Source of the DNA: Letharia columbiana
Lineage: Eukaryota > Ascomycota > Lecanoromycetes > Lecanorales > Parmeliaceae
Assembly: GCF_014066305.1 (NCBI RefSeq)
Contig: NW_023501037.1
Span: 1,240,501 to 1,304,500 of the forward strand
Length of the DNA: 64,000 nt
Direction: 5' to 3'
The number at the start of each line of letters is the position of its first letter. Within the stretch, counting starts at the first letter, position 1. The notes under the pieces are model-generated. The model was not told the DNA's origin and ran no database searches. It saw nothing but the letters and a program-made list of their open reading frames with translations. Positions 1 to 64,000 of this stretch are shown one piece after another. The position numbers were made by a program, and so were the translations under genes.

Positions 1-607
1 TAGGAAATTCATTGAGGATGAGAATGTAAGAATTATTTATGTGTTGGTAATTTTGATAGGCGCAGATAAAATAAATGAAGATTATTGTTTGCAACCTTTC
101 ATGCAGACTTTCATACGCAGACTTTCTTTTCCTTTCCACGACATCATCATTCATCATGGTCCGTGATTCCAGAACGCCCTAGCCAGATTCCCTTCCAAAC
201 CGACCTGTGCAGTCATGCCATCAATCATCACAACAATCAGCAGAAGATTGATGACTTTGTATACATTGTCCCTAGATATTTCCTTTCATCCTCAATCCGC
301 CTGATGAAAGTAGGCTGCTACATGAATTGGAGACTACCAGTAACCGAGTGTTCCGGTAAAAACCAAGGCTCCAAGTTGCATTGCGTGGAAAATGCGAGCA
401 AAAAAGAGAGCGAAGAAATCGAAATTCGTGAGGTCTGGTTGCTGTCTCATTCTCTCTCCATTTTCGAACGCTAAGCCAAATTTGACCGCCTCCGAATTCT
501 GACCAGGCCTTGACTTTATGCACATCTGAATGAGCATTACATGAACGCCAGACCACCGACGAAGCCAATGCGGGTATCCTATTGTACACTCCATTTGATA
601 TGAAATG
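1..607. other. Left edge, no supported gene
   Basis: This stretch lies downstream of the ATG9 stop. Open frames exist on both strands, but they overlap one another and none shows a recognisable motif or splice-consistent extension. It most likely holds the ATG9 3' untranslated region and intergenic DNA. Confidence 0.5.
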
Positions 608-3450
608 CTAAATGCTTACACCACCCCTACCCTCTCGGGCCTTCGAAAATTGGTAAACCAAGCCCAAGATACCACCAGGCCCTCTATCATCATTTGTTGC
701 CTGGACGTCTTCATCGCCATTCTCATCCAGAGTACCAGCACGAGTCGTCTTCCACGATTCACCCAGATGGCTATCGTCTGCCGCACCTTCACTACCATCG
801 GCGCCCAAGCGTCCATCATTCTCCCGCAGAGCCTCTTCCTCGTCTTCCAAAGGATCCTGAAGTGGCTTGGTTGTCGTCCGCAATCGAGACTGGGTGCCAA
901 ATCTACGCTGCGTCCTTGGACCAGTAGGTGCAGGCTGGTGTTGAGGATCCAACAAGATGGAAGCCATAGGTGATGCATGATCGCCTGTAGGAGCGAATCT
1001 CGGATTACGTTGGTGCACCAATTGTTGTCCTGCCGTTACGCCGGACAAGGCTGATCGGGTGGGAGCTCGCTTGTGGCGATCTGCTCTCGCTGGTCTGCTT
1101 AGAGCTGGCCCATGAACTTCGGCAGTTAGAGTTGGGGACATCAGGCCTGGGAATACGGGGGGTACATGGAAGCTTGACCTAGTCGTTGGATGGAGGAAAG
1201 GTGCCCCAGGCCGTTGATTGGTCACATAGTTGTCGATGAAGCCGTAGTATGAAGCTAGCATTTTGCCATCCTTGGTCGAATAGTATTCCTCGCGGAGATC
1301 CTGCGCTGCTTCACCATCTAGGGGGGCAGTGTTGTTGCCTCCTTTCTTGAAGTCAAACACTGCAAAAGAGCAGACGTATCCGAGTCCATCAACATGGACC
1401 GTGAACTCGCGGAAGAAGTCTATAAGCCGATCACTGCATTTTGGGAGGCTGAACCAGAGTATCAAGGGCGTGATGATAATGCTGAGGATCTCTTCCAGAA
1501 AGATTATCAACTTCATTTTGTAGAGCGTAGCAAACTCCGCACGTACTTCGTTGGTATGGAGTCGATCTCGCCAATGGTTTGGGAGATAGTGCGTGTATTC
1601 CGCAACATTATTGAGAGCGTACTCGGGATCGAAGACAAGGTTCTCCTCAGGCACAATGCCTCTAGCGACGGCCCAGACAGTCCCAAAGACGCCGAGGTAA
1701 AATAGGACTGTGCGTTCGGGCGTGATCTCGAATGTCAGGAATAACTCCGGATCAATGACAGAGGCCAGGGCGAGAACGGAAGCCAGGGCACCGGTGACGA
1801 ATGCAACAAATCTTGAAATCTGAATCGTTTTGTCCTTGGGAAACTGCTCGAGGTAACGTGAAGCAAAGGGGTATGACATGTTGACGCGTCGCTGAAATAG
1901 GTGCCAGAGCTCATTGAACTCTCGAAATTTCCACTCCGCCAGCGGAGTATATTGACGAGACCCGATCTGAGAAGGGTTGCGTTGATACTCATTGAAATAG
2001 CGGAAGAAGTAATAGAGCATGAAGAAGATCACTAAGAAAGGAGCACAGAAGAGATTCATGAATCCTGCGAAGATGAACCGTTCTCGTAATTTATCGCTGA
2101 GAGCACGGCGGCGGATATCTTTGAGGAATAAAGGCCTGACCTGACCTTGCTCGTTGAACACAAAATCTAGGATACACAAGCTCAAGTTCCATTCGAGGGT
2201 CTTTGAGAAAAACTGCCTATTTCTCAAGAAAGGCACAGGTAGCGTGAGATCGAGGATGTCTTTATTGATCAGGGCAATCATATAATTTTCTCTTCGCATC
2301 AGACGGTTCGCAATGTCATGGGCATCCATGCGTTGCTTGGACTGGCTGCCTAGAAAGCGACGATGTTTGTCTTTGACAGCTGCCGCTGTGACGGGGTTCG
2401 AGTCTCTCAGTAACATCAAACGCTTCACAATCTCTTGCCATGAGACCGTCTGAATGTCAGTGTCCGAGATCTCTAACAGGTAGCGAAAGAAACTTTGCAT
2501 ATGCCTAAGATGGCGAAAGTCGTTGCCGTATTGAAACAATTTACATATCCAAAAGAAGGCAAACAGCCAGATCAGTAGATTAGTGGGCCTAGACATGTTC
2601 TTGGTGCATCGTGGAACAAGGATCTGAGACATCTTCTTGCTGTCCGGTATCTCCTTATAATTAATGCACGAACCAAGAAACATGCTGAAGGCAACCACGA
2701 ATGCTAGGGTACTGTGCAACAATTAGTACTCATGGACCCGTAAGCTTTATTATGTATGTCTTACAGAAGATTCAACACTCTGTTCAGTAGTATGCACCAG
2801 ATCCCGTTGCCAGTGTAGTAGTCGTAAACGTCCTTCAGGAAATTGTCTAGGTTTTCGACATTCGTCCACATCCACATCGCTCGGTCCTTTGGGTCCATCA
2901 TTCCTAGAGGGTGGCCTCTCCGTGAATTTTCTTTGCTATGCGTTCTCGGGAATATGGGGTCTTGGTGCAATCGCTGCTGTTCCTGAGTAGCTTGCCATTT
3001 AGCCCGAGTTGCTCTACTCGATGGACCCGACACGGGCGGCGGCAATGCTCTGTTCTGCCCAGCTTTCGACACCGGCGATGGACCTTGCTCGTCTTCAATG
3101 AGCAAGGACTGAGGGACTTCGTCGTCTAAGTCGTCTATGTTCACTCTGCCAGCAGCGTGTGGTGTCCTAACCCGACTTTGGGCTTTTCTCGCAAAGGTTC
3201 CCTGGCTTTGCCGGCTCGAATTTCCTGTCCTCGACGGAGCACCTTGGTCGGCAGTAGCATCGGCCAGAGCATCATCAAGCTCGTAGTCATGGAAGCCAGT
3301 ACTGAGATTCTCTTCATCTAACATCATAGCTGCTCTTTCTTCCACGTCAGATTGATCTGACAGCTCGTCATGCTGCCGCAACGTCTCATACACCGAGGGC
3401 TCTCCCGCAGCAGGGGGCAAAAATCTGGATAGTATGTTCGAAGTCATCAC
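608..3450 (-). CDS. atg9: Autophagy-related protein 9 (ATG9), lipid scramblase
   Basis: ATG9 is the multispanning membrane protein of autophagy; it travels in small vesicles and redistributes lipids at the growing phagophore. Two exons (3450-2765, 2711-608) encode 929 residues. The 53 nt intron 2712-2764 has a GTAAGA donor and a TACTAAT branch site, and splicing joins LNRVLNLL to TLAFVVAF without a frame change. Residues 1-190 are acidic and disordered. The conserved core begins at [13 protein letters not shown] (about 197) and runs to about residue 690, with hydrophobic segments near 230, 275, 440, 520 and 600. The C-terminal 230 residues are basic and disordered and finish with the family's short [11 protein letters not shown] segment. 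The gene diverges from COG6. Identification rests on the colinear match to the ATG9 core. Confidence 0.95.
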
Positions 3451-3816
3451 TGTACTGAAGGAAGTGCAGCTGGGCTGCTCAAGTGAGATTGCCTAGGGTT
3501 CACGCATGTTGTGGACAGATGCCTCTGATGATCAGGACATCTGCATACGAAAAAATCCCGTCACCACAAGATGCTAACGAACATACTCGATAACTTTCAA
3601 CACAAAAGTCCTGCAGAGCGAGTCGCGTGTCGTTGTTGAGTCATGTGAAGTGGTGGGTGGTGTTGCGTGATGCTCCCGCACCCAAGGGTGGGTCCAACAT
3701 ACCTTATGGAGTACGAATAGTGCCAAGCATCCGATGTTTAACCGTCTAGGAGTTCGACAATTCATGAACCACTTTCCAACCAAGAACATCGTGTTTTCAG
3801 ACCCTAGTCTCCCAAT
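3451..3816. promoter_or_regulatory. Shared divergent promoter of ATG9 and COG6
   Basis: These 366 bp separate the start codons of two divergent genes and must hold both 5' regions. I see no clear TATA box or named factor site. Confidence 0.45.
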
Positions 3817-5958
3817 ATGGCGGGTACTCAAATCTATATTAACGATCTCTCCGAGCACTTAGATGATAAATTGACCGTCTCATCGACACCGCAGAGGTCG
3901 ACAGCGCTATCCAACAAACTATCTGGCGTTCTCTCCGTATCCTATGCAGACTCTGAGATCAGAGATGCCCTACGTAGTCTGGATGAGAAAGAGATCAGAA
4001 ACACAGCAGAGACAAGGCGGAGGCTGCGACTCGATGTCCAAAAAGAGGTCATACAACGAAACGGATCCGTTGTCCATGAATTTGGTCATGTTGCGGAGGT
4101 TCGTCCGGTTCAACGCCTTTGATTGCTTTTGCTGAAGAGGCGTCAGCAATTGAAACGCATCGGCACTGCCATCAACAGTCTGAACAAATGCTGCGAGGAT
4201 ATGCGTCACCATGTGACGGCGGCTCGTCATGAAAGCGCACCTGTACTTAAGGAAGCCTCCACGCTTTTGGTCCAAAAGCAGGAATTAGAGACAAAAAAGC
4301 AGTTGCTAGATGCCTTCAACAAGCATTTCATCATCTCAGAAGAAGATCTACTAGTCTTAACAGGTGCGGCTGAGGCTGTGGATGACACTTTTTTTGCAAT
4401 CTTGAAAAGAGTCAAACAGATCTATGTCGACTGTCAAGTCCTACTTGGGACCGAGGACCAAAGGCTTGGGCTTGAGCTTATGGATCAGAGCTCAAGAAAT
4501 CTCAATATCGGCTATCAGAAGCTCTACAGATGGATTCAGAAAGAATTCAAGACGTTGAATCTAGAGAGTCCACAGATCAGCTCCATCATTCGGCGTGCCC
4601 TGCGAGCACTTGCAGAACGACCAACGCTGTTCCAAAGCTGTTTAGACTTATTTGCGGAAGCTCGAGAGGGTGTCCTGACTGATGCCTTCTATTCGGCGTT
4701 GACCGGTTTATCAAGTGAAAACGATCAGAACCCAATGACGAAACCAATTGAGTTTTATGCCCATGATCCCCTTCGCTATGTGGGTGATATGCTTGCGTGG
4801 ACTCACTCTGCAACTGTATCTGAGCGCGAGGCTTTAGAATCACTCTTTATATCTGACGGAGACGAAATAAGCAAAGGTTTCGAAGCAGGCAGGCACGCCG
4901 AGCCTTGGTCGACAGGCAACGACGAGGTTTTTGACGGACGCAAAGCGCTGGGAGAGCTCGTCAACCGCAACATAGCTGGAGTAGCAAGAGCGCTCCGTCA
5001 ACGGATAGAGCAAGTTCTTCAGAACCATGAAGACGCAGTGCTACTGTACAAGATTGCTAACCTCGTCATATTCTATCGCGTCACATTCATCAAGCTGCTA
5101 GGCCCGAACTCTAGTCTGCTCGAAACACTATCTTCGCTAGAGCAGTCTGCCCTCCGCCAATTCCGGACTCTCGTGTCCGACAATGTCTCCGCAATACAGG
5201 CAGACATTGCAGCACCCACCCCAGATCTGCGGATACCCGACTTCCTAGATGAAACGCTCACCCAATTCACCACCCTCCTGAAAATCTACGACTCATCTCT
5301 CACCCCAGCTTCTTCCCGCGTCGCAGGTTTCGAGCCCATCATCTCCCATGCTCTCAACCCATTCCTTTCCATCTGCGAGAAGATGGCCAAAGAAACCAAC
5401 GAGCCCTCCGCCAGCATTTTCATCGCCAATTGCCTCTTGGCAGCCAGAAATACCCTCTCCACTTATGAGTTCGTCCAAGATCGAGTGTCGGAATTGAACG
5501 AGCAACTCGCAAGCCTGACTTCCAGCCTCACAGAATATCAGCACGCATTCTTTCTCCATACCTCTGGGCTTCATCCGCTGCTCGTCGCTCTAGCGCCTAC
5601 AGAAGACACTCCGGATGGTCTTCTTAAAGTCCCTACGCTTACACCATTCCTGCTTCAGCCACTCACCAACGCCAGCCAGACTCTCGATGATTTTCTACCC
5701 TCAGCGCTTATGGACGCAATGGAGACTCTCAAGCGTTTGGGTAACACCAAATTGTCACAGGAGGTAACGGCGAATGCGGCTGAGAGGTTCTGCCAGGACT
5801 TTGAGTTTGTGGAGGGGAAGTTAGCAGCGGTCGATGAGTTGAGGGAGAGTGCTGTGCACGAAGCTGGAGAGGAAAATGAAAAGGAAGAGCAAGAGCTGGT
5901 GCCACTGAGGTCGCTATTCCCTAGGACGAGTGGAGAGATTAGGGTGTTGCTTAGCTGA
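3817..5958 (+). CDS. cog6: Conserved oligomeric Golgi complex subunit 6 (COG6)
   Basis: COG6 belongs to lobe B of the eight-subunit COG tether, which captures retrograde vesicles at the Golgi. Exons 3817-4098 and 4147-5958 encode 697 residues, the family's usual length. The N-terminus carries the family block [21 protein letters not shown]. The 48 nt intron 4099-4146 is phase 0 and a multiple of three; retained, it would not shift the frame but would introduce an in-frame TGA at 4120-4122. Its removal joins HVAE to QLKRIGTAI, as in orthologues. The rest is the helical COG6 rod ([25 protein letters not shown]). The 3' end faces the OXR1-like gene 124 bp away. Confidence 0.93.
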
Positions 5959-6082
5959 TTGCCGCCTTTCATTGAAGGGCGAGGTATATGCTTTATTATA
6001 TGGAAAAAGCCCATTCGTGGATACTCCCAGAACTCCCAGGCTCACCACCCCTATTCTCCTCGTCTTGATTAGAAAATGGCCG

Positions 6083-7163
6083 TTATCGACCCACACACCA
6101 CACCTCCACGCCCACCACCTCGAACTTCTCCCCCTCCTCGCTCAATGGCTCATTCCCAAAGGTCATGCAATGACCACTGATCCCTCTCTCCAGCACTCCA
6201 TCCAGCCATAAACCATATTTCCCATCCCCGCCGCCCACACTCAGGTAACCTTGTTCGCAGAAAATCAGATAATCATTCACGCCGCTGTACGGAAACGCCT
6301 TAAATCGTATCAGATCCGGCGTCGACGTTCCGCTTGCGCTTGCAGTATTGTTAGCGTCACTTCTCCGATCACCGCCATTCGTTGCAGATGATGGTGAAAG
6401 ATGTGATGAAGAATGGGAATGGGCTGTCGGGCTCGCGATCGTGGTACTCCGGCCCATGCTCTCGGTATCGGGCGCCGAGGGTGGAGGCGGGAGATTGGAG
6501 AGGAGAGAGGAGGAGGGAAGGATGGAGACGCGCCAGAGGAAGCATTCGCCGGTGCCGTAGAAGGAGGAAGTGGGGTGCGGGGGAGAGGTTAGGTAGGCGC
6601 CGAAGATCTGGCAGAACCCCCCGTTAGTAAGACTATCAAAGAGCGTAGGACGGGGAATGGAGGAGACCTACCCCGCCGGCGCCATCTTGCACTACGAGAA
6701 CGAACGACGCATCTCGGGGTATCTCAGGCGATGCGCACTTGTTGTAGAGTGTGCCCAAGCTGACGCCGTCTTGCTCAAGGCTGTACGCTAGAGACCACTG
6801 CTCCGCGAGTTGGAGACGCGGAGGTAGAAGCAGCCGGATCTCCTCGGCGACAGTTCTCGACAAGATTGTAGAAGACGTAGAGCCGGAGAGCGCAAGGGGC
6901 GTCAAGGGCGGGGGTTGGAACGGCGATGCGGTTCGATGCGGGGGTGTGTAAACGCCATTCGGCATGTCGTTTGCTGGATCTTGGTCGGAGGTGTGAGTCT
7001 GGAGGCGCGGGACGGCGGAGCGATTGGGAGAGGGTTCGGTCAGGCGCCGATAGAGGCCAGAGACGACGTGGGAGACGGGGTAGGATAGGTAGGAGGTGGG
7101 GGTTTGGGATGGGGAACGTGAGGAGGGGCCTGTTGTGGAGGCGCTCTTGGGGGTGGACGACAT
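6083..7163 (-). CDS. oxr1: TLDc-domain oxidation resistance protein (OXR1-like)
   Basis: TLDc proteins protect against oxidative damage and, in yeast (Oxr1, Rtc5), regulate V-ATPase assembly at the vacuole. Exons 7163-6672 and 6607-6083 encode 338 residues; the 64 nt intron 6608-6671 is phase 0 and splits DGAGG from IFGAYL. The first ~115 residues are Ser/Pro/Thr-rich. The TLDc domain follows (EEIRLLLPPRLQL, EQWSLAYSLEQDGVSLGTLY, YGTGECFLWR, FKAFPYSGVNDYLIFCE, SVGGGDGKYGLWLD) and ends with GEKFEVVGVEVWCVG, as in other members. A Ser/Thr/Asn-rich insert of about 35 residues sits inside it. An in-frame ATG at 7328 would add 55 residues that look unlike the family; I prefer 7163. Confidence 0.88.
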
Positions 7164-7597
7164 TGGTGAGGTCAATTGACGTGGGAGGGCATTGTTATGA
7201 AGATTTATTGTATTGGACAATTGTGAGGAAGCACTGTCGCGACCAGGACGAGGCCAACATGCAAGAACGTCGATCTTAGGGTTTCGGGAGCTGCACGGTG
7301 ACGTCGGGAGCCGTTGTTTTGGTTCCACGCTCTAAGGGAGGGGGTATGCCGTAATGAGCCTGCGATATGATTGGCCCCCGAAGCGAGGCACGAGTGTAGG
7401 GCTGGCTGCTACCCCGGCTAGCCGTGAGTCTGAATTACTGAGACTAGTTCCACGCCAGTCAAAAACCATTGTTTGATATTCCGGAATGCCGATGTAGCGG
7501 TACTCGGGTTTCATGTCCTTTGCCATCCAAACCGAAAGCTTGTGCATTTTAGGATGACATGACCTAGCTGGCAATACTTTCGCTGTGCGGCGCCTGT

Positions 7598-8728
7598 CTA
7601 CCCTTTTACCATCCGATACCCAGAACCATCTTCCCCTTTCGAGGCCTCAGCGTCCTCGTCTTCAACTTTCCCGTCCAAAACCTCGACCTCCGCGTTCTCT
7701 TCCTCCAAAGCTTCGCTATCTGCCTCGTCATCTGGATCTCTGATGTTGGGTTTCAGCACTCCTCCTTTCCTCTTGGGCATCACCTGAAGAAATGCCTTGC
7801 CCCAATCCCCCAGCTCGAGCCAGCGGAGCATGATCTCCGCGACATGGTTGGTAGCTAGAACGAATCTGCTTGCCATTTGCATATAATCCCCAATTGGGAG
7901 CTTTGCCGTTCTCATGCCCCTGTCCATGGCCCTCTTGTAGCAAACACCTTTGTGTCTGTTGCGGTCCACCAGACCTCCGATGATGTATGTGCTGTACGGT
8001 CGCAATTCGGTCAATGTATCAGGACTGTCGCTTGTCAAGTACACGACTTCTCCAGTTTCGTCTTGCGCGTGCGATGTCTGTGGTGAATCGTCCTCCTTGG
8101 CTAAAGCACCCGCAAGCTTCCCGCCACGCTCTCCTTTCATCCACTCTTTCGCCTGCGTGGCAGCTTGCACGAAGTCATCTTCCAAAAACCTGACATTTTT
8201 CCACGAACGATAGTGGCCAGCGAGGAGACCGTCAAACCTTTCCTTCAGATGTCCTCCGAAAGAGCTGACGGCAAGATGGGCTTGCAGTGGAGCTTTGTGA
8301 TTATCAGAATAGCATCGCGTGACCTGAGAGCCCAGCGATTTGAGCTCTTTATCCATCATTAGATCGTCGAACCCGCAGTCAAGGACTAAAGTGATCGGAA
8401 GCTGTGTGTACTCTTGCCGGGTCAATTTCTTTGGTTCCGTAATCTTCTCTTGTCCGTTTTCACGAGCCGGTGTTTGGTTGGGAGGGGCAGTTGGCGCAGT
8501 TCCTTGACGGGCAGCCCGCTTGCGTTGTTTCTTCTCGATTTGTTTCTCCCGGCGCTTTTCTTTTCGCTTCGCCCGATTCGCTTCCCATTCCTGGTCGCGC
8601 TTGAGTTTCTTGAGTTTGTTCTTCGATAATGGCAGAGCCTTATCATCTCCAGACTCTGTGCTAAGCGTATGATCCATTTGAGCAAGCTGTATAGACTTCA
8701 AAGACGAACTATTCGCAGCTGCTCTCAA
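7598..8728 (-). CDS. trm10: tRNA (guanine-9-N1)-methyltransferase TRM10
   Basis: Trm10 uses S-adenosylmethionine to methylate G9 of nuclear-encoded tRNAs. This is a single-exon frame of 376 residues. Residues ~35-85 form the long basic region typical of Trm10 (KNKLKKLKRDQEWEANRAKR and further Lys/Arg). The SPOUT domain follows from ITLVLDCGFDDLMMDKEL. Its knot region carries VVYLTSDSPDTL, YIIGGLVDRNRHKG and AKLPIGDYMQM, which form the cofactor pocket, then VATNHVAEIMLRWLE. The C-terminus is an acidic tail. A second in-frame ATG at 8677 would remove 17 residues and is equally plausible as start. The gene lies in tandem behind OXR1, with about 435 bp between them. Confidence 0.93.
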   Translation of the reverse strand: MRAAANSSSLKSIQLAQMDHTLSTESGDDKALPLSKNKLKKLKRDQEWEANRAKRKEKRREKQIEKKQRKRAARQGTAPTAPPNQTPARENGQEKITEPKKLTRQEYTQLPITLVLDCGFDDLMMDKELKSLGSQVTRCYSDNHKAPLQAHLAVSSFGGHLKERFDGLLAGHYRSWKNVRFLEDDFVQAATQAKEWMKGERGGKLAGALAKEDDSPQTSHAQDETGEVVYLTSDSPDTLTELRPYSTYIIGGLVDRNRHKGVCYKRAMDRGMRTAKLPIGDYMQMASRFVLATNHVAEIMLRWLELGDWGKAFLQVMPKRKGGVLKPNIRDPDDEADSEALEEENAEVEVLDGKVEDEDAEASKGEDGSGYRMVKG

Positions 8729-9413
8729 TGATCACTCGATGGTAGGAGAAAGAGAATACTGAAACCTTGACGCTCATCAAGAGCGAACATAAAAGTAAAG
8801 GGATAGCACTGCTACTTCGGTGCTTTGTTCACTTTCCAATCATGAAACAAGCAATGCTCGAGTACTGTTGTATGGCGGCAATTTTGTGGTCTCCACTACA
8901 AGATTCCGTGCATTGGAGACAGCATGCCCAGAAGTAGTGCTAAGGAACGAATGAATATCTCGGCAGGAGGTTCTCTCTGTTGAGCAAGCTGTCCCTTGAA
9001 TAGGCTTCAAATGCGATAAGCGGCCGTTGAAGGATTACTTCCAGGGAAGGTGAAAAATTGATATAGGACTAGGATTGATTTTAAGGTACTCGTAATCTTA
9101 GGTTCCCGCGAACGCCAAGTAATTAGCGCGAGCAGAAAGCTTTGGCCTCGAGAAAATCTCGCCCCCTCACCGAGCACTCAAAAGTCGAATTTTCTCACAT
9201 ACCCGCCGAGTCCACGTCATTCTTCGTACTATCTGAAGCTTCTGTATTTCTCGTTTAGACAATTATGCTCATGGCGTCAAAAACGTCAGGCCTGATGATC
9301 AGAAACAACCACAGCATGTTATTTTGGTCAGTGCCATCATCGTCCCTCCATGATTGACAGGATATTATACATTTCGATCTCCCCGCCTTGTTTTTCGATT
9401 TGCATGATTTGCA
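8729..9413. other. Intergenic, no gene seen
   Basis: This holds the TRM10 5' region and the sequence beyond the monooxygenase relic. No frame here has protein-family features on either strand. Confidence 0.5.
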
Positions 9414-11500
9414 TCAGTTCTGAAGATACTGGTCCAATCTCTCCCTGCAAGAAATGGCCCGGTACTCCAAGAAAGTCAAGAGACTCGACAGAGTACCCTT
9501 GGCCAGACCCACGAGCCCAATGCCCGATACTCTTGCAATCGCAACGCAAGCTACAATAGCAGCGAGAACAGCATAGCTCAACGCTTGCTGGATTCTTCGC
9601 TTGAGAAGGCCCCTTGGAGTGTACGCGATGTCCCAATCATGATAGTTAGGAAACATGCAACGGAATGTGAAGTCGGTCTGCGAGCGCCTGCAGAGATGTC
9701 ATTCGTCAAACCAGTAACACGACCAAAACATGAGCATAGAGACATACGGATACATGGTAGATTTTCAGCCCCTCTCATCTTGGTACCAGCTAGTACACCC
9801 TGGGAAGACGGTCTTTTTCAGCTCCCGCTGGATGTCGGCTGTCCACTTGATCTCCGCGTCCTTCTTGGGCTCTACGTAGAGTGCATTTCCTTTCAGCACG
9901 GGCTCGACAATCCTCATGATGTATTCCGTGATATTTTCGGACTCTAGAATAAGCGATGCGTGCCCATTTGCGCTGTTGGGGCCAGTGGCGATGAAGAAAT
10001 TTGGGAACCCGTCCATTGCAGTTCCCATATATGCCTGTGGGCCTCCACGCTCATCCCAGACGTCGTGCATAGATCTTCCACTGCGGCCGTACACGGACAG
10101 AGGATGAAACCAACGAAGAGCTTCGAAACCATTGGCTAGAACAATAATATCTGCATTGACGCGAGCATCTTCGGCAGGCTTGTCAGGGTCGCCAGAATTG
10201 GTACCAAGAACCACGCCATTTGGCTTAACACTTTTCAGAGGCCGATTGGTGAGGTCAAATTTGGGCTTGCTCATGGAATTTAACCAAGCGCTGTCAAAGA
10301 CTCGACGCTTGCAGCCGTAGCTATGGTTGGGCTTCATAGTAGTGTGAAATTTCTTTGGTATGATGCTATACATGCGTTCAAGCGTGGAGGCTTCAATTTG
10401 GGCGCGCCACTTGACGTTCTTTTGCTGAAAGACCGTGAGCCAGATCACCTCCACAAGTAAGTATAGGGAGACACGAATGAGGTAACCCAAGAACGGGAAG
10501 TATCGAAATACCATCGGAGCATAGCGGGCATAGTTCGCCTTTCCGAATGGCTCTGTCAGCCTTGGCATGACCCAAGGCGCAGTTCTCATAATCTGTGTGA
10601 CCGACCTTACGTTGAAAGGTTCCTCGAAAAGGGACGGAACGATTTGAGCGGCGCTACAACCTGAGCCAACAACGACGACATCCTTTTCTCTGAAGTCTGT
10701 GTCATCTCGCCATCGAGCAGAATGGAAGATTTCTCCTCGAAAAGTCTCGCGTCCGGGAATACTCGTCGGCCAGGCGTTAGGCTCGACGAGAATCCCAACG
10801 CAACTTACTACAATCTTTGCTCGGACCTTTTCTTGCTTGAGGTATACAGATTTCATGCCCAAGTTGGCAATCATTTCTCGTCGCTGGGCCTCGGAGAGAT
10901 CCCCTGTTCCTGGTGCCAAGTACGATAGAGTAACCTCCCATTCTTCTTCCCTATCAACATACCGGAGCTCTGTGACATCTGTTTCCAATTGGATCTTGTC
11001 TGTTATTTGATACCTGGCGGCGACTCCATGAAGATATTTGACGAAGTCCGGTCCTGTTGGGTACAACGACTGGGACGTATAGAGAGGTGCGAAAGTGAAG
11101 GATTAGAGCGCTGAAGGTCTGACATTTGTTGTCAGAAGTATGCATGACAGCCATCTGGAATAGTTAACCTACACATCGCAAGCCTAGAGGTTTTAAATCA
11201 GTTTCGTTCCACGGTCCGCTCATTGTGAATGAACTTACAACTCCCGGGTAGCGATTGATCCACCAGGTACCTGAGCTTTTGCCTTAGCCTTACAAATATA
11301 ACAAATGCCCGTCAAGAGGGCTCACCTCCGATGCCCGACTGGCGATCGAAGATCCTGAACTGATCAAATCCGAACTTCTCCTTCAAGCGGCAGCCCATGG
11401 CAAGTCCAGATTCACCAGCGCCTATAATGAGCACAGGATAATGGGTGAAAGCATTCTTCTGATATCCATTCTCAACCCTAATGCTATCGCCGAAAGCCAT
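9414..11500 (-). pseudogene. Flavin-containing (Baeyer-Villiger-type) monooxygenase, two nonsense codons
   Basis: Such enzymes use FAD and NADPH to oxygenate ketones and other substrates, often in secondary metabolism. Exons can be followed at 11500-11326, 11270-11239, 11183-11173 (11 nt), 11118-9748 and 9687-9414, all with good splice sites and consistent phase. Landmarks in order are the FAD site IIGAGESGLAMG, GTWWINRYPGV, ACDVPSAL, the NADPH site VVVGSGCSAAQ, PNSANGHASLILE and a C-terminal MFPNYHDWDIAYTPRG. Two stops interrupt it: TAA at 11103-11105 where relatives have Tyr (ALYSF), and TGA at 9765-9767 where relatives have Trp (GW before STMYP). Both flanking frames stay open, so decay looks recent. 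Its neighbours are polyketide synthase and flavin-oxidase relics. Confidence 0.85.
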
Positions 11501-11939
11501 TTGGATAGTTGAGCGAGAGAAAGAGGAAATAGAACAATCAGACAAAGACCTCGTAAAGGAAGTGATTGTCCGCGGTAGCATGGGCCGAAGAAGACCTGGT
11601 TGGGTGGCGGAAACAAGCACAGAGTGCAAAGCGTTGTATGCTGAGAGCAAGGACGGAAGGGGACCTCTGGAGTTCAAACAGCGCTGCCTGCAGGCAGCCT
11701 CGCGGTGGCATCTAGCCGCCTTGGGAGCCCGAACTCGAACCGGCCCCCCCTGGGCCCTATTCCCCAAAAAGGTGCGTGAATCTTACATAGATAGTATTCT
11801 ATACGACTCCAATATCTGGTTACTTTGCTTCGCGCATAATCTTATGAGTGACAGTTTATTGCTTTTGCAACTACAAGTGGGGGCGTTCTGATTCAGAACT
11901 GGAAGATATCGACCCGCGTTCTCTTTGTCTATGGATCTG

Positions 11940-13200
11940 TTACTGTACGCCATTGGCTTTGAGGGAGGCCTGGACATAATCGCTTTTCTCAGCTCCAAAC
12001 ACACTCAATTTGGAGATGAGGATGTTGAAAACAGCGACCTCAGCCTTGAACTCCTTCAAAACCAGTATCGAATCTCCACAGCCACAAGTGAATCAACACG
12101 GTAAGCAAATATTAGCTTCTCGAGTTCGATGTCGTTCTCAGGCATAGACAAGGCACTCGAGAGCTTTTTGGATAGTACGTGCGCAATGATCTTCCCTGCA
12201 ATTATCAACGAGTTTGCGACTCCAGCAGTGCCGTGAAATCGACGGTGGGCTTAGATGTCTCAGCATCATAACCAATTACCCTGTCCACCAAGCCGAGGAT
12301 TCGGAAGAAAATTCTCGACATCCAGAAGATTTCCGCCATACCTTTGGACTTAAGGGGCGTAGGAGTGCTGATACCAGTTACGATCTGCGATTCCTAAGCA
12401 GATCAAAGAGGGGGATTGGGATTGCAACAACGATCGAGCATGGGAAGGGACTCGGTCTGATGGATCCCTTTATAGCCAGCAACTCGCAGCGAGTCGTTGA
12501 CTCGCTGTCTCTCAGCAGCGAAACCTACCGCTAACATCAGCCCTAGATTTAAGGAGATACTCTTCTCACCAAGCGACACGCGATGATCAGCGAGCGAATC
12601 TTAACAAGTGTTACCCGCGGCATGATCGCTTTGGCCACGACTTCCAAAGACTCCTTTGGTTGAAGATAGAAGGACGAAAAAATGTATTCCATTTGGTAGA
12701 TGAACATGTGTGTTGAACGAGCCTTGGACGTTGGGTTGAATAATGGCCTTGAAAATCTCTACGTCCATGTTTTCGAAAAGCCCGTCCTGGCAATACCTTG
12801 GAGTGTGTAGCATGTAATGGAGGGTCGCAGGGCATACCTTGAGCACTATTGATCCTTGAATGCAGCCCTTGATAGGTGAAAATCTCTTTGAAATGTCCTA
12901 ATGTCGCCACCAAGGCCCTCTCATCAATGATGTCGCAGGGCGGGCTACCACTTCAATACTTTTCGCCTCCAACTCTTGAAGTAGTGTCAACGCAGCCTCT
13001 CCTCCAGCCCCAGGCCGAGAAAGCAACATGAAGTGTTTAGCATTCCTTGTCCCCATCCACCGAGCAATGCTTCTTCCGAGTCCACCAAGGCCGCCGGATA
13101 TCACATAAGTTGCTTTCTCGTCAAAGTACCACGAAGGCCAAGTACTGGGCACAGTCTGAATCTCGAAATCAACCATAACCCTAAGAAAATTAAAGTGTTT
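11940..13200 (-). pseudogene. Highly reducing polyketide synthase, 3' fragment (KR-ACP)
   Basis: Only the C-terminal quarter of a type I iterative synthase is present. Reading on the minus strand gives the ketoreductase Rossmann start ATYVISGGLGGLGRSIARWM, then a frameshift, CDIIDERALVATLGHF, a second frameshift, PIKGCIQGSIVLK, a probable intron, and DGLFENMDVEIFKA followed by FFVLLSS. The catalytic tyrosine position is His (SDHAAGNT), and a TAA stop follows at 12601-12603. The post-KR linker has stops at 12403-12405 and 12394-12396. The acyl carrier domain keeps the phosphopantetheine serine in VDSLVAVEIR (Ser codon near 12089), then a 1 nt loss shifts the frame. The family-like end is at 11940. 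Ketosynthase through enoylreductase domains are missing. Confidence 0.85.
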
Positions 13201-13495
13201 TGCGTACCGGTACCAAGCAGCTAATGAGTTTTGAAGCATTATCTGCTACATACCGCATAGCAGACACTGTAGGTACGAATTACCTAGCTGGAAGCAGGCT
13301 CTGGGATCGAAAACGGCAGTGCAGAATGAGGAGGGCGCGGTATTGTTTTGAAGGCCTTTCAAGACAACAGTGGTACACATGAGTGAGTGAAGTGTCTCAA
13401 TTGCATTTCGGGCTCAGATGCATGCCAAACGGAAGTTTGCAGCTGAGGAGATGGCACTCTAGTGACAAGAATCTCTTACCCACTCAAGGGCCCCG

Positions 13496-13753
13496 CCGAG
13501 ACAGGTAGCGGCAGCACAGCAACTGATGGACACATTAATGCAAGCATTGAGAGACCAAGCGCCCGATATGGGTTGCTATGTCAATGAGGTCGATATCAAC
13601 GAGCCAGACTACCAACGGGCGTTCTGGGGAGACCATTATGACCGATTGCTACAGATAAAAGGACAGATGGATCCCGAAGGGGTATTCTGGTGTAGTGTCT
13701 GTGTTGGAGGTGAAGACTGGGAGGAAATCGATGGGCAGATCTGTGAATCTTGA
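13496..13753 (+). pseudogene. Berberine-bridge-type FAD oxidase, C-terminal fragment
   Basis: About 85 codons match the C-terminal BBE region of FAD-linked oxidoreductases: ALRDQAPDMGCYVNEVDINE, then DYQRAFWGDHYDRLLQIK, DPEGVFWCSVCVG and GQICES with a natural stop. Family members have about 500 residues with an N-terminal FAD-binding domain (PP-type), and none of that is found upstream. I take this as a truncated gene remnant. Such oxidases often accompany polyketide clusters, which fits the neighbouring relics. Confidence 0.75.
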
Positions 13754-14249
13754 AGCAGTCAGTATTAAAGAGCTAAAAAAGATTCAACGAGAGCGTCCCC
13801 GGCAGGAGCACATCAATTCCACGAAAGACTCAAAAGTGAAGTTTCACCCGCATGATTGATGGCAAAAGCATGCCAAGGTTCTCATGGCAAAGGACACAAG
13901 CGAGGCAACTCAATACCTCAGCCTCTTGGAACCGTACAATGCCTTCAGGAACGCCCGACTCCTTGAGCCAATGCGGATGCCGGGGACTGTAAATTCTACG
14001 CTCCTTCTAGCCAGCCCCGTTGATCCCATCATGGTTATTGGCAGTCTTTAGGTGTTTCAGCCCTAATAGCTGCGGCCCGCGGGGAAACCTTGTGCGGCGG
14101 CGCGGAGAAAATCAGACGCGCCCTGGCGCGGGGTTGCAACTGTTATTGCATACACTGAGACACAGACTACAGTAAGTATACTTCAGCATCGACACGTGGT
14201 CACAGCTTGTCCTTTAAATTATTGTTGGTAATCATAAATTTCTTCGACG
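13754..14249. other. Intergenic, promoter side of the chromatin-factor gene
   Basis: No protein-like frame is seen. A GC-rich patch lies at about 14070-14130. Confidence 0.45.
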
Positions 14250-15630
14250 ATGTCCGAATCCTCACTTTCCGATGGCGCGCCGTCGGAGGTGGTGCTGGAA
14301 CAGGCTTTGCGGAATGCGGTCAGAGAGGTCTACCGGAGTGGGGACCTGGATCAACTAACAGTCAAACGAATTCGCAAATTTGTGGAAGCAGATCTCGATT
14401 TACAAGATGACTTCTTCAAGAATAACCCTGCGTGGAAAGAAAAAAGCAGAAACCTTATTCAATCTGAAGTAGTACGCGTTCAGTCAATCTGTGTTCTCTG
14501 ATCGCGTACATTTGGCTGATGAGCACTCTCAGGACAGCCAAGCCGATGCCAATGCCAATGCTGAACAGCCCTCCTCAATTCCGTCTCCACGCGCACCTCC
14601 CAAAAGCAAAAGGGCACAATCGAACCTGCCTAAACCACAGAAGCCGGATCGGGATTTTCGAGGAACGAAGCGCGCCTCCAGCGAGAAGGCAGGACCTAAC
14701 AAGCGTCAGAAGAAGGAAACGCTTGATCCGGAAGGCTCTGACAGTGAAGAGAAGGAGGCACCGAGAAAGAAGCCCATACCAAAACCGAAGAAGCGCGCCT
14801 GCAGTGAGAAGACAGGACCGAAAGAACGTCATCAGGAGGAGATGTCGGATTTGGATGGCCCTGGTAGTGAAGAGCAGGAGGTTCTCAGCACGAAACCCGT
14901 GTCCAAGCTAGGGAAGAGTACCTCGAGCCCTTCTCCAGAGCCGGAAACCATCGAGAAAGCTGATCAAATCTCGAATCACATCAGCGGCAACTCGAAGGCC
15001 AATGGAAAGAAAGCTGAGGCATCGGAAAGCGAGATGTCCGAGGTCCTTGATGAGGCGCCCAAGAGAAAGGGCCGAAAGCGAAAATCGGGTTCCGCAAAGC
15101 CCAGTGCGAGTACCAATGGAGCGAAAGCAGACGCATCGGACAGCGAGATGTCTGAGGTCCTGGACGAAGCTCCCAAAGCAAAGGGCCAGAAGCGAAAGTC
15201 GGATTCGGCGAAGCCTAGCGCGAAGAAGACGGAAACCTTGAAGCGCAAGAAGTCCTCGGAACAGTCTACCGACCCGGGCGCGGAGGAGATCAAGCGACTT
15301 CAAGGATGGTTGATTAAATGCGGTATAAGGAAAATGTGGCACAAAGAGCTGGCTCCATATGACAACTCCAAGGCAAAGATCGTTCACCTCAAAAAGCTGT
15401 TGGCTGACGCTGGGATGACGGGAAGATACTCCGTTGAGAAGGCCAACCAGATCAAGGATGAGCGAGAGTTACGGGCCGATCTTGAAGCTGTACAGGAAGG
15501 GGCCAAGCAATGGGGCAAGGCAGAGGCTGAGGGAGAGGATGAAACCTCGGGTAGGCCGAAGAGGCGACTGGCAAGAGGTCTGCAAGAACTTGCTTTCCTG
15601 AACGATGATGACGGCGAAGAGACCGACTAA
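14250..15630 (+). CDS. DEK_C / HIRIP3-like histone-binding chromatin protein
   Basis: Exon 1 (14250-14468) encodes a DEK C-terminal-type fold (QALRNAVREVYRSGDL, QLTVKRIRKFVEADL, DDFFKNNPAWKEKSRNLIQ). A 64 nt intron (14469-14532; donor could also be 14472) joins it to exon 2 (14533-15630), for 438 residues in total. The middle is Lys/Ser/Glu-rich and built of two pairs of imperfect repeats. The C-terminal ~90 residues (EIKRLQGWLIKCGIRKMWHK, SKAKIVHLKKLLADAGMTGR) resemble HIRIP3-type proteins, which bind H2A-H2B and overlap with the CHZ family of histone chaperones. The domain order DEK_C then HIRIP3 is common in fungal proteins annotated as transcriptional regulators. The exact function is inferred from domains only. 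Confidence 0.82.
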
Positions 15631-16449
15631 TTGTTACCCTTCCGCTATTCCATCACGACAGGCTGGCTGCGAAGATATTTTGAAGTATGGGCCTGTATGA
15701 ATGAGAATATTCGGGTTAATGACAGATTGTGATATCGAGCTGTGCTATTTGCTTTGATGCTCAAGCTCCTCGTCAGATTTGAGACCTGAAGCATCGTTGA
15801 ATTAATGCCATCAAGTCTGATCAATGCCCTAAAGCGGTCCTGCCATTACTCATCCGTTGAGCTATCAGACTGAAGGCAGCAACGGAGGACATGAAAAGGA
15901 TTAAATTGTAAAACTTCCCAATATGTTAGCACTGTAACATCATGAATTAGGCTCGAGAAGTCTTACAGCGTTCCTGGAATAGGAGCTCTCCTCAGCCTCA
16001 GTCCTCGCATCGACAAAAAGGCGTCGAAGGTTTGGTAGGTTGGCCTGCATATAAGTCAGTACACTGTGGTCAAGGCGCCAGATTTGAGAGCGAATACCAT
16101 TCTGAGCTCCAGTCTCTAGTAAAAGTTCAGGCTGTCGTTGTCAGGTATACGTAGTAGGTCGAAGAGTGGGGGTTGATACAAAGCTTCGCGGAGAAAATTA
16201 GCTCGTGACAGCAACCACCGCAAAGTCAACAATCAATTCTCTCGCAAAGCACACTTTGACCCTCTTGCGAGTTCTACACGGCAGCCTGAACGGATATCAT
16301 TGTTAGGATACAGCGAGGTCGAATACGAACAATTAGTCGCCAGCGCGGAATAAACATCAACAACTCCGCCATCTACAGCAGCCTGCTGATTTTGATCAAG
16401 TCGAATAGCGGCGCGGCTTTGGTCGCACGTCCAGATACTGGCCACGAAG
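15631..16449. other. Intergenic, promoter side of AP-1 beta
   Basis: Eight hundred bases without a convincing frame. A perfect 7 bp stem (GTCTGAT 15815-15821 / ATCAGAC 15864-15870) is present but lacks tRNA arms. Confidence 0.45.
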
Positions 16450-18806
16450 ATGGCGGTCAACAGGATAAAAGCCCAGTTCGCGGCCCCTAGGAAGGGAGAA
16501 ACGTTCGAGCTCAGGGCAGGTTTGGTCTCCCAGTATGCCTATGAACGGAAGGAAGCTATTCAGAAGACAATCATGTCCATGACGTTAGGCAAAGACGTCT
16601 CCGCACTGTTTCCAGACGTCCTGAAGAACATAGCAACGGCGGACCTGGATCAGAAAAAGCTCGTTTACCTATACCTCATGAACTACGCAAAATCACATCC
16701 AGATCTTTGCATTCTCGCCGTTAATACCTTCGTTCAAGATTCAGAAGATCCAAATCCATTGGTACGAGCGCTAGCAATACGGACAATGGGATGCATCAGG
16801 GTAGAGAAGATGGTGGATTACATGGAGGAGCCGTTGAGAAAGACTTTACGAGACGAGTCGCCCTACGTCCGAAAGACCGCAGCAATATGCGTGGCCAAGC
16901 TCTTTGATTTGAATCCTGCTTTGTGCCTGGAGAACGGGTTTCTGGAGACGTTGCAAGAATTGATGGGAGACCCAAATCCTATGGTTGTGGCGAACGCGGT
17001 CACAGCGCTGGCAGAAATCAACGAGGCCGCACCAGAGACGCGAGCATTACAAATATCATCGAACGCCCTTAAGAAGATGCTGATGGCCTTGAACGAATGC
17101 ACGGAGTGGGGAAGAGTGACGATATTATCAACGTTAGCGGATCACAAGGCAGCGGACGTCAAAGAAGCAGAGCACATCTGCGAGAGAGTATCACCGCAGT
17201 TCCAACATGTCAACCCGAGCGTTGTACTTGCTGCGGTCAAGTGTGTCTTCCTGCACATGAAGTATATAAGTCCAGAAACTGCGAAATCCTATTTGAAGAA
17301 GATGGCACCTCCACTGGGTTTGTCTTCTTCATAGAGGTTAGGCATTCTTGTGCTAATGCCTGCCAGTCACGCTTGTCGCTTCACCACCCGAGGTTCAATA
17401 CGTTGCTTTACGAAACATTGATCTTCTTCTTCAAAAACAACCTGACATTTTGAGCAAAGAGCTGCGTGTCTTTTTCTGCAAATATAACGATCCTTCATAT
17501 ATCAAATTCGAAAAGCTTGAGATTATGGTACGAATAGCTAATGACAAAAATGTTGATCAGCTCCTGGCCGAGTTGAAGGAATACGCCCTCGAAGTTGACA
17601 TGGATATCGTGAAGCGGGCTGTAAAAGCGATTGGGCAAGTCGCTATCAAGATCGAAAGTGCCACAGAGAGATGCGTAAACACTCTGCTGGATCTCATCAA
17701 TACCAAGGTCAACTACGTGGTGCAAGAGGCGATCGTAGTCATCAAAGACATCTTCCGCAAGTACCCAGGCTATGAGGGGATAATCCCTACCTTGTGCAAA
17801 TGTATCGATGAATTGGACGAACCTAATGCTCGAGGATCATTGATCTGGATTGTTGGGGAGTATGCGGAGAAGATCAGCAATGCTGGTGATATCCTTGCTG
17901 GATTTGTGGACGGCTTCATGGAGGAATTTACACAAGTATGTGACGCCAAAGATTGGCTAGACCAGAACGTCCACTGACTGCGAGCAGACACAACTGCAAA
18001 TCTTGACGGCCGTTGTCAAGTTCTTCCTCAAGAAGCCCGATCAACCTCAAGCACAAACTCTAGTCCAAAAAATCTTCCAGTCAGCCACCGCAGAAAACGA
18101 TAATCCCGATGTCCGAGACCGAGCGTATGTCTACTGGCGCCTCCTTTCCAGCAACCCCCAGATCGCAAAAAGCGTCGTCCTTTCTGACAAACCTCCCATC
18201 ACAACCACCATCCAATCTCTCCCACCAGCCCTCCTTGAACGCTTACTCACAGAACTCTCAACTCTCGCCTCCGTCTATCACAAGCCTCCCGAATCCTTCA
18301 TCGGTCAAGGTCGCTATGGTGCAGACGCCGTCCAGAAGGCCGCTATCGAAGAACAGATGCAAAATGCCCGCGAAAACCCTCTCGCCGCCGCTGCTGCGGC
18401 AGCTGCGGTGTCTGGCGCTCCCCCACCGCAAGCGAATGCCGAAAATCTGCTCGACATCGATTTCGATGGCGCAGCACCCGCGTCCGCCCAAAAGTCTCCG
18501 CTGTCAGGCATGTCTGGCCTGGAAGGTCTGGCGGGCACCCCGGAGCGCGTTGCCTCGCCGGCTGGGGCCGACGGGCCGAAGATGCCGTCTTCAGGAGGTA
18601 ATCTAGACGACCTGATGGGATTGTCGAATGGGAGCGCCGGCGGCTTCGGGCAGCAAGCGAACGGAAACGGGACGGGCATGAGTAACGAGGATGTGCTCGG
18701 TGGGTTCGCCAGCTTGGACATGAGTGCTGCGAGTCAGCCACCGCCGGCAGGGCAGCAGCTTCAGGGGGGCAAGAAGACTAATGAGGATCTGTTGGGGCTG
18801 TTCTGA
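16450..18806 (+). CDS. apl2: AP-1 clathrin adaptor complex, beta subunit
   Basis: Beta adaptin is a large chain of the AP-1 complex, which loads clathrin coats at the trans-Golgi network and endosomes. Exons 16450-17317, 17367-17935 and 17988-18806 encode 751 residues; the introns are 49 and 52 nt, the first with a GTGCTAATG branch. The N-terminal trunk is highly conserved ([55 protein letters not shown]) and continues through [17 protein letters not shown] and [15 protein letters not shown]. After residue ~600 comes an Ala/Gly-rich hinge with LLDIDFDG, a clathrin-box-like motif. The protein ends NEDLLGLF, so the C-terminal ear domain of animal beta adaptins is absent, as in other filamentous fungi. 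Confidence 0.95.
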
Positions 18807-19282
18807 GCAGCGGTAGCAGGCTTGCGGCATTGCTGTGGCGTTTGAACGGCATGCATTGAGTCTCTCATGCATCGTTTCTGGGGAGAGTTCTGGTGATGGG
18901 CTCATCACATTCAGCAACTGTAAGCAGGATTGGTGGCAGAGCGCACATCAAGAATTAGCTCAGCACTGGAACATCCCTCATCTTGTGCTTCTTTACCGAG
19001 CGCTGAAGTCGAGTGTCTCTCTCCTTAAAGCCTCTACAATAGATGTGTTGTTTCAGTGTGCGGAAAATCTTGGCGGTCCATGACGGCATGAAGCGGTTAA
19101 CTATCATTGTGTCCCATCTAGTGCTACCTAAAGCGTCGCTCTGAAAGCGAACGCTGGTGGGATATCTCGAAGCAAATACAACGCCTGGAATCATCAGATC
19201 TGCTAAGCAGCATCGCTATCATCAACCAGCACAACGCACCCACATCATCTTCATCACCATCTAAGAAACCCCAGGACCGGCA
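18807..19282. other. Convergent 3' intergenic region (AP-1 beta / VID27)
   Basis: The 3' ends of two convergent genes face each other here. No further frame is supported. Confidence 0.45.
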
Positions 19283-21967
19283 TCAGTACGGTGAGTTAAC
19301 GACTTCGTCCCTGCCCAATCTCCTTCTTGCGCCACTTTGTCTCGGAGTGGCAGCAATACTCTCCCGGGTTGGCTTCTTGAAACTCTGCTTAGCTACCATA
19401 TTCACTTCGTTGGGCAAGGCCACGATGACGTTCTTGTCGCTGCCGTACTTGAAATCGTCGGCCTTTACCTCTTCTTCATACCGCTTGATGGTATAAGGAT
19501 CCTTCCGCCCACCGAGCACCTTCTTCATGTTCCAGGTAATGATGAAGGGACCTGTGGCTGTGATTATGGACGTCTCCTTGTCGTCAACTCCAGTATTAAA
19601 GCGTGCAGGTGTAAAAGACAATGGCGTCTTGGTCTCATACTGGAATTGAGCAACGTGGCTGGGTGTCAGGGCGAGACGGCGAGGTTGAGGCTTCGAATCC
19701 TTGGCGAAGGACTTCTCAAACCCAAGCTTGCCTTCGTTCTTACCATCGTGTTGCAAAGCATCGATGAGCATCAGGTACGTTCGACAGGTAGCGAGGACCC
19801 AACGACCATCAGCGGACACGTCCAACCCAATGGTTGCCTCGCCAAGAGCAGGGATAGCCGTCTTGGCATTGATACCAAGACGGTCGAACAAACGAATGTC
19901 ACCTTTGTCCGAGGCAACGGCAATGTAGCCCTGCTCGGTGGTTGCTGCGTGGGAGAAGCTGTTCTTTGAGCTTGAAGCGTATTGTTTCAGCTGTGAGTCC
20001 ACAAGTTTGTTGCCAGACAGACGGGGATCAATGCGGTATAGGGCATTATCAGAAATGCCGAGGAAGGTTTGTTCTCCCGTCATTTGCGCATATTTCTGGG
20101 CCCGCTTAGTTTCATTTCATCGAGGATCAGAATCTTGCAAACATACCTTATCAGGTGCAAAGGACTTCACGCCTATATCGTCATGAATCTTCCATTCATC
20201 GACAACCTTCCCGTACTCGAGGTCCATCCGATACAGAGAGTTGGGGTTGTCCTTGTTTTGGAGAATCATATTGTTGTCTTCAGAGTGCAGCATGACCTTG
20301 TCTGGACTGAACAATTTGCCACCTGGTGTCTCGACCTTTGAGATGTTTGTTGAGAATTCCAAGTTGTTGTTGGGAGTGTGCTTGAACACACCAATCTTTG
20401 ATCCGCGCACGACGAAGGACCGATCGTGCTTGTAGCCAACAGCCAGCTTTGAGTTAACATTGCCATCATCGTCCCGTGTCACGACATCATCTTCAGACTC
20501 GTCACTGTCGTAATGCTCACTCTTTTGTCCGTCATCTTCCGCCTCTTCTTCCTCTTCATCCTCCTCGGCAGGTGCATCTTCCATGGTAAGGTCTTGAAAT
20601 GCATCCAAAACATATTGCTGGTCATCTTTATTGACCTTCTTCCACTTTGTCTCATTCAGCTGTTCCCAAAGTGCTCGCATCAACCCGTCTTGAAAACTTT
20701 CTTCGGTCTCCTGATCCTTGAATCTTAGGAGCCACGAATAGGCAGATCCATCTTCGGTGTAGTGGTTGAAGATGAAAGACAGGTACTCGAAGTTGAAGAC
20801 AGGGTTGAGGTCTGCAACAACTCGCTGACCAAGCCACTCTTTCTCTGTACCACTAATCTGTAGCCAGTATTGCCAGTTGCCCGTCTCTGAGACGGTGGCT
20901 ACAATGGCAGGGTCCTGAAGTATGAATGAGCCCGACTCAAAATCAAATAGGTGAAGCTCGGCCCTCTCCTTCACGAGAGTCTCCCTTGCAGTAGGCACCA
21001 CGGCTGATGGTGGAGCTACTGTAGGAGTGGTCTCTCGTCCCGGAGCCTTCTGCTTCTGTGACTTCTTCACAGCTGTCCTCTCCTTTACACCTGCGGCTGG
21101 CGTGTCTGCAATAGCTTTACCCTTCATTGGAGGCGCTGTGAGAGGTTTGACAGTGGGACTCGATAAAGGACTAGCGGTCGGGATGGGTTGCTCGGTGAAG
21201 TTGAACTGTTGCAACTGTCGATCGGTGGCAGTCTCCTTCGGTTTCCGGTACTTTCTCTCGTATTGGCATTCGATGGCAACTATCTCAAAGGTGCTCACTT
21301 CTCCAGGCTTGATGGATTCGTCGCAGATGAATTCATAAAGGTCTCCAGGGTCCCCACTCAGATCCTGCCAAGCAAAGACTTTCTCTCCGTCCTCCCTAAT
21401 CTCAGATCTAAAGTGCAAGCTCTGATCAAGTAGAAAAGTCTTCTCGTCTTTTTCAGAATCTAAGGCGTCTGCGGCACCATCCTCGTCATCGTCTTCTGCT
21501 GCTAGCTCTGCCTCACCCTCCTCGTAAGCTCGCTGGATGACAATCTCGTAATGGTATTCTTGGGTTGTACGCCTAATGCTCGCAGCGGCGTCTTTGAAGA
21601 TGAGTTCTGAAGTTCCTTTGGGCGATAAGGGGCGGACCAGGTAGAGTTTGCCTTGTGGTATTTCGATGATAGACTCCTTTGAAGCGTTGCCAAAGAGATA
21701 CTTGGTTGCTATACGTGAGAGTAAGAATTAGCGTTGACGGAAGGAGCGGACGTTAAGCTTGTGACTGTAGAAGCTGCGACACAGGCTACGTGTGCTTTTA
21801 TGAAGGCTGACATTTGAATCTCAGAGATAGAAGTAACAATCACTAAATTCCCTCCAACATTTGGGTAAATTCCTGCTAAAGTACACTACAGCAGTCATCA
21901 GGTAACAGGAAGGGAAGTGCGCAGAATGCCAGATCAATAGCGACTTACCGTTCCTGAGCATGAACAT
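19283..21967 (-). CDS. vid27: VID27 family protein
   Basis: Vid27 was named from yeast screens for vacuolar import and degradation of fructose-1,6-bisphosphatase; its molecular role is unclear. Exons 21967-21949 (19 nt), 21708-20147 and 20095-19283 encode 797 residues. Intron 1 is 240 nt, the longest intron in the window, and intron 2 is 51 nt. The N-terminal PH-like part includes IIEIPQGKLYLVRPLSPKG and KDAAASIRRTTQEYHYEIV. The middle has an acidic run before KSEHYDSDESEDD. The C-terminal WD-like domain contains KVMLHSEDNNMILQN, KYAQMTGEQTFLGISDNAL and YIAVASDKGDIRLFDRLG. The start at 21967 was chosen because MFMLRN then joins by splicing to the family N-terminus. It diverges from the mitochondrial S17 gene. 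Confidence 0.93.
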
Positions 21968-22317
21968 ATTGTCGACAAGAGCGAAGCTTCTACAAAGCTG
22001 TATCCAGACTCAGAAAATGCAGAGTAAGATATTTGAGCGCTGCAAAGCAGAGGCAGGTGCTGAGTCCAAATAGTAGCAGCTGGAGTGTTTACTAGAAACT
22101 TGGAGTTTGTGGCCTAAAATTATGACGCGCTTTTGAGATGTCTTGGCAACGGGACCCTACTGAATCTGATACCAAATATATCGCCCATGGCCGCCGCCCT
22201 TTCTTTGACCTTGACCTACCGGCATCCAAGACAGTGAACGTGCCGGCGGCGTATGCCTGGCCCTTGCTAAGCTATCAACCTAAATCCAGTACCATCATAC
22301 ACCTCGCCTACACCGCC
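21968..22317. promoter_or_regulatory. Divergent promoter of VID27 and mitochondrial S17
   Basis: A 350 bp region separates the two start codons. An in-frame upstream ATG at 22138 for the S17 gene lies inside it but encodes residues unlike the family. Confidence 0.4.
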
Positions 22318-22817
22318 ATGTTTGGCCCGCCCCCGAAAGTCCTCTGCGGCGTCGTCGTCTCGGCCGGCAAAATGATGAAGGCCGTCAGAGTCCGCACCGC
22401 CAAACAGACCTACAACAAGTTCCTCAAAAAGGTGGGCGATCATTCCAAACTTCTGGCCCGCCGTGAACCCCTCCCGTTGCCGATTACTGACAAAGGCCTC
22501 CGTAGCATTTCCAAAGCAACAACAGCTACCTCGTCTCTGACCCCAACTCCTCCCTCCGCGCCGGCGACGTCGTCAAGATCGCCGCCGAGCGCCGAATCAG
22601 TCGGCGTATCAAGCATGTGGTCACCGAGATAGTGGCGCCCTGGGGCCCGAGCATTGACGAAAGACCGCCGGTTCTGAGTGAGGAGGAGAGACTAAGGAGG
22701 CTGCAGGAGAAGACGCTAAGAAAAAAGGAGAGGCGGCGGGAAAGGAATGCGGAGACAGGGGAGAGTGCAGAGGATAGGGTGGAGGGTATGGTCGAAGGGA
22801 CTGCGGTGGCTTCGTGA
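22318..22817 (+). CDS. mrps17: Mitochondrial small-subunit ribosomal protein S17 (uS17m)
   Basis: uS17 is a primary 16S/15S rRNA-binding protein of the mitochondrial small subunit. Exons 22318-22431 and 22506-22817 encode 141 residues; the 74 nt intron is phase 0. The OB-fold core is clear: VLCGVVVSAGKMMKAVRVR, TYNKFLKKHF, SYLVSDPNSSLRAGDVVKI and SRRIKHVVTEIVAPWGP. A charged C-terminal extension (EERLRRLQEKTLRKKERRRE) is typical of fungal mitochondrial S17. I chose MFGPPPKV as the start; a longer frame from 22138 is less family-like. The 3' end faces eIF2B-epsilon. Confidence 0.9.
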
Positions 22818-22974
22818 CATTGGGAGTGTGATGATGGAGCATAGTAATCTAGGGCTGGAGTTATATTGCTACATTGCACAGCACGGGATACCTATGCCGG
22901 ACGGCCGTTTGGAGCTTATTATACATTTGCTCGCTGCACCATAAAGGGCATGGCATCGAATCACCATCAGCCTC

Positions 22975-25234
22975 TCAGTCCTCCATATCTTCATCTTCAT
23001 CTTCATCTTCACTTTCGTCATCCTCCTCGGCCTCTTTCAAATAGGTGATGAACTGCTCCGTCAGATCCCTCACTTTTCCCATCTCCCCTTCCGCACTTCG
23101 CTCATTGTCCCACCACTGAAGCAGCCCATCTTCTTCGATGATGTCCGAGTCATACACCTCTTTGGTCACGAACAACAGTAACTGATCTCCATTTGGTCGA
23201 CCAAACGCCTCTTTCTGGAGCAATAGCAAGAAATCCACTTGATCGACTTTTTCATCCACGTCTTTATCGAACATCGTCCGCTCGACAAGTCCTTTATACT
23301 TGCTGAAGACCTCCCTTACAGCCTCGCGCGCACTGATCCCAGATGCATTATCTTCACCACTAAGACTAGACACTCTCTTCATAAAAGCCGCCACGACGGC
23401 CTTGCGTACCTCATGTTGGCTTGCATTTGTGGACATGCGATAGCCATTCAGTTCAAGTATGATAGTGTCAGCGGGGTCCCCTTTCTGTAGGCCATCGAGA
23501 ATGCTCGCGGTTGCTTCCAGATGGAAATCTCGGGTTTCCGCCGCGTCGTCTGAAGGATCGGAACGGAAGCTACTACGGCGGGACGAGTCTCGTATAGGTT
23601 CCAAATCGTCATTCAAGGATGCCAGTGTAGATATAGAAGAAGCGGAGCTGGAAGCTGAAGGATGGCGGTATACGAGACGGGAGGATGCGACGCTGGAGGT
23701 ATCAGAATCCTCAGGGTCCAACCTGTTATCGAAGAAGCTTTCTTGATGTCGAGTGATTTTGCGATCCATCGAGATACCAATGTGGTCCGGCAAGCTCACT
23801 CCAAACGAGATCAATGCTCCAGACTCAATTGTGCAGTTTTTCCCTATTGTGGTCTCGTTGGCTATAATGGCTTCGCGGATGATGGACCCGTCTCCAACAG
23901 TAACATCGTCCCAGATGTAGGCTCCCTCGATGATGACGTTGTTCCCGATCCTGCATCTTCTTCCGATGGTACTTCCAGTGATTATACTGTCCTCCCCTAT
24001 ATTGGTTTGACTGCCAATAGCCGTCTTCTTAATCGACGTCGTCGCAACCACGACTGCATCTTCTTGATACACCTTGCCTTTCCTAAAGCGATAGCTCTGA
24101 TCAGGCACAAGGTTACTGTCGGGACAAAGGGGGTAGACCCATCGTCCCATAATGTCCTTACTGATGGCGTTGTACGCGCGTAAGCTCTTGACTCTAGCAG
24201 CGTATTGGTTTGTCACGATATATGTGTGTATGGTCTTCCCGTAGGTCTCAAAATCTTTCAGCACTCCATGTAGAAAACTTTTGCGTAGGGATTGGAAATC
24301 GAAGTTGTCGCTCCACTGTGCCAGAACATCAAGCGTGCAGATGTCTATGTGGCAATCAATGAGATCATCCCGAACATCGATTTCGGCATTAGATGTAAGC
24401 AATTCCGGATCCAGGGTGATATGTCTGCTTCTACCCCTGCGACTACCCATCTCCTCATAGTAAAGGCATCTTTCCGCACCCGGGTCGATGACGAATACTG
24501 GTCTTGAGCCTTTGCTCTTGGTCCTATGGCCAGTGCCCGCTTCCCGGAGCACCATTGTCATGATAGCGTCTTTATTCTTTTCTCGGCGTGCTCGATGCTT
24601 TGCCAAAGCGGGTTCAATGGACATGTTGGAGACCACATCACCAGAGACAAGGAGGAAGTCGCCTGTTATGAGGTCGCGATTATCTAGATCGCGCATTGCG
24701 TCGCCTACAGAACTTGCGGTGGACTTGAGCAATGTCAGAGCGCGGAAGGGAGATGACTTGAGTTTCCATTTCGAGGCGCTGTAGGAGAGATACGAAGTCA
24801 GCGATAAGAAGAAGCGATTGACATTGTGGAGAAGTTCACCAGATTCAATGGTGGAAAATGGCTCACTTAATATAGTCTTCAACTTGGTCCGCATGGCTCC
24901 CACAGTATACGAAGACATCTTGGACGCCGGCATTGGCGAGGAACTCGAGAGTATATTCAATCAACGGGGTATTGGTGAGAGGAAGGAGACACTATGCGGT
25001 TAGTAAAAACCTATGCGGATATATATGAATGGATTGGAATCACTCTTGGACGTTCCTGGGTAAAAGGTTTGAATCTCGTCTCAAATGAGTCGGCAAGAAC
25101 CTATAATGTGTTCAGTCTAATTGTTTCACTTACGCAAGACAAACACTAACGACTGCCTGTAATGACTCTTCCCTCTGGTCTTCTTGCGGCTTTTGTTTTG
25201 CCTTTGCCGACTTGGTTGTATTCTTTGGGGGCAT
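22975..25234 (-). CDS. gcd6: Translation initiation factor eIF2B epsilon subunit
   Basis: This is the catalytic subunit of the guanine-nucleotide exchange factor for eIF2, a control point of translation and of the amino-acid starvation response. Exons 25234-25151, 25100-25044, 24991-24867 and 24778-22975 encode 689 residues; the introns are 50, 52 and 88 nt, the second with a perfect TACTAAC branch. The N-terminal nucleotidyltransferase-like domain carries LADSFETRFKPFTQERPR and IEYTLEFLANAGVQDVFVYC. The left-handed beta-helix follows (hexapeptide repeats TAIGSQTNIGEDSIITGSTI, IGNNVIIEGAYIWDDV). The C-terminal W2/HEAT domain catalyses exchange, and the tail is acidic (EDDESEDEDEDEDMED). All expected parts are intact. 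Confidence 0.95.
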
Positions 25235-25836
25235 CACTACAGCAGCACTTTCTGTAACTTTATAGCTCTAGGGTGGAATTATCTTAAAGTACCTTAGCTT
25301 AAGGACGGGATATGCACAATCTTTTGCGTCACCGTGCCGGAGTATCTTCGGTTAAATGGTTTGGCATGGATCTAGATTCATGACGGAAAGTGTTCCTCAC
25401 GAGTCCAGAACAAAAAGACCTCAAGGCCTGGATTTCTTATAGAGCAATACTTAAATCAACGACCCCTCGCTCTTCATTCCCCAATCCTTCTCCTCAAGAG
25501 AATTACTCATTTTGCAGATAGCTCAAATAGACTCGAGTCATAATGCATTCTCGTCGACCTGCAAATCCTACATCGAGCGCTTTCTCGACCTGACAGCCAA
25601 CCCTCTTCTTCTAGGATGGCTCCATGAAATTCACAGAAATGAAGACCCAGACTCATCACGCCACGCTGCCAAACGAAAGCCTTAGAGGATCCCCGAAAAT
25701 CGCCTTTTTATCACTTTTGCACATCTGCTAATATATGCAACATATCATTGTTAAATGGCCATCGCAATCTTTAAGACAACATCGATGCAACTTTGCAAAA
25801 ATCAGAAAGCTGTTCACGGACAAGGGTCACACTGTG
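25235..25836. other. Intergenic between eIF2B-epsilon start and SKN7 stop
   Basis: About 600 bp holding the eIF2B-epsilon promoter and the SKN7 3' region. I see no other gene. Confidence 0.45.
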
Positions 25837-28156
25837 CTATCGGGGCCGGCCTGGGTGCATTGGGTTCATTCCTAGAGGGTTTGACTGGTCGTACATCCGT
25901 TGACGTTTGGGATCACTCGATATGTCTTCACCTCCGATCTCTGAGATCTGTCTTCGGTGCTGCATCTGCCGTGGAGCACCGAGAGGCGTGTGAGGAGTTT
26001 GAAATTGGACCGGACTTTGCTCCTGACTATATCCGGCATGCATAGGGTGCATGAACTGATGTGGTGTGGCTGCGTGAGTAGGTGAGATGCCAGTAAATTG
26101 TCCTGGCGATTGCCAGTTCGATATAGTTGACGGTGACTGAGCTGGAGAGCTTTCGTCTTTTAAAGACTGTGCAGCGGAACTTTGGGGTATCGAAGACCCT
26201 GGATGAGGCGCCATCGGCTCCATCCCATCTGCCATGTGCTTTAAATGCCCCAAATGCTTCTCGAGCATGTTCAAAAGACCTTCCTTGGTAAAAGGCTTGG
26301 GGAGGACATCGTTCATACCTGTCTCTTCGTCAAGACTCTGTGTTGAATTGACAAGCAGACTACTTACCGTGTTGGAAGTACATGGAGATATCATCACTGC
26401 GTATGTTTGAAGTCATGGCTATGATTGGGGTGTGATCAAATTGCCGTATCAAATGTGTTGCGGAAACGCCATCAAGGTTCGGCATAATTATATCCATTAG
26501 CACCAAGTCATACTTTGAACCTGCATTCATTTTGTTGACGGCCTCCAACCCATCGAACTACAACCATCAGCATCTCCCAAGAAAATCCACTTTCGACAAC
26601 AACTCACAGCACTGTCTATCGCGCAGCGAAAAGAGTACAGGAATTTGCTTCCAATCCTTCGACAGGTTGGGTCGTCTTCAACGAGCAATATTTGAGGAGC
26701 CCTAACCCAGCCCGGATCGACCTGCGTACTCTTCTTCCGGGCTGCTGGCGCGGACATTCGCGAGTCTACGGCCTCGTTTTCTTTCGATGGCATGGGATAT
26801 GGTATATTGTGGATATGCTCGCTGTACATTGGATCGATACCGTTCGATTGGCCGACAGGATAGACTATGGCTTCTGAATCTCCATGGAGTTTGGCATAAT
26901 CCATTGATGAGCTTGAGCCAGCGGATGTTGGCGCCCTTGCATGAACGCGAGACCCATCTGGAGGTGGAGTGGACATCACGCCATTCCGATTGTGCAGATC
27001 CGACATGTGCTCCAAATTCTTGTAGTTCAACTGGACATCGGCATTGAGATCGTGCAGCAATTTTGTTGCATGCTGCAATGGCGAAGCGGGCTCGTCCTCC
27101 AGGGGAGAAATCTGCTGCTGTGCCGGGTCCACGTTAGCTGGCGGTATGTTGTTGTCCACGGTGTGTGCGAACGGTCCTCCGATCTTGCTATCCCGTCTTT
27201 GCCTTGCATCTACAGAATGCAGGTAGCTCATTACATTTTGCATTACGTGTTCATGATTGACAACCGTCTTTTGTACATTCATTAGCTCTTGCGTAAGTAT
27301 TGAGTGATGTATATTGAGTTCCTCATAACGCTGCTGGAGCTGTTGAAGTTGCTGTTGTGTGGCTACTAATTGAGTGTTCACAAGATCCATTTGTTGGGTT
27401 GGAGCTGCCTCTTCGACGACCTGGGGTGGTTTCCGGGGTGCTGGTGCTTTTCGCCGGATATTGTCCAACGAATCTTTGTTGTTCGCCTTGAACTCAGGAT
27501 GCTTGAATTCCCAGGCCTAGGATCATCAGCCGTGAAGCAGACGCAGTATTCATATAGTCCACTTACACCTGAGCCGTACGGAGAATGCCCACTCTCTTCA
27601 TTATTGTGTCGCACCTTGTGGAAGTCATACTTGTTGAGCTGGCGCACGAAGCTGGCGAAGTTGCTATGTTTGAAATGTTTGGGAAGGATAGACTTGGTGA
27701 ACCTTTCATTCTGCGCAGGGAGTCAGCTAGAGCGATTGGTGGGTGGTGTCCATTTGCTCGCACCTCAAGTACTACGAAGCTTCCGCCGTCATCGCCCCAC
27801 CGGACGACTTGAGAGTATGACGGGTCCTCCAGCATTCTTATCGTGTCATTAGCATGATGCTGATGGGAGGAGGGATGATTGTATGAAGGCAGGCGTACTT
27901 GTAAAGCTTTCGCACCTGGACACGAGTGAGCAGGTCGCTATTGTCAGGATGGTGGATAGGCGAAGAAGTAACTTACAAAATCGCTGGAGCTATTTGCGCT
28001 CCCACCGCCAATACTCTGCCGGTCGTCCATGTTATCGTCGAAGCGCATTGGATCGACTGGATTGGCGAAGGGAAAGTAATGGGCGATGGGGATGGTGATT
28101 AACTGCCCTCTCTCGCTTTCTCTGTCCCCGGCATCTGGGAGAATAATGGTGGACAA
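25837..28156 (-). CDS. skn7: SKN7-type transcription factor (HSF domain plus response-regulator receiver)
   Basis: Skn7/Prr1 is the nuclear output of the fungal His-Asp phosphorelay and activates oxidative and osmotic stress genes. Exons are 28156-27977, 27915-27899 (17 nt), 27836-27764, 27710-27567, 27516-26608, 26557-26368 and 26318-25837. The HSF-type DNA-binding domain reads [50 protein letters not shown] and YDFHKVRH, and a coiled coil follows. The receiver domain has [14 protein letters not shown] and [13 protein letters not shown] (phospho-acceptor Asp in LMD), with the conserved Lys in [11 protein letters not shown]. The tail is Gln/Pro/His-rich. The length is about 664 residues from 28156; ATGs at 28048 or 28030 may be the real start. 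It diverges from a peroxiredoxin gene. Confidence 0.93.
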
Positions 28157-29085
28157 TTAGGCTCGAGAGCTAAAGTAGGCAAGCGTGAGCGCGGGGCAGG
28201 TGGCGATTGAATCACTTTCATTCAGTGCGTGTGTATCTACACGACTCATGAGCGCAACGATTTCTACAATCGCTTCCTGAAAGAGTCCTGCTGCATCAAT
28301 ATGCATCAATAATGCATCAACAATGCATCAATTGATTGTGGATTGCACCGGCCAGGATATCTTTCGAGGCTTGAATTATCGCTCTCCCCATGTCATTTCA
28401 CGCGTCGAATTGCCGGTAGCAGTATTCCATTTGATTCAACGCTGAATCTAGCTAAGGTAGGTAGGTAGGTAAGATATCAGAGGACTACAAATTTACATAA
28501 CATGTCCATCTCATGCCGCAATACACACTCTCCATGTTCGCCCTTGCTTAAATTTCCCTCCCACGCATCTCACTCAAGTACCAAGTATTCATCCAATCAG
28601 AGGAAAGGCGGAATCGATGGACTTGATAGATTGGTATCAAGCGGTTGGTAATCCTCTGTCGGTGATTGAATGCTTCCATTTCGTGCATATTTGGGAGGCC
28701 TAGCCCTCACACCGTGTGTCCCGGTCAAAGCTTTAAACCTTGGATGTATGCCCGATCTCGACATGGAGCCTTTTTTGAGGCAAAGCTAGAGAGCAATCTT
28801 CATCTTGGAATGGACCTACCGTAACCCGTCAATCACTGTAGACCCATAGAGATGAGCTGCGACCCGGCTTTGGACTGAGGATTAGATCTTGCGTGCTTGG
28901 GTTCTCGACTGCTCCCGGTAAGCTGGTACTTTAAGCTGGTAAGAGTACGGTGGACTATTTTATTCTTTACGCATACGGCAAAAATTCGGCGGAACTGCGG
29001 AAGCAGAACGATAACCCACCCTTGCGTCCGAGGGGTCATTGTCTTTCCTTCCTATCAACCACTCAAGACAAACATAGACATATCT
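28157..29085. promoter_or_regulatory. Divergent region between SKN7 and peroxiredoxin
   Basis: This 929 bp region serves both genes. It contains four closely spaced ATGCATCA-like units (28292-28331), a GGTA microsatellite at about 28453-28470 and one TTCnnGAA heat-shock-element-like site at 28274-28281. Whether HSF or Skn7 binds there is not shown by sequence. Confidence 0.4.
28292..28331. repeat. Short tandem-like cluster of ATGCATCA units
   Basis: Four imperfect copies of an ATGCATCAA unit lie within 40 bp upstream of SKN7. It may be a chance microrepeat or a factor-binding cluster. Confidence 0.5.
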
Positions 29086-29902
29086 ATGCTCAGCACTCGA
29101 AGCATAGCTCGAACACTTCTTCAATCAACATACAAACCCATCCGAACCTTCCATCAAACACTCGCCAACATGGTCAAAGCCGGTGATTCCATCCCCAATG
29201 TCGACCTCGTCGAAGGTTCCCCTGGTGATAAGGTCAACCTGTCCAAAGAGCTCGCCTCCGGCAAAGGCCTCATCATTGGCGTGCCAGCAGCCTTCAGTAA
29301 GTACACTCCTCAACCAAGCTTGAACATAGTCAATAGCTCCCTAGTCGTGAGACTTACGCTTACCGATTAATAGGCCCTTCTTGCTCGGCCACTCATATCC
29401 CTGGCTACATCGGCAGCGACAAGCTCAAGAATGCCGGCAAGGTCTTTGTTGTCTCGGTCAATGACCCATTTGTGTAGGCAGTCCTGTGCATTGTGTCCTT
29501 TCCAGTGATGTTTTGGACGCTGATGCCTGTTTAGCATGAAAGCCTGGGGTGCAACCCTTGACCCAACCTCCAAGACTGATGTATGACATCCTACCCTCAT
29601 CCTGTCATCCGCTCCCAACTTATTTTAATATTCAAACACAGGTCCGCTTTCTTGGTGATCCGTCCGGTCAATTCACTAAGGACCTTGACCTCTCGTTTGA
29701 GAGTGCTGCTGTCTTTGGCCAGGATCGTAGCAAGCGTTACGCATTGGTGGTTGAGGATGGCAAAGTGAAGAGCGCTCACGTGGAGCCCGACAACACCGGA
29801 GTCAATGGTAAGCTGGACAAAGCTTCAGAAAATATCACTCAAGTCAGATACTAACTTGCATACACAGAGTCCGCTGCTGAGAAGGTCCTCGGCAACCTCT
29901 GA
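29086..29902 (+). CDS. Peroxiredoxin of the Prx5/PMP20 type, one-cysteine
   Basis: These enzymes reduce hydrogen peroxide and organic peroxides. Exons 29086-29296, 29374-29473, 29535-29580, 29642-29807 and 29868-29902 encode 185 residues; the last intron has a TACTAAC branch. The peroxidatic cysteine is in AFSPSCSATHIPGY (Cys74), followed by VFVVSVNDPFVMKAWG and RFLGDPSGQFTKDLDLSFE. It is the only cysteine in the predicted protein, so no resolving cysteine is available within the chain. The first 28 residues (MLSTRSIARTLL, TYKPIRTFHQ) look like a mitochondrial presequence, and a second ATG at 29170 (MVKAGDSIP) would give the cytosolic or peroxisomal form. No PTS1 tripeptide is seen; the protein ends GNL. 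Confidence 0.92.
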
Positions 29903-30079
29903 GCGCCACATCATCATCAGATCGCATTCACTGAACCGGGACAGCACCGGGAGACGTGATATAATAAGGACCGATACGAGTAATGAATTGCATGAAACAG
30001 AAGGGTATCATGTGTTTACAGCTGAGTCGCAAAACAGCTAGAGATCCAAAAAGCTCAATAGAAAGCCTCGCAAAAGCTC

Positions 30080-31603
30080 TCATGATCCGTCCGACAAAGG
30101 CTTTCCCACCTGCGGTGAACTCTGCAATATGACTATGCCAAATGGATCCCTGTCCCTCTCACTGCACTCTACCAGCACATCTTCATCCTTCAGCGCGTCC
30201 TCCCACTCCTCCGCTAAATCCCAATTAGTGTCGACCTCCCCCTTCACCTCTTCCCTAACTTTCTTCCACTCTTCCTTAAGCACCGCTGTAAGCTTGTCTT
30301 TCAGCACGCTGCTCAGGAAGCCTCTTTCGGTATTGCTGTGGAACAGTGTGACCACACATTTCCCCTTCTCCGTCGCAGCCAGCGCGTCATGATGCGACAA
30401 CTCCCCAGTGAAGAGCAAATCCGCATCCACATCCTTGAGGACAGAGTGACCGGAGCCAGCGCATATGCCGACAGAGCGTATCTGGATATCCTCGACCTGC
30501 TGTGTCTGAGGTATGGCAACGGGGAATCCTTTCGGCGAGCCAACGCCATGGGCAATGCGCTCGATGAGATGAGTGAGGGGTTGAGGCTCCTTGAACTTTA
30601 CCAATCGGCCCATGCCCGCTCCGCCAAAGCCCTCAACGCCCTTGATCGCATGGATTACGTTGCGTGAATGACCCGTCGTTGAGGGCGAAAGATCTGTCTT
30701 GTCGAGCTCAGCGGGCTTTGGATAGGTTGGCTTTGAGTATGTGCTCTGGCGTGGGCCCATCGAGGGTCGGCCAGGTCGTTTCTTCGCTTTTGGCCCCGGG
30801 GCTTTCTCCCTGTCTGCTGACTCCTCGCCACCCCCTTCTCCTCCCACTTCTTCTCCCCCCGGTTTACCGTCTGCATCCTTGCCTGCGGCATCTGTGATTC
30901 CACCCTCTGGCCTTGCGGTATGGGTCTCCGGCTCCGGCCCTGGTAGGGTTCCTGTAACGATGTCCGCAAGCCAATCGCCTAGGCCTCCCGGAGCTGCATC
31001 AACCGCTGTATGTGGGCTATAGACCTATAGCACTAGTATCAGCGATAGCATGGTGATGACTGATAAGGCTTGCCGTACGCTTATACCCTCGAGTGCGAGC
31101 CGTAGCAGGGACTGTTGCTGGGTGTCTGCCAGAGTAAGAGCCTTGAAGCCCTTGAATATGATAGGATCTTGACTCAGTCAGAGCGTTGTTTGAGAGCCAT
31201 GTCCCTAGACGAGCATACGGTATGAAACAACGACGCAATCCTTCCGCTCTATAGCCTCATCGGCAACCGCTTTCGTAAGATCGATGGTGAGGAGGACAGA
31301 GTTCATCTGACGTCTTATGGGATCAAAGGGGGCCTCTAGGAGTACTTTGCATCTTGTCAGGGCATGTTTTCGAACGGACGGCAATTAAAAAGACCAACAT
31401 CCAGTGTTATCGAAGCTCTGATCAGCCAATGCTTCAGGATATCTGCAAATAAACAAAGCATCAGCCTATCGCTCGCGCTAAACGGGACGCGCCTGATCAT
31501 ACAGCTTTCTCATGGAGCTGATTACAGCGCGAGTGAAGGGAGAGGCCTTATCGGTGGTATAGGTACTCATCTTTGCTGCTTGGACAAAGGCTCTGCGAAG
31601 CAT
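30080..31603 (-). CDS. NIF3 family protein (GTP cyclohydrolase I type 2 fold)
   Basis: NIF3 proteins are conserved dimetal-binding proteins; the yeast member interacts with Ngg1, and the activity is uncertain. Exons from the internal start are 31570-31503, 31442-31399, 31344-31219, 31167-31079 and 31024-30080, giving 423 residues; an upstream in-frame ATG at 31603 adds MLRRAFVQAAK, a likely mitochondrial presequence. Family blocks are FTRAVISSMRKLYPEALADQ, SFDNTGLLLEAPFDP, VVVSYHPIIFKG (metal-binding His), SVYSPHTAVDAAPGGLGDWL and ICAGSGHSVLKDVDADLLFT followed by GELSHHDALAA. Between the two halves lies a low-complexity insert of about 80 residues rich in Gly, Glu, Lys and Pro. Confidence 0.9.
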
Positions 31604-32254
31604 GAACGCAAAGTCAACAAGCAGGTCACCAGACGGAGCAAATGAATCGAGGCCCAACAGATCGACGCGGGTAAATTTTGCTGGTAGTGGTAGCGAATCC
31701 CAAGTCTTGGCAGCACATGTACCCCGGGCGTGGCCGCTTTAGCGAGTGAGGTAGCTGAGCAGGGGGTGACGCGACACCCACACTCCGTGATAATCACTCT
31801 TCGACTCTCACTCTTGCAATACAAAACGACAGAAATGTGCCCCCAGCTCTGTCAGGGCTCGCTCGAGGCTACCGCTCTGAGGGTAAGCAGGAGGTGATAC
31901 GGTACCCCACCCTGGTGGTTCTCTACGTCGCACTCTACCTAGGTAATGAGCACTCAACGCTCGTCCCTCTGCTCGTCCTTCTACTCACCCACCCCTAACG
32001 TTTGAACACCTAGAAGCGTCGTCTCTCGCACAGTCTAGTCCAGATGCCGTTTAAAAGTAAATTCCCCCTGTGGGTAATACTATCGGTGTAGTATTCAATA
32101 ATGGGGATCGTGAGAATCATAACCCTCCAATATAATTCCACGACGAGAGCTCTGACGGAGAAGATTTTGCTATCAATTCTTACGCTCCTAGTATTCTCTG
32201 AAACTCTCGCTATAGAAAACCTCTTCTCAAAAGCGCTAATCCTGCGATGCACTT

Positions 32255-32369
32255 AGCTCGTCCCTCGCTAAGTTACGATTATCACACATACTGGTTGTTG
32301 TGGTGGCGTAAATTCAATGTGAAAACGGGTTTTGCGTATGGCCGAGTAGCACTTAGCGAGGGACGAGCT
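32255..32369. repeat. Perfect 19 bp inverted repeat, possible MITE or hairpin
   Basis: Arm 1 (32255-32273) and arm 2 (32351-32369, ACTTAGCGAGGGACGAGCT) are exact reverse complements with 77 bp between them. A truncated direct copy of arm 1's core sits 290 bp upstream. No clear target-site duplication is visible, so mobile-element status is unproven. Confidence 0.6.
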
Positions 32370-32742
32370 CAAAGCGTGGCACGATTACTTGATCATATAT
32401 AAGGTGATCAACTGATGTTGATTTCTTTTTCTCCGCTCTGCGTACCACCCATTCAACGCATTCAACGACCCTGCTCCGTCCATGCCTTCACTGCCTTCAT
32501 GGTTCTTGCCGCATAGGGTGCCTGAGCTTACATAAAGGCTTCGACCGGGAAAGGCACGCTACAATCCATTGCCTCGAGTTACTTCGTCACATCTATATAA
32601 TATATGTATTTTAATTATATAAGAAAATATTTAGAGTTTGATATATATTTTTTAAATATAAATATGATTTTTTTAAAAATTAATTCAAATTAAGTAAATT
32701 AATATTAAGATCAAATATTCACGCTTAGGACTTATAATAGTT

Positions 32743-32802
32743 ACCTACTTTAATATATTCTAAGACTGTTGTACCTACTTTAATATATTCTAAGACTGTT
32801 CT
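32743..32802. repeat. Two-copy 30 bp tandem repeat
   Basis: The unit beginning ACCTACTTTAATATATTC occurs at 32743-32772 and 32773-32802, differing only in the last two bases. It lies at the end of the AT-rich block. Confidence 0.85.
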
Positions 32803-33032
32803 GCCTTCAGATATTGAGATAATGCCAAGCCGGCGTTAAGCCGCTTATCGTCGGCTCGACACCCACGCCGAAAGTCAAGTTCACGAAAATTTGCAAAGTT
32901 CCTACCTTTCCCAAAAAAAACATCCTTATCCCACCAACGCCCCCAAGTGCAACAGATCTATAACATCCTGGTAGCTGGCTATTCACTCGCCGGTGCAACA
33001 GTCGTTTGGAAAACCCTCACGCACTGTCCAAA

Positions 33033-35081
33033 ATGGCACCCAAACAGAAAATCTGTCTAGCTTACAGTGGTGGGCTTGACACCTCCTGCATCTTAAAGTA
33101 TCTCCTTGAGGCACAGTATACTGTCGTATGCTTTTTGGGCGATGTCGGGCAGGAGGAAGACTGGGCGGCGGTGAGGGAGAAAGCCATGAAGTAAGTGCAA
33201 TTTCGAGACCTCCTTCAATCCCGAGGGCTTATCTCGGCTTGTTAGTCTGCAATATAGATACTGACACCAAGACTTTCAGAATCGGTGCGGAAAAACTAAT
33301 CATACGAGATGTTCGAAAAGAGTTCATTGAAGAATTCGTACGGATCCATCGCTCATCTTAAGCTGATGCGACCTCCTGACGTGTTGAAAGTGTTTCAGAG
33401 CTATCCAGTGCAATGCCCAGTACGAAGGCCGATATTTGCTGGGTACCAGTCTTGCTCGACCCGTGATATCGAAAGCTCAGATTCAGGTTGCCAAAGAGGA
33501 AGGTTGTGACATCGTGAGCCATGGTAAATATCCAGCTTTTTTCCCTCTGTGTCTGGATTCGGCGCTCTTAAGAGCATTGCTAGAAGACCACCGCTTACTT
33601 TGAGACCTTTCACAGGATGTACAGGAAAGGGTAACGACCAAGTGCGCGTAAGTATTTGAAGCTAGTTGTTGTCTGTCAACATCTTTTTGAAGATGGCGAT
33701 TCAACGATAACAGTACTGACTGTCGAAGTTTGAACTAGCTTTCCATACCCTTGCTCCAGGCATAAAAATTATTGCACCGGCAAGTATCCCTCTACCTTTT
33801 GCTTCATCCTTGGGACATTCCTCTTCAATTCAACTTCAGAGTGGTAATACTGATTCCAAGAACTACGTCAGTGGAGAGACCCGGCATTTTTCGAGCGTTT
33901 CCAAGGCCGTAACGATTTACTTGACTACGCCGAGAAGATGGGCATTCCCGTCACATCTACTAAGGCTAAGCCATACTCAATGTAAGTATGATGACGACGC
34001 TCATTCCATCACATCTGCACTCTATGGTCTTTTGTTGTTGTCCCAGGAGACGATCATTTGACCTCAAGATAGGGACGACAACATAGCTCATTGCAGCTAT
34101 GAGAGCGGACAACTAGAGGATCCATCACGACCTCCTCCTGACGGCATGTGGACACGCACCGATGACCCCTTGACGGCCCCAAATACCCCGCAGGAGGTCA
34201 CCGTTCGCTTCGAGAAGGGCGTCCCTGTCAAGGTCAGCTCAGAAGGCAAGGAATGGACGGATAGTTTGGATCTTTTCAATGCTCTGAATACCATTGGCAA
34301 AAAGCATGGCATCGGTAACAAAGGCGCCCTCCTCAAATTTTCTCGCCTTTACTAATCGTCACTACAGGAAGGATTGATATAGTCGAGAATCGGTTCATCG
34401 GAATCAAATCCAGAGGGTGCTACGACTCGCCGGCTATGACAATTTTACGTTGGGCGCATCTTGACCTCGAGGGGCTCGTCCTTGATGGTAGGGTCCGAAG
34501 TCTTCGCGACCAATTTGTTACCCAGTACGTCCTCGCTGGCCTCTGGGCTTTTACAGGTTTCCAGAGTTGACTTCTATCCTAGCAGCTGGACTGAGATCTT
34601 ATACAATGGACTGTAAGTTATAATCATCAAGTAATCATTTTCATCGCTGACTCTTCGCGATGCAGCTACTTCAGCCCCGAAAGAGAGTAAGTCGCCACGC
34701 ACTTTTCCCTCCATTTTAGGATGCTCTATTCTCGATCACCGCTCCGGAACTGATAAGACTGACTTGGACTCTGCACAGGTTCGTAGAGAACAGTCTTCTC
34801 TTCTCTCAGCAACGCGTCGTAAGTTTCCCCGCGTCGTTTTAATCTCATCAGCTCATGCTTTATAGAATGGCGAGGTCAAGGTCCGACTTTACAAGGGCAA
34901 CTGTGACATAATGGGCCGAAGCTCAGAGACTGAGAAGCTGTATGATGAGTCCGAGTCCTCGATGGACGTATTGAATTTCGACCCTGTGGACACAACCGGA
35001 TTCATCAACATCAATGCTATCCGTTTGAAGAAGTACGGACTTGCGAAATTGGAGGAGGGAAATGATCTGGCGAAAGCTTGA
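33033..35081 (+). CDS. arg1: Argininosuccinate synthase, 12 exons, probable 8 bp loss in exon 3
   Basis: The enzyme joins citrulline and aspartate with ATP in arginine synthesis. Exons are 33033-33190, 33280-33337, 33409-33523, 33616-33647, 33729-33779, 33872-33981, 34073-34314, 34368-34524, 34583-34612, 34666-34686, 34779-34818 and 34866-35081. Motifs include the ATP loop [69 protein letters not shown] and [20 protein letters not shown]. Intron 5 is GC-AG (donor GCAAGT at 33780). Orthologues have a PAIQ-type segment between exon 2's EEF and CNAQYEG. Here the expected acceptor (33398) puts exon 3 out of frame, as if one of two CTATCCAG copies were lost. An AG ending at 33408 restores frame but omits about six residues. 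The gene may be functional with a deletion, or recently broken. Confidence 0.85.
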
Positions 35082-36119
35082 GACTTTCGATACAAGGTAC
35101 TTCAGGATATGTGTGTGGAGATCCTGAAGCAACGACACTCATGTGCAGACCATCGGATAGTCATGAGGCACATAGGGCTAGATAAGTGCCTTCTTGGCTG
35201 ATAGAATTAATGACAATGATCGACATCCATTTCACGCACCGAAGCCCAGGAAACCTCTGAGGAGGTTCCGCAGATGCCGTCTCGATATTAATTCAAGAAT
35301 ATTTGCGGTCCACTATCAGCGGCGTCATGCTGAACAAGACTTTGTCAAAGGGACAATTGGTCGACGAAGCGGCGTAACACGGAGTAGATCATGGGGGCTC
35401 TGACATTGTCGGACGCGGAGAATGAGACCGTCATGAAAGTCGGACTGTGGTGTATCAATGCTAACGATGCTGCATACGCCTTCTGCGAGAATGCATCCGC
35501 GTGTCAGGATTGACCGAAGGCGACATGTGCATATTTCCTCTCGACGTTCAAACTTCTTCACAGCCAAGGCTTCCAACTTCCAAAGCTTGCGGCGATCCTT
35601 TAGAAGGCCGCCACCATGACCAATGGTACAAGAGCTGCCGTCTCAGATCGGTCGTGACATTGAACCTCAAACGCTGTTTTCTAGCAAGGTGAAGATCTTA
35701 AATCAGTTGTGGTAGCGTTCTTCGTGGTCAACACTTCCAGTTCTATGCCGGCCCGGAGATTTGCCACCTCAAGTCATGTCCCGGAGACTAGAATTCTGTA
35801 AGCGGCGACACCTGCTGACTTCTGCAAACCAGATCAACATTGGTACGGATGTGCCCCTCAGATAAGGCTGATCGCCCTCTGCAAAGTGATCAAGTAACCC
35901 GGAAAGCCTGAATCTCGCGCTTTCCGGACCCGCGTCCAGCCTTCTTGACTTCTGTGTTACCTTCTCGGCTAAGAGATCATCGACACGCTCAAAGGAAAAG
36001 TCTTACACCGTCCGATTCGGACACTCTTCCTCCACAGCAACGACGCTTGCCAGGCATGAGCACAGGATGACACCCGAGCTCCAACATTAACGCACCGTCA
36101 GCTGTGGGACGGCGATCTT
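35082..36119. other. Intergenic, no gene seen
   Basis: Short frames on both strands have no family features, and the region may include degraded coding DNA I cannot identify. Confidence 0.4.
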
Positions 36120-37341
36120 GCATCGTTGCTCGGAACCCCAGTATAATTGCATCCTTACGGTCGTTGCTTTGGCAGATTGCTTGTCTTCGAAAACTGCCGT
36201 GGCAACACCTAAAGGCAACGAAGTACCGAGGTTCGGCAGCCTCGTGTCACACTGGGATTTCCATCCTGCTCTGCATCAAACCCCCACTGAGGATGGTAAG
36301 AATAGTCCCAATAAGCATGGAAACGGTCCGACAAGGCGGCAAAACCATCGACACTCCACAAAAGTCTTCGACGAATATCAGCAATTTGCTGACCTTATTT
36401 CCGAATTGCTGCGCGACCTGAGGACAGCGCTAACCTTCCCAATGACAACGTATCGGAGCAAGAGCTTTTACAGGACTACGCGGTCGAGAACGCTCAAGAA
36501 GTTGAAGACTTCATTTCTGATGGTTCGAACGGGCCCGATGACATTCAGATGCCGCTATTGTGAGGGGACCGTTTCCACAGAGAGCTGTGGGGGAACATGA
36601 GAACAACACGCATTTCCAAGGCATGAAAGACCTGGGACCATACAAGCAAGAGCAATGGGGCGCAGGACCTTCGAACCCGGAGTGGGTCTGTGAGTGGCCA
36701 GCCGTGAAGCACGTTTAAAGAAACAAGCCAATACAACAAGCATGTGCGAGAACACAGGGGAAAGATCACATGTGAACTTTGCAAACTTACAAACACCACG
36801 AATGCATCGCGACACCAGAAACTTTGTCTATGGACGCAGTGCGTAAGTTGCAATAAGCCCATTCTGAAGACAGAGTATGCCGATCATCGTAAAAATTGCA
36901 ACCTCGGTTCGGGTTGCGAGTAACCCAATTGTCGGCAAAGATTCAAAAAGAGCGAAGAACTGGGCCGCTATGTACGGAAGCATACAGGAGCGATCATCTG
37001 TCGAGCATGTAAAGTGGTCTCTGCAAACAAAGCGGATGCAAATCGTCATTAAAGAAGTATGCCTTTGGAAGCGTTGCGGGCGGTGTTCGAGGTCTGTGCC
37101 AAAACCGGAATGGAAAGATCACGGCGCAGAATGTCGTATGAAAATCTGTAGTGGTTGCAGTACACGAGGCCCGAAGCTGGGAATGCTTAAGCACGCCGAG
37201 ATGTGTCTTTCCAAACGTTGCGGTCCCTGTTCGAAAAATGTGCTAAAATCGGAATTGGAATAGGTTAAACATGTTGAGACTTGCGACGTACGGCAGTAAA
37301 AGGCCCGCGAAGGTACCTGTATGACCAGAGGCTGCAAGTAG
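36120..37341 (+). pseudogene. Decayed multi-zinc-finger (C2H2-type) gene
   Basis: From about 36650 several finger-like units can be read across frames. They are WVCEWPA followed after a frameshift by YNKHVREH; GKITCELCKLTNTTNASRHQ with KLC; QCVSCNKPILKTEYADHRKN; PNCRQRFKKSEELG with RKHTGAIICRACKVVS; and RCGRCSRSVPKPEWKDHGAE then CRMKICSGCSTR and KRCGPCSKNVLKSELE. Stops and frame changes interrupt these units, including TAA or TAG where Gln would be expected. Upstream, an acidic low-complexity stretch (SEQELLQDYAVENAQEVEDF) may be the N-terminal part. Presumably it once encoded a DNA-binding regulator of a fungus-specific expanded family. The 5' limit is a guess. Confidence 0.6.
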
Positions 37342-38205
37342 CCTAGAGAACACGAAGACGCCAGACGTTGCCAACACCATAGTGGTGAGTTCGTTGAGTA
37401 TGTTGCGATAGATACTGCTGACCTAACAGGGGAACCAAATCAAAAGAGCAATATTCTAAGAAAAGCTTGGTGAAAGTTCGCATGAAAGCAGGAAACAGCA
37501 AGACAGATAATCGATGACCGAGAAGGAGCTCGCCGAGTTCGCCGCAAAGATTCGCAAACATCCCGGTGGTGACGGTGACGAGCCTAGTCTTCTGCTTAAG
37601 CACGTTCAAACGTCGCTATGCATATAACGCAATTTCTTCTGCAGCTTTTGATGCACGTGGTGACACGTGCATCGTTTTCCTTGCAACAACGTCTGCACGA
37701 AGGGAATTATTCCCAGGCCGGGTGCTTGTTACTCCCGATTTCAGTGGCAGCAATGACACGATCCAGCATTTGGCTTCCAAGGCTTTCAGCCTACTTGCCC
37801 AACTGTTTGCTCTAGCCTATCAGCGCAGCGCTAAAGCTAAGAACTCTATTGGAACAGTTTAGTGCGAACCGCCGTTCAAAGCGCAACATTGAAGGGGGTT
37901 TGAGCAGAGGGTTACTTAAGAATGGATGTGGTGAAAAGACAGCAAGGGGATGTCAAGGGGTTTAGAATATTTTCTTAGTATCTTGTGAACTGACGCCGTG
38001 CCCCATTGACGACTCCTTTCCGTATTAGCGCCGCCGCTTTGCCGTGTTCAATCCACCTAAGCACGTAAGGTAGGTTGAATAGGTAGAGCGGCGGTCACCC
38101 TAGACCTGATAAGGGGTGAGACTGAGGTTACTTTACCTCATTCCGCATAGTATCTCTAGACGTCTGACAATTGGAGGTGGTCTTCCTATCGCATCTTGTT
38201 CATTC
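37342..38205. other. Intergenic, no supported gene
   Basis: A 99-codon open frame at 37566-37862 has no recognisable domain and no splice-consistent partner. I treat it as chance. The end is the BolA promoter. Confidence 0.4.
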
Positions 38206-38671
38206 ATGCAGCGCCTCAACAGTCTTGTACGTCTTCGTTCCTCAGGTCAGAGACTTGGCGGTCTTCGCGCGACGTTCCCCAAATCGTACTCGTACGCCAA
38301 GATGAGCGCTCCGTCGGCGGCGGAAACCGACGCCCAAGCAGAGGGCGTCGCCAACACATCCGGCGTCACCACCGAGTCTTTGCAGAGGACCATAACCGAG
38401 AAGCTAGAAGCGAAACATGTTGACATAGAAGACATGTCAGGTCAGAGAAATATGCCCAGAGAAGCGCATGGTCTGCTCGTGCTGACCCTTCTCAGGCGGC
38501 TGTGGCCAGATGTTTCAAGCCATGATCGTCTCACCCCTCTTTGAGAAGAAGAATAGTCTCGCACGACATCGACTCGTCAATTCAGCCTTGAAGAGTGAGA
38601 TTGCAGCTATTCATGCCTGGACACCAAAGTGCTTCACACCTGAGGAATGGGAGAAAAAGCAGTCGCAATAA
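38206..38671 (+). CDS. BolA-family protein
   Basis: BolA proteins bind monothiol glutaredoxins and act in iron-sulfur cluster delivery and iron sensing. Exons 38206-38440 and 38496-38671 encode 136 residues; the 55 nt intron has a TGCTGACC branch. The BolA domain spans about 62-136: LQRTITEKLEAKHVDIEDMS, GGCGQMFQAMIVSPLFE, SLARHRLVNSALKSEI and IHAWTPKCFTPEEW. The cysteine in GGCGQMF and the RHRLVN helix are typical of mitochondrial and cytosolic BolA (Bol1/Bol3/Uvi31). Residues 1-32 resemble a mitochondrial presequence (MQRLNSLVRLRSSGQRLGG). A second ATG at 38302 (MSAPSAAE) could start a cytosolic form. Confidence 0.92.
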
Positions 38672-38936
38672 AGATATGGGGGCAGTGGGGCTCAGGAGAC
38701 ATTGACATTGCATTCAGCGAATGGCGCAATGTGTATGGAGTATGGTGCATTGAACGGAACTCGCCGCTGCCAACAGAGAACAGCCCTAAATCACGTGGGC
38801 GAGCGCCTTTCCCGTCTTGGTCCGGCTGGTGTTCATGAAGGAGAGGAGGAATGACCCTGTCTAATAATGTTGCTGTCTATCAATGCCGCTGTCTATAATA
38901 ATAACTCAGGGTTGTGAAACCTCCAGGCCTCATAGT

Positions 38937-40673
38937 TCACGCTTCACCGTCATAGCTCCTCCAGTCTATCTTGATCGGAGGAGGATCCCGGCCGAACTTC
39001 AATAAGCGTTCTGGCTCCTCCCCAACGCTCTTCAGCTCTTTGATGAATGACGCACCCCAGAAAGCACTACAACGGCTTGATCAGTATTCGCTGTATGGGC
39101 ATTGGTCGACGAAGACGCTCGAACATACCTTGTGTTGTTCTGAACATAGCCGTTCATCTGCTCGAACCGTTCGGCTCGTTCCCAATTTTCCATAGTAAGA
39201 GCTTTTTGCATGGCCCTTGCCATCTCGTCTATGTTCCACGGATTGACAATAAGGGATCCAGTGAGACTCTGAGCTGAGCCGGCAAACTCACTAAGTACCA
39301 ATGATCCATGGCGCTTTTGTTGGCAAGCGATGTATTCAAAGGATACTAGATTCATCCCATCGCGGGTTGATGCAATGACGCAAGCATCCGACATGGCGTA
39401 GAGAGCTAACAACTCCTCGAAAGCCATGGACTGATGCATGAAGTGAATTGGTGTATACTCGATCGTTCCTAGAAGAGTAGAATGTTAGGACATGCGCTAT
39501 CCCTGAGGGAACGGCCAAAGCGAGGCTGGCTCACCGAATTTTCCATTAATTCTACCAACAAGCTCGTTGACCAGCACACGAAGATTTTGGTATTCTTCCA
39601 CTTCACCACGAGTGGGAATAGCAATCTGTACCAAGACAACAGACCCAACAAGCTCGGGATGGTTTGTCAGAAGCACTTCCAAAGCCCGAAGCTTCTGCGG
39701 AAGTCCTTTGACATAGTCCAACCGATCGACGCCAACCATGAGCTTGCGTCCCTTAAACTCGCGTTCGAGCGCTGCTATCCGCTCCTGAACTTTGGTCTCG
39801 GCAAGAGTTTGAGTGAATCGCTCTGGTTGTATCCCGATAGGAAATGTCCCAACATTTACGATCCTGCCCTGGAATGTAACGTTTCGACTCGTCGTAGGCA
39901 GACCACTTGGTTGCTTGTTAGCCATCATTTTCCTCTTTGCCCAAAAATCATGCTTACAGGACGCTAGAGCAACTGCTCAAAAAGTGGCGTGCATAGGAAT
40001 TTGTGTGGAACCCAATCAGATCGCTGTGCAAGACTCCAAGCAAAATCTCATTCCGGACAGGCAGAATGCGGTAGACTTCCGAGGAAGGGAAGGTCGTGTG
40101 GAGGAAGAATCCAATCTTGACGTTCACATTGGGACCGATTTCCTCTCGCAGCATGGATGGCACAAGGAAAAGATGGAAGTCATGGATCCAGACAATATCT
40201 CCGTCCTTCACATCTTTGGCAACGGTCTTAGCAAATATCCGGTTGACCTTCTTGTATGCTGACCAGGCATCCTCGCTGAAGTTCATCTCACCCGGGTGAT
40301 AGTGGAAGATAGGCCATAGAATGGAATCTAGTGAAAGGCGATCAGCTCATGTCCGTGTGTGTCAGGCTAGGGGAACCCTACTCGCGAAGCCGTTGTAGTA
40401 GCGGTCTGCAAGCTCGTCGTCGAGAAAGACTGGTACAGATGCGAAGTCGTCTCTCAACCGACTGGACAGGGCAGCAGTCTCTGCTTCAGGAATCTCTAGG
40501 CCGGGCCAGCCGTACCAGGTGTATGGTATTGTCTGCGATAGGCCACTTACACCGCTTATCAAACCACCTGAGCCTTGAGAAAAGCTGTACGACCCTTCCG
40601 TGGACAGCTTGATGACGACAGGAGTTTTGTTAGAGACCATCAGAAGACGAGGAGCACGCTCGGGAGAAGCCAT
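38937..40673 (-). CDS. tps1: Trehalose-6-phosphate synthase (GT20)
   Basis: Tps1 makes trehalose-6-phosphate from UDP-glucose and glucose-6-phosphate for stress protection and glycolytic control. Exons 40673-40382, 40327-39958, 39905-39535, 39468-39129 and 39066-38937 encode 500 residues; the introns are 52-66 nt. Conserved blocks are SQGSGGLISGVSGL, TWYGWPGLEIP, NSILWPIFHYHPGEMNF, DIVWIHDFHLFLVPSMLRE, KIGFFLHTTFPSSEVYRILP, GVDRLDYVKGLPQKL, RDGMNLVSFEYIACQ and VLSEFAGSAQSLTGSLIVNP. No phosphatase domain is fused. A stress-response-element-like AGGGG (40839-40843) lies about 170 bp upstream, a plausible but unproven site for Msn2/4-type control. Confidence 0.96.
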
Positions 40674-41334
40674 GATGGAAGCGACAGACGGGAGATGATG
40701 CACGCAGTCGTTTGAAGAAATGGTGTGGAAAGAATATGAAGGATTGAAGACACTCTCAAGGGTAAAGATAATGGTGGTTGTATGATGGAGTGGGACAGAC
40801 GAATGTGAGGTGAGGTAAGCGATTTTACATGGTAACTAAGGGGAGGAAACATCGCCGGCACCGACTTAGGGACCGTCCGAATGGGAAATGACGAGCGCTG
40901 AATTGAGTTGAATTGAATTGGATTGGTAATTTTGGGCAAGTGCATAGCTATGCTGACTACCGTGGGAAGGAAGCATGAGCCTGATCATCATGTATTGATC
41001 ATATTGCTACTCTTCAGTCTTCAATTTGGCATTTGATACTCGGTCAGAAAAAGTAGTTGCGGTGCAAGATTGAACATTTCTCGAAAATGAGAATGAAGAA
41101 TGAAAAATGGTGGCAATTGTTGACCGATCCTCCCCGCTGGTCAATCGCCGGACTTACAATTTGACTGAACTACTGGCAATGTCCCGCTCAGCTAAGCACT
41201 CATTCGATGATACTCCATCAACGCATTTTCCTAAAGGCTCAGTCAAAATCAACCTTTTATATCACTTCTAAGCAAACAGGTCACGTCTAGGCCACTTAAT
41301 CCTTGGGAGCCATCTTATACCTTCCCAGCCCTGG
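40674..41334. other. TPS1 promoter and spacer to the sulfatase relic
   Basis: No gene is seen. The region includes an AGGGG motif and a GAATTGAATTGG-type simple repeat near 40900-40925. Confidence 0.45.
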
Positions 41335-42125
41335 CTACAACGCTCTCACACCGCAATCCGTGACATACTTCTCCCAGTGTCCCAGCTGCGCCTCGAGCTT
41401 CTGCGGTCACTTCTCAGCGAGGTCTTCGATCTCACCAGGATATTTCGACAGATCGTACAGCTGCCAGGCTTCCGTACCTTTCGGCTTCGAGATGGAGTGT
41501 ACTTTTCAGTTGCATTTCCGGATAGCACCTCGGCGGTAACAATCCCAGCTTTGCTCGTGCAATTGCTCTTCGTGCCCTTTGAGCCATTGAGACATGCTCT
41601 TCCCTCGCACGAGCACTGCCTTGCAGCCCTGGAAACTTGGTGCAGGATGTTGGATACTTGCTGTCTCCAGGATGATAGGAGCAATGTCCATCGCGGTCGC
41701 AGAAAGTATCGACGACCTCTTTGGTTCGCAGTCCTGGGAAATGGGTAATGCAGGGCACTCGGACACCTCCCTCAATTGTATACGCTTTCTATAGGCGCGA
41801 AGGTGCTGTAGCAGCTTGCGCCCACCGAGGTCCGTACCAAACGAAAGAGGCCTGGTGGCCGATATTCTCTATGCCGCTGTTATAGTACTGACCCAAATGC
41901 TCCATCAGTGGCCCTTCCACCATCGGATATGCCTCATAAGCTGCCCCTTTGGCTCAATCGTCACTCACAGATATGATACAGGGGTCCTCCTACTCGCCTG
42001 CACTTTCCAGATGATCTACGATTCTCCTCACATTATGATCATGACACTCAACTGAACCTGCATACACCTCCAGTGCTTTGCACGCCATCATGCGTTCCTG
42101 CTCGGTCATCTCTTCTTAGCCCGTC
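41335..42125 (-). pseudogene. Arylsulfatase-type sulfatase, decayed C-terminal half
   Basis: Reading on the minus strand gives pieces of a type I sulfatase in order: EEMTEQERMMACKALEVYAG, VRRIVDHLES, then GAAYEAYPMVEGPLMEHLGQ, ASFVWYGPRWAQAATAPSRL, KAYTIEGGVRVPCITHFPG, LYDLSKYPGEIEDLAEK and QKLEAQLGHWEKYVTDCG, with an end at 41335. In-frame stops fall after SDD (where DNGAEGAA is expected), after PSRL and after LAEK, and the middle needs frame changes. The N-terminal half with the formylglycine cysteine motif is absent. Intact relatives release sulfate from sulfate esters. This copy cannot be functional as it stands. Confidence 0.8.
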
Positions 42126-42507
42126 CCCCCATCAAGCAAAGACGGGATGGGAGTATCTTCATAATTCAACTAAATCCACAACTCAATTGGGAATACGTCT
42201 CTTGCATACTACTCTCCTCGAGTCTTGGAGGAGAGCCTAGCAATTATGACTTTTGCGGCCGGGCAGCGGCATCTCTACAACGTAGGATGAAGATTTGTTG
42301 CATTCTAGCGGAAACTTTGGGGTATGGAATATATGCAGGAATTAGAAAATCAGTAGCATTCTATCACTGAGAGACAAGGCATTTTGTTCCGTCTCAAGTC
42401 GTCGCATTTGATTTTCAGGAGTGATTATACCTAAACCAGTCTAGCCCCATCCTCAACCTTCCTCCCAGGTTCACCGTAGCTCGAGCATCTCAACCACCCT
42501 CAAAGCC
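42126..42507. other. Promoter region of the GRIM-19 gene
   Basis: No coding frame is supported. It separates the sulfatase relic from a divergently read complex I gene. Confidence 0.4.
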
Positions 42508-43258
42508 ATGGCTCAGGACCTCCCGCCATCCGGCGGCTACGAGCCCGTACAGTACAAGGTCAGCCTACCGCTTATACCCATTGCCAACTGACGCCAGGAA
42601 AAACAAGCTGACCGAATGTCCCATCCAACAGCGCAACCTCCCCGCGCGCGGTTTCCGCCCTTCCTACTACCTCTTCGCGATGGGCCTCATCTGCACCTAC
42701 GGACTCTACAAAACCGGCAAGGGAATCAGAGAGCAAAAGTACGTCGTCGTCATCTCCTCCGACCCTTTCCACCCAGCGTCGGCAGTCGACGAGGGCGTAC
42801 GGAGACGGGATTTGGGGCTTGGGCTTTCCGTCTTCCCCCCTGTGCGGGGATAGCAGGAAGGATCGGAAGGGGCATTCGGCGTCAATGGGGTTTACAGCGG
42901 GCTGACTCGTTGGTCCCGGTACAGTGAACTCGCTCGGGAGAAGATGTGGGCACGCATACACCTGATACCCATGCTTCAAGCGGAGGAGGACCGGGATCTG
43001 GTGCGGCGGACGTGGGCTGACAAGGCGAGGGAGAAGGAGCTGATGGGTGGGGAGTCGAAGGTCTATCATTCGGACAGGTGAGCTTTGCTTGTCCTTTCCG
43101 TGGGTGTGAAGGCGGAGGGGGAGAGCTAGGAGTGTGCTTGGCTCCAATCATGAGAGCCGGGGGTGACCGGGCTTTGAGCATGGGATTCGCTGACACCTTT
43201 GGCCTACAGATTCGTTCGCCCTACGTATACAATCACGCCCAAGAACGTTACGAAGTAG
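42508..43258 (+). CDS. Mitochondrial complex I subunit NDUFA13 / GRIM-19 homologue
   Basis: This is an accessory subunit of NADH:ubiquinone oxidoreductase in the inner mitochondrial membrane. Exons 42508-42558, 42632-42738, 42925-43077 and 43210-43258 encode 119 residues. The first intron is 73 nt; the others are 186 and 132 nt, long for this window. The protein reads PPSGGYEPVQYKRNLPARGF, then the single membrane helix in SYYLFAMGLICTYGLYKTG, then NELAREKMWARIHLIPMLQA, EEDRDLVRRTWADKAREKEL and RFVRPTYTITPKNVTK. Length, order and the single helix match fungal GRIM-19 subunits. The gene converges on MSN5. Confidence 0.92.
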
Positions 43259-43451
43259 AACAATCACTGTGGAGAGGATCGATGGAGTCATGGCGTCCAC
43301 CCATGTACTATTTGTACATAATTTTGAAACCACCACCTGATCGAAAATTGTGGGTATCGCTTAAATTGGCACAATGCACGCTGCGTGACGTGAGAAGTTC
43401 CCGCCGCCAGGCTATTGCGCAGCGCAGTAAACGCCACTTCCTTGTGTCCCA

Positions 43452-46400
43452 TTATCCAAACATAGCAGCAACTCCTCCTAGATCTGGGCTCAGTTCCCTT
43501 TTATCGCTCGCTTGGACGTCGACCGTCATGTATTTCTCTTGTAAAGCCGATCTCAATTTCTTTGCATCAGGCTTTGGAAGCTTGCCCTGTTCGTGGATGG
43601 CAATGCCTCTGAAGCCTTCTAGGAGGTCTAGAATGATGGCTCTTTGCTGTCGAGTATTCTGCTGTGCCCTGAAGAGATGGCGTGTGGCACGATCTAGCTT
43701 CTCAGGGGCCATCTCAGGCAAGGAGAGAAGGATCTCTTTCGGCCTTTCTGTGCGTGGTGTGTAGGAGATGAGGATGCTTGCAATCAGCTGAGCGAAGTCC
43801 TTCTGCAGCTCCACAAAGTAGGGGTCATGCAACGACGTAATGCATGCTTTGAGGACTTCCGTGGAGATGAATTCTCGTACATCTGGTTCAACAGGGCCAT
43901 CGCCAGCAAACTCAGGAACTATCGAACGCAGGACTTTGGCGATGAGAGAGCATGCTCGGGTGTCACGCATACGCAACGCATGGGTGCAGAATAGTATGAC
44001 GGGCTTCAGTATTTCTGGGGTCCGCAGTATGAACGATCTTGGTGTGTTTGCACTTGGACCTGCTGCATCGCCATCGACCTTATCGGGTACTTCTGGAGCA
44101 GCTGGGGGGTCTATTGATCGTGGATTATTATCAAGGTAATCAAAGGACGTGCCGCGACTTACTCGGTCTTGCTGGCTCGAGAAGCCCGACTACCAACATC
44201 ACCGAAGCCATTGTCAATTGCCGCAGTATACTTTCATCTTTCATCTCGCTCGTCAAGTCATCATCCTCTGAGGCTGCTTTGCTTCTCTCTTCGATCCTTT
44301 CCCACTCCAAGCTTGCTTTGCGATCGAGTTGCTCAAATAGTGCCGACAGAATTGGGGGAAGAAAGTGACTTCGATATTTCTCCGGACAGTTGTCGATGAT
44401 CGGCCGAATTGTATCGACCAGGATAGCCATTTGATGTGGGGACAATGCGCATGCATCAGCGAACAGAGCCTGAGCTAGTGGACCCGGCAGCTCTGCGAAG
44501 CTGTAAAAGTGCTCTCCAAGGAGGCTCATATAATTCAGTAGCCTGTATCCTGTTTCGCGGACCGTCCTTACAGTAGCTCTGATGGACGAGGCAAATCCCT
44601 CCAGAGTTGTCTTGGTATCTCCAACGCTGGCGTAAAACTCATCTCGGCTGCCTTGGGAGATGCCAACTTGCCAAAAACGGTCTGTGAGGATCCTGCGAAC
44701 AACATCCTGCATCTCGGGGGGCAGAGCAGGCCAGTTGGACGGATCGTGGAAGGCTTGCGATTGACTACCGAGGTCAGTGATTGGCACGTCTCTTTCATTA
44801 TACGATGCCTCCTCACCTGATGAATTTGAGTAGATTGGGCAGAATCAGGGGAATATTCTTATGCCACAGACGGCATGCCATGTCGTAGGGCTGTGATCCT
44901 TGCTCCAGTCTTTCCACGCTGATGTTCATTACGGTTTTTGTGGCTCGTAGTGGAAGAGCCTACAGAATGTTAGCCACAAGCATCAATGCTGGTAAAGTGT
45001 AGGATACAAACTGACATCGAGTGCATTCTGCATTTGTGTTTGAAGGGCCTTGCCCTGGTCGTCGAGTGGATGCTCTGACCAGTTTCGCAGTTTATTCACC
45101 GCTCGAGAACATAGATATTGCTGGAGGTTTTCGAGTCCGAGTAGTCTGCTAAAATTCTCGAAAGACGACAAGGAGTTGCTCAGGGTTCTGTCTTGCCACT
45201 GGTCGATCATTGGCTGGAGGAACTGATCCAGTCGTTCTTCGCGCGGCCTCACGTCCACACTGGTCGCACGATGCCTTAACGATTCAGCTTTCCAATTCCG
45301 GTTACACGCTACTAGCAACTCACATGATGATGAAGAGCACTGAGGAGTAGCGGGCGCGTGTCTGCTCATCTGAAGCCACTGACTGACTGACTGACATAAC
45401 CTTCCTCTCCACTTCGTCGAATATGATCTAGAGACGTAAGCACATTTCAAAGCGTTCTGAAGGTTTTACTTACAACAAGATAGTCAGGGAATCGCATAGC
45501 AAGCCTCTGCAATTGGTGAAGGGAGACAGCTTGGAGATCCTTGACGGCATCCGTATATGCCAGGCAGGCAGGATGCGCAGAACACCTTGTGTCTAGAATG
45601 TAGTCGAAGATCTTCAATGCAAACTGTGCATTACGTTTCAATGGTCCTATAGCAAATCCTACTGCAAGTTGAATCACTCGCTGTTTGATCATAGGGTCCT
45701 TCACTATGTGAGTTTGGAATTCTTCGTAGGACATGCCTGGCGTACCTCAAACATCAGACCTAATAGCCTATCGCACCACACTTGGAGATTTGAAGTCATG
45801 ACCTCATGCTCATGCTCCTATTCATACGTCAAATTCTGACAGCTAGCACCAAGGATCGACTTACTGTTTGAGGATTACCCGAAGCGGTCAGCCATTTCAA
45901 GCAGCCCTTCAGCGCAGCCTCGATAACCGTGAATTGGGCATCGATCCGCAAGTAAGGGACAGATGTCTTCGTGTAGTTTGAAGCTATACAGTATGTGAAT
46001 AGCATTCATGAACAATTCTGATTGCTTCCATACCTTGGAAGGGCGGCTCTCCGTCATATACGTGATCCAGGACCTTATCGGCTTGTCCAAGAATATGATA
46101 TAATGCGTCTATGGGTTGTTTCTGAACGACGAGCTCAACAATCTGATTGCAAAACCTAGCATAATTACCAAGAAAAGCATGTCTTTCGGGCATTGTGTCA
46201 ACGTCTTCGTTAAGGAAGACTATGCTTGGATTGCTTGAGTCCACTGGTAAGTCTTCGAATCGTACAAGGCGTTGGCTGCATGTTTCGAGCAAATCACTAA
46301 CAAGAGCCATGATCGCAGGAGAGTTACCAATTTTGTCGGAACTAAGCAGCTTCACCCATAGATGTAGAGCCGGAATTGAGACATGGAGACTTTGATTCTT

Positions 46401-47648
46401 CATGACGTTGAGCAAAATGTCGAAAAAGCCTCCCCAGTTACTCCCTTCTGGTACGAATGAAGGGCTTTCTTCCAGTAGTCTGCCAATATTGAATACCATC
46501 TGCCTTATAATTAGCAAATGAAAAGAGCCTTGGTGAGTGGCATATGCCTCAGAGAACCTCTTAAGAAGGAGGTATTTGGCTTCATCGATGTCATTCGGAT
46601 CAACGATCAACCACTCGTAAAGCTGCTTTAGCAAGTAGATAGTCTCGTCTTGGAACATTGGGCCTACTAGGTCCCTAAAATCATTTTCAGAGAACCTCGA
46701 ACGGTTATACAGAGAGTATAAAGAGTCGACAGCGGCCTGGGCTTCTCAGTCAATGTCATAGTTACCAGGCGCCAACTCGGCAGACTTGCTCACCAGCTGG
46801 AGAGGGACGTTTGAGGCTGCCAAACAAGCACAGATCCTATTTAAAGCATGGGTTGTGACCAAAGACCGGGGGATGATCCAGCTAATGACAGACTTGAAGG
46901 TAGAGAGAATTTTCACACCGCAAGCACGTCGGTTCTCATCAATCTTAGCGTCTCTGATGCACCACTCAAGCAAATCTGCCATGCGAGATAGCCATCCATC
47001 TGCACCATATCTCATACTAGCAGCGGTCTCTCGAATTGGAAAGTCCTCCGTCAGCACATTAGCTGGAGTAAAGATTTCTACACAGGCTCTGTTGAGATCA
47101 CTGCCCCGTAGAGCTGCTGTGGTGTCGTCGTCCCCAAAGACTTCCTCCGACAGAGTCTCCAGAATAATGAGTACCAAAGCCTTCTGCACCATTGAGCCAT
47201 CCCACAGCTGAAATAGGAGTTCGTCCATGTCCAGCCAGTCCAGACCCCAGCTTCTCTTGGCTATCTCCACCCATATCTCGGCAACCTTGTTGGTAATGTA
47301 CGGTGGATCGGAATCGGCTGTACTGTGTGATAGGGTCACCACCCAGTCTCGCAGGGCCTGACTCTGCCCCGGCGTATACCCTGGCCATCTGTGACGTACA
47401 CCGTATTCGATCAAGGATAAGCCATAATGACGGACAATAGCTGGCTGGTCTTTTGCTGAGGCAAGCGCAAAGCCATGATATGGGGCCTGTTCATCAGATC
47501 TGATCTCTTCAAGATACCGGGATGCATCTTGGCGGTGGGCATTGGACGATCTGGGCTCGTGTATGATTTCCAAGGCTCGTAATATCTGCGTATGTATCTC
47601 AGGCTTGCCCTCTCCCGCATGGCCGTTTACGCTCGCATTGTCGTTCAT
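43452..47648 (-). CDS. msn5: Karyopherin MSN5 / exportin-5 homologue
   Basis: Msn5 is an importin-beta family carrier that exports phosphorylated proteins (and tRNA) and imports some cargo through nuclear pores. Ten exons (47648-46794, 46736-46034, 45983-45865, 45817-45746, 45698-45474, 45427-45324, 45274-45016, 44959-44817, 44764-44163, 44110-43452) give 1246 residues. Introns are 46-57 nt and each junction keeps frame. Landmarks are IHTQILRALEIIHEPRSSNA, LASAKDQPAIVRHYGLSLIE, LAAVDSLYSLYNRSRFSEND, YTKTSVPYLRIDAQFTVIEA and NWPALPPEMQDVVRRILTDR. The C-terminus ends DLGGVAAMFG. The third and sixth introns use plain donors but short spacing. Identification is by colinear similarity with fungal Msn5. 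Confidence 0.9.
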
Positions 47649-48390
47649 CTTGGAATCTCGAAGCCTTCAGGGTTGTCATGGAGCGCATGTGTAGAAGAGA
47701 GGCCAACGCGGAAAGAGGTTTGTGCTGTGAATACGAGTAAGAGTCATTGAGGCCGGTAACTCTGGTGTTAGAAGAGTACTGCTATCTGGGTCAAGAGTGT
47801 AACATGTTGAAGAGAAGCATTTTGAAGAGTTGAATAACACTTTCTTTCCTGTGTTATTGAATATTCAGTAAGTGGAACCAATCAACTAAGCGTCTTGAGA
47901 TCTAAAGTAAGTAACCAGTGGTCACGACTCACGAGAGGAAGGTTCTCAGGCCCCGGTATCAGGCGTTTATTGGGCGCCTATTACCCCCCCAAGCTACGAC
48001 GCACGAGGCACCCCTGCCGCCTAGCCTACTTTACTTAGCTCCGACCTAAACCAATACCTTAAGGGGCACGAGGGGTCATCCGAATGCCCCGCACGATCCA
48101 TCATGGCACCAACGCTAAAAGTAACCCTTCCGAGTTTGTAGACATGCAGCAGAGAAACTACATTGAAAAGAGTATATACTTGAGCCAAGGCTCTGTTCTC
48201 CTCATGGTCGTACGGACATACTCTTACATACTCTTATACACAAGTTTGTCCCAGCTTGTTTAGCTGCTCTAGGTAATCCCGTGGTATCAACCCATGTCTG
48301 CCAGCTATGCCTAAGAACTCCGTCTAAATGCGCAACCAAGATTAGGCTGATCGTCCAAGTCTTCCCTTCGCTCGGATCACTGGCTTCGTC
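47649..48390. other. Intergenic between MSN5 start and LRO1 stop
   Basis: About 740 bp with no supported frame on either strand. Confidence 0.45.
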
Positions 48391-51175
48391 CTATTCCTCA
48401 TAGATCTTCACCTTCTCCGAGTACTCTCGGACGTTCGAAACATAGTTGTCCTCGATCTGATCGCCTTTGCCGCCTGCAATCCTTAATATCAAATCGTTTA
48501 GTGAGGACCGACCCAGGATATCGACGTGGTCGCCTATGGATGTCAGCAATGCGAGAACATGGCGAATCAACGTCCTTGTTTCATAGGATCATCGGATCAT
48601 GTATGATAGGATCATCCGATCATCGGATCATGGGGTATTGAAAAACGGTGGAGGTAATCGCACCATCCGATAAAATCAAAGGACAGGGTCAGATTCACCA
48701 GTGTTTGGCCCACCTCTGGGTGAAAATCGATCAGGCTCATGCGGCATCTCATAAACCTTTATCTTCACGCCGGCTGGATTAAATCTCTTGAGATGCCATC
48801 CTTTAGCACACATATCTAGCACATTTTCCGAGTCAGCAATACCATTCGTAAATAAAGACCTGGTATTAAGACAGGTTTGAGGAGTAAACAAGGTGTCAAA
48901 AGGGTAATTAATCCCTCCAACATGCCTCGCGACTCAAAGAGCAGTCTCGAACAGGGACACATAAATCTGAAAAGTGCCTTACAGCCGTTACTCAGCAGCG
49001 GCACCGTACCGTCACCTTCTCCTGGAATAACGCCATGATCGACAGCCCCCATCGTTAGAGATGTATCCATCGTGACATTCAGACTACTGTTAGGGTCTTG
49101 GTCTTCCCTATAGAAATAGCTACGCTCTGTGGATTTCCCGACGCCATAGAAGCAGAATATCTTCAGGTTCGGCGCGAGCGGAAGACGGGTTTCTAAGGGG
49201 TTCATCCACTTGCGGTGGTCCTTCTCATTGTCTTCAACTTCGGCGCTAGTATGTGCCACTCCATGAGAGTAATGATCGAGAATTTGGTCTTTGTACCAAG
49301 TATCACTGTGTTCGCTGCATTAAGACTTCGGAGTCAGTATTGCCTTTGAGGAGATAGATACCGAGTCACGAAACATATCTACAGAATAGACACTCCACAG
49401 ACATGTTTCAAGACCCAAGACTTTGTTCAAAGGAGGAAGCATGGCCTCTGGAAAAACGTACAGGAGATATGATATACTCTCCTCCACAGTGAGATTGCTG
49501 GGTGACTGTGTCGAGTTGCTCTCTTTAAAATTAATGAACGTCCCAAAGCTGACTGTCTGATCAGGCTGATCATCAGGTGCCCAAGTTTTATTGCCCCACA
49601 CCGCATTGCCACCTTTGGGTAGCATACTTGAAACGCCAGGCATGGACCTAAAGATCTCGCAGCGCTCATCCTTGCCGAGGAACTTCTCCAGACCATAAAC
49701 AGCGAAGGCGTTGAGTTGCGCCGTGTCCTTCATTTCACCGGAGAGGACCGCCGGAAGGCCTTTAAGAGCGCCAAGCATGGAACCACTGACGTTGATCCAA
49801 GAGTCCACGTACTTATCGACCCAACCTGGCCCACCGTGCCCTGAAGCCTCAACCCAATGATAAAAGTAGAAGAGGACCTGAGAACCCACTGGATGATTTC
49901 GGAGTCAGCATTACTCTTTCAAGAAGATTGCTGAATCGCGAGATTGACTCTTGAGACATGTCTGACGACTCATAAGACGGCGTGGTTGGGGGAAATTGCC
50001 TCGGAAAGTATAACATACTGCTATGGGAAATGAGTACAACTTTTTCGTCTGATGTTAGCACTGCCGTTTCTATGTGAGACCTCAAGCGGGTGAAGTAATG
50101 ATCACGATTCTCTAGATTGGCACAAGACAGTCGCCAATCGTAAGCAGCTGTGAATGCATTCGTTCTAGGCTGTGTGAGTATTGCCTGCGCACATCGTTCA
50201 GGATGTACTTACGGATCGTATCCCAAAGTCGCCAAGTTCTCCAAAATCTTACCCCAAATCCAATACCCAGTGATGAAGCTGCATGGCTGTCAGTGCTCCA
50301 GCTCTTCGACCCCATTCGAACAGACCCTCACAAATCTGCAGCATCTATGTGACTTCGGGGTCAGCAGGTCTCTTTTGTGATCACATCTGAGTCTTGTAAC
50401 AGGTTCCAGGAGTAATCTATTCCTGCCGCAAGTCTTGCGATTCAAAATGCAATACACATTAGGAAGAAACGGCTCGGAAAACATAACGCACCGAACCCTT
50501 GCGCAGCCCTAAGCTTCACTCCCGGGGGATCGAGTCCAGTGAGCTTGTCCAGCATGATGTGCCTCTTCCAGCTCGCTTTATCCAACACCAGAGCCTTCAT
50601 CATGCTCCAGCTGCCCCATAACCTTTTCCGGAAATACTGTATCGATTCTTTTTCTGTGCCCCAACTTTCTAGTCCAGTCGATATGACGCCCGGTATCATA
50701 ATGACTGGATGCAAAGCCCGGACGCCTTGCGATTGTAGATGTAGGCCGACGGAGAAGGAATCGTAATTGACGGTCTCGCGCTCATGTCGCTGTGAGCATG
50801 AGCTGTAGATTAGCTTCAGCTTGTGCCCTTCTCCAAAGACCTTGCAAGCGAGGCATGACGTACTGTTATGTCTTTCGCATCCTTTAAAATGCCCGCCGGT
50901 ATGACATCGAGCAAAGATTCCATATTAAAATCTACCAGACCCTCGAGGTTGATAACATCATGCTGATTGGCAAAAAGTGCAGCAACGACTAGACCAAAGA
51001 GGCCCCCCAAACCAAAGATAGAAAATTGCCATCGCTTGCCTCTCTTCCCTTTGAGCTCTTTGAGACGTGAATGTGATACCAAGGTCACGGGTTCGCCCTT
51101 CGCTGGTGATGGCTCGCACGAAGGCTCTGTGGAGGAAGAGGTGTCACCCAAGAAGCGACGCCTCAAGGTCGACAT
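48391..51175 (-). CDS. lro1: Phospholipid:diacylglycerol acyltransferase LRO1
   Basis: Lro1 transfers an acyl chain from phospholipid to diacylglycerol to make storage lipid at the ER. Exons are 51175-50864, 50789-50492, 50344-50332 (13 nt), 50278-50213, 50164-50019, 49888-49462, 49314-48983, 48815-48699 and 48533-48391, for 617 residues. A membrane anchor lies at about 50-68 (FSIFGLGGLFGLVVAALFA). The alpha/beta-hydrolase part has HPVIMIPGVISTGLESWG, the lid-side WKRHIMLDKLTGLDPPGVKL, AAYDWRLS, the nucleophile elbow ISHSMGSQV (Ser), EGDGTVPLLSNGY (Asp) and GDHVDILG (His). All catalytic residues are present. Four of eight introns (second, fifth, sixth, seventh) are introner-like elements. Confidence 0.95.
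48816..48982 (-). repeat. Introner-like element, LRO1 intron 7
   Basis: This 167 nt intron starts GTAAGGCACTTTT, holds TTGAGTCGCGAGGCATGTT and ends TTGCTGACTCGGAAAATG plus an acceptor. Its core and 3' block recur in other introns of this window. Confidence 0.75.
49315..49461 (-). repeat. Introner-like element, LRO1 intron 6
   Basis: This 147 nt intron starts GTACGTTTTTCCAGAGGCC and ends ATACTGACTCCGAAGTC, then TTAATGCAG. The 5' end resembles the other LRO1 elements and the 3' block matches the family. Confidence 0.75.
49889..50018 (-). repeat. Introner-like element, LRO1 intron 5
   Basis: This 130 nt intron starts GTATGTTATACTTTCCGAGG and ends ATGCTGACTCCGAAATC, then ATCCAG. It carries the core as GTCAGACATGTCTC and an inverted partner CTCGCGATTCA. 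Confidence 0.8.
50345..50491 (-). repeat. Introner-like element, LRO1 intron 2
   Basis: This 147 nt intron starts GTGCGTTATGTTTTCCGAGC, has TTGAATCGCAAGACTTGCGG inside and ends CTGCTGACCCCGAAGTC, then ACATAG. Confidence 0.8.
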
Positions 51176-51420
51176 CCTGTCTTAGATAAGCCACGTTGAA
51201 GCTCAAGGAAACTGCTTGGTGAATGGACCGAGGAGAAGTAGAGAATTGGAGAGATAGCTCGTACATAATAGCTTCGCGACGGAAATTCCCGGCACGTTCC
51301 GGTGTTGCTGTCTACGCCTCGTAGGGCTGACCATGTCAACGGCTTTGACATGCTCCGGACATCCTCAACATACTGGAAAGTAGAGAGGCTTCAGACACAC
51401 GCATTGATTGATATCGAAAA
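51176..51420. promoter_or_regulatory. Divergent promoter of LRO1 and NAA30
   Basis: Only 245 bp separate the two start codons, so the genes must share promoter space. No named site is evident. Confidence 0.45.
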
Positions 51421-52084
51421 ATGAGCAAAGCTACCCTGGATGCGCCTGCAGAGCTTCGTTATGTCCAGTATCATAGCAGCAAAGAAAAGACATATCTTTC
51501 CGCCATACGGCAAATCATATCAGATGATCTCTCCGAGCCTTACAGCATCTACGTTTACCGGTACTTCCTCTACCAATGGGGCGATCTGTGTTTTATGGTA
51601 AGCGGGATTTTCAAAGGTCGTATGCAGTATTTGATCCAAAGGATAGGCTTTGGATGAGGATGAAAGTCTGATCGGCGTTGTTATCTCCAAGCTGGAACCT
51701 CATAGAGGTGGACCCATGAGAGGCTATATTGCCATGCTCGCCGTTAGAGAGGGTTATCGAGGGAAGGGGATTGCCACGCAATTGGTTCGAAAAACCCTCG
51801 ACGTCATGATCGAACGGGACGCCGATGAGGTATTGCAGTCCCAGACCTGATGCTAATTGATGCTGAGAATCACGCAGATCGCACTCGAGACTGAGGTCAC
51901 CAATACTGCCGCAATGAAGCTGTATGAACGCTTGGGGTTTTTGAGGAGCAAGCGACTGCATCGATACTATCTGAACGGTAATTCTGCCTTCAGATTCATG
52001 CTCTTGATCAAGGAAAAATCGGCCGCATATGAATACGAGGACGAAGCACAGCCCCAGTTGCCCATCCGGCCACCGTCGACATGA
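51421..52084 (+). CDS. naa30: NatC N-alpha-acetyltransferase catalytic subunit NAA30/MAK3
   Basis: NatC acetylates nascent chains starting with Met plus a hydrophobic residue. Exons 51421-51597, 51647-51829 and 51878-52084 encode 188 residues; the introns are 49 and 48 nt. The GNAT fold is complete: LSEPYSIYVYRYFLYQWGDL, LIGVVISKLEPHRGGPMRGY, IAMLAVREGYRGKGIATQLV (acetyl-CoA loop in YRGKGIA), then IALETEVTNTAAMKLYERLG and FLRSKRLHRYYLNGNSAFRF. The C-terminal tail is short and acidic/proline-rich. The end faces condensin subunit 1, leaving 95 bp between stops. Confidence 0.94.
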
Positions 52085-52179
52085 ACAGGGTATCTCTAGA
52101 TATACATGATCATTCCTTGACTCTGACTCCAGACGCCCATGCCGATCGGACGCATGAAACACGTAGAGGAAAACGCTTA

Positions 52180-55100
52180 TCAAGCAGCAGCTTGAACGAA
52201 TTGAAAGCCGCCGCTGACGGTTTTCTGGATCTCCTCGTTCTTGTGCTGAAGTAGTGACAAGGCATACGCGACATCGTTCCATTGTCGCTCACTCTCGCAG
52301 CGGGCCAATCTCGCAGCCAGTTTGTCGGCTAATTGTTTCGCATGCTTGTCCTGTGAACGGGTTAATTGGAAGTGGTATAAATGTGACGTTGCATAGGCTT
52401 ACCTTCTCGATAAACGAGGATAAGAATTTAATAATCCTCTTCAGAGCATCCTCCTCTAGATCCCTCTCTGCACTTAGCAATGAGAACATGTCTATGAAGT
52501 GATTGTACACCGCGTTATCTTTTGTTGCGAGCTCGGTGAAGAACATCCGTGAAAGATCCGCGATGCGCTTGTCCGAATCTTCTAGGCACTTCGCCATCTC
52601 GCCCAGCTGACCCTTGACCTTGACTTGACCTGCTAGGATGAGGAAGGTCAAGGTCATTAGACAAGTTCGCTTGACCGAAGCATCGCTGTCATTAAGTCGC
52701 CTGTAGAGGAAGTCCGTGTTCTCGTCAATGAGATGATTGAAACAGACTGCCATGTCTCCCAATGCGATGACAACGTTACTTCTAGTGACGGGATTCTGCG
52801 ATTTTTCGAGTATGGTGATGAGTAAAGGTAAGTTCTTTTCGCAATATTCGGACGAGACACACATCAGCTTAGCCATACAGAGAGTTGCGGCAGCTTGGAG
52901 ATCCTCATCCTGGTAGGCCGTGTTGTTCGAACAGATCTCTGTTACCATGGCCCCAAAGTTCGATAAAAGCGAGTTTTCTCCGTACAAAAGCTCTCGCTCA
53001 CGGATGTGCGTCATGGCTTCTGTGAAATCATCTTCGGTAGTACCGCCAATCAGGTCCAGCTCATCTTGGTCGACTCCTGCCGACTTGACCGGAGAAGCAT
53101 TGGCTGTTTTCGACTTTTCTTTCTCCGCCTTTCTCCGCTTGAAGTCCAGCTCGCAAAGCTCCAGGTGGACGATTTGCTTGATCGCGATATGACCAACGAT
53201 GAAGAGCAGTTGAGATAGAGCTAGAGATGCTTTCTGCTTCCTTTCAGGCTCTTCGGGCGGCGGAGAGGGCAGCCCGCTTTGACCCTCAATTCCCTCCATC
53301 GGCTCTGAAGCTGGCTGTACTACATTTCGAGGCTCGAATATGTGTCTAGTCTTTCTACGAAGTATATCCGAGCAGAGTGTATCGGGATGCTTTGACAGCA
53401 TGTATATAGCGCCGATGGCTTGCTCGGCAACACCGAACCTAACCCCACTATGAGCGCTCAAATAACAAGGATTGGGGATTTGTATTGTACGCACCATTCT
53501 TTGCTATCAGAGACGATTTCGGTCATAGCGGCTAATTTAGTAAGAATGGCATGATCATTGGGAAGCTTTGATGCTGCGGTTGAATCTTCCTTGCCTTGAC
53601 GTTTTGTCGGATTCATACGTCGAAGAGCGAGACAGGTATACTTTGCAAGCGCCAGGTCGGCTCGTCCCAAAGGTCCCAGACCAATACGAAGCATGGCTCC
53701 CATCTCTTTGACGACAATATCGGGGTCTGCAGTAGCTAGCATTCCTAGTACTATGATCGCTCCACGCCTTTGATTTTTAGAGATTTCTTGCTTTTGGACT
53801 CCGTACACCTGCCACAGCTTGGCCACTACCAAATCCGAAACGTGGTCGGCCTTGACCATAGTGTTCAGAAGCTGTTCGAGAGACGTCAGCTCTGCTGGAG
53901 TAGCACCGAACGTCAAGCTGATCATGTTTCGCGCAACATAGTTCGCCGCGTCGTTCTCGCTGAACGAACCTGGAGCGCTGAAGAAGAGACCTCGGTAGCA
54001 GTCGATGAGATGTGTCTGGACCCCCTTTCCCTCGTCACTGTTGCCTTTTGTCCATATTAAGCGCAGCATTCTGCGTATGCCCGTCCTCGCCGCTTCAATT
54101 TTGTAGGCGTCCACAACAACGAAGAAATCCATTGCTTCTATTACTTCGCTTTTGTTCTTCGAAGATAGAAGTTGGCAGACCACGGGAGTACCAGCATGCA
54201 ATACTTCGATGAAGCGGATGGCTTCAATGTAATACTTCCGCGTCAACTGAAGCTTTGTCATAAGTTCAGATGTTGCTGCATCATCTTGAGCTTTTTTTAG
54301 TGCTGCCACCTGCTGTTTTTCGCTCATCGGGGCGGCCTCCTTTGTAGGGCTCTCCGTTGTTGTCGCATCGTCCAACAGAGCACTGTCAACGGTTGCTTCT
54401 GCCTGGAGACTTTTCTCGCCAAGACCAGGCGAATCAGCCGGAGGTTTTGATGCGTCGAGCTGATGCTCCACGGCTTGCAGTCGGTCATCCCATTCTTTGT
54501 ATGATAGCTGTCCACCATGCATGACGCTAAATGGGTGAGTCGACACAAGCTTGCCAAGCAATTTGATGGCATTTCTTCGAACGTTGCTACTCTTATCTTC
54601 AAGACTTCGAGCGGCAAGCTCTGCCGCTGCTTGACGGCGTTTGGGAAATTTCTGCTCCAAGTCACACAGCTTCATGTAGACTTGAATATTTCTGCAACGG
54701 CAATAGGGATTCGTGTCCAGGAATCGCTCTTCTAGAATGTCAAAGAAGCCATTGATTTGTGTTTTAGAGTTCTCATTTCGCTCTTCTTGCTTGCTGAGGT
54801 CCGCTATTAGATTTCCGCATACCTCGATAACAGCGCATCGAAGCGTGTAAGCCTGATGGTATCAATATAGTAGGTCCACTGGAAAAACAAGGCAAACCAA
54901 CTTACCTCGCTGTCCAGTTGCTTGACAAGCAATGTCATTTGCTTAATGACAAGGCGAGGAGCGAGTTCCGAGAGCTTGACTATAAACGTCGAGACAGATT
55001 TGGGGCCTCTTGTGTCATTGTTGTTGAACTCTTTATTGCTCAGGTCCCTACAATGACTTGTCAATGTCGTACATAGAAGCAATACATCTGGACCAAAGCT

Positions 55101-56099
55101 ACCTTAGGACCTCGTCTGTCAATTGTGGGTAATCGTATTGCTCTGAGAGTATGTGAAGAAATTCCGCCATTGGTTCGGCAAGATGCTCGAAGTAGGAAAG
55201 GTTTTGGATAATTGAAGTTTGCGCTCCTGCCATTCATCAGTAACAATGGCCATTTTCACTCTCGGCTGGGTAGTACCAAAAGCATGTCCATGATGCTTAA
55301 CTGCAATGCAGAGCACTTTGAAGGCATGCATTCGCAAAGCACTGTTCTTAATCCGTTGCTCGCTCTCAAGGATTAAGTAGACGGGCCTTGTGAAAAGGCC
55401 AACGAAAGTGTCTCGTTCAGAGGTCGTCACAAATACTTTCCCGAGCTTCAGCTTCAAGACCTTGCACATCGTATCCAAAGCAACCTGTAATTGTGCTGAG
55501 GAATCCCAAGTGCCATCTTTTGTTGTCCCTTTTGACTTTGCACCCTTCCCAGCTCCTCGACCCTTTGCAGGTGCACCGCTTGATTTTTCTGCGGCCTTCA
55601 CTTCCACAACGGATACTGACCACTGCAACAGAAATGCATACATTTCTAACAAACGTTTCTGATGTCGAAAGGCATCTTGCTCGTCGGTCTCGAGCTCAAC
55701 GTGTACGGCGTCGGCCTCCGACGAAAGGCCCGAAATTAAGAGATCGAAGATTTTGCTCAGGGAGTGAGTGGGCAGCAGGGAAGCTGATCTGGAAAGTTTG
55801 AAAAGTTCAGAGTCTGGTTCACTATGGAAGTTGCGTTGAGAGGCAAGAAAATTGGGGGCACACTTGAGTAAAAATTGTAAGGAATCGAATGTGGAGATTC
55901 TGGTCAGGGCGTCCGGATTCTCTGCGATTGAGTCCACGATCGGATTAAGCACTCCATTTACTAAAGAGTTGGTGAGCGACTCTGGATCGTTCTCGCAGTC
56001 CAATAGCGCTCCATCGGCCTCGGGGGTTGCTACTGAAGCGGGGTCACTGAGATAGTACTTGAGCGCATCGTTGATGTCAAAATCCATTTCGTCCCCCAT
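52180..56099 (-). CDS. cnd1: Condensin complex subunit 1 (CND1/YCS4, CAP-D2)
   Basis: This HEAT-repeat subunit of condensin binds DNA and the kleisin and is needed for mitotic chromosome compaction. Exons 56099-55277, 55226-55103, 55047-54906, 54852-53495, 53438-52403 and 52350-52180 encode 1217 residues; introns are 50-56 nt. Landmarks are MDFDINDALKYYLSDP, FLASQRNFHSEPDSELFKL, YFEHLAEPMAEFLHILSEQY, RGPKSVSTFIVKLSELAPRL, NIQVYMKLCDLEQKFPKRRQ, NVRRNAIKLLGKLVSTHPFS, KSEVIEAMDFFVV, SNVVIALGDMAVCFNHLI and VTKT-free C-terminal QKTVSGGFQFVQAAA. A basic Gly/Lys linker (GRGAGKGAKSKG) lies near residue 190. It diverges from CDC7 across 229 bp. Confidence 0.95.
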
Positions 56100-56328
56100 A
56101 GTAAAACAATACGTAAGATCCCTCTAAGACGAAGGTCTGTTCGGTGTATTCTTTCATCATGAATGAAGTTGTAGTTCGTTAGTGCACGGACCATGTTTAT
56201 TTACTTTTAGACGCGTACCGCGCCTGCCCCACCTAGCCTGTTTTGTATCGAAATTTCGTATGATACGATTGATGTGAAACATTACCACCGTATGCATGCT
56301 CGGGAAGATGCTTTAATGGACATCTGAG

Positions 56329-58003
56329 GTGACTGAGTCAGTGAACTGGTTTCTGGGTACTCAAACGATGGCATTGGCGAGGCCCGCGGTGCCAATTGCG
56401 GAAAAGAACCCTTTCATTACAAGCAAACACCTTACGCCAGCAAACAATTTAAGCCACAAATTGGCATTCAGTCCTGGATCGCAATATGACACAGACGAAT
56501 ATGAGGAGGGCGAGGATGAGCAAGAGGGCTCTGAGTGTTCTGAAGAATCCGCAGAGAGCGAATATGCAGTCGACGAGACAGTCAGAGAAGACATGGCCAG
56601 TTTAGAAGACACTTTTCGAGAAATAGGGATGAGGTTTCGCATGATTGCGCGTATTGGGGAAGGTAATGCTAGGATATTCTTGTCGTTGGTGTATTACTCG
56701 AATTTCCCATTGACTCATCTCTCCAGGAACCTTCTCAACCGTCTACAAGGCCGAAGACTTGCACTACGAATACTATCAGAACGATTGGGACGTAGAACAA
56801 AGGGATGCCTCGAAGTGGACATCCCCTCCTCTCAAAAGAAGGAAGAACGCTTCAACCTTGGAAACCAGCCATGATCAATGCCGCCAGCCTAAGCGCCGCT
56901 TTGTCGCCGTAAAAAAAATCTATGTTACTAGCAGCCCAATGAGGATTCAGAATGAACTCGAGCTGCTGCATGACTTGAGAGGATGCAAAGCTGTCTGCCC
57001 TTTGATCACCGCTTGCAGGCATCAGGACCAGGTTGTAGCCGTGCTGCCACATTTTCGTCATCAAGATTTCCGGGTACCTCACTTCGTGGCCCCTGTGCGG
57101 TTCTGTAGCTGATTGCAAGTAGGCCTTCTATCATTCGATGGGCCATAATGAAATCAAGGTATACTTTCGGTCTCTGTTTGAGGCCCTTGCCGCAGTGCAC
57201 AAACATGGAATTATTCATCGAGACATAAAGCCAACGTAAGCAATCAGTAGGAGCATTTTGGGCGCCGCTCACGATTCTAGGAATTTCTTGTTTGACGTCG
57301 AGCGGCAGAGGGGAGTGCTGGTGGATTTTGGCCTCGCTGAGGTAAACGATCAAAACAGATGTTCACTGGCTTGTCGCTGATATAACGACAGCGAGAGGGA
57401 ACTGAATGCTCCCACTGTTTGTGTCAAGAACAGGTGAACATCAGGAAAGCCAAAATCCAATCGAGCAGAGCATATAGTATGCCAACCCCAACGGGATACC
57501 CGAAGGACGATCAACGACCATCTCGTCGAGCCAACAGAGCAGGAACAAGAGGCTTTCGAGCACCCGAAGTCCTTTTCAAGTGCACTGCTCAAACAACGAA
57601 GATCGATATCTGGTCAGCCGGTGTTATATTACTAACTATTCTGGCACAAAGGTTTCCGTTCTTTCACTCTGGGGATGACGTCGAAGCCATGATTGAAATC
57701 GCGACGATATTTGGAAAACAGAGGATGAGAGGATGTGCTTACTTGCATGGCGCTGTCTGGGACTGCAACATCCCAACCATCGGTGAGAAAGGGTTCCCAT
57801 TGTCTCAGATTGTTCAGTGGTCGACGTCAGAGAAAGTAGGAGAACACATGGACCAGGAAACTAAAGAGACGGTGAAATTCTTGGAGCAGTGTTTACAATT
57901 AGATCCCAGCAAACGAATGTCTGCTAGAGCGGCTTTAGCGAGCGACTTTTTGGCAGAGGAGACATACCCCGATACTGAAGTAGAAGAGGTGGGTGCGTTG
58001 TAG
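56329..58003 (+). CDS. cdc7: CDC7-type DNA replication kinase (DDK catalytic subunit)
   Basis: Cdc7 with its partner Dbf4 phosphorylates Mcm proteins to fire origins. Exons 56329-56662, 56727-57073, 57123-57235, 57281-57341 and 57392-58003 encode 488 residues, or 475 from the ATG at 56368 (MALARPAVP), which may be the true start. An acidic N-terminal stretch precedes the kinase domain. Kinase motifs are RIGEGTFSTVYKAED, RFVAVKKIY (ATP-binding Lys), HGIIHRDIKPTNFLFD, GVLVDFGLAE (DFG), GTRGFRAPEVLFK and IDIWSAGVILL. Inserts between subdomains, as in other Cdc7 kinases, hold RKNASTLETSHDQCRQPKRR and the Cys/His segment CSHCLCQEQ. Confidence 0.93.
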
Positions 58004-58226
58004 TGAGAACACAAGAACAAAGCTCCGCACTTGAAGGCATTAGCGTTGCATCAAATACCTCTGGGTCTTGATAAAACAATGTATTTTGCGGATGGGCTTT
58101 AGCAAATTTATGCATGCAAGACGTCTAGAATCCGACTTGCTTTCTGAAGCCGAGTCATTGATTATGCTATGGCCCGGTAGCGAGCATCAATAGGAAGTCA
58201 CCATAACGCTCTTCTCTTAGATCACA

Positions 58227-58973
58227 CTATGCCACCAATTCGACTACTCCTCCTGCCTCCTTGATCTTCCTCTCCGCTTCCCGACTGAAGAACCTCGCTC
58301 GCACCACCATGGGTATATCTGGAATCCGTCCCTTGCCCAAGACCTTCGAGTACCCTAATGGCAGCAGATCAAGAACGGGTGCTGTGTCGCCTTTTTCCTT
58401 CGATAGGTATTCATCACGCTTTTCGACGGGAACTAGTGACCAGAGCTGTAGAGAGAGACATGAGATTAGCTTTGAGTCATTGATTCTGGACAGTGGATCT
58501 CTGATATCCAATTTGCAAGACCCTCCTACACTCCCTCCGGACCGCCCATTGTGCGTTATATCTTGCCGGTCTTTGCTTAGCCGAGGTCCCAAACCTCTAG
58601 CCAACCTCCAATGCATTGTCTCAAATCCCAAGTCCTCTGATAGATGTGAAACGCTCTTCGCTCACCTTGTCCAAATTGATAACCGGCTTCCAGAACTGAT
58701 TCTGCAGCTTGTGGAAGTATCGCATGCCCACTTTTCCGAAGTAACCGGGATGGTATTTGTCGATATTCGTTCGATGGTGATGTTGCCCGCCCGCCATACC
58801 ACGTCCACCAGGATGCTTTCGGTGCTTGCCAACGCGGCCGTGACCAGCGGAGACATGGCCGCGGCTGACAGAAAAAATGTTAGCTGTGGCGGCAGATAAA
58901 TGCTTGAGGACCGTAGAGGTTGATATAGGGATTCGACTTACTGTTTGCGGGTTTGGGTCAGTCGCGTAGGCAT
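58227..58973 (-). CDS. rpl28: 60S ribosomal protein L28 (uL15, L27a)
   Basis: uL15 is a large-subunit protein of cytosolic ribosomes. Exons 58973-58942, 58864-58666 and 58445-58227 encode 149 residues, exactly the family length. Introns are 77 and 220 nt. The sequence starts [20 protein letters not shown] and continues [54 protein letters not shown] and [20 protein letters not shown]. As in other ribosomal protein genes, the first intron falls just after the start. The 220 nt second intron shows no introner motif. Confidence 0.96.
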
Positions 58974-59348
58974 TATTGCGACTGAGGGACGAGTGATGTT
59001 CTTGGTGTAGTCGAAGTGGTAGTCTCGAAATACAATCTTAGGTGTGTGCCAAGACTCGCTTCTTTAGCGGCTTCATCATCAGCCCTACGCTCTTCAACCT
59101 TGCCCCTCCATGCCCTTGACAGCGATTATTGAAAGTTGGGACTCTCTTATCAGTTCGCTGCGGAGCTTCAGTCCATGTCCACGGGCCTTGACCCTCCTCA
59201 TCAGGATGGCTGTCGATCAAAGTCCCTGGCTAACGCGGACGAGGGGATACAGTTGCCATGTCTTTCATGATGATCCCAGCTGATAGCTACTCCATCCTCA
59301 ACCACAGCATTTGCATCAGAATGCAGAAAGAGAACACAACCTACAGCA
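58974..59348. other. Promoter region of RPL28 and nitrilase relic
   Basis: About 375 bp between divergently read genes. No supported frame is seen. Confidence 0.4.
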
Positions 59349-59843
59349 ATGGCAAGACCTGTCAAAGTCGCTGCAGTGCAGGCAGAACCCGGTTGGAACA
59401 ATCTTCAGACCTCAGTCGACAAGACCATCACATTGGATTGAAGATGCTGGCGCCCAGGGGGCCAATGTTCTGGGCTTCCCCAAAGTATTCAATCCAGGCT
59501 ATCCATGGAGTATCTAGCACCACAGCCCTTTGAGTCACACTCAATTCATTCATGAATATGTCAACAATTCCCTAATGAAGGAGTCCCCGGAGATGGAGAA
59601 GATTAGGAAGGCTGTCAAAGCAGCGAGCCTGTATGTAGTATTGGGATACAGTGAGCGGGATAGGAGTAGTATCTACATTGCTCAAGTATGTCACGAGACT
59701 GCCCGTTTTTGGTTCCTAGGCGTAGTAGGATCTCTACAAAAATTAGGACGAACCTCGCACAGTCATTCATGAACCCAGCTAGCGAGATCGTCCTCCACCG
59801 CCGCAAGATTAAGCCGCGCACGTCGAAAGATCACTATGGGGCG

Positions 59844-59928
59844 GTATGTACATTTACGAGATGATTATTCCTATATCGGACTGAAAATCTACCTTGAAGA
59901 AGCAACGCTGACCCTGAAATGCGCATAA
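59844..59928 (+). repeat. Introner-like element, nitrilase relic, broken acceptor
   Basis: It starts GTATGTACATTTACGAG and ends AACGCTGACCCTGAAATG, then CGCATAA. The final AA stands where AG is expected, so this copy could no longer be spliced normally. Confidence 0.65.
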
Positions 59929-60101
59929 ATGGTCAGGCTGACTCCCTGAAGTCGGTAGTGGATACCCCGTTTGGCAAAGTAGGAGGCCTCAATTGCTGGA
60001 AACGCATAAAGCCTCTGCTTCGTCACTACGAGTATTCCCAGGGTGTGGAGATCCATGTCACGGGACGGTCGCCTTTCTGGAAACAGCCAAAGGACATACC
60101 T

Positions 60102-60254
60102 GTAAGGCATTGTTTAGAATCGCGACTTCCTCTTTGACACTAAGTTTCCCAACGAGACATGTTGCGGGAACAAATACTCCCTGAAGTTCTGAACACTTAC
60201 TCGTGACTCGAACATATATGCCGAAATGGAAATACTGACTCCGAAATGTGCTAG
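60102..60254 (+). repeat. Introner-like element, nitrilase relic
   Basis: This 153 nt intron starts GTAAGGCATTGTTTAG, holds CGAGACATGTTGCGGGAA and ends ATACTGACTCCGAAATGTG, then CTAG. Confidence 0.8.
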
Positions 60255-60425
60255 TGGCCATATCATGTCACCGCTGAAGCAGAATCTCGTGCATACCAGT
60301 TCACGGCCTTTGAGGGGGCCACTTTCGTCCTGGTCTGCACACAGATGTTGACCGCGGAAAACGAGGACAGGAATAAGTTGACTGACAGGCCCTTCTGTGA
60401 AGCACCAGGAAGGGGCTTTTCGATG

Positions 60426-60579
60426 GTTTGTACATTCTGGAGCAACTTATGCCCATTTTGTACCACATTCTGAGTTGCAAGACATTTCCGGGAGTTGAAC
60501 GGTCCTTTTACTCCACTTAAGCCGTCTCACTACTTGAGTACTCATACCGAGGGCGATGCTGACTCCGAGCCCTCCATAG
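60426..60579 (+). repeat. Introner-like element, nitrilase relic
   Basis: This 154 nt intron starts GTTTGTACATTCTGG, holds TGAGTTGCAAGACATTTCCG and ends GATGCTGACTCCGAGCCC, then TCCATAG. Confidence 0.8.
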
Positions 60580-60781
60580 ATCTACGGGCCTGACGGCGCA
60601 CCACTAGTGGAACTCTTAGCTCCAGATGAAGAGTATACTCTACGCAGATATTGACCTGTCGACGATTGATTTTGCCAAACAGATGATCGACGTGGTTGGG
60701 CAATATTCGAGGCCTGATTTACTGAGCTTGCAAATGAACACAGAGCCTGCGAAACATGTCCCGACGAAGCAACATACCTAA

Positions 60782-61356
60782 AAAAACCCCCAAGTGGTGG
60801 CCCGACCACGAGGCTCCTTGTCAGGGAAGTCCATACTGTCAGTCGTGGATAAGCTGGATAAAACCCCTCTCTAGTTGGAAAATGCTTCCTGCGTTCGTTC
60901 AACTTGTACTAGTTTTCAGGCATGTGTTGAGTATAAATCCTTGAATATCGCAATAAAAACTAGTTCAAACCATTGTAAGGAAGAAGGTCGTACTTGAATC
61001 GAGGACCAGAACGCGTGAGGCCTTGCCCTCTCTCTCTCTCCCACACAGATTCTACATATCTCGCTTCCCAGCAACAGTGGTACGTACTGGTCATAATCTT
61101 CCGCACAGTATCTCTTACAGCTTCGAGCGCCGTCTCTTTCCAGCATATTGGGGAACCCAGAATAGGTCAGATCATGACATGCTTGTCTTTGGAATTTGCA
61201 TTTGTCGATCGAAACGCTGCCTCGAATTTGCTCATGTGCCAAGCCTTCTTTTAATCCAATATACAAAAATTTGCTATGATAATCTTTTCTTTGACACAAA
61301 GGCGCCGTTCACAATCTTGATCTCATCGACACTCATCAAAAAACAGATCTCCACAA
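60782..61356. other. Intergenic, no supported gene
   Basis: Residual coding similarity from the nitrilase end may extend a little past 60781 in another frame (SRRSNIPKKTPKWW). The remainder is the promoter of the secreted-protein gene. Confidence 0.4.
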
Positions 61357-62152
61357 ATGCATACCACCATTCTCACCATGATCGCCTCACTGCTCCTCGC
61401 TCTGCTTGCCACTGCTGAGGCCATCTGGTCGCCCCCGGTCTGGCCACCTGTTATAAAACAACCCTATTATTGGGGCGACGTGCTAAATATCACGAAATGC
61501 TACTGCCAAGGCCTAAATGAAGACAGGAATGTGGGTCATTACTACCAATTCGACTACCGGAACTATCACAATGAGCAAGAATACACGTTGGCATGGACAT
61601 GCGACTCCGATGTCCGCACTACAGGCTGGGGGACGATCGGCTCCAAGCGAATTGATTTCCTGGTGCCAGACTGCTGGAATGCCCATGATTTATGGAGGAA
61701 AGAGAAACGAAAAGAATGCAGCAGGTCTAACATTGGGGATACTTTCTGCTTTGAACTCGGGAACACTCGCGATCCCTACGACTATTACTACTTCAACGGG
61801 CAGAAGAGAGGGTTGCCAAACTTCGGTATCAGGGAGTTTCCCCCGGATGAATGCGCTGCTTTATGCCGGGACAAGGTGGGTGGGAAGATTGTTGCGAGTA
61901 AGTGCAAATTTCGGGGCACACCCTCCGTCGTCGAACCTTTGGTATTGAGCGGAGTCTCGCGAACGGTTTCAAGCCCAAGCCTGTCTTATAACGTCGGCAT
62001 TTTGCCTCAAAAAAACTATGCTGACTCCGAAATGTCTAGGTGATACGGAGGGAGGGTGGGAGAAGTTCTTGCCAGGTGTGGATGACCGGTTGATGACTCT
62101 AAAGAGCTCGTTTGAGAGCTACACCGATCTTGATGATATGACTGTCGTCTAG
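61357..62152 (+). CDS. Small secreted cysteine-containing protein, function unknown
   Basis: Exons 61357-61897 and 62040-62152 encode 217 residues. A clear signal peptide (MHTTILTMIASLLLALLATA) is followed by a predicted cleavage region near EAIW. The mature protein has nine to ten Cys and many aromatic residues (NITKCYCQGLNE, QFDYRNYHNEQEYTLAWTC, PDCWNAHDLW, DTFCFELGN, DECAALCRDKV). I recognise no domain. The 142 nt intron is an introner-like element, and joining the exons (VAS to DTEGGWEKFLPG) gives an acceptable end. The flanking nitrilase and HD genes are broken but this frame is intact. Size and cysteines would suit a secreted effector-like or cell-surface protein; that is only a guess. 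Confidence 0.75.
61898..62039 (+). repeat. Introner-like element in the secreted-protein gene
   Basis: This 142 nt intron starts GTAAGTGCAAATTTCGGG, holds GAGTCTCGCGAACGG and ends CTATGCTGACTCCGAAATG, then TCTAG. Confidence 0.8.
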
Positions 62153-62261
62153 GCGTACACAGGCTTGTGACACGCATGCATTGGGTAGGGTATGCGCTTT
62201 TGTAGGGCGAAAGGTTTTGGGATGTTGTCTGCGACACAGTGCCTTTGCTGATGGCTGATGA

Positions 62262-62290
62262 CAACATGTGTGTGTGTGTGTGTGCGTGTG
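62262..62290. repeat. (TG)n microsatellite
   Basis: A short run of TG dinucleotides (about 12 units with one interruption) lies 110 bp beyond the secreted-protein stop. Confidence 0.9.
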
Positions 62291-62542
62291 AGATGTATTT
62301 CGTCGATCTTTCCTGAAGTGTACTATAACCGTTTGGGATCGAGAGGAGATTCATGCTCCATTTCGCTGAAAACGGCCCAAACGCGTGCGCTCCAGGGTCT
62401 TGTGTTTTTGAGAGAAAATTTACTTTATGTCATTCATTTGTGACCCTATGGCAGAAATCTCTGAAAGAGTACGAGGCCACCGCACATGAGTCAAAGGGTC
62501 CGCTACCTGCACAGGGGCGCCGACACAACGTCGAAAGACCTT

Positions 62543-63627
62543 TCAACCAAGCGTGCTCGCTACCATGAAGTCGATGTCTTTCGTGCCAGCCAAAGTGTAT
62601 CCCTCGACATAGCGTTCCCCATACGTCCCACAAAGTTGTCGTACGTAGTCTCTGGCTTCGTGCGGCACAGCCTACAACAGATTTCTCGAACGCCCTCCTT
62701 CATTCTCAATCTGGGCAATCCCTTGACAACAACTTTCCATGTGTCCCACGTCAGATGCCCGCCAATTGCTCGGTCTGGTCCGGCGAGATCAGCGTTGATA
62801 CCATAGCTCGTGGCGAGCAACCTCGGGTTCCTTGTGCCACCGCAAATTCTCTCGCTTAGCATGCCGCTTTGAAGGGAGCATTGAGTTGTGAGACCATTGC
62901 GCGAGTGTATTCACTTCTGAATTGGGTCTCAAGACTCCAAATACGGCATGAAATAAGAAATGATGGGCTGTAGGGGCAGCTCACAGCAATGCTCGTGATG
63001 GCATGCGGCGCAGTTGCATCCCATACGAGCCGTAGGCAGTGCTCGTCCTAGTCGGCTGCTTCTCTTTGGAGAAAATCACGTGCAGCGTTGGCGCTGTCTA
63101 CGCACATTTCGGAGTCAGCATCGCTTATTCAAGGCAAGAAATCAACATTAGTGAAACAAGTTTCAGCAGTAGGAGCAGGTTTTTGCCACCGGACTATGGA
63201 TAGCTCCAAAATGTGCGTGAATACACACATTTTAAAGTCAGCATTACTTCTCCAAGGTAGATATTTGAGTTACAAGACACTTCTCGGGAGTATGAAAGGT
63301 CACTTTGTTCGCGAAGCATGTCTCGCAGCTCAAATTCAGTACCTAACAAGAGTCATGTCCGAGATGTACGCCCCGACTTTAAAGCGCTTCTACGAGATCG
63401 CCGATCTCGTCCCTACCCAGGTTGTGCAAGATAACAGCTATTACATAAGCCTCGAGATCACGACCTTGGAGCCCAAGTGTCTTTATTACAATGATAAAAC
63501 CGAAGAGCCAGGCTCTTACGCTGCGGTTATAAGCGAGGTCACTAAGATGCTTGCGGCAAAGAGCGAGAGCTTTGTTTATCAATTGTGTGTTGGGGACTGG
63601 GACTCCAGCGAAGATTCAAATTGGTAG
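62543..63627 (-). pseudogene. HD-domain hydrolase (cyanamide hydratase-like), decayed
   Basis: Pieces on the minus strand line up with fungal HD-domain proteins: AGVPVPNTQLINKALALCRK, LAYNRSVRAWLFGFI, DLEAYVIAVILHNLGRD, then a degraded stretch with one or two introner-like elements, SANAARDFLQREAAD, DEHCLRLVWDATAPH, ATSYGINADLAGPD, VREICCRLCRTKPETTYDNF and, after a frameshift, GERYVEGYTLAG with a stop at 62543. The metal-binding HD signature is changed (HNLG for HDLG). A TAG replaces the Trp between AAD and DEH. Relatives bind metals and hydrate or hydrolyse small molecules. The fragment order shows one ancestral gene, not several. Confidence 0.7.
63098..63303 (-). repeat. One or two introner-like elements in the HD-domain relic
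   Basis: Two family 3' blocks occur here on the minus strand: ATGCTGACTTTAAAATGTG (near 63225-63240) and GATGCTGACTCCGAAATG (near 63101-63118), the second ending GTGCGTAG at 63098. Either two elements lie in tandem or one element carries an internal duplication. Confidence 0.6.
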
Positions 63628-64000
63628 ATTTGCCATCATGTAGCGATGTAACCGTCTGTTCAGTTTCCTCTGGCTAAAGAGGATGTATTTGAGTCGGTGG
63701 AGCTGGAGAAGGAATTTTATGGAGTGGGGAGAAAAGGCGAATGCGTATATACATACGATTGCTTTGAAATCGATTAAAGGATCCGTCCCTTATGCGTGAC
63801 CGTGACTCGAAGGAGACTAGCCAACAGAAAATAGTGCTGATACAGGTGGATGGCTTGATGCGACATTAAACTACCATACTGCAATAGCTCTAGATTGCCC
63901 AATGAGATGCAAAGTCTCGCAAGATGGGGCATTCTGACAGGGCAATATATACCCAAGCAGACGACGTTTCAAGAGCAATGAGGTGTGAGGTTTAGTATGA
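63628..64000. other. Right edge, no supported gene
   Basis: No frame with family features is present in the last 370 bases. It may hold the promoter of the HD-domain relic. Confidence 0.4.

What the first reader, a model, noticed from the sequence alone, without database searches (positions are those of the whole stretch)
48816..63303. Family of near-identical intron ends: introner-like elements in four unrelated genes
At least nine introns in LRO1, the nitrilase relic, the secreted-protein gene and the HD relic end in variants of GCTGACTCCGAAATG just before the acceptor, with the branch-site CTGAC inside this block. Six or more also share an inner core near TTGAGTCGCAAGACATG. They are 85-167 nt, whereas most other introns here are 46-77 nt. 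Shared sequence in introns of unrelated genes cannot come from common descent of those genes; it fits intron multiplication as described for introner-like elements in Dothideomycetes.
Basis: partly seen in the sequence, partly recalled or inferred. Interest (0 to 1): 0.9.

Follow-up and report, generated by a model that had tools for sequence, protein, structure and literature searches.

The report
Self-copying introns in a lichen fungus
A lichen-forming fungus carries hundreds of look-alike introns that have copied themselves into unrelated genes, some so recently that close relatives lack them, and some subfamilies insert almost only next to particular letters, which gives a new handle on how new introns arise.

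Summary
Ten elements lie in window 48816-63370. They belong to a genome-wide family of introner-like elements: the acceptor block has 154 hits against 2 for the reversed control, and five donor patterns together 264 against 16. Of 174 distinct hits collected, 120 are full-length GT..AG introns. They sit in unrelated genes, and removing them usually restores the reading frame. Six sites in three genes are empty in relatives, one of them 97% identical in protein. The host is a Parmeliaceae-like lichen fungus (Lecanoromycetes), not a Dothideomycete. No target-site duplication was detected.

The surprise is the insertion sites. Family-A copies that follow C always precede A (27 genome hits, of which 26 are introner-like; 0 with any other letter). 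Other A copies mostly follow G (29 of 34), and B precedes GTG (13 of 16). Family D shows no such rule. At the five sites checked, homologous proteins align with no gap at the joint, so these letters belong to the target. The identity is firm; the mechanism (probably RNA- or transcription-linked, seamless insertion) is inferred. No RNA data were available.

The parts
48816..48982 (-). Introner, family C, LRO1 intron 7 of those modelled (167 nt), between ..LLSNG and YMCAKGW..
   Evidence: Full-length profile match 142.8 bits; exact intron of LRO1
49315..49461 (-). Introner, D/A-like, LRO1 intron 6 (147 nt)
   Evidence: Profile match 41.3 bits, model A 10-148 of 156; exact intron of LRO1; predicted hairpin, -40.9 kcal/mol
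49889..50018 (-). Introner, family D, LRO1 intron 5 (130 nt), inside the motif SHS|MGSQ
   Evidence: Profile match 100.6 bits; exact intron
50345..50491 (-). Introner, family D, LRO1 intron 2 (147 nt)
   Evidence: Profile match 49.3 bits; exact intron
48816..51175 (-). LRO1 (phospholipid:diacylglycerol acyltransferase) gene from its start codon through the last introner; the gene goes on below 48816
   Evidence: 577 aa modelled, 94% and 93% identical to an unnamed relative and to Imshaugia aleurites
59844..59926 (+). Decayed family-A remnant in the nitrilase relic; acceptor AG lost. The start is my reading of the sequence
   Evidence: Partial profile match at 59888-59926, model 116-154 of 156; read
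60102..60254 (+). Introner, family C, in the nitrilase relic (153 nt)
   Evidence: Full-length match 57.6 bits; joined flanks match CN_hydrolase
60426..60579 (+). Introner, family A, in the nitrilase relic (154 nt)
   Evidence: Match 63.3 bits, model 2-145 of 156; boundaries
61898..62039 (+). Introner, family B, in the secreted-protein gene (142 nt), followed by GTG
   Evidence: Full-length match 106.8 bits; open in one frame after removal
63222..63370 (-). Introner, family A, in the relic at 63.1-63.4 kb
   Evidence: Match 76.6 bits, model 4-155 of 156
63098..63224 (-). Second family-A introner, 5' part divergent, abutting the previous one (tandem)
   Evidence: Match 62.6 bits at 63098-63205, model 51-156; 127-nt boundaries

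Best explanation
The elements are introners (introner-like elements): mobile spliceosomal introns that multiplied in the genome of a Parmeliaceae-like lichen fungus and created new introns in many unrelated genes. SHOWN: many copies, similarity ending at GT and AG, coding sequence restored on removal in most copies, empty sites in relatives at the six sites examined, no target-site duplication detected, and fixed neighbouring letters in families A and B. INFERRED: a whole intron, carrying donor, branch site and acceptor and (in A, B, C, E) complementary ends, is inserted seamlessly as a unit into the transcribed strand of a coding exon and is spliced from birth. Neighbouring copies share one strand, copies favour coding frames, and no duplication is seen. 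I therefore favour a transcription-linked route, either reverse splicing of the excised intron or insertion into exposed coding-strand DNA, over ordinary cut-and-paste transposition (about 0.5 for an RNA intermediate). What chooses the neighbouring letters is unknown. The confidence below is for identity and recent gain, not for the insertion chemistry.
For: Copy number: 154 vs 2; donors A 167 vs 11, B 20 vs 3, C 19 vs 0, D 35 vs 0, E 23 vs 2. A whole-copy search gave 41 matches, 29 of them spanning the query from first to last base, the query's own place included. Of 124 near-full copies, 122 have GT at the exact model start and 113 AG at the exact model end, though models were cut at GT..AG and many loci were chosen by donor patterns, so this part is partly built in; independent of that, flank information drops to about 0.1 bit in A, C and D apart from -1 and +1. 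Removal leaves an open frame in 95 of 119 copies, against 63-77 when the joint is shifted by 1 or 2 nt, 57 on the opposite strand, and 15 when the intron is kept. Neighbouring hits share a strand in 57 of 60 pairs; six of the 57 have negative gaps and are mostly two pieces of one copy, which leaves 51 of 54. 16 of 20 spliced fragments hit Pfam, 15 kinds of gene. Empty sites: LRO1, four sites; MRJP-like; PMI. The closest copies at different places are 97.4% identical with different flanks.
Against: No RNA reads were available, so splicing is inferred. Family D has no end complementarity (own ends -6.3 against -7.4 kcal/mol for exon flanks), so symmetric ends are not required. Stability beyond shuffles is clear for A (44 of 57 with z below -2), moderate for C and D (6 of 12, 12 of 25) and weak for B and E (3 of 16, 3 of 8). 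24 of 119 copies leave no open frame. The density outside genes was not measured. Strict neighbour letters are not predicted by plain reverse splicing.
Confidence: 0.93

Rival explanations
1. They are ordinary non-autonomous DNA transposons (MITE-like) with terminal inverted repeats that happen to carry splice sites, moved by a transposase.
For: Ends are complementary in A, B, C and E (own-end duplex -12 to -17 against -7.4 kcal/mol for exon flanks); fixed insertion letters suggest a sequence-reading integrase.
Against: No duplication detected in A, D or all families pooled (B, C and E not tested alone, and a constant duplication hidden in G or GTG would escape this test); family D has no inverted ends yet has 25 full copies; neighbouring copies share a strand and most lie in coding frames, whereas a transposon should also leave intergenic and antisense copies (their number was not measured).
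Confidence: 0.2
2. Insertion is random, and the neighbour letters only reflect which insertions splice well enough to survive.
For: Exon letters next to splice sites affect splicing (general knowledge); -1 = G in many A copies fits the usual exon consensus.
Against: C before a GT is a poor splice context (general knowledge), yet C is strictly tied to a following A (27 vs 0); copies with the same TAG acceptor include both C|A and G-preceded sites, clustered by clade; family D has no fixed letter at -1 or +1.
Confidence: 0.12
3. Shared sequence arose by gene conversion or duplication of gene segments that carry ancestral introns.
For: One pair, L058 and L059, is a segmental duplication.
Against: Flanks beyond the neighbour letters are not alike even between the closest copies, host genes are of different families, and relatives lack the introns at the six sites examined.
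Confidence: 0.02

Closest known systems
Introner-like elements of Dothideomycetes (van der Burgt 2012, not read, seen only as cited; Collemare 2015, PMC4457414, parts 1-2 of 4 of its text read)
   Same: Near-identical introns in unrelated genes, several families per genome (PMC4457414); stable predicted folds, no canonical transposon marks, collinear with transcription (PMC3443670, passages). That they are longer than ordinary introns is recalled.
   Different: Host is a Lecanoromycete. Insertion rules here differ by subfamily (C|A, G|, |GTG, none); the preference reported for the Dothideomycete elements is AG/GY, as quoted in PMC8469720 (passages).
Sister stwintrons and cropped sister introns of Hypoxylaceae and Xylariaceae (PMC8469720, PMC12403724; passages)
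   Same: Terminal inverted repeats in the intron, seamless insertion, no target-site duplication, working only on the coding strand.
   Different: Those are mostly twin introns with no neighbour-letter bias reported; here single introns with strict neighbours in A and B. Two clear tandem pairs with zero or one base between were seen here (L019, L123).
Introners of algae and other protists with transposon marks (Gozashti 2022, PMC9860276; passages, no supplement seen)
   Same: Introns multiplying across genes; some families have inverted ends.
   Different: No target-site duplication or splice-site co-option detected here. That paper calls ascomycete families an outlier with no inverted repeats or duplications; families A, B, C and E here do have complementary ends.

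Membership tests
Introner / introner-like element | Many sequence-similar introns in unrelated genes of one genome | tested here: met
   16 of 20 fragments hit 15 kinds of Pfam family
Introner / introner-like element | Similarity spans the intron end to end and stops at the splice sites | tested here: met
   29 of 41 matches span the whole query; flank information falls to about 0.1 bit in A, C and D apart from -1 and +1, while B keeps GTG
Introner / introner-like element | Recent gain: site empty in relatives | tested here: met
   Six sites in three genes, from ORFs on long contigs. That these ORFs are unspliced genomic reading is inferred from where they start and end
Introner / introner-like element | Spliced in vivo | not testable with these tools
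   No RNA reads; only restored frames and protein alignments with no gap at the joint
Fungal introner-like element (Dothideomycete type) | Stable predicted secondary structure | tested here: inconclusive
   z below -2 in 44 of 57 A copies, but in 3 of 16 B, 6 of 12 C, 12 of 25 D, 3 of 8 E, 0 of 2 F
Fungal introner-like element (Dothideomycete type) | Insertion preference AG|GY | tested here: not met
   The preference differs by subfamily: C|A, G|, |GTG, or none
DNA-transposon introner | Target-site duplication or splice-site co-option | tested here: not met
   Adjacent flanks of 2-9 nt match at or near chance; largest z 2.46, D at 9 nt. A constant duplication hidden in GTG (family B) or G cannot be excluded by that test
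DNA-transposon introner | Terminal inverted repeats | tested here: met
   Families A, B, C, E; not D
Stwintron | Internal intron splitting the donor of an external intron | not tested
   Tandem pairs seen in L019 and L123 were not parsed as stwintrons

The most novel reading that the evidence does not exclude
These introns insert by a sequence-reading machinery specific to each subfamily: a single-strand-DNA or RNA-guided insertion into the coding strand exposed during transcription. It reads one to three neighbouring letters (C|A, G|, |GTG), leaves no duplication and uses the folded, symmetric intron ends. It would be neither plain spliceosomal reverse splicing nor a cut-and-paste transposase. 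The excess of phase-1 sites (C|A copies 13 of 17 with a confident frame, against 409 of 1630 CA dinucleotides in the exons of the collected copies) would also need explaining.
Probability: 0.2. Interest if true: 0.92.

Novelty: new variant of a known kind. Interest (0 to 1): 0.74.

Why it matters
How new spliceosomal introns arise is an old open question, and in ascomycetes it is disputed whether introners spread through RNA or DNA. This adds a lichen fungus (Lecanoromycetes) as host: in the held open-licence papers, none holds 'introner' with 'Lecanoromycetes', and those holding it with 'lichen' or 'Parmeliaceae' are unrelated by title. Some copies are recent enough to be missing from a 97%-identical protein of a relative. 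The strict insertion letters are a new constraint: random break repair and plain reverse splicing do not predict them, so they turn a vague mechanism into one that can be tested by swapping introns and targets.

Tried and rejected
Local repeat or chance: rejected. Common descent of the host genes: rejected. Target-site duplication: 648 combinations of length and offset for each of three groupings (A, D, all families pooled; B, C and E not alone); largest z 3.4, not beyond what so many tests give; for directly adjacent flanks the largest z are 2.46 and 2.42 (D, 9 and 7 nt) and 2.34 (pooled, 9 nt). GTG and C..A as part of the element: rejected, because spliced proteins have no gap at the joint against Rab11, aldolases, 2qe8, DNA methyltransferase and PMI relatives; short gaps lie six or seven residues upstream in the Rab and the best aldolase alignments. 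Compensatory maintenance of the end stem: own partner no better than a same-family partner in A-E. Covariance model R1 was built, but this genome cannot be searched with it. RNAalifold gave a terminal stem for A1 (no pair with changes on both sides) and none for A2. Flank inheritance beyond -1/+1 among the closest A pairs: only a weak signal at +2. Rfam: no match in the window at gathering scores. Notes corrected: says 14 of 16 for GTG, the count is 13 of 16; one search says 14 kinds of gene, the count is 15, one below its Pfam cut-off.
Full report
WHAT WAS CHECKED. The window is G000:C2:1240501-1304500 of a 52.24-Mb, 161-contig assembly. The reported block GCTGACTCCGAAATG occurs ten times in the window at up to 3 mismatches, against 2.5 expected. 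One of these (13404) is unrelated; the other nine are intron ends between 48.8 and 63.3 kb. Profile search with five family models and one two-sequence model finds ten elements in that region and none in the other 49 kb or so of the window at E <= 0.001.

GENOME-WIDE COPIES. The acceptor block with at most one mismatch has 154 hits, against 2 for the same letters reversed. Donor patterns with at most two mismatches have: family A 167 vs 11, B 20 vs 3, C 19 vs 0, D 35 vs 0, E 23 vs 2. A single whole copy used as query finds 41 places, 29 of them from its first to its last base, its own place included. From 136 fetched stretches plus the window, 210 non-overlapping hits gave 174 distinct ones after removing repeats of the same place or of duplicated segments; a few of the 174 are two pieces of one copy. 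Of these 124 were near full length, and 120 had GT and AG within a few bases of the model ends: A 57, B 16, C 12, D 25, E 8, F 2. The loci were picked by their similarity, so family proportions are not a census, and the total number of copies was not measured.

ANATOMY. GT stands at the exact model start in 122 of 124 and AG at the exact model end in 113 of 124; since the models were cut at GT..AG and many loci chosen by their donors, this is partly built in. Not built in is the fall of information content from 1-2 bits inside to about 0.1 bit outside in A, C and D, apart from -1 and +1. Median lengths are 147 (D) to 167 nt (C, F). The ends are complementary in A, B, C and E (mean own-end duplex -16.9, -15.3, -14.7 and -12.4 kcal/mol, against -7.4 for exon flanks) but not in D (-6.3). 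Own partners pair no better than partners from other copies of the same family, so the pairing seems inherited and not maintained. Many copies of A fold into one long hairpin that holds donor and acceptor together (44 of 57 with z below -2); C and D are intermediate, and B and E are not convincingly more stable than shuffles.

THEY ARE INTRONS IN GENES. Removing the element leaves an open frame over 75 nt on each side in 95 of 119 copies, against 63 or 77 when the joint is shifted by one or two bases, 57 when the joined exons are read on the other strand, and 15 when the element is left in. LRO1, rebuilt from the window, reads through all four of its introners and is 94% and 93% identical to its closest relatives. 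Twenty spliced fragments were scanned with Pfam: 16 hit 15 kinds of family, one of them (Methyltransf_25) below its cut-off. Neighbouring hits lie on the same strand in 57 of 60 pairs; six of the 57 have negative gaps, mostly two pieces of one copy, leaving 51 of 54. One introner directly follows another with no base between (L019) or one base (L123).

WHO CARRIES THEM. The LRO1 homologues point to Lecanoromycetes, Parmeliaceae: Imshaugia aleurites 93%, Mycoblastus 87%, Lecanora helva 83%. The species itself was not identified.

RECENT GAIN. Proteins in the collection that come from long contigs and start or end inside the gene, as unspliced reading would give, show exons without the introner. 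For the phosphomannose isomerase copy (L071) I read 12 of the 91 hits: P0138 (97% identical, 196-kb contig), P0139, P0147, P0150 and P0158 are uninterrupted across the site; the listing gives 15 proteins, P0138-P0152, at 87-97% identity covering 99-100% of the query. Among the others, P0221-P0223 stop matching earlier, after FLPK, as an intron at another place would give, and P0194 shifts frame at the site. For LRO1 I read 8 of the 120 listed: P0024 (89% over 81% of the query, 502-kb contig), P0074, P0080 and P0090 pass all four introner sites and also the sites of ordinary introns 2 and 3 without a break. For the MRJP-like gene (L122), P0121-P0126 cover 99-100% of the query, three of them (P0123, P0125, P0126) on contigs of 98 kb, 1.16 Mb and 64 kb. 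That these entries are unspliced is inferred. The closest pair of copies at different places is 97.4% identical with unrelated flanks.

INSERTION SITES. Classical target-site duplications were not detected: directly adjacent flanks of 2 to 9 nt match at or near chance in A, D and all families pooled (largest z 2.46). But the immediate neighbours are far from random. In family A, 23 of 57 copies lie between C and A (6.9% of dinucleotides in nearby exon are CA; p about 1e-12); all 23 copies with C before have A after; of the other 34, 29 follow G. In B, 13 of 16 are followed by GTG (1.65% background). D shows no fixed letter at -1 or +1, though C stands at -2 in 14 of 25 (p about 0.0009 before correction). 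E and C lean to T at +1 (6 of 8, 6 of 12). The label follows the tree of family A: 9 changes for the three groups, against 22 in shuffles (0 of 200 as low); C|A copies cluster but are not one clade (6 changes). A direct genome-wide test gave 27 matches to C-[GTACGTAC..TGCGTAG]-A and 0 to the same with C, G or T last (reversed-pattern controls 0 and 3). Of the 27, one (C38) does not look like an introner in its printed part, and two (C77, C109) lie in one duplicated segment. The G-preceded form, with either GCGCAG or GCGTAG, has 21 (control 2), one of which (C45) does not look like an introner.

ARE THE LETTERS PART OF THE ELEMENT? No, at the five sites checked. The spliced protein has no gap at the joint: Rab-like L083, Q kept as in Rab11; aldolase L121; DNA methyltransferase L004; the MRJP-like gene L122, whose W encoded by the TGG of the site is also present in 2qe8 and in all 15 rows of the alignment of relatives; and PMI L071. 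Short gaps lie six or seven residues upstream of the joint in the Rab and the best aldolase alignments. At the aldolase site the three letters are GCG, not GTG.

READING FRAME. Of 113 copies in the classes counted, 79 have a confident frame; 45 of these are phase 1. C|A copies are phase 1 in 13 of 17, whereas CA elsewhere in exons of the collected copies is phase 1 in 409 of 1630. I have no explanation.

HOW IT PROBABLY WORKS. Shown: whole introns, seamless, mostly in coding exons, recently gained where examined, with subfamily-specific neighbours in A and B. Inferred: the intron moves as a unit in a transcription-linked way. Plain reverse splicing explains the exact ends, strand and lack of duplications, but not the neighbour rules. 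A transposase explains the neighbour rules and inverted ends, but not the lack of duplications, the strand bias or family D. A single-strand or RNA-guided insertion would cover all of these, and nothing here tests it directly.

COMPARISON WITH WHAT IS KNOWN. Fungal introner-like elements are known from Dothideomycetes (PMC4457414, parts 1-2 of 4 read) and related stwintrons from Xylariales (PMC8469720, PMC12403724, passages). Gozashti et al. (PMC9860276, passages; its supplement with the species list was not seen) call ascomycete families an outlier with no inverted repeats or duplications. In the held papers 'introner' with 'Lecanoromycetes' gives 0, with 'Parmeliaceae' 1 and with 'lichen' 2, none on lichen fungi's introns by title. 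For insertion-site rules I saw only listings (20 of 688 and 12 of 43 papers), so I cannot say that such a rule is unpublished; only open-licence papers are held, and van der Burgt 2012 was not read. The work is filed as a new variant of a known kind because of the host class and, chiefly, the strict subfamily-specific insertion sites.

Noticed in passing
P0194 (relative of the PMI gene), site of L071: A relative, 92% identical over half the query, reads as the same exon but shifts frame at exactly the C|A site, as if one extra base lay there. It could be an excision scar, a sequencing error or chance; another entry, P0136, shifts frame a few residues past its site.
   Followed up: partly
L019 (783 and 938), L123, window 63098-63370: Introners directly abutting another introner (zero or one base between in L019 and L123), so two introns share no exon.
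   Followed up: partly
window 50279-50331 and 50165-50212: The two short ordinary LRO1 introns are also absent from relatives P0024, P0080 and P0090, so they may be old, shrunken introners or other gains.
   Followed up: no
L058 and L059 (C109 and C77): A recent segmental duplication of an amino-acid permease gene with its introner.
   Followed up: yes
L019 and L086: Longer introner variants with an internal duplication of about 60 nt.
   Followed up: no
L004 (C2:1060341-1063355): What looks like one DNA cytosine methyltransferase gene carries introners of families A, B and D within 3 kb.
   Followed up: no
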